DNA of 64,000 bases from Orenia metallireducens (GTDB taxonomy: Bacteria; Bacillota; Halanaerobiia; Halobacteroidales; Halobacteroidaceae): contig NZ_PVNB01000004.1 in the NCBI RefSeq assembly GCF_003001995.1, positions 62,001-126,000 of the forward strand, in the 5' to 3' direction. Positions within the stretch are counted from its first letter, which is position 1. Each line of letters starts with the position of its first letter. The position numbers and the translations under genes are program-made. Under the pieces are notes generated by a model. The model was not told the origin of the DNA and made no database searches. It worked only from the letters and a program-made list of their open reading frames with translations. Of this stretch, positions 1 to 64,000 are shown one piece after another.

Positions 1-1
1 T

Positions 2-1351
2 AAAATTTTTAGAGATGATTTTAAGGACTTTGTAGTTTTAGCTACTGGAGAGATTATTTATAGTAAGGATAATAAAGAGGAGTTTGGTTCAGAGCTTTGG
101 AGTTATAGCTCTAAGGGTAAAGAGAAATTAGCAGTAACAGAGGAGCTTATCAGCGAAATCAGAGCTTATCGAGATAGATTTATAGTAGTTGCTAAGCAGA
201 GGGTCGGTTCTTGGAATATTAACTATTTAGATTTAGAGCAGGATAAAGTATCTTTAGAACCGATTATCAAGACCCCTTATACAGAAGAGTTTATCAAGGT
301 GATAGGTGATAAGATTTATTTTACAGCCAATTATGATGATCACCATTCGGTTTATAGCTATGATTTATTATCTAAAAGGTTAGCTCAAATTACTACAGGT
401 GCTTATAGTGTAGATGGAATACCCTATCAAGATAAGTATTATTTTGTTAGTTTAACAGCAGATGGAGAAGGGGTTTATAGAAAGAACTTAGATTTTAAAT
501 CTGTTGCCATACCAGAAGTAGAAGAAGAAAGAGCTTTAAATATAGATTTTGATGGCAAAGTTAAAGGAGGAAGTGCTGGACTTAAGAGTTTAAGTTACTT
601 GTTTAAGCCCTATCTAAGATTTCCATTCTTGATGGGCGAGGATGCTTTGGGTCAAAATTATTATCTGCTTAATTATTTTGATGATTTTTCTTTTACCTTT
701 GGCACTAAACTATTAAATTCATTGAATTTAGCAGTAAGTAACTTTGAAGATGATGAAGAGGATAATCAGAGAAGTACAGAATTGTCTTTGGACTATCCAC
801 TTTATTCATCTAAATTAAGTGGTTTATCATCATTGAACTTAGGTTATAGTACAGACTTTGATGAAGACTCGAATCCAAAATTGGCCGTCTTCTTCTCTTA
901 TCCTAGACAGGATATTTCATTATCATCAGAGGTCAATCTAAAGGTTGATGATAGTATTAATACAACACTTAATTATCGTTATACCTTTAATAACAGTAGT
1001 CTAGCCTTTAAAGCTAAAAGGTATGATGATTTTGATAGTGAAGAGAGCATCCGTTCCTTTGATTCAGCAGAGGTCGATGATGGGTATCAACTTAGTGTAG
1101 ACTACATTCATAAATTAACAGAGGTTAGAAGTGGTTCATGGAGTCCTAATATCTTCCTTGGTGATATCTATGGTAGTGTTTTTATAGATTATGCCCATGA
1201 ATTAGAAGATGATAATCATGACCTTTCTGGAGGTTACGAATTTTTAGTTGAGATGGGTCTCTTTAATTATCTCTCTGTAGTACCTAGATTAGGAGTGACA
1301 ACTGATGGGCAAGAGGTCAAAGGCTATTTGGGAGTTAAGATGGATCTTTAG
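2..1351 (+). CDS. Propeller plus outer-membrane barrel protein, 5'-truncated by window edge
   Basis: The reading frame is open from base 2 without an obvious start, so the gene begins before the window; 449 residues are visible. The first ~190 residues are short beta strands with repeated Y-aromatic/D-G turns (for example ANYDDHHSVYSYD), like TolB/WD40-type propeller blades. The last ~260 residues alternate hydrophobic and polar residues in long strands with acidic turns (DSNPKLAVFFSYP, NTTLNYRYTF), typical of an outer-membrane beta-barrel; the protein ends at ...GVKMDL, without a terminal Phe. The architecture is inferred from strand patterning, not from a recognised family motif. It fits the diderm envelope indicated by the heptose genes at 55-57 kb. 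A perfect palindromic terminator follows. Confidence 0.6.
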   Translation, partial: KIFRDDFKDFVVLATGEIIYSKDNKEEFGSELWSYSSKGKEKLAVTEELISEIRAYRDRFIVVAKQRVGSWNINYLDLEQDKVSLEPIIKTPYTEEFIKVIGDKIYFTANYDDHHSVYSYDLLSKRLAQITTGAYSVDGIPYQDKYYFVSLTADGEGVYRKNLDFKSVAIPEVEEERALNIDFDGKVKGGSAGLKSLSYLFKPYLRFPFLMGEDALGQNYYLLNYFDDFSFTFGTKLLNSLNLAVSNFEDDEEDNQRSTELSLDYPLYSSKLSGLSSLNLGYSTDFDEDSNPKLAVFFSYPRQDISLSSEVNLKVDDSINTTLNYRYTFNNSSLAFKAKRYDDFDSEESIRSFDSAEVDDGYQLSVDYIHKLTEVRSGSWSPNIFLGDIYGSVFIDYAHELEDDNHDLSGGYEFLVEMGLFNYLSVVPRLGVTTDGQEVKGYLGVKMDL

Positions 1352-1381
1352 AAGGATAGGATTAGATAGAAGTATATGAAT

Positions 1382-1419
1382 AAAAAAGCCATTTGGAGAA
1401 TTCTCCAAATGGCTTTTTT
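1382..1419. terminator. Perfect palindromic terminator
   Basis: A 38-bp perfect palindrome with stem AAAAAAGCCATTTGGAGAA and its complement, A-rich on one side and T-rich on the other, ends the envelope gene. It could act on both strands. Confidence 0.85.
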
Positions 1420-1520
1420 ATTATCTCTTAGCATAAATAATCCATTTTAATTTAAACTAAAGACTTAGAAACACGATTTTCTTATAAGTAAATATAATGG
1501 AAAAAAGAGGTGGTAAATTT

Positions 1521-2705
1521 ATGATAAATATGAAAGTAGAGGCTTTAGAGATAAAGGATGAGATTATTAAGATTAGGCGAGAGATTCATGCCAACCCTGA
1601 ATTGGGCTTTGAAGAATGGGAGACTGCAAAGCTAGTAGCTGATTACTTAAGGTCTTTAGGCTTAGAGGTAGAGGAAGGGGTAGCAAGAACTGGAGTTGTA
1701 GGCTTTTTAGAAGGTAAGAACAGAGACAAGGTAGTTGCTATTAGAGCAGACATGGATGCTCTACCAATCAAGGAGCAGAATCATTGTGACTACAAATCAA
1801 ATAATGAAGGGAAGATGCATGCCTGTGGTCATGACTCCCATACTGCAATGGTCTTAGGTGTAGCCAAGTTACTGACTAAATTCAAAGAAGAACTAGAGGG
1901 GAGCGTCAAATTCATCTTCCAACCAAATGAGGAGCAGACTGAAATGCCTGGTGGTGCAGAGACTATGATTGCAGAAGGGGTGTTAGAAAAGCCAAAGGTA
2001 GAAGCTATCTTTGGAATTCATGTCAATCCACAGCTAGAAGTGGGAACTGTAGGAATCAAAGAAGGTCCTATTATGGCTGCTACCGACAAGTTTAAGATAA
2101 CTGTCAAAGGTGAAGGTGGTCATGGTGCGGCTCCCCATGAGACTATTGATGCAATCATTATCGCTGCTGATATAGTTCAGAATCTACAGTCGATAGTTAG
2201 TAGAAGAATCAGTCCAGTAGAGCCAGCTGTCTTAACTATTGGTAAGCTGTGTGGTGGTGAAAGCTATAATGTCATTGCTGATGAGGTCAGGATAGAAGGG
2301 ACAGTTAGAACTGTAAATCCAGAGGTCAGAGATAAAGTACCTTTATTGATGGAACAGACTATCGATGGAGTTACCGATATTTTTGGTGGTGGTTATACCT
2401 TCGATTATCAATTTGGTCATTCAGTCTTAGAGAATGATGAGCAGTTAACTGCTTTAGTTACCCAAGTAAGTAAGGAGTTAATTGGCGCAGATAATACAGT
2501 TATCTTAAAGAATCCCTTGATGGCAGGAGAGGATTTTGCTAGTTATGCCAAAGAAGTACCAGGTTTCTTCTTACACCTAGGAGTCAGTAATTCTGATAGA
2601 AAGATCTATCCTTGGCATCACCCTAAGTTCAATCTTGATGAAGAGGCATTGCCTATTGGAATGGCTATCTTAGCTAAGTCTGCTATGGAATATTTAAGTA
2701 AATAA
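1521..2705 (+). CDS. M20-family amidohydrolase (hippurate / N-acyl-amino-acid hydrolase type)
   Basis: A 394-residue M20D metallopeptidase-type amidohydrolase that probably hydrolyses N-acyl amino acids in the cytoplasm; the exact substrate cannot be read from sequence. Visible motifs are RADMDALP, the metal-binding HACGHDSHTAM, the bridging QPNEEQ region, the dimerisation-domain GHGAAPHETIDAI and the C-terminal AGEDFASY with GVSN.DR. An in-frame ATG exists at 1497, but GAGGTGG at about 1506-1512 sits correctly for the ATG at 1521, so I place the start there. It is a single gene, followed by the promoter of the permease unit. Confidence 0.9.
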   Translation: MINMKVEALEIKDEIIKIRREIHANPELGFEEWETAKLVADYLRSLGLEVEEGVARTGVVGFLEGKNRDKVVAIRADMDALPIKEQNHCDYKSNNEGKMHACGHDSHTAMVLGVAKLLTKFKEELEGSVKFIFQPNEEQTEMPGGAETMIAEGVLEKPKVEAIFGIHVNPQLEVGTVGIKEGPIMAATDKFKITVKGEGGHGAAPHETIDAIIIAADIVQNLQSIVSRRISPVEPAVLTIGKLCGGESYNVIADEVRIEGTVRTVNPEVRDKVPLLMEQTIDGVTDIFGGGYTFDYQFGHSVLENDEQLTALVTQVSKELIGADNTVILKNPLMAGEDFASYAKEVPGFFLHLGVSNSDRKIYPWHHPKFNLDEEALPIGMAILAKSAMEYLSK

Positions 2706-2755
2706 TGAAACTATTGATTCAATAATGAGATAATAATCAGCCAATCTCCTATAAT

Positions 2756-2784
2756 TTGACATTAGATAAAGATTATCATAAGAT
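2756..2784 (+). promoter_or_regulatory. Sigma-A type promoter for the small-peptide/permease unit
   Basis: TTGACA at 2756-2761, a 17-bp spacer and TAAGAT at 2779-2784, about 30 bp before the ribosome binding site of the 55-residue peptide gene. Confidence 0.6.
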
Positions 2785-2830
2785 AGAAATAAGTAATAAT
2801 AATAATTACTAATTAAGGAGGTTGGCTAAA

Positions 2831-2998
2831 TTGACTACAAATAAAATTATAGGATTAGCCATTATCATAGGTGGTTATGGATTAATTTGGTTTCTATTAT
2901 TAAAATCTAAAAATATAATTGAAATTATAAATAAAAAAGAGTTAAAGAATTTAGATGAGATAGAGGATGAGTTAGATTTGAAGGTTGGTGATAATTAA
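2831..2998 (+). CDS. 55-residue single-pass membrane peptide, TTG start
   Basis: A strong AAGGAGGT at about 2815-2822 precedes TTG at 2831. The frame runs 55 codons to TAA at 2996-2998, whose last base is the A of the permease ATG (TAATG overlap). The peptide starts TTNKIIGLAIIIGGYGLIWF, one hydrophobic helix of about 20 residues, followed by a charged acidic tail (KKELKNLDEIEDELDLKVGD). I recognise no family. The overlap implies translational coupling to the amino-acid permease, so it may be an accessory subunit or a translation-priming leader. The good ribosome site and stop-start overlap are the evidence that it is real. Confidence 0.65.
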   Translation: MTTNKIIGLAIIIGGYGLIWFLLLKSKNIIEIINKKELKNLDEIEDELDLKVGDN

Positions 2999-4380
2999 TG
3001 GCTGAAGAAACAGACAAGCAACCTGAATTATCCCGTGATTTAACTCTATTTCAAGTAACGATGATGGGAGTAGGGATGATGATTGGGGCTGGCGTTTTTG
3101 TAGCTACAGGTATAGCTATAGGGGTTTCAGGTCCTGGTGGAGTTTTAATTGCTTTTATTCTCAATGGTTTACTAGCCTTCTTCTCTTCTATGACTTATGC
3201 TGAATTAGCTTCTGCAATTCCCAAGGCTGGTGGTGGATATACTTATATTAATGAAGCCTTTGGTGGAATTATTGGTTTTATGGGAGGCTGGTTATCATGG
3301 TTTGGACATGCTATATCTGGGAGCCTTTATGCAATTACCTTTGCTAAATATTCGAGTTTATTATTAGAAGGTATAAATTTCTTTGAAAAATTTAGTTTGA
3401 ATCAGAATCTATTTATGAGAGTTACTGCTGTGATAATAGCATTAGTTTTTGTATTTATTAATTATAAAGGCTCTTCTGAGACGGGGAATACAAGTGTTTA
3501 TATTACTCTAGGTAAGTTATCAGTTTTAGGGTTGATTGGAGTTGCTGGTATTAGAGCAGCTTTTTTACAGCCCGATAATTTCAGTAATTTTTCTCCCTTC
3601 TTACCCAAAGGTTGGGGTAAGATACTGGTAACTATGGGCTTTACCTATATTGCTTTTGAAGGTTATGAGGTGATTGCTCAAGCTGGAGAAGAGACAGTTA
3701 ATCCTAAGAAGAATATACCTAAAGCTATCTTTTATTCTTTAGTGATTGTAGTGAGTATTTATGTAATTATTGCTTTTGCTACAATCATAGGTGTTGAGAC
3801 AGGCGAAATAGCAGTCTGGAAGTGGTTTGAGCAAGAAGGTACAACTGGCTTTGCCAATGCTGTTAAGCATTTATTACCCTATGGTGGAATAATGGTATCT
3901 GTTGCAGCTTTATTATCTAGCACCTCAGCACTGAATGCTACCACTTACTCTTCCACTAGAGTTGCATATGCAATGGGTAAGAATGGTAGTCTACCAAAAA
4001 AGATATCGAAAATATCTAAAAATAGTAAGACACCCCATATAGCCTTATTATTGTCGTCAATTATTATAGTTTTAGTAGCAGCTACTTTACCTGTAGAGGA
4101 TGTTGCTGCAGGAGCAGATATAATGTTTTTGCTAATCTTTATGTTTGTAAATTTAGCTGTCTTTAAAATACGTAAAGAGCAGGGTAATGAATTAAATTAT
4201 GGCTATCTGATGCCTTATTTTCCCTTTGTACCGATTGTAGCTATTATTATGCAATTTATCCTTTCAATCAGATTGTTTGATTTAAGCATAATAGCTTGGG
4301 TAACTAGTGGGATTTGGATTGGATTAGGATTACTTATGTATTTTATTTTTCAAGATAAGGATGAAGCTAAGGTGAATTAA
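2998..4380 (+). CDS. APC-family amino acid permease
   Basis: A 460-residue polytopic membrane protein of the amino acid-polyamine-organocation superfamily. The N-terminal helix carries GVGMMIGAGVFVATG, the unwound substrate-binding TM1 signature of the family, and TM6-like FTYIAFEGYEVIAQAGEE is conserved in the YfnA/CAT-like subgroup. About 12 hydrophobic segments are visible, consistent with full length. Its start overlaps the stop of the preceding 55-residue gene. The transported amino acid cannot be assigned. An SLC12-like transporter of the same superfamily follows after 67 bp, with its own ribosome site. Confidence 0.88.
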   Translation: MAEETDKQPELSRDLTLFQVTMMGVGMMIGAGVFVATGIAIGVSGPGGVLIAFILNGLLAFFSSMTYAELASAIPKAGGGYTYINEAFGGIIGFMGGWLSWFGHAISGSLYAITFAKYSSLLLEGINFFEKFSLNQNLFMRVTAVIIALVFVFINYKGSSETGNTSVYITLGKLSVLGLIGVAGIRAAFLQPDNFSNFSPFLPKGWGKILVTMGFTYIAFEGYEVIAQAGEETVNPKKNIPKAIFYSLVIVVSIYVIIAFATIIGVETGEIAVWKWFEQEGTTGFANAVKHLLPYGGIMVSVAALLSSTSALNATTYSSTRVAYAMGKNGSLPKKISKISKNSKTPHIALLLSSIIIVLVAATLPVEDVAAGADIMFLLIFMFVNLAVFKIRKEQGNELNYGYLMPYFPFVPIVAIIMQFILSIRLFDLSIIAWVTSGIWIGLGLLMYFIFQDKDEAKVN

Positions 4381-4447
4381 GGTTTATTTCAATAATTTCA
4401 CAGAGAGAAATATTAATTGAAAAAATATAAATAAAGGGGGATTGGTA

Positions 4448-6679
4448 ATGGCTAATTCTAAAGTTGATGTAGAAAATAATGAGAACAAGAGCTTAGGAGA
4501 ACAAGCTAAGGGGAAGAAGGATGAATCTCAGCTATTTGGTACCTTTGCTGGTGTATTTACACCAACCTTACTGACTATCTTAGGGGTAATAATGTTCTTA
4601 AGGCTAGGCTGGGTAGTAGGTAATGCAGGGTTATTAGGTTCTTGGGGGATTATTCTTTTATCCTTTGGAATCACTACCTGTACTGCTTTATCCCTCTCTT
4701 CAATAACAACTAACATCAGAATTGGTGCTGGAGGGGCTTTTTCGGTTATCTCCCAGTCTTTAGGTCTTGAGGTTGGCGGAAGTATAGGAGTACCTTTATA
4801 TCTATCTCAGACCTTGGCTGTAGCAATGTATATCTTTGGTTTTCGTAGTGGGTGGCAATGGCTCTTTCCTAATCACCCAGCGATATTTATAGATTTGATT
4901 ACTTTTTTTGTTCTATTTACAATTGCCTTTATCAGTGCTAACTTTGCTTTTAAGATACAGCACTTAATTTTACTAATTATAGGAGCATCATTATTGAGTG
5001 TAGTTATAGCAGCTTTTATGGGTTCTATGCACTTTGATATTCAATGGATAGGGAAATTCCCAGGTTCCCCAGAGAATGATTTTTCAGGGATAGGCTTTTG
5101 GGCAGTTTTTGCAGTCTTTTTTCCTGCTTCAACAGGGATTATGGCAGGGGCTAATATGTCAGGGGAGCTTAAGAACCCTCGCAAGAATATCCCTTTAGGT
5201 ACCATGACTGCTATCGGTGTTAGTGTAGTAATCTATCTTGTTTTAGCTTATTGGTTAGCCCGCTCGGCATCGGTTTCAGAACTTGTTGAGAACTATACGG
5301 TAATGATTGATAAAGCTGCTTGGGGACCAGCAGTTTTAATAGGATTGTTGGGAGCTACTTTTTCATCAGCCCTTTCCTCTATTGTAGGAGCACCACGGAT
5401 TCTTCAAGCTCTTGGCAATCACAATATCTTACCTAAAGGAGAGTGGTTTGCTCGAAAATCCATTAATGGAGAGCCAAGAAATGCACTGTTTTTAACAGGA
5501 GCAATAGTCTTAGCTGCAATTATGCTTAGGGATTTAAATGTACTTGCTCCATTAATTACAATGTTCTTTTTAATCACTTATACTATGATTAATGTAGTAG
5601 TTCTAATTGAGCAGAGTTTGCAATTGGTCAGCTTTAGACCGATGTTTAGGATACCAAATTTTGTTTCGCTAGTAGGTGCTTTGGGATGTATCTTTGCAAT
5701 GTTTATCATCAATCCTACCTTTAGTATAGTTGCAGTAGCAATTGTTTTATTAATCCATGGACTTTTACTAAGACGTCACTTAAATGCTCCTTTTGGTGAT
5801 GTTAGAAGTGGTTTATTTGAGGCATTAGCTGAATGGGCAGCTAAAAAGGTACATGATTTAACTCTCCATCAAGAGAGGACTTGGAAAGCAAATCTACTCT
5901 TACCAATAGAAAATACAGCTTGGTTGGATAAGTCCTATAGCTTTGTTAAAGATATCTGTTATCCAAAGGGTTTTTTGAAGATAATAGGACTTGCTGATAA
6001 GGAAGATAAGGACAGGTTAATTGATGAACTATCAGATTTTACTGAAGGAATTAGAAAGAAAGGGATATTTGCTTCTTGGACAGTGATTACTGTCTCAGAG
6101 TTTAGTGAGAATTTAAAGGCTGGGATTCAGACCTTTGGAAGTACCTTCTTTAAACCAAATATCATCTTACTACAGATGCCAGAAGATCCAAAACGTGAAG
6201 ATGATATGAAAGAGCTGATTAAGATATGCCGTCAAAATGAGATTGGAGTGCTATTATTTGATGAGCATCCAGTTAAAGGTATGGGTAAAGAGGAGGATGT
6301 GAATCTCTGGTTTGAAAATCAAGGACCTGAGTGGGACCTTGATATGGAGCTAGATAACCAGGATTTAGCTATATTAATAGCCTATAAGCTTAAGCTCAAT
6401 TGGGAAGCAAACCTAAGAATGATTGCAGAGCTTGAAAGTCAAGAGTATAGCCAAGATGCTAAAGAATACTTAAGTCTGGTAGCAGAAATGGGCAGAATTC
6501 CTAATGTCAATGTATTTGCCAAAAAGCCTGAAGCTTATGATGAACTGCCAAAAGCAGATTTGCAGGTAATACCCTTACCAGAAGAGATTGATTTTGAAGA
6601 GTTGAGGGCATATAAGGATAAATTTAGATCTTCTTGCTTATTTACCTTAGATTCAGGTGATGAGAGTGCATTAGCTTGA
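4448..6679 (+). CDS. SLC12-like cation-chloride cotransporter / APC transporter with C-terminal domain
   Basis: A 743-residue protein: about 45 polar N-terminal residues, ~12 TM helices (residues ~35-440), then a ~280-residue cytosolic C-terminal domain. The TFAGVFTPTLLTILGVIMFL segment and GANMSGELKNPRKNIPLGT are hallmarks of the SLC12 (Na-K-Cl / K-Cl) branch of the APC superfamily; the C-terminal part (LLLPIENTAW, LLQMPEDPKRE) resembles the SLC12 C-terminal domain. Salt or ion transport would suit a halophile, but substrate and direction are unproven. AAAGGGGG at 4433-4440 fits the ATG at 4448; the TTG six bases upstream is too close. Confidence 0.82.
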   Translation: MANSKVDVENNENKSLGEQAKGKKDESQLFGTFAGVFTPTLLTILGVIMFLRLGWVVGNAGLLGSWGIILLSFGITTCTALSLSSITTNIRIGAGGAFSVISQSLGLEVGGSIGVPLYLSQTLAVAMYIFGFRSGWQWLFPNHPAIFIDLITFFVLFTIAFISANFAFKIQHLILLIIGASLLSVVIAAFMGSMHFDIQWIGKFPGSPENDFSGIGFWAVFAVFFPASTGIMAGANMSGELKNPRKNIPLGTMTAIGVSVVIYLVLAYWLARSASVSELVENYTVMIDKAAWGPAVLIGLLGATFSSALSSIVGAPRILQALGNHNILPKGEWFARKSINGEPRNALFLTGAIVLAAIMLRDLNVLAPLITMFFLITYTMINVVVLIEQSLQLVSFRPMFRIPNFVSLVGALGCIFAMFIINPTFSIVAVAIVLLIHGLLLRRHLNAPFGDVRSGLFEALAEWAAKKVHDLTLHQERTWKANLLLPIENTAWLDKSYSFVKDICYPKGFLKIIGLADKEDKDRLIDELSDFTEGIRKKGIFASWTVITVSEFSENLKAGIQTFGSTFFKPNIILLQMPEDPKREDDMKELIKICRQNEIGVLLFDEHPVKGMGKEEDVNLWFENQGPEWDLDMELDNQDLAILIAYKLKLNWEANLRMIAELESQEYSQDAKEYLSLVAEMGRIPNVNVFAKKPEAYDELPKADLQVIPLPEEIDFEELRAYKDKFRSSCLFTLDSGDESALA

Positions 6680-6704
6680 TAACTTATAATAAATCCAATA
6701 GTAG

Positions 6705-6734
6705 TTGATTTATAATTTAACTCTCTGGTATAAT
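6705..6734 (+). promoter_or_regulatory. Promoter of the TSCPD gene
   Basis: TTGATT at 6705-6710, an 18-bp spacer and TATAAT at 6729-6734, ahead of AGGAGG at about 6753. Confidence 0.6.
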
Positions 6735-6766
6735 TGAATCAGTTAATAATTTAGGAGGTCGTTAGA

Positions 6767-7006
6767 ATGCAAGTCTTTAAAACAAGTGGAGTATGTGCCA
6801 GAGAGATTAGATTTAAGATTAATGATGCAAAGATTATTGAGAAGGTAAAGTTTATTGGAGGCTGTAGTGGTAACCAATCAGCCATTGCAGCTTTAGCAGA
6901 GGGGCAGACTATTGAGCATGTTGCTAATAAATTAGCAGGGATTGAGTGTCGTAATGGAACATCTTGTCCTGACCAGCTAAGCAAGGCTTTGAAAGATTTG
7001 CTATAA
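6767..7006 (+). CDS. TSCPD-domain protein (TIGR03905-like)
   Basis: A 79-residue small protein with the conserved pattern of the TSCPD family: FIGGCSGNQSAIAALAEGQ, then a C-terminal CRNGTSCPDQLSKAL that gives the family its name. Three Cys residues (GGC, ECR, SCP) could bind metal. The same domain occurs at the C terminus of some ribonucleotide reductases, but the function of the stand-alone protein is not established. The length is typical. It has its own promoter and AGGAGG site and is followed by the methionine-transport leader. Confidence 0.85.
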   Translation: MQVFKTSGVCAREIRFKINDAKIIEKVKFIGGCSGNQSAIAALAEGQTIEHVANKLAGIECRNGTSCPDQLSKALKDLL

Positions 7007-7024
7007 GCAATTTTTCAAAAGCTG

Positions 7025-7053
7025 TTGACAAATGATAAATAAATTGATATGAT
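7025..7053 (+). promoter_or_regulatory. Promoter of the met transport operon
   Basis: TTGACA at 7025-7030, a 17-bp spacer and TATGAT at 7048-7053. Transcription would begin just before the first SAM riboswitch at 7075. Confidence 0.75.
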
Positions 7054-7074
7054 ACTAATAACTTAAATAAGTAA

Positions 7075-7163
7075 CTCTTATCGAGAGAGGTGGAGGGACC
7101 GGCCCTATGAAACCCAGCAACCCCCCTGCAAGGGGAAAGGTGCTAATTCCTGATAGATAAGAG
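7075..7163 (+). ncRNA. SAM-I (S-box) riboswitch, first copy
   Basis: P1 is formed by CTCTTATC (7075-7082) and GATAAGAG (7156-7163). Between them lie the conserved S-box elements GAGAGGTGGAGGGACCGGCC, TGAAACCCAGCAACC and GGTGCTAATTCC. It has a compact P3, as in most members. SAM binding is known to stabilise P1 and allow the downstream terminator to form, shutting the operon off when SAM is plentiful. Confidence 0.97.
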
Positions 7164-7171
7164 AAGACGGT

Positions 7172-7203
7172 AAAACTTCTTCTCTTGTAGAAGAAGTTTT
7201 TTT
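7172..7203 (+). terminator. Riboswitch-controlled terminator 1
   Basis: A 12-bp stem AAAACTTCTTCT / AGAAGAAGTTTT followed by T residues. The 3' side of P1 (GAGAAG) can pair with CTTCTC inside the hairpin, giving the expected antiterminator. Confidence 0.92.
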
Positions 7204-7330
7204 AAGTTGGATGTGATACTTAACTGAGAAAAAGTATAAGTAGCAGGTTTTTGATAATTGCTCGTCACTCATCACTTGTTACTCGTTACTTTCATTAAAG
7301 CTTAACTTAAACTTTAATGACCATATAGAT

Positions 7331-7502
7331 TCTTATCAAGAGAGGTGGAGGGACTGGCCCGATGAAGCCCAGCAACCGGTAGTATATTAAGTCTGAGCTT
7401 GAGATTAAGTTTAAGTTAAGAGGCTATTCTTATTTAGACTTAGGCTTAAACTTAAACTCAAAATTAGGTTCTATGGCGGTGCTAATTCCTGATAGATAAG
7501 AG
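7331..7502 (+). ncRNA. SAM-I riboswitch, second copy with an expanded P3 arm
   Basis: P1 is TCTTATC (7331-7337) with GATAAGA (7495-7501). The core elements AGAGGTGGAGGGACTGGCCC, GATGAAGCCCAGCAACC and GGTGCTAATTCC are intact. The P3 arm, a few bases long in the first copy, is enlarged to roughly 100 nt by an AAGTTTAAG-type inverted repeat (about 7386-7470) that can itself form a long imperfect hairpin. The core is preserved, so it is probably still functional. Confidence 0.95.
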
Positions 7503-7516
7503 CAGGGAACTGATAG

Positions 7517-7554
7517 CCCCTCTTCTCTATTGGGTAGAAGAGGGGAATTCTTTT
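7517..7554 (+). terminator. Riboswitch-controlled terminator 2
   Basis: CCCCTCTTCT (7517-7526) pairs with AGAAGAGGGG (7536-7545), followed by AATTCTTTT, just upstream of metN. Confidence 0.92.
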
Positions 7555-7576
7555 AATAAGGAGAGAAGGAACTATT

Positions 7577-8632
7577 ATGATTAAGATCAATAATTTAACA
7601 AAGATTTATCAGAGTAAGGATAAGCAAGTAGTTGCTTTTGATAATATTAATCTAGACATAGGTGAGGGAGAAATCTTTGGAGTAATTGGACCAAGTGGTG
7701 CAGGAAAGAGTACCTTGATTCGTTGCCTTAACCTACTAGAAGAGCCCACAGCAGGAGAGGTTATTATAGATGGTCAAGATATCACTAAATTGAGTACCTA
7801 TAAGCTGCGTGAAGCAAGAAAAGAGATGGGAATGATCTTCCAAAGATTCAATCTCCTTAAATCAAGAACTGTAGCTGATAATGTAGCTTTTCCTCTAGAG
7901 ATTGCAGGCAAGACTAAAAGGGAGATTACTATTAAGGTAGCAGAACTATTAGAGTTGGTTGGTCTGGCTGACAAGGCTAATAATTATCCTAGCCAGCTCA
8001 GTGGCGGGCAGCAGCAGAGGGTAGGAATTGCTAGAGCTTTGGCAAATGATCCTAAGGTGTTGCTCTGTGATGAGGCTACTTCAGCCTTAGACCCAGAGAC
8101 TACCCACTCTATTTTAGAGTTATTAAAGAAGATTAATGATAAATTAGGGATTACTATTGTGATTATAACCCATGAAATGGAAGTTATTAAAGAGATATGT
8201 ACCAAGGTAGCTGTCTTAGATAAAGGAACTATTGCTGAGCATGGTGATGTGATTGATATCTTCACCAATCCTCAAGCAGAGGTTACTAAAAGATTTATTG
8301 AGAGGGTAATCAATGCTAATGTTCCAGAAGAACTATTATCTAGAGTAACTGTGGCTAATCCAGATAAAGGTAGGCTAGTTAAAGTATCCTTTATCGGTGA
8401 ATCAGCAGCTAAGCCGATGGTTTCAGAGTTGGTGCATAACTTTGCCATTGATGCTAATATACTTTATGGTAATATAGATAAGATTCAAGGAACACCTTTT
8501 GGAACATTGATTATTGAATTGACCTGTGAAAATCCATCAATAATAGAGGATGGAATTAACTATTTAGTTGAAGAATTAGAGGTTAAAGTGGAGGTGATTG
8601 AGAATGAAGGAAGTGTTCTCTCTTCTAATTAA
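7577..8632 (+). CDS. metN: Methionine ABC transporter ATP-binding protein MetN
   Basis: A 351-residue ATPase that energises methionine import at the inner face of the membrane. It shows Walker A GPSGAGKST (near residue 38), the Q-loop FQRFN, signature LSGGQQQRVGIARAL, Walker B VLLCDEATSALDP and the switch His in ITHEME. The C-terminal ~80 residues form the NIL domain that in known MetN proteins binds methionine and inhibits transport. The length is normal for the family. It is the first gene of metN-metI-metQ-metQ, controlled by the two SAM riboswitches just upstream. The metI start lies inside its 3' end. Confidence 0.97.
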   Translation: MIKINNLTKIYQSKDKQVVAFDNINLDIGEGEIFGVIGPSGAGKSTLIRCLNLLEEPTAGEVIIDGQDITKLSTYKLREARKEMGMIFQRFNLLKSRTVADNVAFPLEIAGKTKREITIKVAELLELVGLADKANNYPSQLSGGQQQRVGIARALANDPKVLLCDEATSALDPETTHSILELLKKINDKLGITIVIITHEMEVIKEICTKVAVLDKGTIAEHGDVIDIFTNPQAEVTKRFIERVINANVPEELLSRVTVANPDKGRLVKVSFIGESAAKPMVSELVHNFAIDANILYGNIDKIQGTPFGTLIIELTCENPSIIEDGINYLVEELEVKVEVIENEGSVLSSN

Positions 8633-9275
8633 GGATAGTGGGCTCTTATGGCAAGGAATCTTGCAAACAGCATATATGGTTTCAGTTTCAATGCTTTTAG
8701 CATCTTTATTTGGCATTCCTTTAGGGATAGGGGTGGTTGTCAGCGAAGAAGGTAATATTTTAGAGAATAAAGCTATAAATTTGATATTAAGTACCTTTAT
8801 AAATATCACCCGTTCCATTCCCTTTATTATCTTGATGGTGGCTTTGATTCCCTTAACTAGAATTATTGTAGGAACTTCGATTGGAACTTCAGCAGCTGTT
8901 GTCTCATTAACTATCGGTGCTGTACCTTTTATAGGAAGGATTGTAGAGGGTGCTTTAAAAGAGGTTGATGGTGGTGTTATAGAGGCTGCTCAAGCAATGG
9001 GAGCAAATCCTTGGGAGATTATCAGTAAGGTGTTATTGCCAGAAGCTCTACCATCTTTAGTTTTAGGACTAACGATTACTGCTATTAGTTTAATTGGTTA
9101 TTCAGCGATAGCAGGGGCAATTGGAGCTGGTGGCTTAGGGGATATAGCAATCCGTTATGGGTATCACCGTTTCCAGACTGATGTGATGATTAAGACAGTT
9201 GTCTTATTGGTGGTAATAGTTCAAATTATTCAAAATTTAGGTACTTATTTAGCAAGAAGGTTAGATCACAGTTAA
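8604..9275 (+). CDS. metI: Methionine ABC transporter permease MetI
   Basis: A 223-residue inner-membrane permease with five hydrophobic segments and the ABC-permease EAA loop EAAQAMGANPWEIISKVLLPEA, the coupling site for MetN. GGAGGTGA at 8590-8597 points to ATG 8604; this start overlaps the end of metN by 29 bases, implying coupled translation. The length matches characterised MetI (~217 residues). The in-frame TTG at 8598 is too close to the ribosome site. Confidence 0.96.
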   Translation: MKEVFSLLIKDSGLLWQGILQTAYMVSVSMLLASLFGIPLGIGVVVSEEGNILENKAINLILSTFINITRSIPFIILMVALIPLTRIIVGTSIGTSAAVVSLTIGAVPFIGRIVEGALKEVDGGVIEAAQAMGANPWEIISKVLLPEALPSLVLGLTITAISLIGYSAIAGAIGAGGLGDIAIRYGYHRFQTDVMIKTVVLLVVIVQIIQNLGTYLARRLDHS

Positions 9276-9377
9276 TAAAGAATAGTTAATAAAGAGTAAA
9301 AAATATAAATATTTAAGATTTTATTTATTCATTATTATTTATTATTTGAATTTTTATAAAAAAGAGGAGGAGAGAAG

Positions 9378-10190
9378 ATGAAAAGAAATTTACTTATTTT
9401 AATAGCTGTATTATTGGTAGGAGTATTAGTAGTTGGTTGTGGAGGTAGTCAAGAAGCTAGTGTTAAGGCTGATAAGATTGTGGTAGGGGCTACACCAGTA
9501 CCCCATGCTGAGATTTTAAATGATGTAGTTAAAGGTTTATTAGAGAAGGAAGGAATTACTTTAGAGGTTAAGGAGTTTACTGATTATGTTACTCCTAACT
9601 TGGCATTAGCAGATGGAAGTATTGATGCTAACTTCTTCCAGCACACCCCATATTTAAATAACTTTGCTGAAGAGAGAGGTTTAGACTTAGTCTCTATTGC
9701 TAAGGTTCATGTTGAGCCAATCGGGCTTTATTCAAAGAAGATTTCTAAGCTTGAAGAGCTAAAAGATGGTTCAGTGATTGCAATTCCTAGTGATGCAACT
9801 AATGAAGGAAGAGCATTATTATTATTAGAGTCTAAAGGTCTGATTAAATTAAGTGATAAAGCTGGTTTAACAGCCACTCCAGTCGATATTGTAGAGAATC
9901 CAAAAAATTTAGAATTTAAAGAGCTAGAAGCAGCCCAATTACCAAGAGTATTAAAGGATGTTACTGCTGCTATTATCAATACTAACTATGCTTTAGAAGC
10001 TGATTTAGTACCTACAAAGGATGCACTAATTATTGAAGGTAGTGAATCACCTTATGCTAACATTTTAGCTGTTAGAACAGAGGATAAGGACAATGAAACT
10101 CTACAAAAATTGGTTAAAGCATTGAATTCTCCAGAAGTTAAAGAGTATATTGCAGATAAATATAAAGGTGCTATTGTACCTGCATTTTAA
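9378..10190 (+). CDS. metQ: Methionine-binding lipoprotein MetQ (copy 1)
   Basis: A 270-residue substrate-binding lipoprotein of the NLPA/MetQ family. The signal peptide ends in lipobox VVGC with Cys21 as the lipid-attachment site. The mature protein has the family segments GATPVPHAEIL, FTDYVTPNLALADGSIDAN, IPSDATNEGRALLLLE and the C-terminal NSPEVKEYI. It would deliver methionine (or D-methionine) to MetNI. It is separated from metI by 102 bp holding no clear terminator and is followed by a paralogue. Confidence 0.95.
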   Translation: MKRNLLILIAVLLVGVLVVGCGGSQEASVKADKIVVGATPVPHAEILNDVVKGLLEKEGITLEVKEFTDYVTPNLALADGSIDANFFQHTPYLNNFAEERGLDLVSIAKVHVEPIGLYSKKISKLEELKDGSVIAIPSDATNEGRALLLLESKGLIKLSDKAGLTATPVDIVENPKNLEFKELEAAQLPRVLKDVTAAIINTNYALEADLVPTKDALIIEGSESPYANILAVRTEDKDNETLQKLVKALNSPEVKEYIADKYKGAIVPAF

Positions 10191-10197
10191 TTAACTT

Positions 10198-10256
10198 ATA
10201 ACCTATTGGCTACTGACTATTAGTTGGTAGCCAATAAAAATATTATAAGACTATAA
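10198..10256. repeat. Short intergenic inverted repeat between the metQ copies
   Basis: CTATTGGCTACTGACTATTAGTTGGTAGCCAATA folds on itself through ATTGGCTAC / GTAGCCAAT. No T-run follows directly, so it is more likely an mRNA hairpin (possible processing or stabilising element) than a terminator. Confidence 0.5.
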
Positions 10257-10282
10257 GATTATAAGCTTAGGAGGAATTATCT

Positions 10283-11089
10283 ATGAAGAAGAATATTAGT
10301 GTTTTTATAACTTTATTGATTGCTGTTCTAGTATTGACTGCTTGTGGCACAAAGGAGGCTAGGATTGATAAGAAGATAGTAATTGGGGTAACACCAGTTC
10401 CTCATACTGCTATCTTAGAGAATGTAGTTAAGCCAATTTTAGCTAAAGAAGGGATTGAAATAGAGGTTAAAGAGTTTACAGATTATGTCACTCCCAATTT
10501 AGCCTTAGCTGATGGTAGTATTGACGCTAATTACTTTCAACACATACCTTATCTGAATAACTTTAAAGAGAAGAGAGGCTTAGATTTAACAGAGGTAACT
10601 AAGGTTCATATCCCACCTACTGCCCTATATTCTGATAAGATAAGCAGTTTAGAAGAGTTAGTGGAAGGTAGCTTAGTGGCAATCCCTAGTGATCCAACCA
10701 ATGAAGGAAGAGCATTATTATTACTAGAAAGAGCAGGACTGATTAAATTAGCTGATGATGTGGAGTTAACAGCTACTCCTGCCGATATTATAAATAATCC
10801 AAAGAATTTAGAGTTTAAAGAGCTAGAAGCCGCTCAACTACCAAGAATTTTAAAAGATGTCGATGCAGCAGTAATTACTGCTAACTATGCAATTGAAGCA
10901 GAACTTAAGCCAGCTGAAGATGCAATTATCAAAGAGGATGCTAGTTCTCCTTATGCCAATGTCCTAGCGGTAAGGACAGAGGATAAAGATAATCCTGCAA
11001 TCAAAAAGCTAGCAGAAGCCTTGAACTCTCAAGCTGTAAAAGACTTTATTATTGAAGAGTATCAAGGGAATATAATTCCAGCATTTTGA
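10283..11089 (+). CDS. metQ: Methionine-binding lipoprotein MetQ (copy 2)
   Basis: A 268-residue paralogue of the preceding gene, very similar throughout (both share FTDYVTPNLALADGSIDAN and IPSD.TNEGRALLLLE). The lipobox is LTAC with Cys21. The two proteins differ mainly in the signal peptide, the middle (TKVHIPPTALYS against AKVHVEPIGLYS) and the C terminus, so different ligand specificity (L- and D-methionine, sulfoxide or a dipeptide) is possible but unproven. An AGGAGG site is present. It is the last gene of the operon. Confidence 0.94.
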   Translation: MKKNISVFITLLIAVLVLTACGTKEARIDKKIVIGVTPVPHTAILENVVKPILAKEGIEIEVKEFTDYVTPNLALADGSIDANYFQHIPYLNNFKEKRGLDLTEVTKVHIPPTALYSDKISSLEELVEGSLVAIPSDPTNEGRALLLLERAGLIKLADDVELTATPADIINNPKNLEFKELEAAQLPRILKDVDAAVITANYAIEAELKPAEDAIIKEDASSPYANVLAVRTEDKDNPAIKKLAEALNSQAVKDFIIEEYQGNIIPAF

Positions 11090-11136
11090 TGTGTTAGTAC
11101 CAGTAGGTAGTGAGAGTTGAGATAGATAATAACGGT

Positions 11137-11278
11137 TAATGGGGATATTATGACACTTTTTGAGTTGATAGTTGATAGTTAAAACACTTATTTTTAAGAG
11201 TTTGAACTTAACTATCAACTATCAACTATACACTATACACTAAAGTAAAAAGTGTCGCAATCTCTTTCTATTATGTCA
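11137..11278. repeat. MITE-like palindromic element, copy 1 (GATAGTT core)
   Basis: Left arm TTAATGGGGATATTATGACAC and right arm AAAAAGTGTCGCAATCTC followed by TATTATGTCA are imperfect inverted repeats. The core is an inner hairpin made of repeated TTGATAGTTGATAGTT and AACTATCAACTATCAACTAT. Related copies occur at 14716, 20370, 25159, 27732, 46545, 50715 and 52083. Confidence 0.75.
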
Positions 11279-11297
11279 CTACAAATTAAATATTTAC

Positions 11298-11326
11298 TTG
11301 CAACTCTCTTCTAATTGGAATATAAT
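11298..11326 (+). promoter_or_regulatory. Promoter of the FMN-riboswitch/ribU unit
   Basis: TTGCAA at 11298-11303, a 17-bp spacer and TATAAT at 11321-11326, 30 bp before the FMN aptamer. Confidence 0.7.
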
Positions 11327-11356
11327 ATTAACTAAGGAAAAGTGAATAATAATTTT

Positions 11357-11467
11357 ATCTTCAGGGCAGGGTGAGATTCCTGACCGGTGGTAATAGTCCA
11401 CGAGCTTTTTAAGCTGAACTGGTGAAATTCCAGTACCGACGGTATAGTCCGGATGAGAGAAGATGAA
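11357..11467 (+). ncRNA. FMN riboswitch (RFN element)
   Basis: The conserved RFN elements occur in order: ATCTTCAGGGCAGGGTGAGATTCC (written in two overlapping parts, TCAGGGCAGGGTGA and GAGATTCC), TGACCGGTGGTAATAGTCCA, GAACTGGTGAAATTCCAG, TACCGACGGTATAGTCCGGA and TGAGAGAAGATGA closing P1. It senses FMN and is known to switch off riboflavin synthesis or uptake genes. Confidence 0.97.
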
Positions 11468-11489
11468 GCGATTTTATACAAAAGTATTT

Positions 11490-11523
11490 AAGACCCTGAG
11501 GATTTAATCTTTGGGGTCTTTTT
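11490..11523 (+). terminator. FMN riboswitch terminator
   Basis: AAGACCC and GGGTCTT close an imperfect hairpin followed by TTTTTC, between the aptamer and ribU. Confidence 0.9.
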
Positions 11524-11560
11524 CTGTTATTAATAATTTGGCTAAAAGGAGAGAAGAAGT

Positions 11561-12115
11561 ATGGATTTGAAGAAGATGACTAACATTGGGGCATTATCGG
11601 CATTGTCCTTGATTCTGATGATTACTATTAAGTTTCCAATTATTCCAACAGTACCTTACTTACTTTATGAAGCAGGTGATTTACCGATTCTGATCATAGC
11701 TTTTCTCTATGGTCCAGGGGCTGCTGTAGGAGCTACTTTAATCTTATCAATTTTAATGTCTATCTTTGTAGGGTTGGGAGGTCCTTTTGGAGCTTTTATG
11801 CATTTTTTAGCAACAGGAACTCTGGTATTTGTAGCAGGTTATATTTATAATCATAATCGTACTCAAAAGACAGCAGTTTATGGTCTACTTGCAGCTTCTA
11901 TAGCAATGACTGTGATTATGGCTTTTGCTAATCTCTTATTAACCCCTATATTTTATGGGATTCCTCGTCAAGAGGTATTGAAGGTCTTAGTACCAGGAAT
12001 AATCCCTTTTAATATTATCAAGGCATTTATTAATTCTGGATTAACCTTACTTATTTACAAAAAACTGGCTGGATTTTTAAAATCTAAGGGGCTATTGTAT
12101 TCATTAAACAATTAA
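11561..12115 (+). CDS. ribU: Riboflavin ECF-transporter S component RibU
   Basis: A 184-residue integral membrane protein with about six TM helices. It belongs to the ECF S-component family that binds riboflavin and works with a shared energising module (EcfA/A'/T), not present in this window. Identification rests on the FMN riboswitch directly upstream, the length and S-component features such as the N-terminal MTNIGALSALSLIL and the YEAGDLPILIIAFLYGP loop that resembles RibU. A hairpin terminator follows, so it is a single-gene unit. Confidence 0.9.
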   Translation: MDLKKMTNIGALSALSLILMITIKFPIIPTVPYLLYEAGDLPILIIAFLYGPGAAVGATLILSILMSIFVGLGGPFGAFMHFLATGTLVFVAGYIYNHNRTQKTAVYGLLAASIAMTVIMAFANLLLTPIFYGIPRQEVLKVLVPGIIPFNIIKAFINSGLTLLIYKKLAGFLKSKGLLYSLNN

Positions 12116-12127
12116 AAAATTAATTTG

Positions 12128-12165
12128 AAAGAAAAACCTTAAATTTATTTAGGGTTTTTCTTTTT
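12128..12165. terminator. Terminator after ribU
   Basis: AAAGAAAAACC and GGTTTTTCTTT stem-loop with a T-rich tail. Confidence 0.85.
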
Positions 12166-12243
12166 GTTTATAATATTAAGGGGGAATTGAAAGGTTTATA
12201 TAGAATATAAAGGTTAATAATATATAAAAAGGACTGGTGCATT

Positions 12244-13230
12244 ATGACAGAAGAGATGAATAATGTAGAAGTTGAGGATAAAGAGATGGATAATGGAGTG
12301 GAAACACAAGGCTTACAGGATGGTTACTTACTGATTAACTGTAAATTTAATTATGGTGGACGGACAAAGAACTATGGCTTTATCAATCTAATTATAGACA
12401 TTAAATCTAAGTCTCTAATTAAGGCTAGTGCACTTTTAACCTCAGATCGGGATATTTGGGATATTAATCTCCATATCAGCTTCTTTAAGGATGAATTAGA
12501 TGAATTTATGGAGAGGACTGCTACTACAGAGGATAATGATTTGAGATTAGAAATTAAGGATAATTTAGATGTAACGGGTTTAGTTGAGGCTAATAACAAC
12601 GAAGAGATTGAAAGAATAGTTCAAGAGACTATCGAGAATATAATACAAGAAGCAGTTAGCTTAAATTTAATTATTGAGAGGATCAATCAAGAGGAATTGA
12701 GGGTTATTTATCCTCAATTACTTAATAAAAAAGAGGGTGTAGCCGACAAAGAAGCTACGTCTAATAATGATAAAGATGCTTTAGATGGGGCTACTAATAA
12801 TGGAAAGTTGAATATAGATATTAAATTGAATTGTACCCCTATTATTTCACCAGTAAAGGGGAGAAAGATTACAGAATTAAATTTAGGTGATGAGTTAATA
12901 GTTAAGGTAAATGATGATAGAGAGATTTCTAAAAGTATAGTTTCTATGTTAGAAAAGAATGAAGATGGTGATTTAATAGGAATGATCTATGAGATCAATT
13001 ATAATAAAGAGTTAGATCGCTATAATGTTCTAGTTCAGTTTAAGTCAAATATTTTTGGGAATTTAGTCATTGATCCAGAATTGAAGGTGAAATTTAATAA
13101 AACAATCATTGAGAATGAATCAAATCAAAGGGAAGGCTTAAAGGAGATTGATCAGAATATCTTAATAATAGGTATCTTTGCAGCTATAATGATTATCTTA
13201 ATACTTGGAGTTGTAATCTTCTTTACTTGA
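12244..13230 (+). CDS. Unknown acidic, C-terminally anchored membrane protein
   Basis: 328 residues with no signal peptide and a single hydrophobic helix at the extreme C terminus (ILIIGIFAAIMIILILGVVI, residues ~305-326), so a tail-anchored protein with a cytosolic body. Two beta-rich segments are visible: residues ~28-160 (GYLLINCKFNYGGRTKNYGF) and ~195-290 (NLGDELIVKVNDD, RYNVLVQFKSN), separated by a low-complexity N/D/K linker. The 40-residue N terminus is highly acidic. I do not recognise a family. It is monocistronic between ribU and an MBL-fold gene. Confidence 0.7.
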   Translation: MTEEMNNVEVEDKEMDNGVETQGLQDGYLLINCKFNYGGRTKNYGFINLIIDIKSKSLIKASALLTSDRDIWDINLHISFFKDELDEFMERTATTEDNDLRLEIKDNLDVTGLVEANNNEEIERIVQETIENIIQEAVSLNLIIERINQEELRVIYPQLLNKKEGVADKEATSNNDKDALDGATNNGKLNIDIKLNCTPIISPVKGRKITELNLGDELIVKVNDDREISKSIVSMLEKNEDGDLIGMIYEINYNKELDRYNVLVQFKSNIFGNLVIDPELKVKFNKTIIENESNQREGLKEIDQNILIIGIFAAIMIILILGVVIFFT

Positions 13231-13327
13231 TTCTTAAAATTTAAAATAAGTCAATTTTAAAAGCATAGACCTACTTTAGATATAGTAAGATTTATATAAG
13301 TGTCAAAGTTGGATTGGAGGCATAGTC

Positions 13328-14092
13328 ATGAAAATAACTTTTTTAGGGACTGGCACCTCCCATGGTGTTCCAGTGGTGGGGTGTGAATGTGCTACATGTA
13401 TTTCAGAGGATTCTAAGAATAAGCGTTATCGTTCTTCCATCTATATAGAGATTGCTAATACCTCTATCTTGGTTGATACTCCACCTGAACTTAGATTACA
13501 GCTATTAGAGAATAATATTAGAAAGATTGATGCTGTACTCTTTACCCATCCCCATGCTGATCACCTAATGGGTTTTGATGATCTAAGGGGGATTAATCGC
13601 TTACAGAGAAGGAGTATTCCCTGTTATGGTAATAAGATGACTATTCAAGAGGTAGAGAGGGTTTTTTCTTATATCTTCAATCCAATCCAAATAGGGGGAG
13701 GAGTCCCCGAAGTGATTTTATACACTGTTGATAGAGACTTTCAGCTTAATGATAATACTATTATTCCTATTCCAATTAAACATGGTAAGTTAAATATTTT
13801 GGGTTATAGAATAGGAAAACTTGCTTATTTAACTGATTGTAGCTATATTCCAGAGAGTAGCTTTGCCTTATTAGATGGTATTGAGCTACTGGTAATAGAT
13901 GCTTTACGGTATAGAACCCATTCGACCCATATGAATATTGAAGAAGCCTTAGATGTAGTAGATAAACTGGGGGTTACTAAAGCTTACTTTACTCACTTAT
14001 CCCATGATTTAGAGCATAATAAGGTTAATAGTGAATTGCCTGATCATGTTAAACTTGCTTATGATGGTTTAGTAGTAGAAATTAATAATTAA
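13328..14092 (+). CDS. MBL-fold hydrolase, PhnP-like phosphodiesterase
   Basis: A 254-residue metallo-beta-lactamase-fold enzyme. The metal site is visible as THPHADH (HxHxDH), with later D in LTDCSYIP and H in THLSHDLE. The N-terminal GTGTSHGVPVVGCECATC, with its clustered Cys, and the RSS(I) strand are typical of the PhnP/RNase Z-like group that hydrolyses cyclic phosphodiesters (phosphoribosyl cyclic phosphate in PhnP). No phosphonate genes are nearby, so the physiological substrate is open. A GGATTGGAGG site precedes ATG 13328. Confidence 0.88.
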   Translation: MKITFLGTGTSHGVPVVGCECATCISEDSKNKRYRSSIYIEIANTSILVDTPPELRLQLLENNIRKIDAVLFTHPHADHLMGFDDLRGINRLQRRSIPCYGNKMTIQEVERVFSYIFNPIQIGGGVPEVILYTVDRDFQLNDNTIIPIPIKHGKLNILGYRIGKLAYLTDCSYIPESSFALLDGIELLVIDALRYRTHSTHMNIEEALDVVDKLGVTKAYFTHLSHDLEHNKVNSELPDHVKLAYDGLVVEINN

Positions 14093-14225
14093 ATGATGAG
14101 TTTTATGATTTAGCTGAAATTCTTATAGATATGTCAATTTAAAATTAAATTTAATGGTGATATTGCGATAATATTTTTATTTTTTTCTAAAGTTGAATGA
14201 CTACAATAAGATAATATTCTAAGAT

Positions 14226-14255
14226 AAAATGAGCCTTATTATAGGCTCATTTTTT
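14226..14255. terminator. Terminator shared by convergent genes
   Basis: AAAATGAGCC and GGCTCATTTTTT hairpin between the MBL gene and the minus-strand terminase fragment; it overlaps the latter's stop codon. Confidence 0.85.
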
Positions 14256-14585
14256 GATTAGCTTTTTTCTCTCTTTTTTTATAGCACTATTAATTTTAGC
14301 TAGAGATAATAGAGTTGTACCATTAGCATTGGCAGTTCTTTTAGAATAACCTGCTCTAATTGCTGCCTGTTTAATATCATAATCTTTTAAGTATTCTATC
14401 ACAAATCTCTGTTGCCTTTCACTTAATGGATCTGATTTATCTCCTTTTAATTTGTCCCACTTCTCTTCTAAAATCATATCTTCAGGGAATTTTTCTTCTT
14501 CTAATTTCAATTTTAAAGAATTCTTATCTTGATTAGTCTTTTTATGAAATGGTTTAGCTAGATAATATAGAATCTTTTTTAACAT
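14247..14585 (-). CDS. Terminase small subunit-like protein, isolated phage remnant
   Basis: 112 residues. Residues ~50-110 match the N-terminal DNA-binding part of phage terminase small subunits (Terminase_2): LSERQQRFVIEYLKDYD, then QAAIRAGYSKRTANANGTTL. The rest of a terminase small subunit, and every other phage gene, is absent. The basic N-terminal extension (MLKKILYYLAKPFHKKTNQD) is unusual. GAGGAGG lies just upstream of the ATG. It may be a domesticated DNA-binding protein or a decayed prophage gene; an intact frame with a good ribosome site favours the former slightly. Confidence 0.75.
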   Translation of the reverse strand: MLKKILYYLAKPFHKKTNQDKNSLKLKLEEEKFPEDMILEEKWDKLKGDKSDPLSERQQRFVIEYLKDYDIKQAAIRAGYSKRTANANGTTLLSLAKINSAIKKERKKLIKK

Positions 14586-14715
14586 TTGAACCTCCTCCTT
14601 AGAATATTTATATTCTAGAATATATGTTAATTATTACTATACAATTATTTAATGAAATCTAGCCTCTCTTGATAATAAATTCAATTCTATCTGCTTATAT
14701 AGATGTTCAAGTTTA

Positions 14716-14915
14716 AAGTGAAGTTCTTGAATGGGGATATTCCGACACTTTTTACTTTGGTAGTTGGGAGTTAGAGGGTTAGGTAGTTAGGCAGTTCCTA
14801 ACCATCTACCTACCTATCTACCTCCTACGAGTTGAAAAACAACTCTGCGTGTAAACCATAATCAAAGTGTCCCTTTATCTATCTATAACGTCATATTTAA
14901 ATCTTATTCTAAGTT
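14716..14915. repeat. MITE-like palindromic element, copy 2 (GTTAGGTAG core)
   Basis: Left arm AATGGGGATATTCCGACACTTT; right arm AAAGTGTCC followed by TATAACGTCATATTTAAATC. The core contains GGTAGTTAGGCAGTTCCTAACC with flanking tetranucleotide-like GTAG/CTAC steps and a second module CTACGAGTTGAAAAACAACTC. It fills most of the 14586-14989 gap. Confidence 0.75.
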
Positions 14916-14989
14916 GGATGGCTATAATTAAAGTTTTTTCATATTTTTAATTCAATAATAATAACTTTATAGGGGAGGTGAGGCAGGGG

Positions 14990-15097
14990 ATGGAGCTTGA
15001 GAAAATAGGGGTTAGTACCGATTGGTTAGCTGTGATTATAGCTTTAATCTTATGCTTATTAGTTAAGTTTGGATTAATAACTAATATACCTTGGTAG
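14990..15097 (+). CDS. 35-residue membrane peptide preceding the YeiH-type transporter
   Basis: AGGGGAGGTGA at 14971-14981 precedes ATG 14990; the frame ends at TAG 15095-15097, 14 bases before the transporter ATG. The peptide is 35 residues: a short polar start (ELEKIGVSTDWLA), one TM helix (VIIALILCLLVKFGLI) and TNIPW. Some YeiH-family transporters carry a comparable (D/W)W-A-hydrophobic-IPW helix at their N terminus, so this may be that helix encoded as a separate subunit. That comparison is from memory and is an inference. Confidence 0.65.
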   Translation: MELEKIGVSTDWLAVIIALILCLLVKFGLITNIPW

Positions 15098-15111
15098 AGG
15101 GAGGGATAATT

Positions 15112-16149
15112 ATGTCTGATATCGAATTAGCAGAGAAGGATAAGAATAGTTATTTAAATAATGCTTTTATTCAGAAGATTCCTGGGATAATTCTTTTATT
15201 TTTAGTGGGTTATCTTTCTAAGATAATTGCAGGTTATATTCCTCATATGGAGTATGTATTAATTGCTATCTTACTTGGGATGCTAATCAGTAATACAATC
15301 AAGCTACCAAAAATCTTTGTCCCAGGAATTGAGACCTATGAGCTCTGGTTGAAACTGGGGATTGTACTATTGGGAGCTAGATTGGCGCTACAGAGTATCT
15401 TTCAGATCGGAATGATTGGATTGCTATTGGTGATAGTTGAGATAATAGTATCTATTGCTACAGCTAAATATCTGGCTAAAAAATTTGGCTTAAGCGATAA
15501 ATTGGGGAGTTTATTGGGGATTGGGATTGGCATCTGTGGAGTTTCAGCAATTATAGGAGCCTCGGGAGCAATTGATGCTGATGAAGAGGAAGCAAGTTTA
15601 GCTATAGCTACCATCTTAATCTTTGGTGCAGTAATGGTATTTTTATATCCAATATTAGGTCAGGTGATGGATTTATCCCATCAAGCCTTTGGATTCTGGT
15701 CCGGTTTAGCAATTGATAATACAGCAGAGTCCTTAGCAACAGGCTTTGCCTTTTCAGAAGAGGCAGGTCAAGTAGCCACTATAACCAAATTGTCTAGAAA
15801 TGCTCTAATGGGAGTAATTATTTTATTGTTTGCTCTTTATTATGCTAGAAAAGGTGTCAGTGGAGAGGTAAAGCATAAGGGTAAGTTCATTTGGGAGAGG
15901 TTTCCTAAATTTCTAATTGGATTCTTATTAATGTCTTTATTAGCAACTATAGGCTTTTTTAATCAGGATAATGTTGGTGATATGAAGAATTTATATAAAT
16001 GGTCATTTATGCTCTCCTTTGCTGGTGTCGGATTTAGGACTGAATTTGCTAGAATGAAGCAGGTAGGTTTTAAAGCCTTTTTTGTAGGTTTAGGAGCAGA
16101 GGTAGTGGTAAGTATAGTGACTTTATTAGTGATTTTGATAATTTATTGA
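15112..16149 (+). CDS. YeiH/UPF0324-family putative sulfate exporter
   Basis: A 345-residue polytopic membrane protein with ~10 helices. Characteristic segments are LLGMLISN, PGIETYELWLKLGIVLLGAR, GSLLGIGIGICGVSAIIGAS and the C-terminal FAGVGFRTEFARMKQVG. Members are annotated as putative sulfate/sulfonate exporters, but direct biochemical proof for this subgroup is thin. AGGGAGGG at 15098-15105 selects ATG 15112; the TTG at 15091 overlaps the upstream peptide's stop region and has no ribosome site. It is probably co-transcribed with the 35-residue peptide. Confidence 0.85.
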   Translation: MSDIELAEKDKNSYLNNAFIQKIPGIILLFLVGYLSKIIAGYIPHMEYVLIAILLGMLISNTIKLPKIFVPGIETYELWLKLGIVLLGARLALQSIFQIGMIGLLLVIVEIIVSIATAKYLAKKFGLSDKLGSLLGIGIGICGVSAIIGASGAIDADEEEASLAIATILIFGAVMVFLYPILGQVMDLSHQAFGFWSGLAIDNTAESLATGFAFSEEAGQVATITKLSRNALMGVIILLFALYYARKGVSGEVKHKGKFIWERFPKFLIGFLLMSLLATIGFFNQDNVGDMKNLYKWSFMLSFAGVGFRTEFARMKQVGFKAFFVGLGAEVVVSIVTLLVILIIY

Positions 16150-16169
16150 ATTATTCTATAATTAATTTT

Positions 16170-16262
16170 ATAATTAGGGCTAGATTTAAGTTTAAGACTA
16201 AGATTTAGACTAATACTACTATTTGAGCTTATAACTTGTATCTAAATTAAACTATTAATTAT
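16170..16262. repeat. AAGTTTAAG-type intergenic repeat
   Basis: GATTTAAGTTTAAGACTAAG is followed by TTAGACTAATACTAC and an imperfect inverted copy (CTTGTATCTAAATTAAACTA). The same low-complexity motif family expands the P3 arm of the second SAM riboswitch and recurs at 62923. Confidence 0.5.
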
Positions 16263-16316
16263 CAAAATAGGAATAGTAATTATAATTTAAGATATAATAA
16301 TTGATGAGGTGAGAAG

Positions 16317-16544
16317 ATGGTAATTGGGATAGAAATAATCAGCTCTAAGGGATATGATTATTTTAAGATGGTTGTTCAAAATTATATTAGCATAGTTGAT
16401 TTACAAAAAGCTTTACAAGTTCCTGAAAAGTATCATATTTTAGTTAATGGATTCTATGAATTAGATGACTATCAAGTCAAGCCTTATGACCAAATCTCTT
16501 TTATAGTCAATCCAGTAATTACAGAAGTGAAAAACATCAATTAG
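16317..16544 (+). CDS. Small MoaD/ThiS-like protein of unknown function
   Basis: 75 residues with GAGGTGAG immediately upstream of ATG 16317. The C-terminal half (KYHILVNGFYELDDYQVKPYDQISFIVNPV) has the strand-turn pattern of small ubiquitin-like sulfur carriers (VNG, then a hydrophilic turn and D.I.F). It lacks the C-terminal Gly-Gly needed for sulfur transfer, so the resemblance is structural at most. It precedes the PrsW gene by 10 bases and is probably co-transcribed with it. Confidence 0.6.
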   Translation: MVIGIEIISSKGYDYFKMVVQNYISIVDLQKALQVPEKYHILVNGFYELDDYQVKPYDQISFIVNPVITEVKNIN

Positions 16545-16554
16545 GAGGTAGATG

Positions 16555-17217
16555 ATGAATCTCTTTTGGTTATTAGCTGTATCATTATTACCTGGTCTAT
16601 TATGGGTTTACTACTTTTATCGTAAAGATAGATATGAACCAGAACCTGCTAATTTAGTTATAAAAGCATTTATCTATGGAGCTTTAGCTGTTATTCCAGT
16701 GGGATTAATAGAAGCTCCTTTTGCTAAATTAATTTCAAATCCACCAAATCTAGTGACATTATTTCTTGTAACAATAGGTGTGATTGGTTTGGTAGAAGAG
16801 ACAGCTAAATTCGCTGTAATTAGATATACAATCTATAATTCTGATGAATTTGATGAAGTAGTTGATGGTATTATCTACTCAATAGCTGCTGGTTTGGGCT
16901 TTGCTGCTTTAGAAAATTTATTATATACCTATGTTTTTGGATTTAAAGTTGGGGTTATTAGAGCTATAGTTACTAGTCTAATTCATGCTTCCTTTTCAGG
17001 CATTATGGGTTATTATTTAGGAAAGGCTAAATTAGAAGCAAAGCCTTCTTTAATCTGGACTGGTCTATTACAAGTCATTATTTTACATGGTCTTTATGAC
17101 TTCTTGATTATCAGTGGCTTTGTCTCTAATTATCTTGTTTATGGAATGGTAATTGCCTTTTATATTTATTTAGTTTCTTTAATCAATCGTGCTGTAGAAT
17201 CATCCCCTTTCAAATAA
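16555..17217 (+). CDS. prsW: PrsW-family intramembrane protease
   Basis: A 220-residue polytopic membrane protein with the PrsW glutamic-protease motifs: LVEETAKFAV (EE), FAALENLLY (EN), HASFSGIMGYYLG and ILHGLYDFLI. In Bacillus subtilis PrsW cleaves an anti-sigma factor at site 1; the substrate here is not known. AGGAGG at 16543-16548 best fits the second of two adjacent ATGs, at 16555. An AT-rich hairpin terminator follows. Confidence 0.9.
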   Translation: MNLFWLLAVSLLPGLLWVYYFYRKDRYEPEPANLVIKAFIYGALAVIPVGLIEAPFAKLISNPPNLVTLFLVTIGVIGLVEETAKFAVIRYTIYNSDEFDEVVDGIIYSIAAGLGFAALENLLYTYVFGFKVGVIRAIVTSLIHASFSGIMGYYLGKAKLEAKPSLIWTGLLQVIILHGLYDFLIISGFVSNYLVYGMVIAFYIYLVSLINRAVESSPFK

Positions 17218-17234
17218 GACGAACAATAATAGAC

Positions 17235-17280
17235 AAAAAATAAATATTATTAGTTTTTATCTTGATAATATTTATTTTTT
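17235..17280. terminator. AT-rich hairpin after prsW
   Basis: AAAAAATAAATATTAT (17235-17250) pairs perfectly with ATAATATTTATTTTTT (17265-17280), ending in six T residues. Confidence 0.75.
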
Positions 17281-17346
17281 ATGTTAATATTATTATTGTG
17301 TGTTAAAAAATAACGAACTTTCTACTCTATTTGAAAGGGTGATTTT

Positions 17347-18732
17347 ATGTCGAAAAGCTATGATTTAATCATTGTAGGAGCAGGACCTGCTGGAATATTT
17401 ACTGCTTTAGAGTTGGTAAAGAAGAGTGATTTAGAGATTCTTATTTTAGAAAAGGGTAGAGATATTTATAAACGTGATTGTCCGATGAAATCTAAAAATA
17501 CAGACTGTGTTAAGTGTCATAACTGTTCTATTGTATGTGGGTGGGGTGGAGCAGGAGCCTTTAGTGATGGCAAGTTGACCCTATCTAATGAGATTGGTGG
17601 ACATTTAGATGAATATATAGGTAAAGATAGATTATCTGAATTAATAGCTTATGCTGATGAAGTTTATAAAGAGTTTGGTGCACCAGATAAGCTATATGGT
17701 CCTTCTAACGAAATAATTCAAAACATCCATGATCGTGCTACTATGGCTGAACTGAAGTTTATTCCATCAAAAATCAGGCATTTAGGGACTGGACACAGTA
17801 AGAGTGTCTTAGCAGAGATGAAGGAATATTTAGCAGATAATGGTGTTGAAATTAGAACAGGCATTAAGGTTACAGAGATCTTAACTCAAGATGATAGAGT
17901 TATAGGGGTAAAAACTTCTAAGAATGAAGAGCTTAAAAGTGAGATAGTAGTTGTAGCACCAGGTAGAGAGAATGCAGAATGGCTAAGTAAAGAAGCTCAA
18001 AGGTTAAATATTACCACCACAATTAACCCTGTAGATATAGGAGTTAGAGTTGAATTACCAGCTGCTATAATGAAAGAACTGACTGATGTTGTTTATGAGT
18101 CCAAGTTTGTTTACCATTCACCTACTTTTGATGATAAGGTCAGAACCTTTTGTATGTGTCCAAATGGCGATGTAGTTAATGAAAATAATAATGGCTTAAT
18201 CACAGTAAATGGTCATAGTCATGCTACTATGAAGACTCAAAATACTAACTTTGCTCTATTGGTTAGTAAGAACTTCACTGAACCTTTTAAAGAGCCAATT
18301 ACATATGGTAAGGATATTGCTAAATTGGCTAATCTATTAGGTGGAGGGGTAATTGTACAACGCTTAGGTGACTTCTTAAATGGAAGAAGATCAACTGCTG
18401 AAAGGATTAGTCGTGGTTTAGTAGAGCCAACTTTAAAGGATGCTACTCCAGGGGATTTAAGCTTAGTATTGCCTTATAGACATTTAAAGGCAATAGATGA
18501 AATGTTACAAGCTTTAGATAAGATCTGTCCTGGTGTCTATTCAAGACATACATTATTGTATGGGGTAGAGGTTAAATTCTATTCTTCTAGATTAGAGGTC
18601 AATAATAGCCTTGAGAGTAAGATCAAGAATCTATATACTGCAGGTGATGGTGCTGGTATTACTCGTGGCTTAATGCAGGCGTCCTCATCTGGAATTGTAA
18701 TTGCTGAGGATATATTAAAGAAATTAGGATAA
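17347..18732 (+). CDS. FAD-dependent dehydrogenase of the COG2509 type
   Basis: A 461-residue flavoprotein. Dinucleotide motif GAGPAGIFTALELVKKS lies at the N terminus, followed by a Cys-rich loop (CPMKSKNTDCVKCHNCSIVC, residues ~43-62) and GWGGAGAFSDGKL. The C-terminal LYTAGDGAGITRGLMQASSSG closes the FAD site. This arrangement is that of the uncharacterised FAD-dependent dehydrogenases (COG2509) found in anaerobes. The CxxCxxxC cluster could bind metal or an Fe-S centre, which is inferred. It is monocistronic, with GAAAGGG upstream of the ATG. Confidence 0.85.
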   Translation: MSKSYDLIIVGAGPAGIFTALELVKKSDLEILILEKGRDIYKRDCPMKSKNTDCVKCHNCSIVCGWGGAGAFSDGKLTLSNEIGGHLDEYIGKDRLSELIAYADEVYKEFGAPDKLYGPSNEIIQNIHDRATMAELKFIPSKIRHLGTGHSKSVLAEMKEYLADNGVEIRTGIKVTEILTQDDRVIGVKTSKNEELKSEIVVVAPGRENAEWLSKEAQRLNITTTINPVDIGVRVELPAAIMKELTDVVYESKFVYHSPTFDDKVRTFCMCPNGDVVNENNNGLITVNGHSHATMKTQNTNFALLVSKNFTEPFKEPITYGKDIAKLANLLGGGVIVQRLGDFLNGRRSTAERISRGLVEPTLKDATPGDLSLVLPYRHLKAIDEMLQALDKICPGVYSRHTLLYGVEVKFYSSRLEVNNSLESKIKNLYTAGDGAGITRGLMQASSSGIVIAEDILKKLG

Positions 18733-18750
18733 TTAAATAGGTAGATATGG

Positions 18751-18784
18751 AAAAGTTCTAGTGAATTTCACTAGAACTTTTTTT
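18751..18784. terminator. Terminator after the flavoprotein gene
   Basis: AAAAGTTCTAGTGAA and TTCACTAGAACTTTT hairpin with a following T-run. Confidence 0.9.
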
Positions 18785-18877
18785 ATTAGATAAGTAATTT
18801 TTAATTACTTATATTTGTTAGCCTAGACAACTAAACTATCTATTATTTAAGTTAATTTTAAATTTCTGGAAAAATTA

Positions 18878-18906
18878 TTGACATAATGTTAAAACTCTGA
18901 TATAAT
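18878..18906 (+). promoter_or_regulatory. Consensus promoter of abrB copy 1
   Basis: TTGACA at 18878-18883, a 17-bp spacer and TATAAT at 18901-18906: an exact match to the sigma-A consensus, implying strong expression unless repressed. Confidence 0.85.
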
Positions 18907-18978
18907 TCTTTGCAGAACTTGTCGAAAAATGTCTTAACAACAAAAATTATAAAATAAAGTTAGAAGAGGTGCAAAGCC

Positions 18979-19233
18979 ATGAAGTCAACGGGAATTGTTA
19001 GAAAAGTAGATGAACTAGGTAGAATGGTAATTCCAATTGAGCTAAGAAGGACTTTAGGGATCGAAACAAAAGATCCATTGGAAATTTATGTAGATGATGA
19101 CAAGATTATATTCAAAAAATATGAGCCAGCATGTACTTTCTGTTCAAATGCAGGTAACACTACAGAATTTAAAGGAAAGATCGTCTGTTGTGAGTGTATA
19201 GATGAGATGAAGAACAGGGGTAAAAGTGCTTAA
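18979..19233 (+). CDS. abrB: AbrB-family transition-state regulator, copy 1
   Basis: 84 residues. The N-terminal ~50 residues are the swapped-hairpin AbrB DNA-binding domain (STGIVRKVDELGRMVIPIEL, LRRTLGI), followed by a short C-terminal segment with a CxxC...CxxC pattern (CTFC, CCEC) that could bind zinc. AbrB proteins are known to repress stationary-phase and sporulation genes; that fits a spore former. A second, nearly identical gene lies 170 bp downstream with its own promoter, so the pair may form homo- and heteromers. Confidence 0.95.
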   Translation: MKSTGIVRKVDELGRMVIPIELRRTLGIETKDPLEIYVDDDKIIFKKYEPACTFCSNAGNTTEFKGKIVCCECIDEMKNRGKSA

Positions 19234-19318
19234 TATACAAAAAATTACTAGTAATTTATCCCTTAAATAGAATTTTAAATATCTTGAGGAAAAAAGTCTA
19301 TTTTTATACAAAAAATAC

Positions 19319-19347
19319 TTGACACCAGTTTTAGTAGTTGGTATAAT
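19319..19347 (+). promoter_or_regulatory. Consensus promoter of abrB copy 2
   Basis: TTGACA at 19319-19324, a 17-bp spacer and TATAAT at 19342-19347. Both abrB promoters are perfect consensus boxes but their spacers and leaders differ. Confidence 0.85.
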
Positions 19348-19403
19348 GGGATTAAAGATAATTAAGTGTCGACCACTGTCAAAATATAAGGAGGAATTTA
19401 TTG

Positions 19404-19661
19404 ATGAAATCAACAGGAATTGTTAGAAAAGTAGATAATTTAGGTAGAATGGTAATCCCAATTGAATTAAGAAGAACTTTAGGAATTGATACTAAAGACC
19501 CATTAGAAATTTATGTAGACGATGATAAGATTATATTCAAAAAATACGAACCAGCTTGTACATTCTGTGGAAATGCAGGAGATACATTAGATTTTAAAGG
19601 AAAAGTTGTTTGTAGTGAATGTTTATCAGAAATGTCAGAAAAAAGTCAAGAAACTGCTTAA
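19404..19661 (+). CDS. abrB: AbrB-family transition-state regulator, copy 2
   Basis: 85 residues from ATG 19404, chosen because AAGGAGGAA at 19388-19396 is correctly spaced and the TTG three bases earlier is not needed. The DNA-binding domain differs from copy 1 at only two positions (E12N, E29D). The C-terminal CxxC...CxxC segment is more divergent (CTFCGNAGDTLDF, VVCSECLSEM). The pattern suggests a tandem duplication with constraint on DNA contacts and drift in the oligomerisation or metal segment. Confidence 0.95.
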   Translation: MKSTGIVRKVDNLGRMVIPIELRRTLGIDTKDPLEIYVDDDKIIFKKYEPACTFCGNAGDTLDFKGKVVCSECLSEMSEKSQETA

Positions 19662-19683
19662 TATTTCTGAAACGGTTACTTAT

Positions 19684-19720
19684 AAAAGTAAGTTGGACAA
19701 ACTGTCCAACTTACTTTTTT
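19684..19720. terminator. Bidirectional terminator between abrB and the thioredoxin-fold gene
   Basis: AAAAGTAAGTTGGACA (19684-19699) and TGTCCAACTTACTTTT (19703-19718) form a perfect 16-bp stem with a three-base loop, between convergent genes. Confidence 0.92.
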
Positions 19721-19732
19721 GTTTATATAGAT

Positions 19733-20263
19733 TTATTTAACTGTTAAAGTGGGAAAATAATTCTTAATTAACTTTTTTAGCTCTTTTTCTTCTTTTAAGC
19801 CGATAATAGTCTTTGCTTTCTTAGCAGGATTATAAAATACTAGAGTAGGAATATTGGTAATTTGCAACTGTTCAGTCAGTTCAGCTTTATCATCAATTAC
19901 TATAGGGATATCTTCTTGGAGCTCTATATTTATCTTCTCCATCACTTCTCTATCTATTTGACCTATATTAATAGCCAATATATTCAAATTATCATTATAT
20001 TCTTCCTTTAGTATCTTTAGATTTTCAAACTGTTGCTGGCAGCTTTTAGATTGTGGTAACCAGAATAATAATATAGTAGATTTATTAATCTTATCAAACT
20101 TGATTTTATTATCTTTTAAATCTCTTAAAGTTACTTTGGGAAGAAAGAACTTTTCCTCTGAATGGGCTGTTGCTTTAAACTTAATGACTGTCCCGACAGT
20201 CCCCCCAATAATAAAAGCAACGATTAAGATAAAAGACACTAATATAAGAATTAATTTTTTCAT
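19733..20263 (-). CDS. Membrane-anchored TlpA/ResA-like protein lacking the first active-site Cys
   Basis: 176 residues: an N-terminal signal anchor (residues 2-27), then a thioredoxin-like domain facing the periplasm. The expected FWxxWCPPC motif reads FWLPQSKSC: Ser72 stands where the nucleophilic Cys should be, with only Cys75 kept. The cis-Pro segment NIPTLVFYNP is present, so the fold is probably intact. Such a protein cannot do ordinary dithiol-disulfide exchange on its own; a monothiol, chaperone or binding role is possible. It is monocistronic on the minus strand, with GGGAGTG upstream. Confidence 0.8.
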   Translation of the reverse strand: MKKLILILVSFILIVAFIIGGTVGTVIKFKATAHSEEKFFLPKVTLRDLKDNKIKFDKINKSTILLFWLPQSKSCQQQFENLKILKEEYNDNLNILAINIGQIDREVMEKINIELQEDIPIVIDDKAELTEQLQITNIPTLVFYNPAKKAKTIIGLKEEKELKKLIKNYFPTLTVK

Positions 20264-20369
20264 CTTATCACTCCCTTTGTAAAGAGTATGAAAGTGGAAA
20301 TTTGAATATAACTAGTAATGAAGAGAGGTTGGTTTTTTACTAAATTAATGTATTTGTGATAGGGGTAAA

Positions 20370-20505
20370 ATGAGATAATAGATAGGTAATGCGACAGTTT
20401 GTTCTTTGGTAGTTGGGTAGTTAGGTTTGACCCACTACCAAACCACTTACCCACCTAATATCGAAAGTGTCACAATATCCCTATTGTTTCTTATTCTATA
20501 TTCAA
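20370..20505. repeat. MITE-like palindromic element, copy 3
   Basis: Left arm GGTAATGCGACAGTTT and right arm CGAAAGTGTCACAATATCCC. The core is a hairpin of GGTAGTTGGGTAGTTAGGTT with AACCACTTACCCACC. It lies in the 20264-20635 gap before pcrA. Confidence 0.7.
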
Positions 20506-20550
20506 ATCTAACTAAATTTATGAGCTTAGTCTACTTTATCCGTCTTAGAT

Positions 20551-20579
20551 TAGACAAGGAATAAATTTTCATATATAAT
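20551..20579 (+). promoter_or_regulatory. Promoter of pcrA
   Basis: TAGACA at 20551-20556, a 17-bp spacer and TATAAT at 20574-20579; AGGAGG follows about 10 bases before the pcrA ATG. Confidence 0.65.
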
Positions 20580-20635
20580 GTTAGAGTAAATTAATCATGA
20601 TAATAATACATCCTAAGTCGGTTAGGAGGATTTAA

Positions 20636-22774
20636 ATGGATACTTTAAAAGGGCTAAACCCTGAGCAGAAGAAAGCTGTTAAACATCACCAAGGTCCTTT
20701 GTTGATTTTAGCAGGGGCGGGCTCTGGTAAGACTAGAGTATTGACCCATCGGATTGCTCATTTAATTTATGAATACGGTGTTTCTCCTTATAATATTTTA
20801 GCTGTTACCTTTACTAATAAAGCAGCAGGGGAGATGAAGGAGAGAATTGAGAATCTGATTTCTACAGATAGTAAAGGAATTTGGATGAGCACCTTCCATT
20901 CTATCTGTGTACGAATTTTAAGAAGAGAGATAAATAAACTAGGCTATAATACGAATTTTGTTATCTTTGATAGCAGTGATCAAAGAACCTTAATTAAAAA
21001 TATTTTAAAAGAGTTAAATATAGATACTAAGAAGTTCAACCCTAGAGCAATATTAGGGATGATTAGTAGTGCTAAGAACCAATTGATTTCACCCAAAAAC
21101 TATGAGAGTAATAACTATTTTGAAGAGATAGTTAGACAGGTCTATGAATTATATCAGAAGAAGTTAAAGGAGAATAATGCTTTAGATTTTGATGATTTAA
21201 TTATGAAGACTGTAGAGTTATTTCAAGAGTATCCTCTAGTTTTAGAACATTATCAAGAACGTTTTAAGTACATATTAGTTGACGAGTATCAGGATGTAAA
21301 TCACGCCCAATATAAATTGATAAATCTATTGGCAGAAAAAAATAAAAATATCTGTGTTGTTGGTGATGATGACCAAGGGATTTATGGTTTTAGAGGAGCA
21401 GATATTAGTAATATTTTAAGCTTTGAAAATGATTATCCAAATACTAAAGTGATTAAGCTTGAACAGAATTATCGTTCTACTAAAAAGATTTTAGAGGCTG
21501 CCTTTGGTGTTGTCAGCAATAATATAGATAGAAAAGATAAGAAATTATGGACTGAGAATGATGAAGGTCAAGATTTAAAGTTATATAAAGCCTCAAATGG
21601 ACAAGAAGAAGCAGATTATATAGCTAATGAGATCAGTAGATTAAAGGAAAGAGATGATTATAGTTTTAATGACTTTTCGATTTTATATCGTACCAATGCC
21701 CAGTCAAGAAGTCTAGAGCAAGCCTTGATTAGAAAGGAGATTCCTTATAGAATAATTGGGGGATTGAAGTTCTATGACCGCAAAGAGATTAAGGATATTT
21801 TAGCTTATCTACGACTTATCTATAACCCTGATGATGATATCAGTTTAGAGCGGATTATTAATGTACCAAAACGGGGGATTGGTAATACTACTATTGGACG
21901 CTTACAGGACTATGCTTTAAAAGAAGAAATCAGCTTATTGGAAGCTGTTTATCAGGCTGATAAGGTTGATACCCTTGGTTCAAGAGCTATTTCTAGAGTG
22001 AGAAGTTTTGGTGAGATGATAAGTCAGTTTAGAGCTGAGGCAGAAGAATTATCTGTGCTGGCTTTGACAGAGAAAGTCTTAGATAAGACAGGCTATTTAG
22101 AAGAGCTTAAATTAGAAAAAACCCTTGAAGCAGAGAGTAGAATCGAAAATATTACGGAACTCTTAACAGATATGAAGGAGTTCAATAAAGAGGATACAGC
22201 TGCAAAGCTAGGCGACTATTTAGAAGAGGTAGCTTTGATTGCTGATGTGGATAATTTAGATAAGGATGCTGAAGCTGTAGTCTTGATGACCTTACATAGT
22301 GCCAAGGGATTAGAGTTTCCTATAGTATTTTTGGCAGGAATGGAAGAAGGATTATTTCCTCATAGTATGTCTATGAATAGTGAAGCAGAGATTGAAGAAG
22401 AGAGAAGGCTATGTTATGTAGGAATTACAAGGGCAGAGAAATTATTGTACTTAACCCATGCTACCTATCGGATGGTTTATGGTAAATCTCAATATAATGC
22501 TCCTTCCCGCTTTATTAGTGAAATTCCTAAGACTCTCTTTGGTTTAAAGGAAGGGAAGAAGGGTAATAAGGTAAAGGCGGTAGTTAAAGAGGAAACTAAG
22601 AGTGTTGAAACTGGCAACTTTAGTGCTGGGGATAGAGTACTCCATCAGAAATGGGGTAAAGGTACTATAATTACAGTAGCTATGGACAGTGGCTTGGAGA
22701 AAGCAACCATTGCTTTTCCCAATGAAGGTATTAAAGAGTTAGCCACCCAATATGGTAAGTTGACCAAATTATAA
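20636..22774 (+). CDS. pcrA: ATP-dependent DNA helicase PcrA/UvrD
   Basis: A 712-residue superfamily 1A 3'-5' helicase acting in DNA repair and replication restart. Motifs in order: Q-motif LNPEQKKAV, Walker A AGAGSGKT, Ia TFTNKAA, II VDEYQDVN, III GDDDQGIYGFRGA, IV QNYRS, V TLHSAKGLEFP and VI VGITRAEK. The C-terminal ~50 residues (GDRVLHQKWGKGTI) are the PcrA Tudor-like domain, which in B. subtilis contacts RNA polymerase. The length is normal. Confidence 0.97.
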   Translation: MDTLKGLNPEQKKAVKHHQGPLLILAGAGSGKTRVLTHRIAHLIYEYGVSPYNILAVTFTNKAAGEMKERIENLISTDSKGIWMSTFHSICVRILRREINKLGYNTNFVIFDSSDQRTLIKNILKELNIDTKKFNPRAILGMISSAKNQLISPKNYESNNYFEEIVRQVYELYQKKLKENNALDFDDLIMKTVELFQEYPLVLEHYQERFKYILVDEYQDVNHAQYKLINLLAEKNKNICVVGDDDQGIYGFRGADISNILSFENDYPNTKVIKLEQNYRSTKKILEAAFGVVSNNIDRKDKKLWTENDEGQDLKLYKASNGQEEADYIANEISRLKERDDYSFNDFSILYRTNAQSRSLEQALIRKEIPYRIIGGLKFYDRKEIKDILAYLRLIYNPDDDISLERIINVPKRGIGNTTIGRLQDYALKEEISLLEAVYQADKVDTLGSRAISRVRSFGEMISQFRAEAEELSVLALTEKVLDKTGYLEELKLEKTLEAESRIENITELLTDMKEFNKEDTAAKLGDYLEEVALIADVDNLDKDAEAVVLMTLHSAKGLEFPIVFLAGMEEGLFPHSMSMNSEAEIEEERRLCYVGITRAEKLLYLTHATYRMVYGKSQYNAPSRFISEIPKTLFGLKEGKKGNKVKAVVKEETKSVETGNFSAGDRVLHQKWGKGTIITVAMDSGLEKATIAFPNEGIKELATQYGKLTKL

Positions 22775-22862
22775 TTGACAATGTATAATGTACAATTTAC
22801 AATAAAAACTGCATAAATAATTTTAAATCATATAGAAAATGAAAATAGTTTAAAATATTTTT

Positions 22863-23197
22863 TGCAGCGAATTAACACGAATCATACGAATTAAAGACTA
22901 GATATATATAACATGAAAAAGAATTTAAATTTACTTAACAGCAAATTAAAGTCAACATATTTTTTGACACAGACTAAAATCTGACTTAAATTAATTAAAT
23001 TTTTATTGTTTTTGTTTTAGTCCGCTTTTGTCTGCGTAAGTCTGCGTCTAATAATTTCTTTTGAATTTAAGTTCTTAAATAATTATGAATATTTAAATTT
23101 TAAATAAATAATATGAAATCTTTATCGGTTTATATATAGATTAATATTTTAAATTGTTCTAGTTCAAATTCGCGTAAATTAGTGAGATTCGTTGCGA
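22863..23197. repeat. Long imperfect inverted repeat filling the pcrA-ppaC gap
   Basis: The outer arms GCAGCGAATTAACACGAATC (from 22864) and GATTCGTTGCGA (to about 23197) are inverted, as are the inner ACACAGACTAAAATCTGACTT (near 22969, given here as 20-base core CACAGACTAAAATCTGACTT) and TTTTGTCTGCGTAAGTCTGC (near 23032). No ORF or terminator is evident. It resembles a decayed MITE-like element distinct from the GCGACAC family. Confidence 0.55.
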
Positions 23198-23249
23198 GAT
23201 AAGTTGCTATATAAATTGAATTATTAATTAAATAAAAGGGGGAATTTAA

Positions 23250-24173
23250 ATGTCTATTTATGTTGTAGGGCATCAGAATCCTGATACAGATTCTATCTGT
23301 GCAGCGATTACTCTTGCCAATTTAAGAAAAGAGTTAGGGGAAGATGTAGAAGCAATCAGATGTGGTAAGATCAATGCAGAAACAGAGTTTGTTTTAGATA
23401 AGTTTGGTGTAAAAGCACCTAAGCTAGTAGAGAGGGTATCTGAAGGTGAGCAAGTATTTTTAGTAGACCATAATGAATTAAGTCAAGCAATCCCTGGGAT
23501 TGAAGAAGCCGAAATAGTTGGTGTAGTTGATCATCACCGTATTGGTGGTATCTCTACTGGGAATCCAATCTATTTTAGAAATGAGCCAGTAGGTTGCACA
23601 AGTACAATTGTTACTAAGTTATACAAAGAAAATAATGTAGAGATCAGTGATTCTATGGCTGGATTATTATTATCTGCAATTCTATCTGATACAGTAATCT
23701 TTAAGTCACCTACTTGTACTAAAGAGGACAAGGTGATTGTTAAACAGTTAGCTAAACAGCTAGGAGTAGATATTGAAGAGTATGGAAAAGAGTTGTTCCA
23801 AGCTGGTTCTGTAGTAAATATGTTATCTGCTAAAGAGTTGGTACAGAATGATTATAAGGAGTATGAATTTGCTGGAGATAAGATTGCAGTAGGGCAAATT
23901 GAGATTATGGGCTTAGATGAGGTTGATGCTGCTAAGAAAGAAGAGATTTTAGCTGCTATTAAAGAGCTAGTTGAAGCAGAAGGTTATAGAGCATTGTTAT
24001 TGATGATAACAGATATTATGGCTGAAGGTACTCTATTGACTTATAATGCTGAAGCTAAGGAAATTGTAGCTGGAGCCTTTGATGTAGATGCTGGGGAGAA
24101 TGAAGTCTATCTAGCTGGTGTATTGTCTAGAAAGAAACAGATTATCCCTGTATTATCTGATTACTTTGCATAG
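23250..24173 (+). CDS. ppaC: Manganese-dependent inorganic pyrophosphatase
   Basis: A 307-residue family II (DHH) pyrophosphatase that hydrolyses PPi to phosphate in the cytoplasm. Metal ligands are visible in GHQNPDTDS, VDHNE and VDHHRIG, and the C-terminal DHHA2 domain ends with the substrate-binding SRKKQ. The length equals that of B. subtilis PpaC and there are no inserted CBS domains, so it should be the unregulated short form. GGGGG before the ATG serves as the ribosome site. Confidence 0.97.
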   Translation: MSIYVVGHQNPDTDSICAAITLANLRKELGEDVEAIRCGKINAETEFVLDKFGVKAPKLVERVSEGEQVFLVDHNELSQAIPGIEEAEIVGVVDHHRIGGISTGNPIYFRNEPVGCTSTIVTKLYKENNVEISDSMAGLLLSAILSDTVIFKSPTCTKEDKVIVKQLAKQLGVDIEEYGKELFQAGSVVNMLSAKELVQNDYKEYEFAGDKIAVGQIEIMGLDEVDAAKKEEILAAIKELVEAEGYRALLLMITDIMAEGTLLTYNAEAKEIVAGAFDVDAGENEVYLAGVLSRKKQIIPVLSDYFA

Positions 24174-24188
24174 AATAATTTTATATTA

Positions 24189-24218
24189 AAAAGGAACCTT
24201 AAATTTAAGGTTCCTTTT
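24189..24218. terminator. Bidirectional terminator between ppaC and trkA
   Basis: A 30-bp perfect palindrome centred on AAATTT with AAGGAACC arms, between convergent genes. Confidence 0.92.
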
Positions 24219-24221
24219 GTA

Positions 24222-24899
24222 TTAGCAGGCTCTTTCTTTTTCTGTGCCTGCCATTATCTCTAAGAGTTTCTCTTTAATTTCAGGATCTGCTAAAGCAATA
24301 ACAGTATCATTAGCCTTAATTACAGTATTGCCACGGGGAACAATTGCTTCATCTCCTCGTAGGATTGTGATTAAAATAGCCTCATCAGGGAGTTTAATAT
24401 CCTTTACCATTGAGTCCTGAATAGGAGAGTTTTCATCTACTTGGATATAATGCATCTTCAAGTCTTTAATACTATCAGCCCATAATTTTGAGGTCTCCTT
24501 AATAGCTATCTCCTCTTGAATTAGTCCCAGCATCAGTGAGGTTGAACTAATGACCTGATTTACACCTAACCATTCAAAGAGCTTTTCATTACCTGGATTA
24601 TTTACCAAGGTCAATGTTTTTGGAACATTAAACTGCCTTTCAGCTAATTGGCAGATTACTAGGTTGTCTTGGTCATTGCTAGTAACAGCAACAACTGTAT
24701 CAGCTTCATCAGCTTTAGCCTTCTCTAGAAATTTTCTTTGAGTTCCATCACCCAAGATAACGTCAACTTCTAATTCATTCTTTAATTTACTAACCTTCTT
24801 TTTATCGGATTCAATAACTGTAACTTGATGTCCAAATTTATGGCAATATTTTGCCAGTTGATATCCTTTTTTACCGCCACCAACAATAATTATTTTCAT
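24222..24899 (-). CDS. trkA: TrkA/KtrA-type potassium channel regulatory protein
   Basis: 225 residues: an RCK N-domain with Rossmann motif GGGKKGYQLAKYC (nucleotide binding; residues 1-125, with the second-strand acid in VIESDK) and a C-terminal TrkA_C domain (ITILRGDEAIVPRGNTVI). As a single N+C unit it matches KtrA-size gating subunits rather than the duplicated proteobacterial TrkA. It would control a TrkH/KtrB channel, not encoded here. Potassium uptake control suits a halophile. An AGGAGG site precedes the ATG. Confidence 0.9.
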   Translation of the reverse strand: MKIIIVGGGKKGYQLAKYCHKFGHQVTVIESDKKKVSKLKNELEVDVILGDGTQRKFLEKAKADEADTVVAVTSNDQDNLVICQLAERQFNVPKTLTLVNNPGNEKLFEWLGVNQVISSTSLMLGLIQEEIAIKETSKLWADSIKDLKMHYIQVDENSPIQDSMVKDIKLPDEAILITILRGDEAIVPRGNTVIKANDTVIALADPEIKEKLLEIMAGTEKERAC

Positions 24900-25158
24900 G
24901 CTATTACCTCCTTGGCCAATTAGGCTTGGGTAAGAAATTTTAAATTATAAATTTTAAAAGACCATCATATATTATACTATAAAGAAGAGGGAGTTGCAAA
25001 GAAATTCCATTATCTTACAGATAGTTAGCTGCTCATTGGCAAGGTTTCTTGGCTGAATTTTTAGCTTATTATATTAAATTTATAGAGGATTTTTAATACT
25101 AATAACTAAGTAAAATATAGTATGAGGTATGCTTATTTAGAAATTATGATATAATAAA

Positions 25159-25380
25159 GTGAAACTTAAAAGAGATAATGGGACACTTTCGTTCTAGTTG
25201 ATAGTGGTTTTTACACGAAGAGTTTTGTTCTTTAAACTCGTAGGGATAGTGTATAGTGGATAGTTAAACCATTAAACTCTTTATGTTCTAAGGTTTTGAA
25301 CTTAACTATCCACTATCAACTTTACACTATACACTGAGGTTAAAGTGTCGTAATATCTCTATATAAAGTCATATTTAAAA
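25159..25380. repeat. MITE-like palindromic element, copy 4 (long GATAGTT core)
   Basis: Left arm GATAATGGGACACTTTCG; right arm TTAAAGTGTCGTAATATCTC followed by TATAAAGTCATATTTAAA. The core has GTGTATAGTGGATAGTT with AACTATCCACTATCAAC and a module GTTTTTACACGAAGAGTTTT that is the inverse of the CTACGAGTT...CTGCGTGTAAACC module in copies 2 and 6. It occupies most of the gap before ligA. Confidence 0.75.
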
Positions 25381-25403
25381 ATTCAAACTTAGTTACTTAC
25401 TAG

Positions 25404-27422
<2,019 letters not shown>

Positions 27423-27426
27423 TCTT

Positions 27427-27464
27427 AAAGCCCCGAACTACATTATAATGTAGTTCGGGGCTTT
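27427..27464. terminator. Terminator after ligA
   Basis: A 38-bp perfect palindrome (AAAGCCCCGAACTACATTA and complement) followed by ATTTAT. Confidence 0.92.
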
Positions 27465-27697
27465 ATTTATATTAACTTAGAATTTTTAATAAAGAGTTAA
27501 ATTTGATTTAATATATTATTCATAAAAATTATTTTGAAATTTAATTACATAATAGGTTGTAATTGTAATTAGTGTTGTTTAATATAAAGTTGTAACGTTA
27601 TAATTGTATTTGGAGTGATATAATACCATCAGTAGCGTTGTATCGAAAAAATTAGATAGAGTATTTATTTAAAAAAATTTAATTTAGTTGTTTTTGA

Positions 27698-27738
27698 CGC
27701 TCCTCGGAGCGAACTCACGAGGATTCCTCGTTCCTATA
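27698..27738. repeat. GC-rich mini-hairpins beside MITE-like copy 5
   Basis: CGCTCC-TC-GGAGCG and ACGAGGA-T-TCCTCGT are two small hairpins in otherwise AT-rich DNA, directly abutting the left end of the repeat at 27732. Confidence 0.5.
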
Positions 27739-27935
27739 GATTCGTGAATTGAAAATGAAACTTAATGGATATATTGCGACACCTTTTCTTTGGTGGTCAG
27801 GAGTTAGAAATTTAGGTAGTTAGGTAGTTAGGCAGTTCCTAACCATCTACCCACCTATCTACCTAACAACAAAAGTGTCTTAATACCTCTATATAGCGTC
27901 ATGGTTAAATTTCATTCTAGATTCACGAACCTATA
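27732..27935. repeat. MITE-like palindromic element, copy 5 with long outer arms
   Basis: The outer arms CCTATAGATTCGTGAATT and AGATTCACGAACCTATAG extend the usual inner arms GGATATATTGCGACACC and AAAAGTGTCTTAATACCTC. The core is GGTAGTTAGGCAGTTCCTAACC with GTAG/CTAC flanks, as in copy 2. It lies between ligA and the BTAD regulator. Confidence 0.75.
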
Positions 27936-27989
27936 GTAAGAATAAGCTAAATGTTTACTGAAATAATTGCAAGAAGGGAGAAAAATTTG

Positions 27990-29177
27990 ATGTTAAAAAA
28001 TAATTTGAAAATATATGCTCTGGGTCCCTTTTACATAGAGATTGAAGGAAAAAGATTAGATGGAGGTAATTGGAAGGAAAGAAAATCACTGGCATTATTT
28101 AAATGTCTGTCAATTGAATTTCCTAAACACATTAGTATTGAAAGATTGATAGATAAATTATGGCCAGAGTGTGATGAACAGTATGGTAAACCTAGATTAT
28201 ACGATACGGTTTATAAACTTCGAAAGATATTAGATTCTGATGACTCAGAGAGCTATATAATAAAATTACCAGAAGGTTATGTTTTGAATAAAAATAAAAA
28301 TTATTGGTTTGATTGGAGAGAATTTTCTGATATTTATGACAAATATAAGTTTAATAAGAACTGGCCTAACTATTCTAAGGAAGAATTAAATCAATCTATA
28401 GATGAACTTAGTTGGGCTCTTAACCTTTATAGAGGAGATTTTATGGAAAATTGTTTATATGATGATTTGATGGATATGCAACGAACCCATTATAGACAAA
28501 TTATGTTAGATATGGTTATATTATTAGTTAAGATGCTTATTAAAGGGGACCAAAATGAAAAAGCTATTAATTATTTGAAATATGGTATACAAGAAGAACC
28601 TTATAGAGAAGAACTGTATATATTATTTATGCAGATATTGGGTAGGGAAAATAGAGTTTCAGAGGTTGTTGCTTTATATAAGAGGTATAAAAAGATATTG
28701 CAGAAGGAGCTAGGTTTATCATCTTATAATAGGTTAGAAGCTGAGTACAAAAAAATTATTAGTTATAATATGGGCACATCAACTGCTCAGGATGATGTAA
28801 ATTTAGAAGAAAATATGGATAATTTAGTGTTTGGAGCTATGATATGTAACCCCAAAATTTTTAGAAAAATATATAATTTAGAAAAACAAAAAATATTTAG
28901 GGGGGGAAATCCATTTACTATATTAAAGATAAGTTTTGATAATGTATTAAATTCTGAATTATTAGAAAAATTTATAGTAGAGCTTAGTAAAAATCTTAGA
29001 TCAGTAGATGTTATTGCAAAATGGAATTCTTGTAGTATATATGTTCTTTTGCATGGTACTCCTATTGAATGTAATACTGTAATTTCGCAGAGGTTATTTA
29101 AAATATCTTCATTGAGCAGAATTGAGGAAGACCCAAAAATAGAATGGGAGGAAATATCTAAAGAAAAAGCACAATGA
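27990..29177 (+). CDS. BTAD (SARP-like) transcriptional regulator
   Basis: 394 residues. Residues ~1-95 form an OmpR/SARP-like winged helix (KIYALGPFYIEIEGKRL, KSLALFKCLSIEF, RLIDKLWPE, LYDTVYKLRKIL). Residues ~105-250 are an all-helical bacterial transcriptional activation domain with TPR-like repeats (LYRGDFMENCLYDDL, LGLSSYNRLEAEYKKII). The C-terminal ~115 residues (LRSVDVIAKWNSCSIYVLLHG) resemble the degenerate cyclase/GGDEF-like domain seen at the end of some BTAD proteins; no catalytic motif is visible. AAGGGAG at 27974-27980 favours ATG 27990 over ATG 27951. It sits directly upstream of the usher operon and probably controls it. Confidence 0.85.
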   Translation: MLKNNLKIYALGPFYIEIEGKRLDGGNWKERKSLALFKCLSIEFPKHISIERLIDKLWPECDEQYGKPRLYDTVYKLRKILDSDDSESYIIKLPEGYVLNKNKNYWFDWREFSDIYDKYKFNKNWPNYSKEELNQSIDELSWALNLYRGDFMENCLYDDLMDMQRTHYRQIMLDMVILLVKMLIKGDQNEKAINYLKYGIQEEPYREELYILFMQILGRENRVSEVVALYKRYKKILQKELGLSSYNRLEAEYKKIISYNMGTSTAQDDVNLEENMDNLVFGAMICNPKIFRKIYNLEKQKIFRGGNPFTILKISFDNVLNSELLEKFIVELSKNLRSVDVIAKWNSCSIYVLLHGTPIECNTVISQRLFKISSLSRIEEDPKIEWEEISKEKAQ

Positions 29178-29202
29178 AAATTTTATAATTTTGTATAGGA
29201 AA

Positions 29203-29252
29203 TGCTCAGATCCTCTTATGTTTGTCTTAGGGGATGAATGAGCTCTTTTTTT
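29203..29252 (+). terminator. Terminator after the BTAD gene
   Basis: An imperfect stem with GCTCA / TGAGC and ATCC / GGAT helices, followed by CTTTTTTTT. It separates the regulator transcript from the usher operon. Confidence 0.75.
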
Positions 29253-29309
29253 TAGGTTTGTTACCTTAAAATTCGGCTAATTATTCCAAGGATTGTTTTT
29301 TTAAGCAAA

Positions 29310-29385
29310 AAACTTTTAAGAAAGTTCAAAAACGAGTTTTAAACGAGTTCTAATAGAAATTTAATAGAGATTTAATTGTTATAAT
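29310..29385 (+). promoter_or_regulatory. 11-bp direct-repeat operator and -10 box of the usher operon
   Basis: Units with an 11-bp period: ACGAGTTTTAA (29332), ACGAGTTCTAA (29343), TAGAAATTTAA (29354), TAGAGATTTAA (29365), then TTGTTATAATT with TATAAT at 29380-29385; weaker units (AAAGTTCAAAA and the one before it) extend upstream to ~29310. No -35 box is evident at the normal distance. SARP regulators are known to bind 11-bp-spaced direct repeats just upstream of the -10 of promoters with poor -35 boxes. That the neighbouring BTAD protein binds here is inferred. Confidence 0.7.
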
Positions 29386-29455
29386 TTATTAGAGAGATAA
29401 ATTATTGAATTTTTGATAAGGGGGTGAGAAAATTTTTAAGGATGAGGAAAAGAAA

Positions 29456-30331
29456 TTGAAGTTTATATCTTCAGTTATAATAGTATTTATAATATTGGTT
29501 TTATTTACTGAAAAAGTTGAAGCAAATTTGTCTCTAGATTTTGGAGAATTTACTCCTAAAACTAATATTACTAGTAATCTCCTATGTAGACTATCCATTG
29601 ATGAAGAAAATATAAGATTACTAGAAATATATTTAGAGGATAAATTTTATAGAACTGATAGGATCGAAAGTATTTCAGCTAATAGGTTAAAATTAAAAAC
29701 AAAAAATCAGAGAGTCTCTTTAAGAAGCAAAAAAGCAATTAAAGTTGACTTAAATGATTTACCTAAAGATGGATTAGGCTCTTTTATTCTACCTTTAAGT
29801 TTTACTGCTTTAAATACAGATTTGCCTGGTAGGTATAAAGCTAGGTTAATAATTAAAGCGCTAGACATTAAAGGGAGGGATTATCCAACCATTATAGAAA
29901 GAGAAGTAGAATTTAAGATTAATCCATGGCTAAGAATTACAAAAGTTGAGGGACGAGATAAGGTTATAATAGATAGAGTAAAAATTGATAGTAAGAAGAT
30001 ATATAGTGTAGGAGGGGCCTCTATAAAGATTGCATCTAATGTTCCTTGGAAGCTTTGTGCCAATATTAATCCAAAATTAGTTGAAGCTAAATCTTTAACT
30101 AATAGATCATTAAAGATTCAAGTTATGCCTAATTCAGATCATTATAGTATTATCAATAATGATGGTACGTTTTTTAAGAAAAATCCTACCTTAATTGTCA
30201 TAGGAACTGAGACTGTGAGAGGGGATGGTTATTGGATTAATATGCCCTTTTCTATGAGCATTGAAAACTTCACAAAGATAAAAGCAGGTAATATTTCTTT
30301 TCCAATCAATTTCTATCTCTCATTTAATTAA
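29456..30331 (+). CDS. Secreted beta-rich protein, first gene of the chaperone-usher-like operon
   Basis: 291 residues from a TTG start. The signal peptide (residues 1-23) ends at KVEA, followed by a beta-rich body with no recognised domain. The C-terminal end (KAGNISFPINFYLSFN) has the alternating final strand seen in fimbrial subunits and resembles the terminal strand of the next gene's product. A single Cys occurs in NLLCRLS and another in KLCANI, so one disulfide is possible. GATGAGGAA lies six bases before TTG 29456; the stronger AAGGGGGTGAG at about 29418 might instead serve a non-standard start upstream. A minor or tip subunit is a plausible role. Confidence 0.6.
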   Translation: MKFISSVIIVFIILVLFTEKVEANLSLDFGEFTPKTNITSNLLCRLSIDEENIRLLEIYLEDKFYRTDRIESISANRLKLKTKNQRVSLRSKKAIKVDLNDLPKDGLGSFILPLSFTALNTDLPGRYKARLIIKALDIKGRDYPTIIEREVEFKINPWLRITKVEGRDKVIIDRVKIDSKKIYSVGGASIKIASNVPWKLCANINPKLVEAKSLTNRSLKIQVMPNSDHYSIINNDGTFFKKNPTLIVIGTETVRGDGYWINMPFSMSIENFTKIKAGNISFPINFYLSFN

Positions 30332-30356
30332 AAATTTTAAGGAGGCAAAGATAATT

Positions 30357-31148
30357 ATGAAAAGATTATTAGTTTTATCTTTAGCAACTCTTTTTGTCTT
30401 AACTATGAGTATTTCCGCTTTTGCATTTGATGAAGATGCTTTTTGGGCAGAGTATGGTTCTGGTTATTCTATGGCAGAGGAAAAGCTTGATGGAATTGAA
30501 TGGACTTCTGGAGAAGCAATTAATTTAGCTAGTATTAACAGAGATGCAGAGCATTTAGATACAAATAAAAAAGAAAATGATGATGATCAAAACGTAGAAA
30601 TAGAAGTTACTGCTGAAGCTTATATTCCATGCTATCTTGAACTAAAGGTGGCAGGTAATACAAAATCCCTTAAAGGGCAAAGCTTTGGTCCAGATGCTAT
30701 TGCAAAAAGCAGTTCTTATGGAACAAACATGGAATTCGATAATGAAATGGGTGGATTTGTTGATGGTGATTGGAAGGCTTTAGGTCATGGAAAGAATGCG
30801 GAAATAGAACCAGGTGATAATGTATATATTCAAGCTTGCGACTTGTTCAAGGTCGATATTTATGGAAATGACAATTATAAATATGAAGTAGAATCCACTG
30901 GGTTAAGTGCTACAGATAACACAGGTCAAATTCTTCCTTTAGATATGAGAAGTAGTTTTGATGAAGGAGCTAGCTGGGGAGGTACTATAACTTTTGATGA
31001 AGCAACGACTGCTCCAGTTATAATTGCAGATAATATAGCTGCTACTACAGAAATGACTGTATATCATCAATTTAGAGTTCCATATACTCGTACTACAACT
31101 CATGGAAGTTATGTAGGTAAAGTAATTTTTAGAACTGTCAGTATGTAA
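30357..31148 (+). CDS. Secreted putative major pilus/fibre subunit
   Basis: 263 residues with a clean signal peptide (residues 1-23, cleavage after AFA). The mature protein is acidic and beta-rich with two Cys residues (AYIPCYLEL, YIQACDLF) placed to form one disulfide, as in chaperone-usher subunits. It ends in YVGKVIFRTVSM, a probable terminal strand of an Ig-like fold. I recognise no named family. AAGGAGG at 30339-30345 is strong, and a hairpin directly downstream (31185) would give this gene the most abundant mRNA, as expected for a major structural subunit. The role is inferred from context. Confidence 0.65.
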   Translation: MKRLLVLSLATLFVLTMSISAFAFDEDAFWAEYGSGYSMAEEKLDGIEWTSGEAINLASINRDAEHLDTNKKENDDDQNVEIEVTAEAYIPCYLELKVAGNTKSLKGQSFGPDAIAKSSSYGTNMEFDNEMGGFVDGDWKALGHGKNAEIEPGDNVYIQACDLFKVDIYGNDNYKYEVESTGLSATDNTGQILPLDMRSSFDEGASWGGTITFDEATTAPVIIADNIAATTEMTVYHQFRVPYTRTTTHGSYVGKVIFRTVSM

Positions 31149-31184
31149 AAATAATCAATTGAAAAATAACTTTTAGTTATATAG

Positions 31185-31217
31185 AGGGGTTGATGTATTT
31201 ATACATCAACCCCTTTT
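31185..31217 (+). terminator. Intra-operon hairpin after the major subunit gene
   Basis: AGGGGTTGATGTAT (31185-31198) pairs with ATACATCAACCCCT (31201-31214), followed by only three T residues. It is probably a partial terminator or mRNA 3'-end stabiliser that lowers chaperone and usher expression relative to the subunit. Confidence 0.75.
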
Positions 31218-31272
31218 GAATAAAATATTATAAAAAATTGGATGATTAATTTTAATGGAGGAGAGAGTAGTA

Positions 31273-32079
31273 ATGAAGAAGTACAGTAAACTAAAAATAT
31301 CTCTTTTGATTTTTTTATCTGTTTTTATTTTTTTTACTTATAGTGAGAGGGTAATGGCTATTACTCATATAGAGCCGGCTAGAATTATTTTATATGTAGA
31401 ACCTGGTGATAGAACAACAGGAACTATTAAAGTTACAAATAAAAGTGAGAAAGAAACAGAGGTTAAAGCAATCCTATATGATTGGACTTTAGATGATAAT
31501 GATGGACTTAATGCTACTATAGCTGGAAGCAGACCAGAGACTTTAGATGGGCTAATTAAATTTAACCCACGCAGATTTAAACTCAAGCCTGGGAAAACTC
31601 AAGTAGTTAGATTCACTATTAGTGCACCTAAGGATATAAACATAGAGAGAAGGGGGATAGTATTCTTTGAAGAAGAAACAGGTTTAATAGAAAAGACTAC
31701 AGGTGCTAATGTGGTTACTCAGATAGGAACGACTATTTATTTGGCACCAACTACTGCAAAATCTGAGTTTAAATTATTAGGTGCTAAGGTTTATATACCT
31801 AAAGATAGACAGAAAAAGAAATTAGGGGTTTTATCTTTAAATAATCAAGGAAATGCTCATATAAGATATATTATTTCTTATAAAATTATAGATGAAAAGG
31901 GAGCTTTAGTTAATGAAAATAAATTTACAGAGCAAGTAATATTGCCAGGATTTAAAAGAGGAGTTACCTTTCCTATAAAACAAGATTTAAAATCAGGAAG
32001 CTACAAGATGTTGTTAAGTTTTGAATTTCACGGAACAGCTAAAAAGGCTAATTATACTATACCATTTAAAATAAACTAG
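31273..32079 (+). CDS. PapD-like periplasmic pilus chaperone
   Basis: 268 residues: signal peptide (1-29, ending RVMA), then an N-terminal Ig-like domain with the PapD-family pattern (HIEPARIILYVEPGDRTTGT, VTNKSEKETEVKA, RFKLKPGKTQVVRFTI, RGIVFFEE) and a second domain (GVLSLNNQGNAHIRYIISYK). Classical chaperones donate a strand to fold pilus subunits in the periplasm and deliver them to the usher. Overall similarity to PapD is weak and belongs to the COG1470/COG3121 grey zone, so the role leans on the adjacent usher-like gene. GGAGGAG at 31257-31263 selects ATG 31273 over ATG 31255. Confidence 0.72.
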   Translation: MKKYSKLKISLLIFLSVFIFFTYSERVMAITHIEPARIILYVEPGDRTTGTIKVTNKSEKETEVKAILYDWTLDDNDGLNATIAGSRPETLDGLIKFNPRRFKLKPGKTQVVRFTISAPKDINIERRGIVFFEEETGLIEKTTGANVVTQIGTTIYLAPTTAKSEFKLLGAKVYIPKDRQKKKLGVLSLNNQGNAHIRYIISYKIIDEKGALVNENKFTEQVILPGFKRGVTFPIKQDLKSGSYKMLLSFEFHGTAKKANYTIPFKIN

Positions 32080-32099
32080 TTCAAAGGATAGGGAGGGAA

Positions 32100-35000
32100 T
32101 TGCTTATAAAAAGAATATATTTGTTAAAAATTATATTTCTAATAGTTCTCTTTTCTTTTTTTTCTCTCTTTATTTATGCTAAAGAAGATTTAGATTTGGA
32201 GACGAATATTGTTCTTTTAAAAATATCTAGTCATGAGAAGGTAATTTGTGAGGATCCTTTTTTTGAATTGTTATTACTATATGATGAAAGTTCTGAAGAA
32301 GATTATATTCTTTTGCCTTTAAATATGTTAACCTCCTATTTCAAAATGAAAATAAATTTTTATCGAGAAAATAATATGTTGGTAGTAATAAATTCAGCAA
32401 ATAAAACAGAATTAAGGATAGATTTAGAGAATAAAAAGTATTTGGAGCATGACGAGTGGTCAAGGGAAGCCCCAATAGTTTTAGCAGGAGATTTTTTTGT
32501 TTCTTCTAAGGTCTTAGAATATCTTTTTGAAATAGAATTAGATTGGAATTCAAGATATCAAGAATTAACTTTAACAGGTGATTATTTTGCAAAAGAAGAT
32601 GATTTAAAAGAGAATGAAAGAGAAGAGAAGGATAAAGCTATAAAAGAGGAAGAGAAAGTGCAAGAGATAATTGAAGGTCCAGATTTTTCTCTAGGTTCTA
32701 TCCAATATGAGACAGGATGGGAATATCGAAAAAATGAGAATGGAATAGAGAAGTTTATTAATGAAAACAAATTAAATGTTCATGGAAGGATTAAAGATTG
32801 GGCAATCTCCTTAGGAGGAGAGAGTAATATAGATTTTTATAATAATAAAGAATTTGAATTGGACTTTATTAAAGCTATTTACAAAGAAAATAAAAAATTT
32901 ATTATACTGGGAGATTCACAATCTGATAGCTTTAAAGCCATAGGTGATAAGTCTTTACGAGGACTGTATTATAGAAATTCAGATAAGAAGATGAGTCGAG
33001 TTTTAGCTTATACATCTATTACTGGAAAAGCAGAAGAAGGCGATGTTGTTACTTTATATGTAAACGAAGAAAAGTATAATTACCTTAAAGTCTTATCAGA
33101 TAATCTTTATACTTTTGAACATATTTATTTAAAGAAAAATAAAATAAATACCTTAAAGGTAGTAATTGAAAAGCCTAATGGTGAACAAATAGAGAGAGTA
33201 AAAAGAGTAGCAGCCAGTCCAAAAATCTATGAAGAAGGTACTAGAAATTTTGAATTTGCAATTGCTTCATATAAAGAAGACGATCATGATGATTGGGAAG
33301 GAAAGATGATTGGTTGGAGAAAAGATATTGCTTTATCAGAAAACATAAGTGTTAATTGGGAAGCTATAGTAAGAGAAGATTATAATTATGGGGAAAAATT
33401 GTTATCAAGTTCTGATTTGGGCATAGCTTTTAGAATGGGGAAAAATATGGTTATGGATTTAGACTGGTATCTACTAGGAAATAAAAGTAATTTTGAGCAG
33501 GGGGGTGTGAGTTCTTTACTATATTGTTTAGATTCAGGATATGTTGAAGGAACTTATTTTTACCTTCCTGATAAAGTCAATGAAGAGATTTATGATAATA
33601 CAGGAAAGGGAGTTAAGTTAATCAGTGTTTGGGATTTTTCTTCTGAATGGAGTGTAAATTCTTTGCTTACTTGTTATTATCCTAATTTATTCACTGACTT
33701 GGAAAAGAATAGAAAGGCTGAAATTTCTTTTGAACATCAAAAGAATTGGCGAAGTTTAACTAAAATAACTCTATCAGCTGAACAAGAAGATTCTATTGAT
33801 CAAGATTTTAGTGATGACAAGAAAATAGTCGTTAAAGATATATATAGATTAACTGTAGGTAAAAGTAAAACTAGTGATGGTTTTAGGGGTGATGGTGAAT
33901 TAAGTATATTTGACAAGAAGATATCTTTTGATGATAAGGAGATAAGTTATAATAAATTAAAATTGAGGACTGATTTTTATAAGAAAATATCAGATTCTTT
34001 AGTTATAACAAATAGTATTGAAGGAAGTGGAAAATTATATGATAGTCAAGGTAGATTTATTGATGTAGAGGCTCAAACAGAATCTAAACTCAAATTGAGT
34101 CCAAATGACAAATTATCCTGTTCTATTAGACATAGTTTGGAAGGAGAAAAAAAGTTTGATTCTTTTAAAAAAGCTTCAGAAGAATTGAAATTTAATACTC
34201 ATTATTATATAAATAGTGATAATATTATTGATTTGGGTATAACTAACAATAGTTCGGTAAATAGTCTAGATTATAGGTCTTATTCTTTAGGAATAACGCG
34301 CTTCTTTGAAGATGGGGCTGGTGAGGTTTCTTTAGATATAGAAAGACTTATTCCAAAAGAGTTAGATAGAAGGCAAAGAGATAATATACAATTAGATATT
34401 AAGAAGAGGTTAGAGTCTAAAAGAGAGATAAAATTTAGTGTAGGAAAAGTATATGATATTGTCAACCAAATTTCTGAATATTTTGCTAAAATTTCTATAA
34501 CTCATGCTTTTGGTTTTGCTAAAGGAAATAAATTCAATCAAGAATTTAAAGATAATAATCATATTTCATCTGTGGTGGGACATGTTTATTTAGATGAAAA
34601 TAATAATAAAAAAATGGATGAAGGTGAAAAGAGACTTTCGGGAATAGATATGATTTTAGATAATCTTCGAGCGACGACTTTTGAAGATGGTCAATTTATC
34701 TTTAACCTTACTATGCCAGGTATATATACTTTGAACTTTGATTTTAATTCATTAGATGCTGATTATACTCCTGTTACTAAAGAAAAGGTAATTAGGGTTA
34801 AAAAGAATGAAAATATGGCTTTCAATTATGGACTTACTATGAATGGTTCTGTTTCTGGAATGGTATTTATAGATAAAAATGCTAATGGAAAAAAAGATGG
34901 AGATGAAGAACCATTACAATGGATTGGATTTACACTAAATGAAAAGACAATCTATACAGATAAGAGAGGTGAGTTCTATTTTGAAAATATTCCTCTTGGT

Positions 35001-35138
35001 GAACATTCTTTAACTATTATTAAGGAATCATTACCAAAAGGAATGGTATCAAAGGTAGGTAATTCTTTTAAAGTTAAAATCAGAAAAGAAGATTTAGATG
35101 TAAGAGATATATTTATTCCATTAGTATATAATTTTTAA
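32100..35138 (+). CDS. Usher-like outer-membrane protein with C-terminal SdrD/CNA-B repeats
   Basis: 1012 residues. Signal peptide 1-27; residues ~55-165 look like the paired alpha/beta domain of copper-amine-oxidase N type (LLPLNMLTSYFKMKINFY); residues ~165-200 are a charged linker; from ~205 a long beta-barrel region begins. GDSQSDSF (~271) and VTLYVNEEKYNYLKV...IEKPNGEQ (~318-365) match the position and pattern of the usher plug domain (VELYVNG...G). Residues ~826-1000 hold two CNA-B/SdrD-like repeats with calcium-type loops (YLDENNNKKMDEGE, FIDKNANGKKDGDEE). The protein ends VYNF with a terminal Phe. A TTG start at 32100 is likely; GGGAGGG lies very close. Confidence 0.72.
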   Translation: MLIKRIYLLKIIFLIVLFSFFSLFIYAKEDLDLETNIVLLKISSHEKVICEDPFFELLLLYDESSEEDYILLPLNMLTSYFKMKINFYRENNMLVVINSANKTELRIDLENKKYLEHDEWSREAPIVLAGDFFVSSKVLEYLFEIELDWNSRYQELTLTGDYFAKEDDLKENEREEKDKAIKEEEKVQEIIEGPDFSLGSIQYETGWEYRKNENGIEKFINENKLNVHGRIKDWAISLGGESNIDFYNNKEFELDFIKAIYKENKKFIILGDSQSDSFKAIGDKSLRGLYYRNSDKKMSRVLAYTSITGKAEEGDVVTLYVNEEKYNYLKVLSDNLYTFEHIYLKKNKINTLKVVIEKPNGEQIERVKRVAASPKIYEEGTRNFEFAIASYKEDDHDDWEGKMIGWRKDIALSENISVNWEAIVREDYNYGEKLLSSSDLGIAFRMGKNMVMDLDWYLLGNKSNFEQGGVSSLLYCLDSGYVEGTYFYLPDKVNEEIYDNTGKGVKLISVWDFSSEWSVNSLLTCYYPNLFTDLEKNRKAEISFEHQKNWRSLTKITLSAEQEDSIDQDFSDDKKIVVKDIYRLTVGKSKTSDGFRGDGELSIFDKKISFDDKEISYNKLKLRTDFYKKISDSLVITNSIEGSGKLYDSQGRFIDVEAQTESKLKLSPNDKLSCSIRHSLEGEKKFDSFKKASEELKFNTHYYINSDNIIDLGITNNSSVNSLDYRSYSLGITRFFEDGAGEVSLDIERLIPKELDRRQRDNIQLDIKKRLESKREIKFSVGKVYDIVNQISEYFAKISITHAFGFAKGNKFNQEFKDNNHISSVVGHVYLDENNNKKMDEGEKRLSGIDMILDNLRATTFEDGQFIFNLTMPGIYTLNFDFNSLDADYTPVTKEKVIRVKKNENMAFNYGLTMNGSVSGMVFIDKNANGKKDGDEEPLQWIGFTLNEKTIYTDKRGEFYFENIPLGEHSLTIIKESLPKGMVSKVGNSFKVKIRKEDLDVRDIFIPLVYNF

Positions 35139-35155
35139 ATTGTTTTTGATTTAAG

Positions 35156-35191
35156 AACCAATTTATCTAGCTATAGCTAGATAAATTGGTT
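35156..35191. terminator. Terminator of the usher operon
   Basis: A 36-bp perfect palindrome, AACCAATTTATCTAGCTA and its complement, then TTATTATAT. The rest of the 35192-35441 gap is AT-rich with no feature I can support. Confidence 0.85.
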
Positions 35192-35441
35192 TATTATATA
35201 TCTAAAATTTAATTAATTAAATTTTAGAGGAATATGCCATAGGAAGAGAGTATAATTAATTTAGAATAAAATTTTATTTTTATCCTCGAAATTGAGTTTA
35301 AGTATAGAAAATTTTAATTTTTTGAAAAAAGAAGTGTAGTTGATTTCTATGTGCTATATCAAATATGAGTAAGTATATTATATCTTAATAATGGAAGTAT
35401 AAAACAGTAAATAATTTAAATCTACTTATTTTACTTAAATT

Positions 35442-35471
35442 TTGACATTAAATCTCTTGGAATAGTATAAT
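35442..35471 (+). promoter_or_regulatory. Promoter of the cyclophilin gene
   Basis: TTGACA at 35442-35447, an 18-bp spacer and TATAAT at 35466-35471. Confidence 0.75.
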
Positions 35472-35521
35472 AAAGAGTAATTTTATAGATGAAATTAATT
35501 AAATAATAAGGAGGAATTATA

Positions 35522-35965
35522 ATGAGACAAGCAATCATGGAAACAGAGAAAGGAACAATGAAGATTGAATTTTATGAGCAGGATGCCCCAAATACAGTAG
35601 ACAACTTCTGTAAACTAGCTGAGGAAGGCTTTTATGATGGATTAACCTTCCATCGAGTAATCCCTAATTTTGTAATTCAAGGTGGGTGCCCTAAGGGAAC
35701 TGGAACAGGAGGGCCTGGATATACTATCAATTGTGAATTAGATGGAGATAATCAATATCATGATCGAGGAGTATTATCGATGGCTCATGCTGGAAGAAAT
35801 ACAGGCGGGTCACAATTCTTTATCTGCCATGGTAGAGAGAATACTCAGCACTTAGATAGAAAGCATACTTGCTTTGGCAAGGTAGTAGAAGGTCTTGAAG
35901 TAATAGATGATATTAGACAAGGTGATGTCATTAACAAAGTAACTATTGTTGAAGGTGAAGAGTAG
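35522..35965 (+). CDS. ppiB: Peptidyl-prolyl cis-trans isomerase, cyclophilin type
   Basis: A 147-residue cytoplasmic cyclophilin (no signal peptide) catalysing proline isomerisation. It carries the active-site Arg/Phe segment [15 protein letters not shown], the [18 protein letters not shown] strand (QFFI) and [15 protein letters not shown]. It is a minimal one-domain form of the PpiB class. AAGGAGG precedes the ATG and the promoter above serves it alone. Confidence 0.95.
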
Positions 35966-35984
35966 TATAATAGTTAGTGTGATA

Positions 35985-36160
35985 TTTTTTATTAGTTGAC
36001 CGTTGACAGTTAAGACCAAGTTCAAAAAATCATATTTGAGTTTTCAACTATCCTATGAGTTTAAAGAGCAAGATAGGTTTTATTCAAGAATGGTCTTCAG
36101 AAGGATTTTGATTTTGACTGTCAACCGTCAACGGTAAACTGTTAACTCAAAATTGTTTTA
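35985..36160. repeat. Intergenic hairpin repeat (GTTGACAGTT type)
   Basis: TTAGTTGACCGTTGACAGTTAAG is inverted at the other end by GACTGTCAACCGTCAACGGT (listed as 20-base cores). The centre holds CCTATGAGTTTAAAGAGCAA, related to the CTACGAGTT module of the GCGACAC elements, but the GCGACAC arms are absent. Confidence 0.55.
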
Positions 36161-36232
36161 CTATTCATATTGATTAATATTATTTCTATTAAGTACAATG
36201 TGTAAATTTATATAGAAGAAAGGAATAATTTC

Positions 36233-37600
36233 ATGCTCGATACTATTATGAATTATATTTTGAATCTTGAGGTTTATGTTATGCTACCTATTGTTATGTT
36301 TATTGTCAGTTTAATTATACAGATACCAATTAAGCAGGCGATGAAGCATGCATTGACTTTAGGTATAGGATTTATTGGTATCTTTATGACCTTAGATCAT
36401 TTTGTGGCTAAGATTGCTCCTGTAATTGAGCAAGTAGTTGAGCAGACAGGGAGTGATTTGACTGTTTTAGATGTAGGTTGGCCTCCTTTAGCTGCAGCAG
36501 CCTGGTCATTTAAGATTGCACCGATCTTGATGGTTGTTTTTATTGTTATCAATATAATTATGTTGTGGTTGAAATTAACCAATACCTTTAATATTGATAT
36601 CTGGAATTTTTGGCATTTTCTCTTTACAGGACAGTTGGTTTATGCTATGTCAGAAGATCTGACCCTCTCAATAATCTCTAGCATTACCTGTATGATCATA
36701 ACTATAAAGCTAGCAGATTGGAGTGCTGAAGCTACAGAAGAATTTTCAGGTATTAAAGGAATTTCTATCAGTACTTTATCTGCGACAGCATATTATCCAA
36801 TTGCCTTAGTTACAGATAAAGTAATCGAAAGGATACCCAAAATAAATCGGATTAATGGTAACCCTGAGCATATACAAAAAAGATTAGGCTTTTTTGGTGA
36901 ACCGATGTTTATTGGTCTATTATTAGGAATAGGGTTAGGTGTTATTGCTGGCTATGATTTAAAGGAAGTAGCCGATTTAGCTATCAATATTGCAGCTGTT
37001 GTATTTATATTACCTAGAATGGCTGGAATTTTAGGAGAGGGTTTAATACCTATATCAACAGGGGCTAAAAATTATCTGCTCGATAAATTCCCTAGTATGG
37101 AGGATGCTCGGATTGGTATGGATTTGGCTGTTTTAATTGGCTATCCAGCAGTTATTGTATCGGGGATTATTTTGATGCCAATTGCGTTAATACTTGCGGT
37201 CTTATTACCTGGGATAAGATTTATTCCCCTTGCTGACCTACCAAATATGATAGGTGCAGTAACTTTAGTTGTTGTGGCAACTAGAGGGAATTTATTCAGA
37301 GCTGTTATTGCATTTATTCCTATTATAATTGGTAAATTATATATAGCCTCTGCAATGGCAGGTACTTATACCAATTTACTAGATAAAGCGGGGATTGTTA
37401 TCAGTCAATATAAAGGTAATATAACCTCTTTTTTAGATGGAGGCAATCTATTTAGAGTCTACTGGGTATACTTATTCCAAGGAAATCTATGGGCTATAGG
37501 GATCTTACCCATATTCTCTTTGTTGATCTATATTACTTGGAAAGAGTATAAGAAGAGAAATGATAATTTAGACAATGCTTTTTCCAAACTTGAATATTAG
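36233..37600 (+). CDS. Orphan PTS galactitol-type EIIC permease
   Basis: A 455-residue polytopic membrane protein matching the galactitol PTS EIIC family: WPPLAAAAWSFKIAPILMVV, LKLTNTFNIDIWNFWHFLF and SMEDARIGMDLAVLIGYPA. EIIC carries the sugar across the membrane and needs EIIA and EIIB for phosphorylation; neither is encoded nearby. The HPr gene at 53 kb could supply phosphate if EIIA/B exist elsewhere. As an unlinked EIIC it might also be a non-PTS transporter of this superfamily. An AAAGGAATAA site precedes ATG 36233. Confidence 0.88.
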   Translation: MLDTIMNYILNLEVYVMLPIVMFIVSLIIQIPIKQAMKHALTLGIGFIGIFMTLDHFVAKIAPVIEQVVEQTGSDLTVLDVGWPPLAAAAWSFKIAPILMVVFIVINIIMLWLKLTNTFNIDIWNFWHFLFTGQLVYAMSEDLTLSIISSITCMIITIKLADWSAEATEEFSGIKGISISTLSATAYYPIALVTDKVIERIPKINRINGNPEHIQKRLGFFGEPMFIGLLLGIGLGVIAGYDLKEVADLAINIAAVVFILPRMAGILGEGLIPISTGAKNYLLDKFPSMEDARIGMDLAVLIGYPAVIVSGIILMPIALILAVLLPGIRFIPLADLPNMIGAVTLVVVATRGNLFRAVIAFIPIIIGKLYIASAMAGTYTNLLDKAGIVISQYKGNITSFLDGGNLFRVYWVYLFQGNLWAIGILPIFSLLIYITWKEYKKRNDNLDNAFSKLEY

Positions 37601-37758
37601 AGTTTTAATAATTTTCTATAATATTGAAGTGAGTAGTGCCTTGTGATATAATGAATAATTAGTTAAATAATCAAGTCTAGTTAATAGTTAAAAGGGCTTT
37701 TGGCTATTAACTATCATACTATAAACTGTCTACTATATAATGAAGGGATGTGAAAAAA

Positions 37759-38046
37759 GTGAAAATCAATAAGGAAACTGTTGAGAAGGTTGCCCATTTA
37801 GCAAGATTAGAGGTAAGTGAAGATGAGAAAGAGCTCTTTGCTCATCAGTTAAGTGATATTTTAGACCATGCTGAGAAATTAAATGAGCTTGATACTGAGG
37901 ATATAGCTCCAACGGCTCATGCTCTACCAATTCAGAATGTATTTAGAAAAGATGAGGTTAGAGCTTCGCTTGACCGAGAAGCTGTTTTAGCTAACGCTCC
38001 TCAAAAGGATGAGGGCATGTTCAAAGTGCCACAAATCGTAGATTAA
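37759..38046 (+). CDS. gatC: Asp/Glu-tRNA amidotransferase subunit C
   Basis: A 95-residue subunit of the GatCAB complex that converts Glu-tRNA(Gln) (and Asp-tRNA(Asn)) to the amide form. VEKVAHLARLEVSEDEKELF, then LDTEDIAPTAHAL and the C-terminal MFKVPQIVD are typical. The GTG at 37759 is preferred because the AAGGGA sequence at 37743-37748 is about 10 bases upstream; the GTG at 37750 is too close to it. It is the first gene of gatC-gatA-gatB, preceded by a TAGTTAATAGTT / AACTATTAACT-like hairpin. Confidence 0.93.
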   Translation: MKINKETVEKVAHLARLEVSEDEKELFAHQLSDILDHAEKLNELDTEDIAPTAHALPIQNVFRKDEVRASLDREAVLANAPQKDEGMFKVPQIVD

Positions 38047-38083
38047 TTAGCTGCTGGCTATTAGCCAAAAGCTAGAAGCTAAA
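38046..38083. repeat. Hairpin between gatC and gatA
   Basis: TTAGCTGCTGGCTATTAGCC is followed by AAAAGCTAGAAGCTAA, forming nested short stems. It lies inside the operon and has no T-run, so it is not a terminator. Confidence 0.5.
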
Positions 38084-38101
38084 AATAAGGAGGGAAATAA
38101 T

Positions 38102-39559
38102 ATGGAACTTTACCAATTAACTGCTCATCAGTTACATGAGAAGTTAGTGAATAAAGAGGTTACTGCTAGAGAGATTACAGAATCTATATATAATAGAATT
38201 GAAGCAGTTGAAAAAGATGTAAAAGCTTACATAACTTTAACAAAGGAAGATGCTTTAAAGCAGGCTGATAAGGTCGATGAGAAGATAGCTAATGGAGAAG
38301 AAATTGCTCCATTAGCAGGAATCCCAATTGCAATTAAAGACAATATGTCTACTGAGGGGGTTAAGACTACTTGTGCTTCTCAAATATTGCATAATTATAA
38401 ACCACCTTATGATGCTACAGTGATTAAGAAATTAGTAGCAGAAGATTACATTATGGTAGGTAAGACCAATATGGATGAATTTGCGATGGGGTCTTCTACT
38501 GAAAATTCTGGATTTAGTAAGACAGCAAATCCTTGGGATTTAACAAGGGTACCAGGAGGCTCTAGTGGTGGTTCTGCTGCTGCAGTAGCTGCGGGAGAGG
38601 CTATTATCTCTTTAGGTTCAGATACAGGAGGATCTATTAGACAACCTGCTGCTTTCTGTGGTGTAGTAGGATTAAAGCCAACTTATGGACTAGTCTCTCG
38701 TTATGGATTGGTAGCCTTTGCTTCTTCTTTAGATCAGATTGGTCCATTCTCAAAGGATATAACCGATTGTGCTATCGCTTTAAATTATATTGCTGGTCAT
38801 GATGAATTTGATTCTACTTCTGCCAATAGAGAAGTACCAGATTACACAGCAAGTTTAAATCAAGATATTGCAGGAATGAAGATAGGTGTACCAAGTGAAT
38901 ACTTTGGTGATGGAATCGACCAAGAGGTTAAAGATGCGGTTTGGGCTGCAATCAAGAAGCTAGAAGAGTTAGGTGCAGAGTATGAAGAGGTATCACTACC
39001 CCATACTGATTATGCACTATCTGCATATTATCTAATTGCTCCAGCAGAAGCTAGTTCTAACTTAGCCCGTTATGATGGGGTCCGTTATGGTTTAAGAAGT
39101 GAAGAGGCAAAAGGGTTAGTTGAGATGTATAAAAATACTCGCCAAGAAGGATTTGGTGATGAGGTTAAGCGTAGAATCATGCTAGGAACTTATGCTTTAA
39201 GTTCTGGTTACTATGATGCTTATTATAAGAAGGCTCAGAAGGTAAGAACTTTGGTTAAGCAAGACTTTGACAAAGCCTTTGAAAAGTATGATGTCTTAAT
39301 TTCACCAACAACTCCAACTACCTCCTTTAAAGCAGGGGCTAAAAAGGATCCATTAGAGATGTATCTATCAGATATTTGTACTATACCAATTAACCTAGCA
39401 GGTATCCCTGCATTGTCTATGCCTTGTGGATTAGACAGTAATGGATTACCGATTGGACTACAAATTATGGGTAATCACTTTGGAGAAGAGAAGATTTTAC
39501 AGGTTGCACATGCCTTTGAACAAGCAACTGATTTCCATAAGAAGCAAGCTAGTTTATAA
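38102..39559 (+). CDS. gatA: Asp/Glu-tRNA amidotransferase subunit A
   Basis: A 485-residue amidase-signature glutaminase subunit that releases ammonia for GatB. The catalytic Ser-cisSer-Lys triad is visible: Lys in IPIAIKDN, Ser in [16 protein letters not shown] and cis-Ser/Ser in [14 protein letters not shown]. The C-terminal [20 protein letters not shown] is family typical. The length is normal. AAGGAGGG precedes the ATG. Confidence 0.97.
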
Positions 39560-39652
39560 TTAGCTACTAGGTTCTAGTTCTTAGCTTTTAGCAAATTCAA
39601 TAATTATTTTTAAGCTGATTGCTAATAGCTGACAGCTAACAGCTAAAATAAC
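39560..39652. repeat. Hairpin repeat between gatA and gatB
   Basis: TAGCTACTAGGTTCTAGTTC and TTAGCTTTTAGC are answered by GCTGATTGCTAATAGCTGAC and AGCTAACAGCTAAAA in inverted orientation. It is built from TAGCT/AGCTA words like the gatC-gatA hairpin, suggesting the same repeat family spread within the operon. Confidence 0.55.
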
Positions 39653-39665
39653 GGAGGTGTAATAA

Positions 39666-41117
39666 ATGTTAGACGGATATGAGATGACCGTTGGATTAGA
39701 GATCCACGTTCAATTAGATACAGATACAAAGATTTTCTGTGGTTGTAAGAATGAATTTGGAGCAGAACCAAATCATCACACTTGTCCAATCTGTTTGGGC
39801 TTACCAGGAACATTACCAGTTTTAAATGAGAAAGCAGTAGAATACATAGTGAAAGCAGGACTTGCTTTAAATTGTGAGATCAATACCTTTAGTAAATTTG
39901 ACCGTAAGAATTACTTTTATGCTGATTTACCAAAGGCTTATCAGATATCTCAATTTGATCTACCCTTCTGTGAAGATGGACATGTTATGATTCAGCTTGA
40001 AGATGAGACAGAGATGAAGATTGGTATTACTCGAATCCATTTAGAGGAGGATGCAGGTAAATTAAATCATGCTGGTGAAGGTATAGCTAGCTCTGACTCT
40101 AGTTTGGTGGATTATAACCGTGTAGGTACTCCATTAATTGAGATTGTAAGTGAACCAGATATTCACTCCCCAGAACAAGCTATTGCTTATCTAAAGAAGA
40201 TTAAGAGTATTTTAGAGTATATTGGAGTTTCTGATTGTGATATGTCTCAAGGATCGATGAGAGCAGATGTCAATATCTCTGTAGCTCCTACAGGTTCTGA
40301 TGAATTGGGAACTAGAACAGAGCTGAAGAATATGAACTCCTTTAAAGCTATCGAGAAAGCTTTAAAGTATGAGCCAAAGCGTCAGATTAAGGTTTTAGAA
40401 TCTGGTGGAGAGATTATTCAAGGTACTCTGACTTGGGATGATGAGGCAGGAAAGACGATTCCAATGAGAAGTAAAGAAGAGGCCCATGATTATCGTTACT
40501 TCCCTGAGCCAGATTTGGTACCTGTTATTGTAGAGCAAGAATGGGTAGATGGTATTGAAGATAGTCTTCCTGAACTGCCAGATGCTCGCCAGAAGAGATA
40601 TGTAGAAGAGTTGGGTATTCCAGAATATGATGCAATGGTCATTACTGCTGATAGAGAGATGGCTGACTTCTTTGAAGCAGTTGTAAAAGAGCATAATGAT
40701 GCTAAAGCTATCAGTAACTGGATAATGGGTGACTTCTCAAGACTGTTAAATGAAGAGTCAATTACAATTGCAGAGGTTAAATTCAAGCCAGCAGATCTAG
40801 CTCAGATGCTAAAATTAATGGATGAAGGAACAATCTCAAGTAAGATTGCTAAGACTGTTTTTGAAGAGATGTTTGCTACAGGTAAAAACCCAGATACAAT
40901 TGTGGAAGAGAAGGGTCTAAAACAGATCAGTGATACCAGTGAATTAGAAAAGATTATCGATCAAGTTATTGCTGATAACCAAAGTGCTTTAGAGGATTAC
41001 CGTGGAGGTAATAAGAATGTATTTGGATTCTTCATTGGTCAGACGATGAAAGCTACTCGTGGAAAAGCAAATCCAGGAATGGTTAATAAGATATTAAAGG
41101 AAAAATTAGAGGGATAA
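39666..41117 (+). CDS. gatB: Asp/Glu-tRNA amidotransferase subunit B
   Basis: A 483-residue kinase/transamidase subunit that phosphorylates the mischarged tRNA acyl group and amidates it. GLEIHVQL, the zinc-binding CGC...HTCPICLGLPGTLPVLN, RKNYFYADLPKAYQISQFD and SQGSMRADVNISV are all present; the C-terminal YqeY-like tail domain ends PGMVNKILKEKL. Full length. It ends the gat operon at a bidirectional terminator. Confidence 0.97.
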   Translation: MLDGYEMTVGLEIHVQLDTDTKIFCGCKNEFGAEPNHHTCPICLGLPGTLPVLNEKAVEYIVKAGLALNCEINTFSKFDRKNYFYADLPKAYQISQFDLPFCEDGHVMIQLEDETEMKIGITRIHLEEDAGKLNHAGEGIASSDSSLVDYNRVGTPLIEIVSEPDIHSPEQAIAYLKKIKSILEYIGVSDCDMSQGSMRADVNISVAPTGSDELGTRTELKNMNSFKAIEKALKYEPKRQIKVLESGGEIIQGTLTWDDEAGKTIPMRSKEEAHDYRYFPEPDLVPVIVEQEWVDGIEDSLPELPDARQKRYVEELGIPEYDAMVITADREMADFFEAVVKEHNDAKAISNWIMGDFSRLLNEESITIAEVKFKPADLAQMLKLMDEGTISSKIAKTVFEEMFATGKNPDTIVEEKGLKQISDTSELEKIIDQVIADNQSALEDYRGGNKNVFGFFIGQTMKATRGKANPGMVNKILKEKLEG

Positions 41118-41158
41118 TAATAAAAGGCTGTCACCTAGGTGACAGCCTTTTATTATTA
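41115..41158. terminator. Bidirectional terminator between gatB and citrate synthase
   Basis: A 44-bp perfect palindrome centred on CCTAGG (AAAAGGCTGTCACC arms), between convergent genes. Confidence 0.95.
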
Positions 41159-41162
41159 ATTT

Positions 41163-42413
41163 TTATCTTCTTTTATCTGTTTTTATGTGTCTGAGGTCTA
41201 AGCCTTTATATAATTGCTTTGGTCTAAATATTGCACTTTTTGATTCGATATTCTCTAGCCAATGAGCAGCCCAGCCCATAATTCTTCCTAAAGCAAAGAT
41301 AGTTGTGAAGTAACTTGGCTCAATATTCATTGCTTTAAGAATCAATCCTGACCAGAAATCTACATTTGGGTAGATACCCTTATTGCCGAACCTATTTAGA
41401 GCAAACTCTTCAACGCCTTGAGCAATCTTATATAAGTTATCTAAATGCTTGTCTATTCCAAAAGGATTATCTTCATTGAAGATTTTAGGCAATAATTGAT
41501 TTTTAAAGTAGACTCCACGAGGATCATAGGTCTTATAAACTCGATGACCTATACCCATTATCTTCTCTTTCTCAGCTATCTTATTTTCAATATAAGCCTC
41601 TACATTTTCAGGTGAGCCAATCTCTTCTAACATTCTAATCACCTTTTCATTAGCCCCACCATGAAGTGGTCCTGATAGTGAATTGATAGCTGAGGAGATC
41701 GAAGCAAAGATACTTGCATGGGAAGATCCCACAGCCCTTACTGAGAAGGTGCTATTATTAATAGTATGATCAGCGTGTAAAATTAATAACTGTTCAAATA
41801 TATCTACTAAGTCCTTATTTTTAGCTGATTTCTCATCAAGACAATATAAAGCATAGTGAGCAAAAGAATCAAATTCTTTTCCTTGAGCAAAGTTAGGGTC
41901 TTTGGTTCTATATACACCAATTAATGTAGGTAGCTTTGCTATTAAGCGGATAGCCCTTTGTATATTCTCTTTTTGGTTTTTAATGTTAAAAGATGTTGGG
42001 TCACTACCTTGTAGCAATAGTACACTAATGCTGAGCATATACATAGGATGTAAATTCTTATCCATATGTGCAATTGAATTAGCTATGCTTCTATCTATAT
42101 CTTTGTAGCAAAGAAACTCTTCTCTTAACTCATCTCTTTGCTCTTTAGTCGGTAGATCTTCTTTAAGTAAGAGGTAGCAGACATCTTCATAGCTACAGTG
42201 TTCTGCTAATTCTTCTGCTGGATATCCTCTAAAAGTAAGTACTCCTTCTTCTCCATCAATATTACTAATCTTGGATTCAACAATCGGTATTCCTTTAAGT
42301 CCTGGGAAATAACCCTTATCAAATAAAGTAACCATTATCTCTGAGTACTCTTTTTTTATTCTCTCTTCTGTAATATTACAAAAGCATAGACATTCATTTA
42401 TTCTCTCTAACAT
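41163..42413 (-). CDS. gltA: Citrate synthase
   Basis: A 416-residue enzyme condensing acetyl-CoA and oxaloacetate. Catalytic segments are visible: HADHTINNSTFSVRAVGSSH (His), LSGPLHGGANEKV (second His) and MGIGHRVYKTYDPRG, with the catalytic Asp in YPNVDFWSGLI. An N-terminal ~30-residue extension (LERINECLCFCNITEE) precedes the conserved GLKGIPIVESKIS. AAAGGAG lies upstream of the ATG. The divergent neighbour is isocitrate dehydrogenase, so the pair probably feeds 2-oxoglutarate and glutamate synthesis rather than a full cycle; aconitase is not in the window. Confidence 0.95.
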   Translation of the reverse strand: MLERINECLCFCNITEERIKKEYSEIMVTLFDKGYFPGLKGIPIVESKISNIDGEEGVLTFRGYPAEELAEHCSYEDVCYLLLKEDLPTKEQRDELREEFLCYKDIDRSIANSIAHMDKNLHPMYMLSISVLLLQGSDPTSFNIKNQKENIQRAIRLIAKLPTLIGVYRTKDPNFAQGKEFDSFAHYALYCLDEKSAKNKDLVDIFEQLLILHADHTINNSTFSVRAVGSSHASIFASISSAINSLSGPLHGGANEKVIRMLEEIGSPENVEAYIENKIAEKEKIMGIGHRVYKTYDPRGVYFKNQLLPKIFNEDNPFGIDKHLDNLYKIAQGVEEFALNRFGNKGIYPNVDFWSGLILKAMNIEPSYFTTIFALGRIMGWAAHWLENIESKSAIFRPKQLYKGLDLRHIKTDKRR

Positions 42414-42573
42414 AATAACAACTCCTTTACTACTCTGCTTCTTTTTTCATTAAACTCTTAGATTTAATCCTAACATATATGAAAATTATTTATGAATATA
42501 TACTGATTATATAGTCGCTTTAATTATAAATATACTTTCTAAAGAATAAATACAAATTAAGTATAGTGTTATT

Positions 42574-42602
42574 ATACTATCACATTTTTAACTTTTTGAC
42601 AA
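42574..42602 (-). promoter_or_regulatory. Possible promoter of citrate synthase
   Basis: Read on the minus strand, TTGTCA (42602-42597), a 17-bp spacer and TAGTAT (42579-42574). It is a moderate match in the 42414-42846 divergent gap. Confidence 0.45.
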
Positions 42603-42717
42603 CTATATATGATTTTAGGCGCTATATAGCTTATATAGTCTACTATTCTCTTTGATTAAAGATTATCAAGCAAATACAGGGAGTTAAGACTTGAATAGCT
42701 ATCTAGGCAAGGTCTAA

Positions 42718-42746
42718 TTGACAAATAGTTGATTAGTAGGTATAAT
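42718..42746 (+). promoter_or_regulatory. Promoter of isocitrate dehydrogenase
   Basis: TTGACA at 42718-42723, a 17-bp spacer and TATAAT at 42741-42746, an exact consensus match. A ~95-base leader follows with no hairpin I can support. Confidence 0.85.
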
Positions 42747-42846
42747 AATGATGGGATTGTTTATGCCAATTTAATTTCATCTTAAGTGAGTAAGTTTATG
42801 CATGTTTATACAATAAATTAATAAAAGTAGTGAGGAGTGAGGATTA

Positions 42847-43866
42847 ATGTATGATGTAACTTTGATACCTGGTGATGGAATTGGACCAGAGATTACTAAA
42901 TCAATTCGTGAAATTATAGAAGCAACAGGTGTTAAGATTAATTGGGAGATAGTCAATGCTGGAGAAGGTGTAATGGATCAATATGGGACACCTTTGCCTG
43001 AAGAGGTATTAGAATCAGTTAAGAAGAATAAGGTTGCTTTAAAAGGACCTATTACTACTCCTGTAGGTAGTGGATTTAGAAGTGTAAATGTTGCTATTAG
43101 ACAGAAGTTAGATTTATATGTCAACCTAAGACCGGCTAAGACTATGAAGGGTGCTCCAACTAAGTTTGAAAATCTAGACGTCGTTATCTTTAGAGAGAAT
43201 ACAGAAGGATTATATGCAGGAATTGAGCATATGGTCGGTGATGATGCTGCTGAGAGTATTAAGATTATTACTCGTAAAGCTTCAGAGAGAATTGTTAGAG
43301 CTGCCTTTGAGTATGCTAAAGAGAATAATCGTAAAAAGGTAACTGCTGTACATAAAGCAAATATCTTAAAGCTAAGTGATGGATTATTTAAAGCTGTTGC
43401 TGAAGAGGTAGCTAAAGATTACCCTGAAATTGAATTTGATAATAAGATCGTTGATAATATGTGTATGCAGCTAGTCCAATATCCTGAAAACTATGATGTA
43501 TTGGTATTACCTAACCTTTATGGTGATATTGTTTCAGATCTTTGTGCTGGATTAATTGGAGGTTTAGGATTGACTCCAGGTGCTAATTTAAATGATGAGC
43601 TTGCTGTTTTTGAGGCTGTTCATGGTTCAGCTCCAGATATAGCAGGAGAAAATAAGGCAAATCCTATTGCGTTATTGTTATCTGCTTGCATGATGTTAAA
43701 CCATTTAGGGGAAAAGGAAGCAGCTTCTGCAATTGAAGAAGCTGTAGCAGCGATACTGGCTGAAGGTAAGGTATTAACTGGAGATTTAGGTGGTAATGCT
43801 AGTACTACAGAGATAACTGCTGAAATTATCAAAAAGGTTAAAGAGAATTTAGAAAAGACTGCTTAA
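42847..43866 (+). CDS. NAD-type isocitrate dehydrogenase (beta-decarboxylating dehydrogenase family)
   Basis: A 339-residue isocitrate/isopropylmalate dehydrogenase family enzyme. [14 protein letters not shown], substrate-binding [30 protein letters not shown], the catalytic K/D pair in [13 protein letters not shown] and [20 protein letters not shown] are present. The R[13 protein letters not shown] and ENTEGLYAG forms favour isocitrate over isopropylmalate, and the D in the [15 protein letters not shown] region favours NAD. The gene is divergent from citrate synthase, supporting the call. A palindromic terminator follows. Confidence 0.9.
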
Positions 43867-43876
43867 TAATAAATTA

Positions 43877-43914
43877 AATAATAAGACCTCTGCTTAAGCA
43901 GAGGTCTTATTATT
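43877..43914. terminator. Terminator after isocitrate dehydrogenase
   Basis: A 38-bp perfect palindrome with AAGACCTCTGCTT arms and AATAAT/ATTATT ends; it could also stop the minus-strand gene that ends at 44007. Confidence 0.92.
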
Positions 43915-44006
43915 ACTTAGCCGAAAAATATAGATTTTTAAAAATTATAAATTTATTTTTTACTAGTTTTATCTATATAAACATATTTTAATACAACACA
44001 AAATTT

Positions 44007-44546
44007 CTAATTAGCCAGTGAGTATCTACGAGAGATATTTAGTAAGTAGTCTTGAGATAAAGTCATATTATGAATGATTAAATTTGATAGTAGATCTGAT
44101 TTAGTAGAATTATTATCTTCCAAAGGAGCTATCAGCTTTTTAGCTACTTTTTTAATAGAGTTAAGTTTTCTTTTTTCATTACTATTTTCATAGAAATTAA
44201 TCAAAGCTTTTGTTTCTTTGTATAGCTTATTTAAGTATTCATCTGTATCTCCTTTTAAGTTATATTGTTTTATATAATAATCTACAATGTAAGTAGCAAA
44301 ATTGTGGGTGATATTTTCTATAGCTGCTGAGTTTATATTTATATCGTTATTACGAGTGGCTAATAAATAGCTAAAGAAATAGCTACAGTTTAAGATAAAG
44401 TCAAAATCTGATTCTCTAGTATTAGTTAAATTTAGAACAGCCAACTTCTTATCGCTCTCTTCTCTAATAAGTTTTATCAATTCATCTGCTACCTCTGAAC
44501 ACTTAATTACATTAGATTTAAACAACTTTTTAAATAATTTACTCAT
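44007..44546 (-). CDS. Hypothetical helical protein
   Basis: 179 residues, predicted almost entirely helical, cytosolic, with no signal peptide or TM segment. The N terminus is basic (SKLFKKLFKSNVIKC) and the rest alternates charged and hydrophobic helices (NCSYFFSYLLATRNNDININ, ATYIVDYYIKQYN). I recognise no family. GGGGGAAAAATT precedes the ATG. Its upstream region (44589-44670) can fold into a closed stem-loop and is listed separately as a possible structured leader. Confidence 0.7.
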   Translation of the reverse strand: MSKLFKKLFKSNVIKCSEVADELIKLIREESDKKLAVLNLTNTRESDFDFILNCSYFFSYLLATRNNDININSAAIENITHNFATYIVDYYIKQYNLKGDTDEYLNKLYKETKALINFYENSNEKRKLNSIKKVAKKLIAPLEDNNSTKSDLLSNLIIHNMTLSQDYLLNISRRYSLAN

Positions 44547-44588
44547 AATTTTTCCCCCTAATCTTCTTTATAAGATAAGTTCCTTTTC

Positions 44589-44672
44589 CAGTAAGAAATA
44601 TAGGGTGGGTTCACCATTAGCTCCATATAATCCAGGTGACCAGTTAGAGATTATATTTCATCGCCCCTTTTT
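44589..44672 (-). ncRNA. Possible structured 5' leader of the helical protein gene
   Basis: On the minus strand GAAATATA near 44670 pairs with TATATTTC near 44605, enclosing CTGGTCACC and GGTGAACCCACC, which form a second helix (GGTCACC / GGTGAACC with one bulge), and an alternative ATAATC / GATTAT pairing. It is preceded by GGGGCGAT. I compared it with the riboswitch classes I remember and found no match. It is unassigned and may be incidental. Confidence 0.35.
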
Positions 44673-44812
44673 TATTATTTACCTTTTATTTGTATTTATA
44701 CTATTATAACGGTGAAGAGGTTTTAAAGCAACAGATAAATTACAACACTATCTGTTTTTTAGCTACAATTAATTTGCAAAAGAATAAATAAACCCTAAAA
44801 TTCTTTACAATG

Positions 44813-44962
44813 TTATTTGTTTTGAAGACATTTTAATAGCCTTAATTGCTCTATTCTTGCATTTAGTTTAAACTTTTCTTTAGTGTCTTTGCTCTTCTTT
44901 CTTTCCCAAGTCAATTCTTGAATGAGTTTCTCGATATTGTCTATAGTTTCTTTTCTGAGCAT
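44813..44962 (-). CDS. 49-residue charged helical peptide
   Basis: AAAGGAG at about 44970-44976 precedes ATG 44962-44960 on the minus strand; the frame runs 49 codons to TAA at 44815-44813. The product (starting LRKETIDNIEKLIQELTWER) is a single long amphipathic helix rich in Lys, Glu and Leu, able to form a coiled coil. No Spo0E signature (SxxLD) is present and I recognise no family. The ribosome site and codon content support a real gene. Confidence 0.6.
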   Translation of the reverse strand: MLRKETIDNIEKLIQELTWERKKSKDTKEKFKLNARIEQLRLLKCLQNK

Positions 44963-45148
44963 TTTATCACTCCTTTAAGCAGGTAAGTTCTTTTTTATAT
45001 AGAAAATAGAATCATAGCTAAAAACTTAGCTAATGCTATCAATGTTAGTGGTTTATATGATCTTATAACCATAAATTTAATTGACCTAATAATGTATATG
45101 CTTAAGATCAAGAAAATATAATAATAATTTTATTAAGGAGCGAGATTA

Positions 45149-46522
45149 ATGGCTAAAAGACCAGTAAATATTGGAGATATAGTAACTATTGAATTAGAGA
45201 GTTTAGCCCATGGAGGCGATGTTGTCGGAAGAATTGATGGTTTTGCTATCTTTGTTCCTAAGGGTGTTCCAAAAGAGAAAGTTAAAGTGAAGATAACTCA
45301 AGTCAAGAAGAGTTATGGGAGAGGGGAGATATTAGAGGTTATTGATAAGTCAGAGCATAGAATTACTCCATCCTGCCCCTTTAGCCAAAATTGTGGTGGC
45401 TGTCAGATTCAGCATATAAATTATCAAGCCCAATTAGAGCATAAAAGGGAGATAGTCAGGGATAATATTGAGAGGATAGGGAAATTGCAAGACATTAAGG
45501 TCAATCCTGTAAAAGGAATGGACAATCCCTTCTTTTATCGTAATAAAGCCCAGTTTCCTTTAGGATTAGATAGTGATAATAAGGTGATCACAGGTTTTTA
45601 TGCCCCAGGAAGCCATGATATTGTTGATATCAATGATTGTGGAATTCAACACCCTTTAATCAATCGAATATCTAGAGAGGCTATTAATTTGATTGAAGAG
45701 TATGGAATAAGTATTTATGATGAGAAAGCACATGAGGGTTTGATGAGGCATCTAGTAATTAGAGTAGGGGTCTGTACCAATCAAGCTATGCTAATCTTTG
45801 TAACTAAGGATAATAAGTTTCCTGAGGGAAGAGAGATGGCTGAGAGATTGATGACTGAGATTCCTGAGTTAGTCAGTGTACAGCATAATATCAACCCTAA
45901 AAGAACTAATGTAGTCTTAGGTAAGTTAACTAAGACTTTTGCAGGTCAAGACCATATCTTTGATTACATAGGTAAGGTCAAGTATAAGATCTCACCACTG
46001 TCCTTTTTCCAAGTCAATACCTTACAAGCTAAGGTATTATATGACCAAGCTGTAGATTATGCCGGGCTAACTGGTCAGGAGAAGGTAATTGATGCTTATT
46101 GTGGATTGGGATCAATTACCCTTTATGTCGCAGATCAAGCTAAAGAGGTTTATGGGATAGAGATTATAGAAGAGGCGATTGAAGCGGCTAAAGAGAATGC
46201 TCAGTTGAATGAAATAGAGAATTGTCATTTCCAAGCAGGTAAGATGAGAGAGGTCTTACCCGAACTTAAGAAAGACTTTATCCCTGAGGTAATTATAGTA
46301 GACCCACCACGTAAGGGGTGCCATGAGGATGTTCTCAAGAGCTTTGTAGAGATGAGTCCTGAGAGAATAGTTTATGTCTCCTGTAATCCAAGTAGCTTAG
46401 CAAGGGATTTGAAGTATTTAGATGAACATGGCTACAAGACTGTAGAGATTCAACCTGTAGATATGTTCCCACAAACTTATCATATTGAGAGTGTAGCATT
46501 GATAAAAAGAGTTGACAGTTGA
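45149..46522 (+). CDS. 23S rRNA (uracil-5-)-methyltransferase, RlmD/RlmCD type (copy 1)
   Basis: A 457-residue TrmA-family methyltransferase: N-terminal TRAM domain (residues ~5-60, GDIVTIELESLAHGGDVVGR), Fe-S motif CPFSQNCGGCQ, SAM-binding DAYCGLGSITLY and catalytic EVIIVDPPRKGC with VYVSCNPSSLARDL. It would place m5U in 23S rRNA using SAM; Firmicutes normally use one RlmCD enzyme for two sites. AAGGAGCG precedes the ATG. A second, diverged gene follows after a repeat element. Confidence 0.92.
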   Translation: MAKRPVNIGDIVTIELESLAHGGDVVGRIDGFAIFVPKGVPKEKVKVKITQVKKSYGRGEILEVIDKSEHRITPSCPFSQNCGGCQIQHINYQAQLEHKREIVRDNIERIGKLQDIKVNPVKGMDNPFFYRNKAQFPLGLDSDNKVITGFYAPGSHDIVDINDCGIQHPLINRISREAINLIEEYGISIYDEKAHEGLMRHLVIRVGVCTNQAMLIFVTKDNKFPEGREMAERLMTEIPELVSVQHNINPKRTNVVLGKLTKTFAGQDHIFDYIGKVKYKISPLSFFQVNTLQAKVLYDQAVDYAGLTGQEKVIDAYCGLGSITLYVADQAKEVYGIEIIEEAIEAAKENAQLNEIENCHFQAGKMREVLPELKKDFIPEVIIVDPPRKGCHEDVLKSFVEMSPERIVYVSCNPSSLARDLKYLDEHGYKTVEIQPVDMFPQTYHIESVALIKRVDS

Positions 46523-46544
46523 TAGTTGACAGTGTACAGTTACA

Positions 46545-46725
46545 AAGTGAAATTTAATGGAGATAAAGTGACACTTTTTACTTTGATGGTTGGGAGTTGG
46601 AGGGTTAGGTAGTTAGACAGTTTCTAACCACCTCCTCACCTATCTACCTCCTACGAGTTAAAAAACAATTCTGCGTGTAAACCACAACCAAAGTGTCCTA
46701 ATATCATTCCATAGTCTTATTTGAG
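46545..46725. repeat. MITE-like palindromic element, copy 6
   Basis: Left arm GAGATAAAGTGACACTTTTT; right arm AAAGTGTCCTAATATC. Its core is nearly that of copy 2: GGTTAGGTAGTTAGACAGTT...AACCACC and the CTACGAGTTAAAAAACAATT module with GCGTGTAAACC. It separates the two RlmD-like genes. Confidence 0.75.
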
Positions 46726-46773
46726 ATATCCTATATAAATTAATTTATAAGAAGTTTGAAAGGAGAAATAACT

Positions 46774-48138
46774 ATGGCTAAAGTCAAAAAAAGAGCAGTA
46801 TTAGAGGTCACAATAGAGGACACTGTCTTTCCTAATACAGGTGTTGCTTATGTAGATGGGCATGAGATTAGGGTTAAAAATGCCTTACCAGGACAGAAGG
46901 TTAAGACCTTTCTTGCTAGAAAGAGAAGTAACCATTATAAAGGAAAATTATTAGAGGTATTAGAGAGCTCACCTTTGGAGATAGAAGCAAAATGCCCCCA
47001 TTATGGAGAGTGTGGGGGATGTAGTCAGCAGAGTATCGAGTATGAATTACAAATTGATAATAAAGCTAAACAAGTCCAGAAGCTACTTGATCAAAATGGA
47101 ATAGAGAATTATGAATTTTTAGGAATTGAGCCTAGTCCTAGTATCTTTGAATACAGAAATAAGATGGAGTTCAGTTTTGGAGATTTAGAACGGGATGGGG
47201 AGCTTCAATTAGGAATGCATCCTAGAGCAAGGCGTTTTGATATTATCAGTGTAGATAATTGTTTATTGATAGATAATGATTTTAGAATAATTTTAACAGC
47301 GGTTCTAGATTACTTTAGAGAGAAAGGCTTTAAGAAGTATCATGTTCAAAGTAGAGAAGGATATTTGCGCCACTTAGTCGTCAGAAAAGGCTTGAATACC
47401 GGTGAGATTCTAATCAATCTTGTAACCACATCACAGATAGATCATGATATGATTGAATTAAGTGAAAAGCTACAGAATTTAGACTATAAAGGAGAGTTAG
47501 TTGGATTTTTACAGACTATCAATGATGACTTCTCTGATGCTGTTAAATGTGATAAGTTAATTGTTCATTATGGTAGAGATTATTACTATGAAGAGTTATT
47601 AGGGTTAAAGTTTAAGGTGAAACCTTTCTCCTTCTTCCAGCCAAATACCTTTGGAGCAGAGAAGTTATACTCTGTAGTTAAAGAATTTTTAGACGATGCT
47701 GATGATAAATTAGTTTATGACTTATACTGTGGAACAGGAACTATTGGACAGGTTGTAGCAGCTAAAGCCAAAGAGGTAGTAGGAATTGAGTTAGTAGAGG
47801 AAGCTGTAGAGATGGCTAAAGAGAATGCTCAGTTGAATGGATTGGATAATTGCCGTTTTATTGCAGGGGATGTGTTAGAGAAGATTGATGAGTTAGAGCA
47901 GAAGCCTGATCTAATTATTATTGATCCACCTCGTGCAGGAATTCACCCTAAAGCTTTGCCTAAGATAATCAACTTTGGTTGTGAGGAGATGGTTTATGTC
48001 TCCTGTAATCCTAAAACTCTAGCACCAAATTTAAAGGAATTTCAAGATGCAGGATATAAGATAGAGCAGGTTAAGTGTGTAGATATGTTTCCACATACAG
48101 GGCATGTCGAGACAGTAGCAAGGTTATTCAAAGGGTAA
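46774..48138 (+). CDS. 23S rRNA (uracil-5-)-methyltransferase, RlmD type (copy 2)
   Basis: A 454-residue paralogue of the gene at 45149. It has the Fe-S motif CPHYGECGGCSQ, SAM site DLYCGTGTIGQV, IIDPPRAGIHP and catalytic VYVSCNPKTLAPNL. The N-terminal TRAM-like domain (GVAYVDGHEIRVKNALPGQK) is more diverged than in copy 1. Two enzymes in tandem suggests division of labour, for example U747 and U1939, which in Bacillus one enzyme handles alone. AAAGGAG at 46758-46764 selects ATG 46774 over the TTG at 46756. Confidence 0.9.
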   Translation: MAKVKKRAVLEVTIEDTVFPNTGVAYVDGHEIRVKNALPGQKVKTFLARKRSNHYKGKLLEVLESSPLEIEAKCPHYGECGGCSQQSIEYELQIDNKAKQVQKLLDQNGIENYEFLGIEPSPSIFEYRNKMEFSFGDLERDGELQLGMHPRARRFDIISVDNCLLIDNDFRIILTAVLDYFREKGFKKYHVQSREGYLRHLVVRKGLNTGEILINLVTTSQIDHDMIELSEKLQNLDYKGELVGFLQTINDDFSDAVKCDKLIVHYGRDYYYEELLGLKFKVKPFSFFQPNTFGAEKLYSVVKEFLDDADDKLVYDLYCGTGTIGQVVAAKAKEVVGIELVEEAVEMAKENAQLNGLDNCRFIAGDVLEKIDELEQKPDLIIIDPPRAGIHPKALPKIINFGCEEMVYVSCNPKTLAPNLKEFQDAGYKIEQVKCVDMFPHTGHVETVARLFKG

Positions 48139-48173
48139 TAACTGATTTTTTTTAATTTATTTCTAAATTTTCT

Positions 48174-48202
48174 TTGACGACACTAGTATTATATGCTATA
48201 AT
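48174..48202 (+). promoter_or_regulatory. Promoter of cold-shock gene 1
   Basis: TTGACG at 48174-48179, a 17-bp spacer and TATAAT at 48197-48202. The leader is short (about 40 bases), unlike the long E. coli cspA leader. Confidence 0.8.
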
Positions 48203-48250
48203 TAAGTCATTAAGGCCTAACAAGGCGATAAATAGGAGGAATTATTTTTT

Positions 48251-48451
48251 ATGAACAAAGGTACAGTAAAATGGTTTAATGCAGAAAAAGGTTATGGATT
48301 TATCGAGCAAGAAGGCGGAAATGACGTATTCGTACATTTCTCAGCTATCGAAGGTGACGGATTCAAATCTCTAGACGAAGGTCAAGCTGTAGAGTTTGAT
48401 ATCGTAGAGGGAGACAGAGGTCCTCAAGCAGCAAACGTAACTAAGTTATAA
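48251..48451 (+). CDS. cspA: Cold-shock protein (copy 1)
   Basis: A 66-residue single cold-shock domain that binds single-stranded RNA/DNA. RNP1 is KGYGFIEQ and RNP2 VFVHFSAI; the protein ends [14 protein letters not shown]. It is closely similar to the 66-residue protein at 51784. Its codon use is richer in GAC, TTC and GTA than its neighbours, as expected for a highly expressed gene. AGGAGGAA precedes the ATG. Confidence 0.96.
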
Positions 48452-48495
48452 TTGGATATTATGCGGAAGCAGTAATATATAGATTATTACTTAAC

Positions 48496-48534
48496 AAAGA
48501 GCATTCTTTACTTCACAGTAAAGAATGCTCTTTT
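48496..48534. terminator. Terminator after cold-shock gene 1
   Basis: AAAGAGCATTCTTTA and TAAAGAATGCTCTTT stem with an eight-base loop and T-run. Confidence 0.92.
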
Positions 48535-48633
48535 ATTTTTTGTTAGCTATTATATAAATAAAATTAGTATAATCCCCTTGAAAAAATCAAAAATAATAAT
48601 GGTAGATCATTATAGTAAATTGGAGGAAATAAT

Positions 48634-49863
48634 ATGAAATTAGTGGCAGGGGATATGCTTTGGACAAGTGTAGATAGGATTAATGAGCAATATAGCTATT
48701 TGAATAATCATATAGAGTGTGATGTCTTGATAATAGGTGGTGGAATAACGGGAGCAATTACAGCTTATTATCTAACAAAAGCAGGGATTAATACCGTTAT
48801 AGTGGAGAAAAATCGGATTGGCTATGGTAGTACTAGAGCTTCAACTTCAATCTTACAATATGAGATTGATACAGATTTAAATGGTTTAAGTGCTATGGTT
48901 GGAGAGGAGAATGCTGTTAATGCCTTCAAACTCTGTGAACAAGCTGTATATGATATAGAGAAAATTATAGGGAGATTAGATGATAAATCTGATTTTGAAT
49001 TAAAGGAATGCCTGTATTACACAGATAATCCATCAGAAGTTTCTGCTTTAAAGAAGGAATATCATTTAAGAAAGAAGCATGAATTTGATGTAGAGTTTCT
49101 TGATAGAGAGCAGGCAAAGAGTCGGTTTACCTTACCAATAGAAGGAGGAATCTATTCCAGAAAGGGGGCAGCTCAGATTGATCCCTATAGATTTACCCAT
49201 GCACTAATTAGACAGAGTTTAGAACAGGGATTAACTGTTTTTGAAAATACCGAAATAGATAGTATTCTACCTCAAGAAAATTATGTAATGCTACAGACTA
49301 CCAATAACTTTAATATCAAAGCAAAAAAAGTCATAATTGCTACTGGATATGAAGCTAAGAAGTATTTTAATAAGAAGATAGCTACTTTTTCTAGAACTTT
49401 TACTATCGTAACTAAGCCAGTAAATGATTTTAGTGGATGGTATAATACCTGTATAATCCGTGATAATAAGCATGCCTATAATTATCTCAGAACAACAGGA
49501 GAAGGTCGGATTATCTTCGGGGGTGAAGATGAAGGGGTGGGTAAAGAGAGTAGTAAAATGTCTAATCTTTCTAATAATGACCTTGTATCTAAACAGAAGT
49601 ATGAGATTTTATTTAATAAGTTAAAATTATATTTTCCAGAGATTAAGGATATAGAAGTAGATTATAAATTCAGTGGAATCTTTGCAACTACCAAAGATGG
49701 TCTACCATATATAGGGGGATATGAACAGATGCCTAACTGTTATTTTAATTTAGGATATGGTTCAAATGGGATACTATATGCTCTTTTAGGTGGACAGTTA
49801 TTAACAGATTTATGTTTAGGTAAGGGCAGAGAAGAGCTGAAGTTATTTAGATTAAATCGCTAA
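48634..49863 (+). CDS. FAD-dependent oxidoreductase, DAO family
   Basis: 409 residues of the glycine/D-amino-acid oxidase fold. FAD-binding VLIIGGGITGAITAYYLTKAG lies at residues ~31-51, preceded by a 30-residue extension starting MKLVAGDMLWTS. The C-terminal FSGIFATTKDGLPYIGGYEQMPNCYF and FNLGYGSNGILYALLGG complete the FAD site. Similar proteins often carry a C-terminal Rieske domain; it is absent here. The substrate is unknown. GGAGG precedes the ATG. Confidence 0.85.
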   Translation: MKLVAGDMLWTSVDRINEQYSYLNNHIECDVLIIGGGITGAITAYYLTKAGINTVIVEKNRIGYGSTRASTSILQYEIDTDLNGLSAMVGEENAVNAFKLCEQAVYDIEKIIGRLDDKSDFELKECLYYTDNPSEVSALKKEYHLRKKHEFDVEFLDREQAKSRFTLPIEGGIYSRKGAAQIDPYRFTHALIRQSLEQGLTVFENTEIDSILPQENYVMLQTTNNFNIKAKKVIIATGYEAKKYFNKKIATFSRTFTIVTKPVNDFSGWYNTCIIRDNKHAYNYLRTTGEGRIIFGGEDEGVGKESSKMSNLSNNDLVSKQKYEILFNKLKLYFPEIKDIEVDYKFSGIFATTKDGLPYIGGYEQMPNCYFNLGYGSNGILYALLGGQLLTDLCLGKGREELKLFRLNR

Positions 49864-49944
49864 ATCACAGTAATGAATAATGCCAATAACTAGTAACATA
49901 AATAATTCAAGAAGGGATAAAATAATATTAGCGGGTATATAATG

Positions 49945-50310
49945 GTTCAGCTAAGATCTATATCTGCTCCTTTATGGGGGTCTATATAGGTCGACCAAAG
50001 ATTATATACTGGTCATAAACTGGCTGGTATCTAGTCGGAGGGAAGATTCTATATGGTCAGGAAAGGTTTCATTATAGTCGGTTATTCTGATTATAATGGG
50101 ATTGCAACTGATTATATAGGGTCGAGCTAAGATTATAGGTAGTGCTAAAATGGTTGTATTTAGCCGAGAGGTTAGGTATAGCTGTGTAGGTACTATCTAT
50201 GGTTGGACGACTCATCAGTATAGGTGATGATCTGCTTGATTATGGTCGAAAGATCATAGTTTGGTATTAAGTTATCTATATTGGTGTTAGGTAGACCATT
50301 ATATGCTCGT
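49945..50310. repeat. Degenerate ~43-bp tandem repeat array
   Basis: Nine units begin with a GTCGA-like word at 49945, 49990, 50034, 50077, 50121, 50163, 50202, 50245 and 50291 (spacings 45, 44, 43, 44, 42, 39, 43, 46). A second word, GATTATA or GATCTATA, recurs about 10-12 bases into most units (49955, 50000, 50045, 50089, 50131). The region is G-rich and C-poor on the plus strand relative to its surroundings and has no open frame. The spacing is not a multiple of three, so it is not coding. The function is unknown. Confidence 0.6.
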
Positions 50311-50385
50311 TTTTATAATAAAACTCATCTAATTTGAAGGAATAATAAAAATGATATAGAAAAATAATGAAATGCAAAAGGTATT

Positions 50386-50403
50386 CTTTAAAGGATACCT
50401 TTT
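50386..50403. terminator. Hairpin after the tandem array
   Basis: AAAAGGTAT...ATACCTTTT stem-loop downstream of the repeat array. If the array is transcribed, this would end the RNA; otherwise it serves the flavoprotein gene. Confidence 0.7.
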
Positions 50404-50480
50404 ACTTATTGAAAAATATATTTTTTAGTTAAATGGGCAGGGATTTTGTTAATTATAATCAGAAAATAAGGAGGATATTA

Positions 50481-50705
50481 ATGGCAAATATAAAGTATGA
50501 AATCATTGAAAAGGTAGGAGAAATTTCAGAATCACCTAAAGGATGGATTAAAGAGCTAAATCTTATCAGTTGGAATGGTAGAGCTCCAAAGTATGATTTA
50601 AGAGATTGGGCTCCTGACCATGAGAAGATGGGGAAGGGTATTACTTTAAGCAAAGAGGAGTTAAAGAGCTTAAGAGATATCCTTAATAGTATAGATTTGG
50701 ACTAA
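50481..50705 (+). CDS. YdbC/PC4-like single-stranded DNA-binding protein
   Basis: A 74-residue protein that matches the YdbC family, a bacterial relative of the eukaryotic coactivator PC4: KGWIKELNLISWNGRAPKYDLRDWAPDH (given here as LNLISWNGRAPKYDLRDW) and KMGKGITLSKEE. Family members form a homodimer binding single-stranded nucleic acids without sequence preference. AAGGAGG at 50468-50474 selects ATG 50481 rather than ATG 50433, which has no ribosome site. Confidence 0.92.
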   Translation: MANIKYEIIEKVGEISESPKGWIKELNLISWNGRAPKYDLRDWAPDHEKMGKGITLSKEELKSLRDILNSIDLD

Positions 50706-50714
50706 TATAATTTG

Positions 50715-50880
50715 AAAAAGTGATTGTTAATAGAGAGGTTAAGGCACTTTGGTTATTAGGTAGACAGGTGGGTAGGTGTTTAGGAACTGCCTAACTACCT
50801 AAATCTCTAACTCCTAACCAGCAAAGTAAAAGTGTCGCAATATACCCATTAGCTATCATCATCCATATTAAAATTCACTG
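50715..50880. repeat. MITE-like palindromic element, copy 7 (inverted orientation)
   Basis: The right arm AAAAGTGTCGCAATATACCC is well kept and the left arm AGAGGTTAAGGCACTTTGG is eroded. The core TAGGTAGACAGGTGGGTAGG...TTAGGAACTGCCTAACTACC is the reverse complement of the core of copies 2 and 5, so this copy is inserted in the opposite orientation. Confidence 0.7.
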
Positions 50881-50922
50881 GCATAAAGAAATAATAATTA
50901 CAAGTAAAAGGAGCTAATAAAT

Positions 50923-51396
50923 ATGAATAAAGAAGAAATTTATCAAAACATAATCTTGCAAGTAAAAGGTTTAACCTCAGCTGAGAGTGATTTAATGGCT
51001 AATTTAGCTAATATATCAGCAGTACTATATAATAACTTGGAAGAAGTCAATTGGGCAGGCTTCTATTTATGGAAAGAAGATCAGTTGGTATTGGGACCAT
51101 TTCAAGGAAAATCTGCTTGTGTTAGAATAGCTAAAGGTAAAGGGGTATGTGGTAGTGCTATCGAAAAGAGAGAGACTTTAGTAGTTAAAGATGTTCATGA
51201 TTTCCCTGGACATATCGCCTGTGATGCAGCTTCTAGTTCAGAGGTTGTAGTACCAATCATCATTGATAATCAAATAAAAGGTGTTTTAGATATAGATAGC
51301 CCAATTAAAGATAGATTTGATAAAGTAGACCAGAAGTATCTAGAAGAGGTGGTTGCAATTCTAATAAGAGAAACTGAATGGAAATATTCGATTTAG
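50923..51396 (+). CDS. Free methionine-(R)-sulfoxide reductase (GAF type)
   Basis: A 157-residue GAF-domain protein of the fRMsr (YebR) family that reduces free Met-(R)-sulfoxide. The three Cys residues of the active site are present: Cys66 (GKSACV), Cys76 (GKGVCGSA) and Cys100 (GHIACDAASSSE), with spacings 10 and 24 equal to those of Cys84/94/118 in E. coli fRMsr. VNWAGFYLW and the C-terminal VLDIDSPIKDRF are typical. AAAGGAGC precedes the ATG. It complements the methionine uptake operon at 7-11 kb functionally. Confidence 0.94.
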   Translation: MNKEEIYQNIILQVKGLTSAESDLMANLANISAVLYNNLEEVNWAGFYLWKEDQLVLGPFQGKSACVRIAKGKGVCGSAIEKRETLVVKDVHDFPGHIACDAASSSEVVVPIIIDNQIKGVLDIDSPIKDRFDKVDQKYLEEVVAILIRETEWKYSI

Positions 51397-51465
51397 ATCA
51401 GAAGCTATTAATTACTATAATCTAATAACGATAAAATAATTATTAGAAAAATCTTTATTTTAGAA

Positions 51466-51495
51466 TTAAATCTTTATAATTTGATATACTATAAT
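51466..51495 (+). promoter_or_regulatory. Possible promoter of the 6S-like RNA
   Basis: TATAAT at 51490-51495 with TTAAAT at 51466-51471 (18-bp spacer; weak -35). Initiation near 51502 would place the 5' end just before the closing stem. Confidence 0.5.
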
Positions 51496-51505
51496 TGGGA
51501 ATACG

Positions 51506-51690
51506 GTTAGCTTCACACTCAACATCATAATACGCGTATTATATTAACTCAGCTAAATTACTTAGTAAGCCAAATTTAGATTATAGGGGTATTGTATGAT
51601 TATAGCTCTTATCTAATAATTTAAGTGGTTTGAACAGATTGGCTACTTTTAAATATTATTAGTAAGAGAAATTATCTGTATGAAGCTAAC
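51506..51690 (+). ncRNA. ssrS: 6S-like RNA candidate
   Basis: A 185-nt stretch without an ORF is closed by a perfect 10-bp terminal stem, GTTAGCTTCA (51506-51515) with TGAAGCTAAC (51681-51690). Inside, GTAAGCCAA pairs with TTGGCTAC and TTAGAT with ATCTAA, giving a rod. Between these helices the two strands are largely unpaired except for a small hairpin ATAATACGCGTATTAT on the 5' side. Length and rod-bubble-rod form match bacterial 6S RNA, which binds sigma-A polymerase. There is no sequence-level proof, so another abundant RNA is possible. Confidence 0.5.
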
Positions 51691-51713
51691 AGGTAATAAT
51701 ATACAAAAGAATT

Positions 51714-51742
51714 TTGCTAAAATTTTCTTGGTATGTTATAAT
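51714..51742 (+). promoter_or_regulatory. Promoter of cold-shock gene 2
   Basis: TTGCTA at 51714-51719, a 17-bp spacer and TATAAT at 51737-51742. Confidence 0.7.
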
Positions 51743-51783
51743 GAAATCAATTAATAGTTAAGAAATAGGAGGAGTTTAGTTTT

Positions 51784-51984
51784 ATGGAAAGAGGAACAGT
51801 TAAGTGGTTTGATGGAGCAAAAGGTTATGGATTTATCGAAAGAGAAGCTGGAGATGATGTATTTGTACATTTTTCATCTATCCAAGATGAAGGATTTAAA
51901 ACTTTAGAAGAAGGACAAGAAGTAGAATTTGAAATTACTGAGGGAGATAGAGGACCTCAAGCTGCTAATGTAGTTAAATTATAA
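51784..51984 (+). CDS. cspA: Cold-shock protein (copy 2)
   Basis: 66 residues, with RNP1 KGYGFIER and RNP2 VFVHFSSI, ending [14 protein letters not shown]. It is about 80% identical by eye to the protein at 48251. AGGAGG lies before the ATG, and the short sequence after the stop (ATAATTGGATAT) is shared by both copies, consistent with duplication of the gene with its 3' flank. Confidence 0.96.
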
Positions 51985-52014
51985 TTGGATATAATGGCAT
52001 ATGGATTATTGCCT

Positions 52015-52053
52015 AAAAAGCACCTTTACCCAAATTGGGCAGAGGTGCTTTTT
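52015..52053. terminator. Terminator after cold-shock gene 2
   Basis: AAAAAGCACCT...AGGTGCTTTTT hairpin with an inner TACCCAAATTGGGCA loop-stem. Confidence 0.92.
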
Positions 52054-52082
52054 AATTTGCTATCTCCTTTAACTTTAGAATT

Positions 52083-52256
52083 AGATTTAAATATGACATT
52101 ATATAGAGATATTGCGACACTTTCATTATTTTATAAAATGTTAATCTTTTTGTAGGGTCTGGTCGCGACCAGACCCTACTTTAAGACCTTTTAATTCTGC
52201 GTTATTCATTTGAAAAACTGTCGCAACATCCCCATTAATTTTCACTTTAGACTTGC
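52083..52256. repeat. MITE-like palindromic element, copy 8 with a GC-rich perfect palindrome core
   Basis: Left arm AATATGACATTATATAGAGA then TATTGCGACACTTTC; right arm AAACTGTCGCAACATCCCC then ATTAATTTTCAC. The usual GTAG or GATAGTT core is replaced by a 28-bp perfect palindrome at 52152-52179 whose centre is TCTGGTCGCGACCAGA. Confidence 0.8.
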
Positions 52257-52383
52257 TTATCTATAGTGTTTACTATATTCCTGATATTGAAATAAAAGGT
52301 TAGAACATTTTAATGCTCCTTGAATATACTATAACAGGTCATATAACCTTATAAGTTTATAAGTATACAAGGAGGGGAATAGT

Positions 52384-52542
52384 ATGAAGATAAAATGTAG
52401 GTATTGTGGGGAGATCAATAGCTCTTCACAAGAATATTGCCAGAAGTGTAGTGGGAAATTATTTGAAAACTACAGAGGTAGAAGTATCATTGAATATAAT
52501 CCTATATATTCAGGGATTATTCAAGTATTACCATGGTTATAG
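52384..52542 (+). CDS. 52-residue zinc-ribbon peptide
   Basis: AAGGAGGGG lies eight bases before ATG 52384; the frame ends at TAG 52540-52542. CRYCG (residues 5-9) and CQKCSGK (19-25) form a CxxC...CxxC zinc ribbon. The remaining ~27 residues (SIIEYNPIYSGIIQVLPWL) are mildly hydrophobic. Many small zinc-ribbon proteins are of unknown function and I cannot assign this one. A terminator follows. Confidence 0.7.
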   Translation: MKIKCRYCGEINSSSQEYCQKCSGKLFENYRGRSIIEYNPIYSGIIQVLPWL

Positions 52543-52617
52543 AATTTAGTTTAAAGATAAATTTATTCTAAATAGGCAAAATAACTATTTAACAACTTGC
52601 AGATCAAAGTTAACTGG

Positions 52618-52646
52618 AAGAGTTGCTTAAGCAACTCTTTTTTTCT
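52618..52646. terminator. Terminator after the zinc-ribbon gene
   Basis: AAGAGTTGCTT/AAGCAACTCTT perfect stem followed by TTTTTTC. The rest of the gap to 53002 is very AT-rich with no feature I can support. Confidence 0.9.
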
Positions 52647-53002
52647 TTTTTATATTGATCATAGCTATTAAATTAGAGAATAAGAGAGTTGTATTATTTA
52701 ATCAAATTATTTTATTAAAATAAGATAATTTGTCAAAAATTAATAACATATTTATAAAGCTGAAATAATAATATAAATAAAAAGTGATAATATAGATAGC
52801 TATATTAATTTAAATTTTCAATATACTTATCTCTTAAAATAAGAAGGAATTTAATCTTCATTATGAGCTGATAATTCCTAAAGAAGTTAGCTTATTTATT
52901 GATTAAGATGATTGATTAATACAGTGGAAAATTAAAATTTAAAAGGGATTTACTCATTGAATATAGAAATAATAAAAAAATTATAGTTTAAGAGGTGATA
53001 GA

Positions 53003-53269
53003 ATGTTAACTCAAAAAATTACTATTCAAAATAAGACTGGCTTACATGCAAGACCTGCTTCATTATTAATAGATGCAGCTAATAAATTTAATTGTGATCT
53101 TCAAATTATCCATGAAAACCGAGAAGCTAATCTAAAAAGTATAATAAGTGTTATGTCTTTAGCTATTGGCTATGGGGAAGAGATTATTATCAAAGCTGAT
53201 GGTAAGGATGAAGAATTGGCTTTAGCTAAGATTATTGAGATTATTAATAATAAATTCGGTGAAGAATAA
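53003..53269 (+). CDS. ptsH: Phosphocarrier protein HPr
   Basis: An 88-residue PTS phosphocarrier. His15 in KTGLHARPAS takes phosphate from enzyme I, and Ser46 in NLKSIISVMSL is the regulatory site used by HPr kinase in Firmicutes. Having both residues makes it HPr rather than Crh. AAGAGGTGATAG precedes the ATG. It is not linked to enzyme I; an orphan EIIC lies at 36 kb. Confidence 0.93.
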   Translation: MLTQKITIQNKTGLHARPASLLIDAANKFNCDLQIIHENREANLKSIISVMSLAIGYGEEIIIKADGKDEELALAKIIEIINNKFGEE

Positions 53270-53551
53270 TTAGATTGAAGTAGAATCTATTCTGAATAAT
53301 TGAGCTATTATCTATTATTATTAATATTGATATTTCAAGTTATAATCATAAACTTATAATAAATTTAAAGTTGAAAATGAATTGTTGATTCAAATATGTT
53401 ATAATGAAAAGAAGTTATTTAAGGAATATTTTGTGATTGAACTTTATAATGCTGTAGTTGGTATATCTTATTAACTAGTGATTAAGTGGGTAACATCAAT
53501 ATAGAGGTGTTAGCTATAAAGCTAGAATAATTGAGGAAATGGTGGGATAAT

Positions 53552-54616
53552 ATGAAGCCGATTCCAATTGATAAATTAGAAGAAGGAATGAAACTAGCAA
53601 AAACAATATATAATGAATCAGGACAATTATTACTTGGTGCAGGCATGGCTTTAAAGTCTAATTATATTGAGAGATTAAAGAAGATGAATATACCTGAAAT
53701 TTATATCATGGATGATAATTTTCCAGATATAAAGGCTCCAGAGCCTATCTCTGATAAGACAAGATTAGAAGCGATCAAAGTAGTAAAAAATACTATGGAG
53801 TCTATTAAGTTAGGCTCAGAAATTGATCTTGCTAAGGTCAATCAAGCAGTAGATAGTATTTTAGATGAGATTCTTCTACAAAATCATGTAGTTATACACT
53901 TAAATGATATTAGAACTTATGATAGTTATACTTTCCAGCACTCTGTAGGTGTAACAATACTATCAATCTTAATGTCATTGCATTTTAACTATACTAGAGA
54001 AGAGGTTAAGAAGATAGCAATAGGAGCCTTTTTACATGATGTAGGTAAAACTAAAGTAGATAAAGATATAATTATGAAACCAGGTAAGTTAACAGAAGAA
54101 GAATATGAAGAGGTTAAACAACATTCAACCTATGGCTATCATATTATTAGAGAAGTAGCAGGAATAAGTATCCTCTCCGCTCACATTGCTTATCAGCATC
54201 ATGAATATATCGATGGCTCTGGTTACCCAAGAGGGCTTAAAGGTGAAGAGATTAGCAACTGGGCTCAGATAGTTACAGTAGCTGATATTTATGATGCTTT
54301 AACTAGTGATAGAGTTTATAAACGTAAACTAATGCCCCACGAGGCTTTAAAGATTATTAATGAATTAAAAGGTATCAAATTAAGCCCTGAATGTGTAGAT
54401 GCTTTACTTAAGCATGTAGCTGTCTTTCCAGTAGGAGCTATGGTAGAGCTGGATAATAATCAAGTTGGTATAGTAGTAGATGTTAATAAAGAGGATTTAT
54501 CTCGACCTATTGTCAGAATCATTGAAGATGAGCATGGTAATAAGATACAAGATATCAAAGAGATAGATTTGATACATAATGATAACTTTAAGATAAATAG
54601 GGTAATCTATAACTAA
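53552..54616 (+). CDS. HD-GYP domain protein, putative cyclic-di-GMP phosphodiesterase
   Basis: 354 residues. An N-terminal segment (residues 1-90; MKPIPIDKLEEGMKLAKTIY, GQLLLGAGMALKSNYIERL) common in this class is followed by an HD-GYP domain (~120-300): HSVGVTILSIL, GAFLHDVGKTKVDK, YQHHEYIDGSGYPRGLKGEE and IVTVADIYDALTSDR. The HD and GYP residues are intact, so c-di-GMP hydrolysis is plausible. A short C-terminal domain (~310-350) follows. ATG 53552, with GGTGGGA upstream, is preferred over TTG 53531. Its ribosome-linked neighbour is an OM barrel gene 12 bases downstream. Confidence 0.9.
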   Translation: MKPIPIDKLEEGMKLAKTIYNESGQLLLGAGMALKSNYIERLKKMNIPEIYIMDDNFPDIKAPEPISDKTRLEAIKVVKNTMESIKLGSEIDLAKVNQAVDSILDEILLQNHVVIHLNDIRTYDSYTFQHSVGVTILSILMSLHFNYTREEVKKIAIGAFLHDVGKTKVDKDIIMKPGKLTEEEYEEVKQHSTYGYHIIREVAGISILSAHIAYQHHEYIDGSGYPRGLKGEEISNWAQIVTVADIYDALTSDRVYKRKLMPHEALKIINELKGIKLSPECVDALLKHVAVFPVGAMVELDNNQVGIVVDVNKEDLSRPIVRIIEDEHGNKIQDIKEIDLIHNDNFKINRVIYN

Positions 54617-54628
54617 GGAGGGCTAATA

Positions 54629-55198
54629 GTGAAAACAAAAAATATAATAATCATGCCATTGCTGATATTCTGCTTTTTAGCTAGCTTTAATAGCAGTACT
54701 GTAAATGCTATGTCACAAGCTGAGGTAGATAAAGGAGATTCTTCTTTAGCCTATGGAATGCAGGTCTTAGATGGAGAGATTAGAGCTTTAAACTTAGAAA
54801 CAGAGTTTGGAATCTCTACAAACTTTGGTATTGAGGGAATATATACTTATATTGGTGATGATGATGATGAAAATGAAAATGATATACTAGATGTTAATAC
54901 TAAATTTAACCTTATAGACAATTCTGATTATGATGTAAGTGCTGTTTTAGGCTACCATACTGATTTTGAAGATGGTTATCCTAGAATTGGTATCTTATAT
55001 TCTAAAAGTGAGAATAAACTTTTAGATTTGAATTTGGGAATAGATGTTTTATTAAAAAAGGACAAGAGTTATTTGGGCTATATGTTAGGCTTTGATTATA
55101 GGCTAACTGATAATATTTACTTAGAGGTTGGACACAGAAAATTTTCAGGACAAGAAGATACTGAAGGTTTAAATATTGGAACTAGATATTATTTTTAA
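54629..55198 (+). CDS. Small outer-membrane beta-barrel protein (YfaZ-like)
   Basis: 189 residues from a GTG start with AAGGAGGG at 54615-54622. Signal peptide ~1-27 (ending TVNA), then eight or so alternating strands (GIEGIYTYIGD, YDVSAVLGYHTDFED, GYMLGFDYRL, YLEVGHRKFSG) with acidic turns, ending GTRYYF. The terminal aromatic Phe is the BAM recognition signature of OM barrels. It is similar in size and pattern to the YfaZ family. It lies between the HD-GYP gene and the heptose genes, apparently in one operon. Confidence 0.78.
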   Translation: MKTKNIIIMPLLIFCFLASFNSSTVNAMSQAEVDKGDSSLAYGMQVLDGEIRALNLETEFGISTNFGIEGIYTYIGDDDDENENDILDVNTKFNLIDNSDYDVSAVLGYHTDFEDGYPRIGILYSKSENKLLDLNLGIDVLLKKDKSYLGYMLGFDYRLTDNIYLEVGHRKFSGQEDTEGLNIGTRYYF

Positions 55199-55218
55199 GG
55201 AAGAGGGGTTTAGCTTAA

Positions 55219-55812
55219 ATGGATTTAAGTAATGTAGCAGTATTTATGGATAGAGATGGAACAGTAAGTAAAGAGATTGGTTATGTAAATCATCCTCATA
55301 GATATGAATTACTTCCAAGAACTGGTTTAGCAATTAAGAAATTAAATCAGTCTGGAATTAAAGCAATCTTGGCAACAAATCAAGCAGGTGTTGCTAGAGG
55401 CTATTTCAAAGAAGAGATGATTGGACAAGTTCATAATAAATTAGAAGATTTATTGGAAGCAGAAGGTGCTTATTTAGATGCAATCTATTATTGCCACCAT
55501 CATCCTCGGGTAGGAGAAGGTAAGTTTAAAAAAGAATGTAACTGTCGCAAACCAGAGCCTGGAATGTTATTGCAGGGAAAAGAAGAGTTTGGCATTGATT
55601 TAGAGAGATCTTACATGATTGGTGATAAGATCAGTGATGTTGAGGTGGCTCATCGAGTAGGAGCTAAAGGTATTTTAGTTTTGACTGGTTATGGAATTGG
55701 AGATTATCAGAATGCACAGGATGATTGGAAGGTAGAGCCTGATTATGTAGCTGAAGACTTATTTGATGCTGTTGAGTGGATACTAATGGATCTTGAAGCG
55801 AGGGAAGATTAA
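55219..55812 (+). CDS. gmhB: Heptose-1,7-bisphosphate 7-phosphatase GmhB
   Basis: A 197-residue HAD-superfamily phosphatase that removes the C7 phosphate in ADP-heptose synthesis. FMDRDGTVSKEIGYV (nucleophile Asp), LATNQAGVARGYF, the zinc-binding CHHHPR...CNCRKPEPGML and MIGDKISDVEVA are present. The zinc loop is diagnostic for GmhB. Its stop overlaps the next ATG by one base (TAATG). Confidence 0.95.
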   Translation: MDLSNVAVFMDRDGTVSKEIGYVNHPHRYELLPRTGLAIKKLNQSGIKAILATNQAGVARGYFKEEMIGQVHNKLEDLLEAEGAYLDAIYYCHHHPRVGEGKFKKECNCRKPEPGMLLQGKEEFGIDLERSYMIGDKISDVEVAHRVGAKGILVLTGYGIGDYQNAQDDWKVEPDYVAEDLFDAVEWILMDLEARED

Positions 55813-56801
55813 TGGCTAAATTAACTGATTATTTACCTTCCTTTGAAGAACAGAATATTTTGGTATTAGGAGACATGATTGCTGATGAATTTATTATTGG
55901 GCAACCAGAGCGTTTGTCTCGTGAAGCTCCTGTTCTGATATTAAGGCATACTGGTCACAAAATATTACCTGGTGGAGGTACTAATGCTGCCAATAATGTG
56001 GCTGCTTTAGATGGACAAGTCTATTTAGCAGGGGTAATTGGCGATGATATAGTAGGGGAAAAGTTGGTCAATAATTTAAAAGCAGATGGAATGATAACTG
56101 ATGGTCTGATTGTTGATAATTCTAGACCAACCTCGGTTAAGACTCGAATCTTAGCTGGTGGAGGTCAGACTGTAAAACAACAGATGGTAAGAGTAGACAA
56201 GCTAGAGACCCATGATATCTCTAAAGAGATTGAAGATAAATTGATTAGTTATGTAGAAGAGGTTATCACTGAGATTGATGCGCTAATCTTATCAGATTAT
56301 GGTAATGGTGTTTTTACTGATAGGATCAAAGCAGAGGTAGTTGCTATTGCTAATAAGCATAATAAAATTATAGCTGTTGACTCTAGGTATGAATTGATGA
56401 GTTTTAAAGGAATTACCATTGCTACACCAAACAAAGAGGAGACAGAAAAGGCAGTAGGCTTTAAATTGAAATCAGCTAATGATATTGAAAAGGCTGGCTG
56501 GAAGTTAAAGAAAGCTTTAGGATCTAAAGCAATGCTGGTAACTTTAGGTGGAGAAGGGATGCAAGTCTTTACTGATAATGGAACAACCCATATTCCAGCT
56601 TCAAACTATACCGAAGTTTTTGATGTTACTGGTGCTGGTGATACAGTAATAGCTACTCTAACCTTAGCTTTAGCAAGTGGTGCAGGAATGGTAGAAGCTA
56701 TGAAGATATCAAATTATGCTGCTGGAATTGTAGTCAAGAAATCTGGTGTTGCTACCACCAATCGGGAAGAATTAGCTGAGATTATCGGTGATGCCCAATG
56801 A
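55812..56801 (+). CDS. hldA: Heptose 7-phosphate kinase (HldE N-terminal type)
   Basis: A 329-residue ribokinase-family enzyme phosphorylating D-glycero-D-manno-heptose 7-phosphate at C1. ILVLGDMIADEFIIGQPERLSREAPV (start GDMIADEF), PGGGTNAANNVAALDG, TPNKEE and the catalytic VTGAGDTVIATLTLAL are visible. In E. coli this activity is the N-terminal half of HldE; here it is a separate gene followed by the nucleotidyltransferase gene with an ATGA overlap. Confidence 0.95.
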   Translation: MAKLTDYLPSFEEQNILVLGDMIADEFIIGQPERLSREAPVLILRHTGHKILPGGGTNAANNVAALDGQVYLAGVIGDDIVGEKLVNNLKADGMITDGLIVDNSRPTSVKTRILAGGGQTVKQQMVRVDKLETHDISKEIEDKLISYVEEVITEIDALILSDYGNGVFTDRIKAEVVAIANKHNKIIAVDSRYELMSFKGITIATPNKEETEKAVGFKLKSANDIEKAGWKLKKALGSKAMLVTLGGEGMQVFTDNGTTHIPASNYTEVFDVTGAGDTVIATLTLALASGAGMVEAMKISNYAAGIVVKKSGVATTNREELAEIIGDAQ

Positions 56802-57280
56802 AGATTACAGAGAAGATCTATCCACGAGATGAATTAAAGAATATTTTAGAAGAGAAGAGGGTAGAAGGAAAGAATATTGTCTTTACTAATGGTTGTTTTG
56901 ATATCCTTCATGTAGGACATACCCGTTATTTAGCAGAAGCTAAAGCTAGAGGAAATTTATTAGTAGTTGCTCTAAATAGTGATTCATCAGTTCGACTGTT
57001 AAAGGGGGAGAAAAGACCGATTATTCCTGAAATGGAGAGAGCAGAAATGTTAGCAAATCTTGCAATAGTTGATTATGTAACTATCTTTTCAGAAAAGACG
57101 GCTAATCAGACGATCTCTATCTTAAAGCCTGATATTTATATTAAAGGTGGGGATTATCAGATAGAAGAGTTGCCAGAAGCTAAAGTAGTAGCAAGCTATG
57201 GAGGGAAGATCGAATTGGTATCGGAGATAAAAGGTGCATCTACAACCAATATTATAGAAGAGATATTAAAAAGGTACTAA
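56798..57280 (+). CDS. hldC: Heptose-1-phosphate adenylyltransferase (HldE C-terminal type)
   Basis: A 160-residue nucleotidyltransferase forming ADP-heptose. FTNGCFDILHVGHTRYLAEA carries the HxGH motif, followed by NSDSSVRLLKGEKRPI and the C-terminal GASTTNIIEEIL. It completes gmhB-hldA-hldC, so the organism makes the LPS inner-core precursor (or an S-layer glycan heptose). Its start overlaps the hldA stop by four bases. A hairpin terminator follows. Confidence 0.95.
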   Translation: MKITEKIYPRDELKNILEEKRVEGKNIVFTNGCFDILHVGHTRYLAEAKARGNLLVVALNSDSSVRLLKGEKRPIIPEMERAEMLANLAIVDYVTIFSEKTANQTISILKPDIYIKGGDYQIEELPEAKVVASYGGKIELVSEIKGASTTNIIEEILKRY

Positions 57281-57305
57281 GGGAGATTTAATCTCTCTTT
57301 TTTTC
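57279..57305 (+). terminator. Terminator after hldC
   Basis: GGGAGAT-TTA-ATCTCTC stem and TTTTTTTC tail. Confidence 0.85.
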
Positions 57306-57483
57306 TTTTTTGGATTAATTACGCATATAATGGAAGTATAGATCATATGATTGTTAATTAAATATCAACCAGCTATCTTCATTTGCAAAAAATAATGAAA
57401 ATCATTATCAATTAAAGTAAAATAAACCTTGTTAACCTCAGTGATTACTTAACTTAGCTCAGTTTGTTAAAGCAATATCAATT

Positions 57484-57513
57484 TTGACATTATATTGAGG
57501 GACACGGTATAAT
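57484..57513 (+). promoter_or_regulatory. Promoter of the hydrogenase operon
   Basis: TTGACA at 57484-57489, an 18-bp spacer and TATAAT at 57508-57513. The leader to hydC is about 150 bases. Confidence 0.75.
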
Positions 57514-57527
57514 TAAATTCGTAAGTT

Positions 57528-57551
57528 AGAAATGTGATATAATTCACATTT
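57528..57551 (+). promoter_or_regulatory. Crp/Fnr- or Rex-like operator
   Basis: GAAATGTGATATAATTCACATTTC is palindromic with half-sites TGTGA and TCACA separated by six bases (key core AATGTGATATAATTCACATT). It sits just after the expected start of transcription, a blocking position. The form fits Crp/Fnr consensus and also the Rex operator (TTGTGA-N6-TCACAA); a redox-sensing Rex would make sense for a hydrogenase, but the regulator is not identified. Confidence 0.6.
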
Positions 57552-57588
57552 CTGGTTTTGATTATTATTATCATTAAGTTTTAAAATG

Positions 57589-57612
57589 ATTATAACTCAT
57601 ATGAGTTATAAT
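57589..57612 (+). promoter_or_regulatory. Second palindrome in the hydrogenase leader
   Basis: A perfect 24-bp palindrome, ATTATAACTCAT and complement, 60 bp after the first operator. It has no T-run, so it may be a protein site or an mRNA 5' hairpin. Confidence 0.45.
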
Positions 57613-57673
57613 TACTGTAATATATATCACATTATTAAGTTGTAAATTATACTAAAGGAGGTAGCGAAATACA

Positions 57674-58171
57674 ATGGGTCAATGCCAATGTGGAAATTCT
57701 GCAGAGAGTAAAGAGAAGTATTTAGCTCCATTAAAAACTATCTTAGAAGGATATGAAGGAAAGCAAAAGGATTTAATTCCTGTATTACAAAAAGCTCAAG
57801 ATGAGTATGGTTACTTACCAGAAGAGGTTATTAAGGAGATTGCTAATGCATTAAATCTTTCCTTAAGTCAAGTTTATGGTGTAGTAACTTTCTATTCGCA
57901 ATTCCATCTAGAGCCACGCGGAGAGAATATTATCCGTGTATGTCTGGGAACTGCTTGCCATGTACGTGGTGGTGGTCAAGTATTAAACAAGATAAAAGAG
58001 GAATTGGGTGTAGATGATGGAGAGACTACTGAAGATCTTAAATTCACTTTAGAATCAGTAGCTTGTATTGGTGCTTGTGGTTTAGCTCCAGTTATTATGA
58101 TTAATGATGATACTCATGGTCGTTTAACACCTGATAAGATTCCAGCTATTTTAGATAAATATAAAGCTTAA
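57674..58171 (+). CDS. hydC: Hydrogenase/NADH dehydrogenase NuoE-like subunit HydC
   Basis: A 165-residue thioredoxin-like [2Fe-2S] protein. The four cluster ligands are in CLGTACHVRG and CIGACGLAPV, and the N-terminal helical part (LIPVLQKAQDEYGYLP, VYGVVTFYSQF) is that of NuoE. In HydABC enzymes it passes electrons to the flavin subunit. An unusual MGQCQCGNSAES start adds two Cys residues of unknown role. AAAGGAGG precedes the ATG; it is the first gene of the operon. Confidence 0.95.
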   Translation: MGQCQCGNSAESKEKYLAPLKTILEGYEGKQKDLIPVLQKAQDEYGYLPEEVIKEIANALNLSLSQVYGVVTFYSQFHLEPRGENIIRVCLGTACHVRGGGQVLNKIKEELGVDDGETTEDLKFTLESVACIGACGLAPVIMINDDTHGRLTPDKIPAILDKYKA

Positions 58172-58175
58172 GACT

Positions 58176-58718
58176 ATGAGAGAGTTGTCTTTGCATATTT
58201 TGGATATCATCCAAAATTCTATTAGAGCAGAAGCAAAGTTGGTTCAGCTATTAATCAATGAAGATGTCAAAAATGATAGATTATTAATTGAGATTACTGA
58301 TGATGGCTGTGGGATGAGTCAAGAGTTACAAAAGAGAGTCTTAAATCCCTTTGTAACTTCTCGGACCACAAGAAAGGTTGGATTGGGTTTATCCTTATTC
58401 CAACAAGCTGCTAGGCAGTGTGAAGGTGATTTGAAGCTTGAGTCAACCTTAAAAGAAGGGACGGTAATTACTGTTGATTTTAAATATAGTCATATTGATA
58501 GAGCTCCTTTGGGTGATATCGTAGGTACTATAATTACTATTTTATCGGTGAATCCAGACCTTGATCTACTGTATAGGCATCTAATTAATGATAATGAGTT
58601 TATTTTTGATACAAGGATAATTAAAGATGAACTTGAAGATGTTCAGATTAATCTTCCTGAAATATTGTCTTGGCTAGAAGGTTACCTAACTGAAGGTTTA
58701 GAAGACTTGCGGAGGTGA
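58176..58718 (+). CDS. GHKL ATPase-fold protein of the hydrogenase cluster
   Basis: 180 residues with a histidine-kinase-like ATPase domain alone: N-box HILDIIQNSIRAEAKL, G1 DDGCGM, F-box NPFVTSRT and G2 GLGLSLFQQAA. There is no His-phosphotransfer or sensor domain. Similar stand-alone ATPase genes occur between hydC and hydB in many clostridial hydrogenase operons; the function is unknown. It follows hydC by 4 bases with a poor ribosome site, suggesting translational coupling. Confidence 0.88.
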   Translation: MRELSLHILDIIQNSIRAEAKLVQLLINEDVKNDRLLIEITDDGCGMSQELQKRVLNPFVTSRTTRKVGLGLSLFQQAARQCEGDLKLESTLKEGTVITVDFKYSHIDRAPLGDIVGTIITILSVNPDLDLLYRHLINDNEFIFDTRIIKDELEDVQINLPEILSWLEGYLTEGLEDLRR

Positions 58719-58725
58719 ATAATTG

Positions 58726-59091
58726 ATGAAATCATTAGAAGAATTAAGAAAGTTAAGAGAGAAGGCTCAAAAGGATATACAGGCTAGAAAGACTAGTAAT
58801 AAGCCAAAAGTAATTATAGGTATGGGTACTTGTGGAATTGCTGCAGGTGCAAGAGAGATTTTAAAGGCTGTTATGGCAGAGATAAACAAGCGTAATTTAG
58901 ATGTAATTGTAACACAAACTGGCTGTATTGGAATGTGTGAAAAGGAACCATTATTAGATGTTCAAATGCCAGGTAAAGATAGAATAACTTATGGCAATTT
59001 AACTACAGATGATGTAAGTAAAATTGTTGTTGAGCATATAGTTAACGGTAAGGTTGTAGAGGATTTAGCTGTTGCTAAATTAGAAGACTAA
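58726..59091 (+). CDS. Thioredoxin-like [2Fe-2S] ferredoxin
   Basis: 121 residues with ligands in GMGTCGIAAGAREIL and TGCIGMCEKEPL, the shape of the NuoE C-terminal half / N-terminal domain of HydB. Such a small ferredoxin is common in hydABC operons and probably shuttles electrons or helps assembly. GGAGGTG at about 58711-58717 selects ATG 58726 over the TTG three bases earlier. Confidence 0.9.
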   Translation: MKSLEELRKLREKAQKDIQARKTSNKPKVIIGMGTCGIAAGAREILKAVMAEINKRNLDVIVTQTGCIGMCEKEPLLDVQMPGKDRITYGNLTTDDVSKIVVEHIVNGKVVEDLAVAKLED

Positions 59092-59124
59092 TCAATTCCA
59101 AGTTATCAAGGAGGTAAAAGGATA

Positions 59125-60927
59125 ATGGAACAATCAATTTATAGATCGCATATTCTGGTCTGTGGAGGAACAGGTTGTGTTTCTTCTGGTTGTAAACAGG
59201 CTCAAGATGCTTTAAAAGATGAGTTAGCTAAACATGATTTGACTAGTGAAATTAAAATAGTAGAGACTGGTTGTCATGGTTTCTGTGAAAAGGGACCTAT
59301 TATGATTATGTATCCTGAAGGAGTATTCTATTGTGAACTGACTCCAGAGGATATGCCTGAATTGGTAGAGGAGCATATCTTAAAGGGAAGAACTGTAGAG
59401 CGATTATTATATACTGAACCAAATAGTAAAAAGAGTATTCCTTCTTATGAGGAAATTGATTTTTATAAAAAACAACAGAGATTAGTTTTAGGAAATTGTG
59501 GTCATATGGATCCAGAAAGTATTGAAGAATATATTGCTACTGGTGGATATGAAGCTATCGGTAAAGCTTTAACTGAAATGACTCCAGAAGGGGTTATCGA
59601 AGAGGTTAAAGACGCAGGTTTAAGAGGTCGTGGTGGTGGAGGATTCCCTACAGGACTAAAATGGCAATTTGCTGCTGGAGCTAAAAGTGACAAGAAATAT
59701 GTTATCTGTAATGCCGATGAGGGTGACCCAGGTGCATTTATGGATAGAAGTTTATTAGAGGGAGATCCTCATAGAATTATTGAAGGTATGATGATTGGTG
59801 CTTATGCTACTGGTGCTGACGAAGGATATGTTTATGTGCGTGCAGAGTATCCATTGGCTATTGAACGTTTACAAAAAGCTCTTGATGATGCTAGAGAGTA
59901 CGGATTATTAGGAGAAAATATCTTTGGTACAGACTTTAATTTTGATTTACACATTAAAGCAGGTGCAGGTGCTTTCGTATGTGGTGAAGAGACTGCATTA
60001 ATGAATTCAATTGAAGGTAAGCGTGGTATGCCTCGTCCAAGACCACCATTCCCAGCGGAACAAGGTTTATGGGGTAAACCATCTAACATCAATAATGTAG
60101 AGAGTTATGCAAATGTGCCAAACATTATTAGAGATGGTGCAGAGGCTTATAAAGCAATTGGTACTGAAGGAAGTAAAGGTACTAAGGTATTTGCTTTAAC
60201 TGGTAAGATTAATAACACTGGTCTTGCTGAAGTGCCAATGGGTATTACTATGAAAGAGATTATCTATGATATTGGTGGAGGAATCTCTGATGGTAACAAA
60301 TTCAAGGCTGTTCAAATCGGTGGACCTTCTGGTGGATGTTTGCCAGAGGAATTATTAGATTTACCAGTTGATTATGACTCATTAATTGAAGTTGGAGCAA
60401 TGATGGGATCTGGTGGACTAGTAGTAATGGATGATAGTACTTGTATGGTTGATGTGGCTAGATTCTTCCTAAACTTTACTCAAAGTGAGTCTTGTGGTAA
60501 GTGTACTCCATGTCGTGAAGGTACAAAACGTATGTTAGAAATTCTTAATAGAATTACTTCTGGTGAAGGTAAAGATGGAGATATTGAAATGTTAGAAAGA
60601 TTAGCAGAGAATATCAAATCTACTTCTTTATGTGGACTAGGTCAAACTGCTCCTAATCCAGTATTAAGTACGTTGAAATATTTCCGTCATGAGTATGAAG
60701 CTCACATTTATGATGAAATTTGTCCTGCTGGAGCTTGTGAGGATATGCTAAAGGGCTATGTAATAGATGAAGATGCTTGTATTGGGTGTACAGCTTGTGC
60801 TAGAGTCTGTCCAGTTGATGCAATTGAAGGTAATGTTAAAGAAGCTCATGTAATCGATTTAGATAAATGTATCTCTTGTGGAGCTTGTGTAAGCAAGTGT
60901 AAGTTTGATGCAATTTCTCAAGCATAA
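59125..60927 (+). CDS. hydB: Hydrogenase NuoF-like flavin subunit HydB
   Basis: 600 residues: N-terminal [2Fe-2S] thioredoxin-like domain (CGGTGCVSSGC, TGCHGFCEKGP), NuoF core with NADH/FMN sites (GRGGGGFPTGLKWQ, CNADEGDPGAFMDR), the [4Fe-4S] motif ESCGKCTPCREGT and a C-terminal two-[4Fe-4S] ferredoxin domain (CIGCTACARVCPVDAI, CISCGACVSKCKFDAI). This full set matches the HydB of electron-bifurcating hydrogenases, where FMN is the bifurcation site linking NADH and ferredoxin. AAGGAGGT precedes the ATG. Confidence 0.96.
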   Translation: MEQSIYRSHILVCGGTGCVSSGCKQAQDALKDELAKHDLTSEIKIVETGCHGFCEKGPIMIMYPEGVFYCELTPEDMPELVEEHILKGRTVERLLYTEPNSKKSIPSYEEIDFYKKQQRLVLGNCGHMDPESIEEYIATGGYEAIGKALTEMTPEGVIEEVKDAGLRGRGGGGFPTGLKWQFAAGAKSDKKYVICNADEGDPGAFMDRSLLEGDPHRIIEGMMIGAYATGADEGYVYVRAEYPLAIERLQKALDDAREYGLLGENIFGTDFNFDLHIKAGAGAFVCGEETALMNSIEGKRGMPRPRPPFPAEQGLWGKPSNINNVESYANVPNIIRDGAEAYKAIGTEGSKGTKVFALTGKINNTGLAEVPMGITMKEIIYDIGGGISDGNKFKAVQIGGPSGGCLPEELLDLPVDYDSLIEVGAMMGSGGLVVMDDSTCMVDVARFFLNFTQSESCGKCTPCREGTKRMLEILNRITSGEGKDGDIEMLERLAENIKSTSLCGLGQTAPNPVLSTLKYFRHEYEAHIYDEICPAGACEDMLKGYVIDEDACIGCTACARVCPVDAIEGNVKEAHVIDLDKCISCGACVSKCKFDAISQA

Positions 60928-60968
60928 TTGAATAAGAAATCAAGAAATTAAGAAGGAGTGACTAAAGA

Positions 60969-62669
60969 ATGGATACCATTACTTTGACAATAGATGGTCA
61001 GCAAGTCGAAGTTCAACAAGGAGCTACTTTGCTAGAAGCTGCTCGTGAGTTAGGAATCGAAATTCCAACTCTTTGTTACCATCCTGATTTATCTTTACAT
61101 GGTTCTTGTCGTGTTTGTGTTGTAGAAGATGTAAAGAGTGGAAGGCTATTAGCATCTTGTGTAGCTCCAGTTAATAACGGAATGGAGATCAGTACTAATA
61201 GTTCTAAAGCAAGAGTTGCGAGAAAAACAAATGTAGAGCTATTATTGGCTAACCACCCTAACGATTGTTTAGGATGTGACAGAAACGGAAGCTGTGAATT
61301 ACAAGATATTACTCATGATTTAGGAATTACTAGAGTTGACTTTGAAGGTGAAAAGAGAGACTTACCTGTAGATGCTAGTGGACCATCTTTAAAGCGTGAA
61401 CCAAATAAATGTATTCTTTGTGGGCGTTGTGTAAGAGTATGTGAAGAGGTACAAGGAGTATCTGCTTTAGAATTTACAGAGCGTGGCTTTAATTCTATTG
61501 TAAGTACAGGATTTGATTTACCACAAAGTGAAGTAAACTGTGCTAACTGTGGACAATGTGCTACTGTTTGTCCTACTGCTGCAATTACTGAAATCAGTGA
61601 AGTTGATAAGGTATGGGCTGCTTTAGAAGATGATACTAAGCATGTTGTAGTACAAACTGCTCCATCTATCCAATCTAGTCTTGGTGAAGAGTTTGGTATG
61701 GAGCCTGGTACAGTAGTAACTGGTCAGATGGCTGCAGCTTTAAGAAGGTTAGGTTTTGATAAAGTATTTACTACAGATTTTGCAGCTGATTTAACAATTA
61801 TGGAAGAAGGAAATGAGTTTATTCAGAGGTTTAAAGGTGAGAAGAATTTACCGCATATTACTTCTTGTTGTCCTGGTTGGGTTAAGTTCTGTGAGCATAA
61901 CTACCCAGATTTAATCAGTCATTTATCAAGTGCTAAGTCTCCAATGTCTATGTTCTCTGCTATTTCTAAAAGTTATTATGCAGAAGAATCTGAAATTGAT
62001 GCTAAAGATATCTATACAGTTGCAATCATGCCTTGTACAGCTAAGAAGTTTGAAAAAGATCGTGAGGAGTTAGTTGGAGATACAGATGCTGTATTGACTA
62101 CTCGTGAATTAGCTCGCATGATTAAAGAGATGGGTATTAAATTTGAGACTTTAGCAGATGAAAAGTATGATGAAATGTTAGGTGCTCATACTGGTGCAGG
62201 TACTATCTTTGGAACTACTGGTGGAGTAACTGAAGCAGCATTAAGAACTGTTAAAGAAGAGTTAGATGGAGAACCTTTAGGAAGACTTGGTTTAGGATTT
62301 GAAGGAATTCAAGAAGCTTCATTAGAGGTTGCTGGTCAAACAGTTAATGTAGCTATCGCTAATGGTTTAGCTAATGCATCTAAATTATTAGATGAAGTAC
62401 GTGCAGGAAATAGTAAGTATCACTTTATTGAAGTTATGGCTTGCCCTAATGGATGTGTTGGAGGTGGAGGTCAACCTCTTCCAACAAGTAAAGAGATTAA
62501 ACAAAAACGTGCTTTAGGATTAAGAAGTATTGATGAATCTGATAGTATCAGAAAGTCTCATGAAAATCCAATGATTAAAAAACTATATGATGATTATTTA
62601 GGAGAGCCTTTAGGTGGACACTCCCATCATCTACTTCATACAAAATATCAGAAGAGAGATAGGAATTAA
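60969..62669 (+). CDS. hydA: [FeFe] hydrogenase catalytic subunit HydA
   Basis: 566 residues: N-terminal [2Fe-2S] (CYHPDLSLHGSCRVCVVE), His-ligated [4Fe-4S] (HPNDCLGCDRNGSCEL), two [4Fe-4S] ferredoxin motifs (CILCGRCVRVCEE, CANCGQCATVCP), then the H-cluster domain with L1 TSCCPGW (298-304), L2 MPCTAKK (354-360) and L3 MACPNGCVGGGGQP (490-503), and the small-subunit tail. All H-cluster Cys ligands are present. It lacks the extra C-terminal [2Fe-2S] domain found in Thermotoga HydA. With HydB and HydC it should form the bifurcating H2-evolving complex. Maturases are not in the window. Confidence 0.97.
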   Translation: MDTITLTIDGQQVEVQQGATLLEAARELGIEIPTLCYHPDLSLHGSCRVCVVEDVKSGRLLASCVAPVNNGMEISTNSSKARVARKTNVELLLANHPNDCLGCDRNGSCELQDITHDLGITRVDFEGEKRDLPVDASGPSLKREPNKCILCGRCVRVCEEVQGVSALEFTERGFNSIVSTGFDLPQSEVNCANCGQCATVCPTAAITEISEVDKVWAALEDDTKHVVVQTAPSIQSSLGEEFGMEPGTVVTGQMAAALRRLGFDKVFTTDFAADLTIMEEGNEFIQRFKGEKNLPHITSCCPGWVKFCEHNYPDLISHLSSAKSPMSMFSAISKSYYAEESEIDAKDIYTVAIMPCTAKKFEKDREELVGDTDAVLTTRELARMIKEMGIKFETLADEKYDEMLGAHTGAGTIFGTTGGVTEAALRTVKEELDGEPLGRLGLGFEGIQEASLEVAGQTVNVAIANGLANASKLLDEVRAGNSKYHFIEVMACPNGCVGGGGQPLPTSKEIKQKRALGLRSIDESDSIRKSHENPMIKKLYDDYLGEPLGGHSHHLLHTKYQKRDRN

Positions 62670-62686
62670 TATTAATTCTTATCTTA

Positions 62687-62717
62687 GGCAGATAGGTCAG
62701 TCTATCTGCCTTTTTTT
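62687..62717 (+). terminator. Terminator of the hydrogenase operon
   Basis: GGCAGATAG-GTCAGT-CTATCTGCC stem then seven T residues. Confidence 0.94.
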
Positions 62718-62796
62718 AATCTTAGTATGGGTGAATAGTATTGTGCTTTTACTCGCATTTACACTGATATCCTAGTATTTATGGAGGAAGATAGTT

Positions 62797-62922
62797 ATGG
62801 AAAATAATAATTTCAATTTAATGGAGTATGGCGTACTTGTACTTATGGTGGTAATTCTGGTCTTTGTTATTTACCTTGCTAGTGGTGGTAACCTCAATAC
62901 CTTATTATCAAAGCTAGTCTAA
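62797..62922 (+). CDS. 41-residue single-pass membrane peptide
   Basis: GGAGG at 62783-62787 is nine bases before ATG 62797; TAA ends at 62922. The peptide has a polar N terminus (ENNNFNLMEYG), one strong TM helix (VLVLMVVILVFVIYLA) and a short tail (SGGNLNTLLSKLV). No family is recognised. It lies after the hydrogenase terminator and appears to be a separate small transcript. Confidence 0.65.
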   Translation: MENNNFNLMEYGVLVLMVVILVFVIYLASGGNLNTLLSKLV

Positions 62923-62992
62923 GTTTAAGTATGAGCATAAGTCTGAGTCTGTTATATACTTAATCTTAAACTTAGTCTTAATCTCATATCAT
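62923..62992. repeat. AAGTTTAAG-type inverted repeat
   Basis: AAGTTTAAGTATGAGCATAA and the opposed TACTTAATCTTAAACTTAG and GTCTTAATCTCA can form a long imperfect hairpin right after the 41-residue gene. It belongs to the same word family as the P3 insert in the second SAM riboswitch. Confidence 0.5.
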
Positions 62993-63003
62993 CCAACTAC
63001 ACT

Positions 63004-63032
63004 TTGACTAGCTAACTATAATATGGTATAAT
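63004..63032 (+). promoter_or_regulatory. Promoter of sigH
   Basis: TTGACT at 63004-63009, a 17-bp spacer and TATAAT at 63027-63032. Confidence 0.75.
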
Positions 63033-63086
63033 TATTTGTGTTTATTATGGACCAACGTTAAAACATCCAAATAAGGTGGGGATAGG

Positions 63087-63743
63087 ATGAGTAAAGCCTG
63101 TAATAAATATAATCAGATGTCTGAGCATGAACTAATTATTTTAGCACAGAATGGAGACAAGCTTGCTGAAAAGTATCTAATCAATAATAATATTGATATT
63201 GTTTATGCTAAGTCAAAATTATTTTATATTAAAGGGCTAGATAATGATGATGTTATTCAAGAAGGATTGGTAGGATTATATAAAGCAATCAGAGATTATA
63301 AGGTAAAAAGAGAAGCATCTTTTCGTGGTTTTGCTCACTTATGTGTTAATCGACAGCTTATTTCAGCGATTAAAACAGCTAATCGTCAGAAGCATATGCC
63401 GCTTAATAATTCCACCTCTATTGATAAGAAAATAAGTTATTCTAAGGATGATGGAGGAAGAGGACGGACTCTATTAGATATCTTACCAGACCATCATAAT
63501 GACCCAGAGAAAAATTATGTAAATCGGGAATTAGTCAAAGAAGTAAGCTATCAACTAAAGCAGATGTTAACCCAATTAGAATGGGATGTATTTAATAAAT
63601 ACATAGAAGGCAAATCCTATAAGGAGATATCTGATGAAATTGATGGTAGTGTCAAGACGGTAGACAATGCATTGCAGCGTGCCCGACGTAAGATTGATGA
63701 GTTGAAAGAAAAATTAAAGAGTGAGTTATATGATACGTACTAA
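63087..63743 (+). CDS. sigH: RNA polymerase sigma factor SigH
   Basis: A 218-residue sigma-70 family factor. Region 2 shows DNDDVIQEGLVGLYKAIRDYK and SFRGFAHLCVNRQLISAIKT, followed by RQKHMPLNN, the signature of the SigH (Spo0H) group, and region 4 LEWDVFNKYIEGKSYKEISD with KTVDNALQRARRKI. SigH directs early-sporulation and transition-phase genes in Bacillus and Clostridium. Here it implies a spore-forming lineage and joins the AbrB genes at 19 kb as transition-state control. GTGGGGAT precedes the ATG. Confidence 0.92.
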   Translation: MSKACNKYNQMSEHELIILAQNGDKLAEKYLINNNIDIVYAKSKLFYIKGLDNDDVIQEGLVGLYKAIRDYKVKREASFRGFAHLCVNRQLISAIKTANRQKHMPLNNSTSIDKKISYSKDDGGRGRTLLDILPDHHNDPEKNYVNRELVKEVSYQLKQMLTQLEWDVFNKYIEGKSYKEISDEIDGSVKTVDNALQRARRKIDELKEKLKSELYDTY

Positions 63744-63753
63744 TTCTAACTTA

Positions 63754-63788
63754 TAAAAGTTACCTAATAGGTAGCTTTTATTTTTTTG
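63754..63788 (+). terminator. Terminator after sigH
   Basis: TAAAAGTTACCTA-A-TAGGTAGCTTTTA stem (one mismatch) followed by eight T residues. The remaining ~210 bases to the window end hold no feature I can support. Confidence 0.88.
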
Positions 63789-64000
63789 CAAATATAAAAA
63801 TATGATAGTCATTCTCCTTAAACTTTCCTATATTCAGCCAAATTTATATCCATTTGGATTGATCTCTTGACTAAATTATTATCATTAAAAACTAATTATC
63901 GATCTCCTTAATGGCTATAATAGTTACCCCTTGATTTCAAATAAATAGTATATAAAATTCCAATTAGGTTATTATAATAAATTGTCGACTAAGATATAAC

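Follow-up and report, generated by a model that had tools for sequence, protein, structure and literature searches.

A chaperone-usher secretion and fibre-assembly system of an apparently undescribed branch is very probably encoded in the genome of Orenia metallireducens, with its mechanism and the fibre itself being inferred. Five reading frames on the plus strand, at positions 27951-35138 of the window (the whole 64,000-nucleotide stretch of DNA that was analysed), form one unit and encode, in this order, a BTAD regulator, a secreted protein here called P2, a pilin-like subunit, a chaperone and an usher (Table 1). A chaperone-usher-like secretion locus had been suspected here in a preliminary description of this DNA, and this reading is supported by the predicted fold of the usher, by the homology of its plug, its C-terminal domains and the chaperone to proteins of the archaic pathway, and by the pilin-like model of the subunit. 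The five consecutive genes and the terminal Phe of the usher-like protein, whose C-terminus reads ...YNF, were likewise all found as described. Homologues exist for each of the five genes, those of the last four at 21-46% identity, and the last four keep their order in many genomes, so that the five genes are more than chance reading frames.

Table 1. Features of the chaperone-usher-like operon, in window positions, with the basis of each assignment.
Feature	Position	Strand	Basis
BTAD/SARP-type transcriptional regulator	27951..29177 (possible start 27990)	+	Pfam BTAD, E 6e-18
P2, secreted protein, 291 aa	29456..30331	+	Conserved directly before subunit, chaperone and usher
Pilin-like major subunit, 263 aa	30357..31148	+	AF2 model, Foldseek FimA matches, two invariant Cys
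Proposed N-terminal donor strand of subunit, residues 78-90, QNVEIEVTAEAYI	30588..30626	+	Model strand 80-89, fold alignment; inference
Periplasmic PapD-like chaperone, two Ig domains, 274 aa	31255..32079 (possible start 31273)	+	hhalign
Proposed G1 donor strand of chaperone, about GANVVTQIGTTIYLAP, residues 150-165	31702..31749	+	Alignment position with archaic chaperones and EcpB; inference
Usher-like outer-membrane protein, 1012 aa	32100..35138	+	AF2 model, Foldseek
Usher N-terminal domain, residues 34-160	32199..32579	+	Resembles Cu_amine_oxidN1; at the place of the usher NTD
Predicted barrel strands 1-6, residues 196-293	32685..32978	+	AF2 model, alternation test
Predicted plug domain, residues 303-371, between strands 6 and 7	33006..33212	+	AF2 model, archaic-plug profile match
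Predicted barrel strands 7-30, residues 382-807	33243..34520	+	AF2 model, constant length in homologues
Two C-terminal prealbumin/SdrD_B-like domains, residues 815-1010, at the CTD1/CTD2 place	34542..35135	+	Pfam, archaic CTD match
Intrinsic-terminator-like hairpin closing the operon	35155..35192	+	

The operon lies between ligA, which has a terminator-like hairpin of its own (27426-27465), and a PPIase gene. In three relatives (two from the same genus, the third from the same family) it is absent from this place; the two flanking genes are adjacent there, in one case only 97 bases apart, as against about 8.1 kb in O. metallireducens (window 27423-35521). The operon is thus an island, either gained in O. 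metallireducens or lost in these relatives. Directly upstream of the BTAD gene, at the upstream edge of the operon, a MITE-like element was observed (window 27731-27939), with 35-nt inverted arms that are 83% complementary; the genome contains over 40 partial copies of it. The four Omp85 matches in the genome show that O. metallireducens builds an outer membrane; a match to LptD was also sought in the genome and was not found.

A survey of synteny among the Halanaerobiales had been proposed earlier, and mapping of loci with HMMs of the five proteins showed that the order P2-subunit-chaperone-usher recurs beyond O. metallireducens, in most loci with enough flanking sequence, from Halanaerobium, metagenome-assembled genomes (MAGs) of the Halobacteroidaceae and other families of the phylum. 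Many genomes of the class carry a full-length homologue of the usher at 27-35% identity, including Halanaerobium kushneri, H. saccharolyticum and MAGs of the Halobacteroidaceae, and at least three other families of the phylum have homologues as well. Homologues of the subunit from the two named Halanaerobium species lie at L034 5273-6094 and L033 5240-6100. The BTAD protein (408 aa, a winged helix plus the BTAD domain) is probably the regulator of the operon, a role that is inferred; BTAD genes also stand upstream of the same operon in loci L015, L021/L041, L027, L034 and L038.

Several variants of the locus were observed in the course of this mapping. Ushers of the same family occur without chaperone or subunit genes nearby (L016 6222-9257, L017 5823-8903, L018 3447-6515, L025 4136-7189), a point that weighs against the chaperone-usher reading, and tandem usher pairs are present at L041 6908-12974, L035 708-6761 and L027 6317-12353, the second usher of the pair having about 925 aa and missing the last C-terminal domain. 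More distant chaperone-usher loci, with a barrel region shorter than that of the window usher, are L026 5779-10720 and L111 4657-9019, and one more Cu_amine_oxidN1 domain is present at the C-terminal end of the L026 usher. Another type of locus was seen both in the same genome (L022 4299-9166, contig C20) and on a plasmid of Deinococcus sp. D7000 (L081 1241-6843). Besides small secreted proteins it encodes a related chaperone together with a barrel-like protein that has Ig-like (NEW3-type) domains in its front part and SdrD_B-like domains in its rear part; no plug was detected in this protein, which is possibly a plug-less usher.

The subunit contains two cysteines, Cys92 and Cys161, that are invariant in eight homologues, and its AlphaFold2 model is of low confidence (pLDDT 61.9, pTM 0.61). 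The six best Foldseek matches of this model are all FimA pilins (E 1.2e-4 to 2.2e-3), and VIA-align places residues 73-263 of the subunit on residues 3-162 of FimA with a Z of 6.6, CfaE, PapE, FimF and CsuA/B also appearing among the matches; this highest Z remains below 8, the value given by the tool as the level of common arrangements. The subunit therefore resembles a chaperone-usher pilin in fold only as far as a low-confidence model can tell. Residues 78-90, just before Cys92, alternate in hydrophobicity, and QNVEIEVTAEAYIPC would comprise the donor strand together with the start of strand A. Profile comparisons of the subunit and of P2 with SCPU, two-domain tip, gamma and Ecp pilins gave no sequence match; SCPU (PF05229) was not matched by any of the 8 subunits, and hhalign of the subunit against the SCPU alignment covered only 8-28 columns (E 0.003-0.05). 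P2 has no family match in Pfam or NCBIfam either, and it is probably a tip or minor subunit, an inference drawn solely from its place in the operon.

The best surviving alternative is that the operon encodes an outer-membrane platform for export or display, working by a chaperone-usher-like mechanism without building a fibre, from which the subunit, single or in short oligomers, reaches the cell surface or S-layer. Each operon has only one pilin-like subunit plus P2, the subunit, at 263 aa, is larger than usual pilins, and its model is weak, all of which would suit this alternative. Against it stand the alternating hydrophobic strand before the first Cys of the subunit and the resemblance of the model to FimA, and in other systems one major pilin plus a tip suffices for a fibre. 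We regard the platform without a fibre as unlikely, and fibre assembly as the preferred reading.

Aligned with archaic chaperones and FimC together, the chaperone matches over 218 columns and both domains (hhalign probability 97.7, E about 2.4e-12; reversed control E 0.35), in agreement with the PapD pattern noticed in the preliminary description; the matches to the gamma set (E 5e-4) and to EcpB (6e-4) are weaker. EcpB is the best PDB profile match (E 0.013), and plain hmmsearch with the chaperone HMM finds EcpB (E 4e-5) and archaic chaperones within a range of 5e-6 to 8e-5. One requirement of a chaperone-usher system, a two-domain PapD-like chaperone encoded beside the usher, is thus met. 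The chaperone strand that had been read in RFKLKPGKTQVVRFTI does not hold, as this stretch is instead a motif of D1-E1 type, and the donor strand is now placed tentatively in G1 (Table 1).

The possibility of a WxL-type surface system in diderm form, with the chaperone-like protein acting as a WxL-interacting protein and not as a donor-strand chaperone, has also to be weighed here. A weak WxLIP_PGBD match is found in 11/12 chaperone homologues (best 1.7e-4, as against 0.0027 for PapD_N in one member), and a common origin of the WxLIP and chaperone Ig families is not excluded. Nevertheless, the alignment of both domains with archaic chaperones, the rank of EcpB among PDB matches and the usher gene that adjoins the chaperone gene all speak for a donor-strand chaperone and, to our knowledge, WxL systems have no usher, so that the WxL counterpart appears very unlikely.

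The AlphaFold2 model of the usher, built from 15 sequences, has a mean pLDDT of 80.8 and a pTM of 0.54 and possesses the features by which membership among the ushers was judged, namely a barrel whose plug follows strand 6, a domain at the NTD place and two C-terminal domains; in FimD the plug likewise comes after strand 6. The plug-like sequence VTLYVNEEKYNYLKV singled out in the preliminary description falls inside this plug. In a Foldseek search of 350,542 PDB chains, ranks 1-18 are all FimD or PapC (E 8.7e-27 to 2.9e-11), followed only at 1.2e-8 by LptD. With VIA-align 2, residues 189-1008 of the usher align with residues 131-833 of FimD (9fw9_D; Z 16.2, rmsd 9.1, 612 residues). Since single TonB barrel walls align well, this comparison was weighed by coverage and not by Z: TonB receptors reach a Z of up to 19.5, several of them above FimD, but their alignments take in about 350 residues, all of barrel wall, whereas FimD alignments span 574-626 residues including plug and C-terminal domains. 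The earlier inference of an usher-like outer-membrane protein with long barrel patterning is thus supported, FimD and PapC being the best Foldseek matches by a wide margin, and the outcome that would have overturned it, a model without a plugged barrel or a plain porin, did not occur. The idea that the protein is no more than a plain outer-membrane porin or TonB-type barrel beside an unrelated S-layer-type Ig protein, which could draw on the high Z of TonB receptors and on the frequent presence of SdrD_B and Cu_amine_oxidN1 domains in surface proteins of other kinds, has already been largely refuted by the Foldseek ranking, with all ushers first, and by the plug and C-terminal matches to archaic ushers with their clean controls, the short TonB alignments and the chaperone gene beside the usher in most loci also opposing it, and deserves scarcely any credence.

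As regards the size of the barrel, about 30 strands are predicted in place of the 24 that had been expected, and we know of no usher whose barrel is as large; the pTM is moderate and closure of the barrel is not certain. Residue alternation over the 30 strands averages 3.18, compared with 1.90 (sd 0.15) after shuffling of residues within strands, and is weakest in strands 5 and 6, beside the plug. Barrel and plug together measure 612-623 residues in 15/15 homologues, from which it follows that barrel size is fixed in this usher family.

The sequence relations of the usher point to the archaic pathway. An hhalign comparison with nine archaic ushers (from two delta-proteobacterial MAGs, six proteobacterial plasmid-borne loci and one Deinococcus) gave a probability of 96.5 and an E of 1e-9. 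By profile, the plug matches the archaic plug (E 8e-8), as does the C-terminal pair the C-terminal region of archaic ushers (E 2.7e-8), with reversed-alignment controls at E 0.1 or more (0.15 for the plug). The values for other groups are E 0.05 for the gamma ushers FimD/SfmD/YraJ, 0.098 for EcpC, 0.24 for LptD and 0.15 for FhuA; this comparison is uneven, EcpB and EcpC being single sequences and the gamma set comprising only three. Plain hmmsearch with the profile of the usher family also recovers the archaic ushers of L045 (delta-proteobacterial, E 4e-8) and L048 (E 1e-5).

The two terminal regions had been described as unusual additions, a view that stands only in part. Domains like Cu_amine_oxidN1 and SdrD_B are indeed present, the former at the place of the usher NTD and the latter at that of CTD1/CTD2. 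Pfam SdrD_B is found in 15/15 usher homologues (E 2.7e-10 in the window usher), and because the pair matches the archaic CTD profile, these SdrD_B-like repeats occupy the position of the usher C-terminal domains and are related to them. Cu_amine_oxidN1 (PF07833) is matched by 10/15 homologues, at best with 3.7e-7, and below threshold by the window usher. When the N-terminal domain was compared with PDB, archaic, gamma and Cu-amine-oxidase-like domains, it was similar by eye to an usher NTD, with a weak match to the archaic NTD (E 0.01-0.05), and homology at this end is accordingly poorly supported.

Whether the system belongs to the archaic class was judged on two features. The usher and the chaperone are nearest to archaic sequences, as the class demands (within uneven comparison sets), and SCPU-domain pilins are lacking among the proteins compared. 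The usher of the window scores 12.6 bits with PF00577 (Usher), short of the cut-off of 27.1 bits, in keeping with the distant branch proposed earlier; no protein exceeds this cut-off in 61 genomes (its own and those of 60 relatives), nor is the family listed for any of the 15 homologues. The cut-off of PF00345 is not reached in the O. metallireducens genome, and single-protein searches of Pfam, NCBIfam and PDB sequences returned no usher or pilin match. With the PF00577 cut-off not reached and no SCPU match among the subunits, the system is not assigned to Pfam PF00577 or to the SCPU class. Three sub-threshold PF00577 hits were seen in this genome, two of which, on contig C16 and in the gene at the 5' end of the window, are other proteins with barrel-like parts and not ushers. 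Two related secreted proteins (837-856 aa), each combining a peptidase-like HExxH motif with a C-terminal half that resembles a barrel, are encoded at L051 8782-11352 (whose 3' part is window 1-1351) and L050 5413-7926, and their weak matches to the Usher model are probably due to chance.

The mechanism can be proposed only by inference, and this holds for donor-strand exchange, docking and fibre alike, as well as for the roles of P2 and the regulator. The BTAD protein would control the operon. After export by Sec, the subunit would be kept by the PapD-like chaperone in the periplasm, where the G1 strand of the chaperone would be lent to the incomplete Ig fold of the subunit. The complex of the two may dock on the usher N-terminal domain, while the C-terminal domains would hold the base of the growing fibre. 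In donor-strand exchange, the N-terminal strand of the incoming subunit (about residues 78-90) would displace the chaperone strand of the previous subunit, and the fibre would exit through the barrel once the plug moves out, P2 probably serving as tip or minor subunit.

Chaperone-usher pili are regarded as a Gram-negative character that occurs chiefly in Proteobacteria. With a conserved but unannotated branch among Firmicutes that bear an outer membrane, the pathway reaches a further deep diderm lineage, one in which the usher, chaperone and subunit are all missed by the curated Pfam and NCBIfam models, none of them scoring over the cut-offs. This branch offers a new usher architecture to solve and a second test case linking plug, barrel size and pilin size. 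A further possibility, to which we give somewhat less than even weight, is that this is a separate, old chaperone-usher branch native to Halanaerobiia and related families, with non-SCPU pilins and an usher of about 30 strands, wider than the 24-strand ushers solved so far. If so, the wider barrel may pass subunits of different size, and the branch, taken with the apparently plug-less barrel loci found in these lineages, would show the origin and variation of ushers in outer-membrane-bearing Firmicutes.

Archaic systems have been reported in Proteobacteria, Cyanobacteria and Deinococcus-Thermus (PMC4654587, PMC10104325). A survey of secretion systems listed T1SS and T5bSS in some Halanaerobiales and left out chaperone-usher systems (PMC4793230). 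In the open-access literature, which leaves most subscription journals uncovered, no account of a chaperone-usher system from Halanaerobiales or any other Firmicutes was found. Among the systems compared, the L022/L081 loci share with the operon a related chaperone (hhalign E 2e-16) and SdrD_B-like C-terminal domains; however, their barrel protein matches only in these domains, no plug or usher NTD was found in it, and its N-terminal domains are Ig-like, of the NEW3 type. The alternative (alpha) Ecp system of E. coli is alike through EcpB and differs in its usher, EcpC, which gives no profile match. FimD of the type 1 pilus and PapC of the P pilus are the best matches in structure, FimD being aligned over barrel, plug and C-terminal domains, but their sequence-profile match is marginal, and the window usher exceeds them by about six strands in the model and has C-terminal domains of SdrD_B type and an NTD of another sequence family. 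With respect to the archaic (sigma) pathway (Csu, CupE, SCPU pilins), the pilin of the window is non-SCPU by sequence and about 100 aa longer, the usher has about 1010 aa with some 30 predicted strands in place of about 800 aa, P2 stands before the subunit, while most of the archaic loci compared have a second SCPU protein after the usher, and a BTAD regulator and a host of another phylum are further differences; yet the subunit-chaperone-usher order is that of the archaic loci compared, and the usher plug, the C-terminal domains and both domains of the chaperone are homologous by profile.
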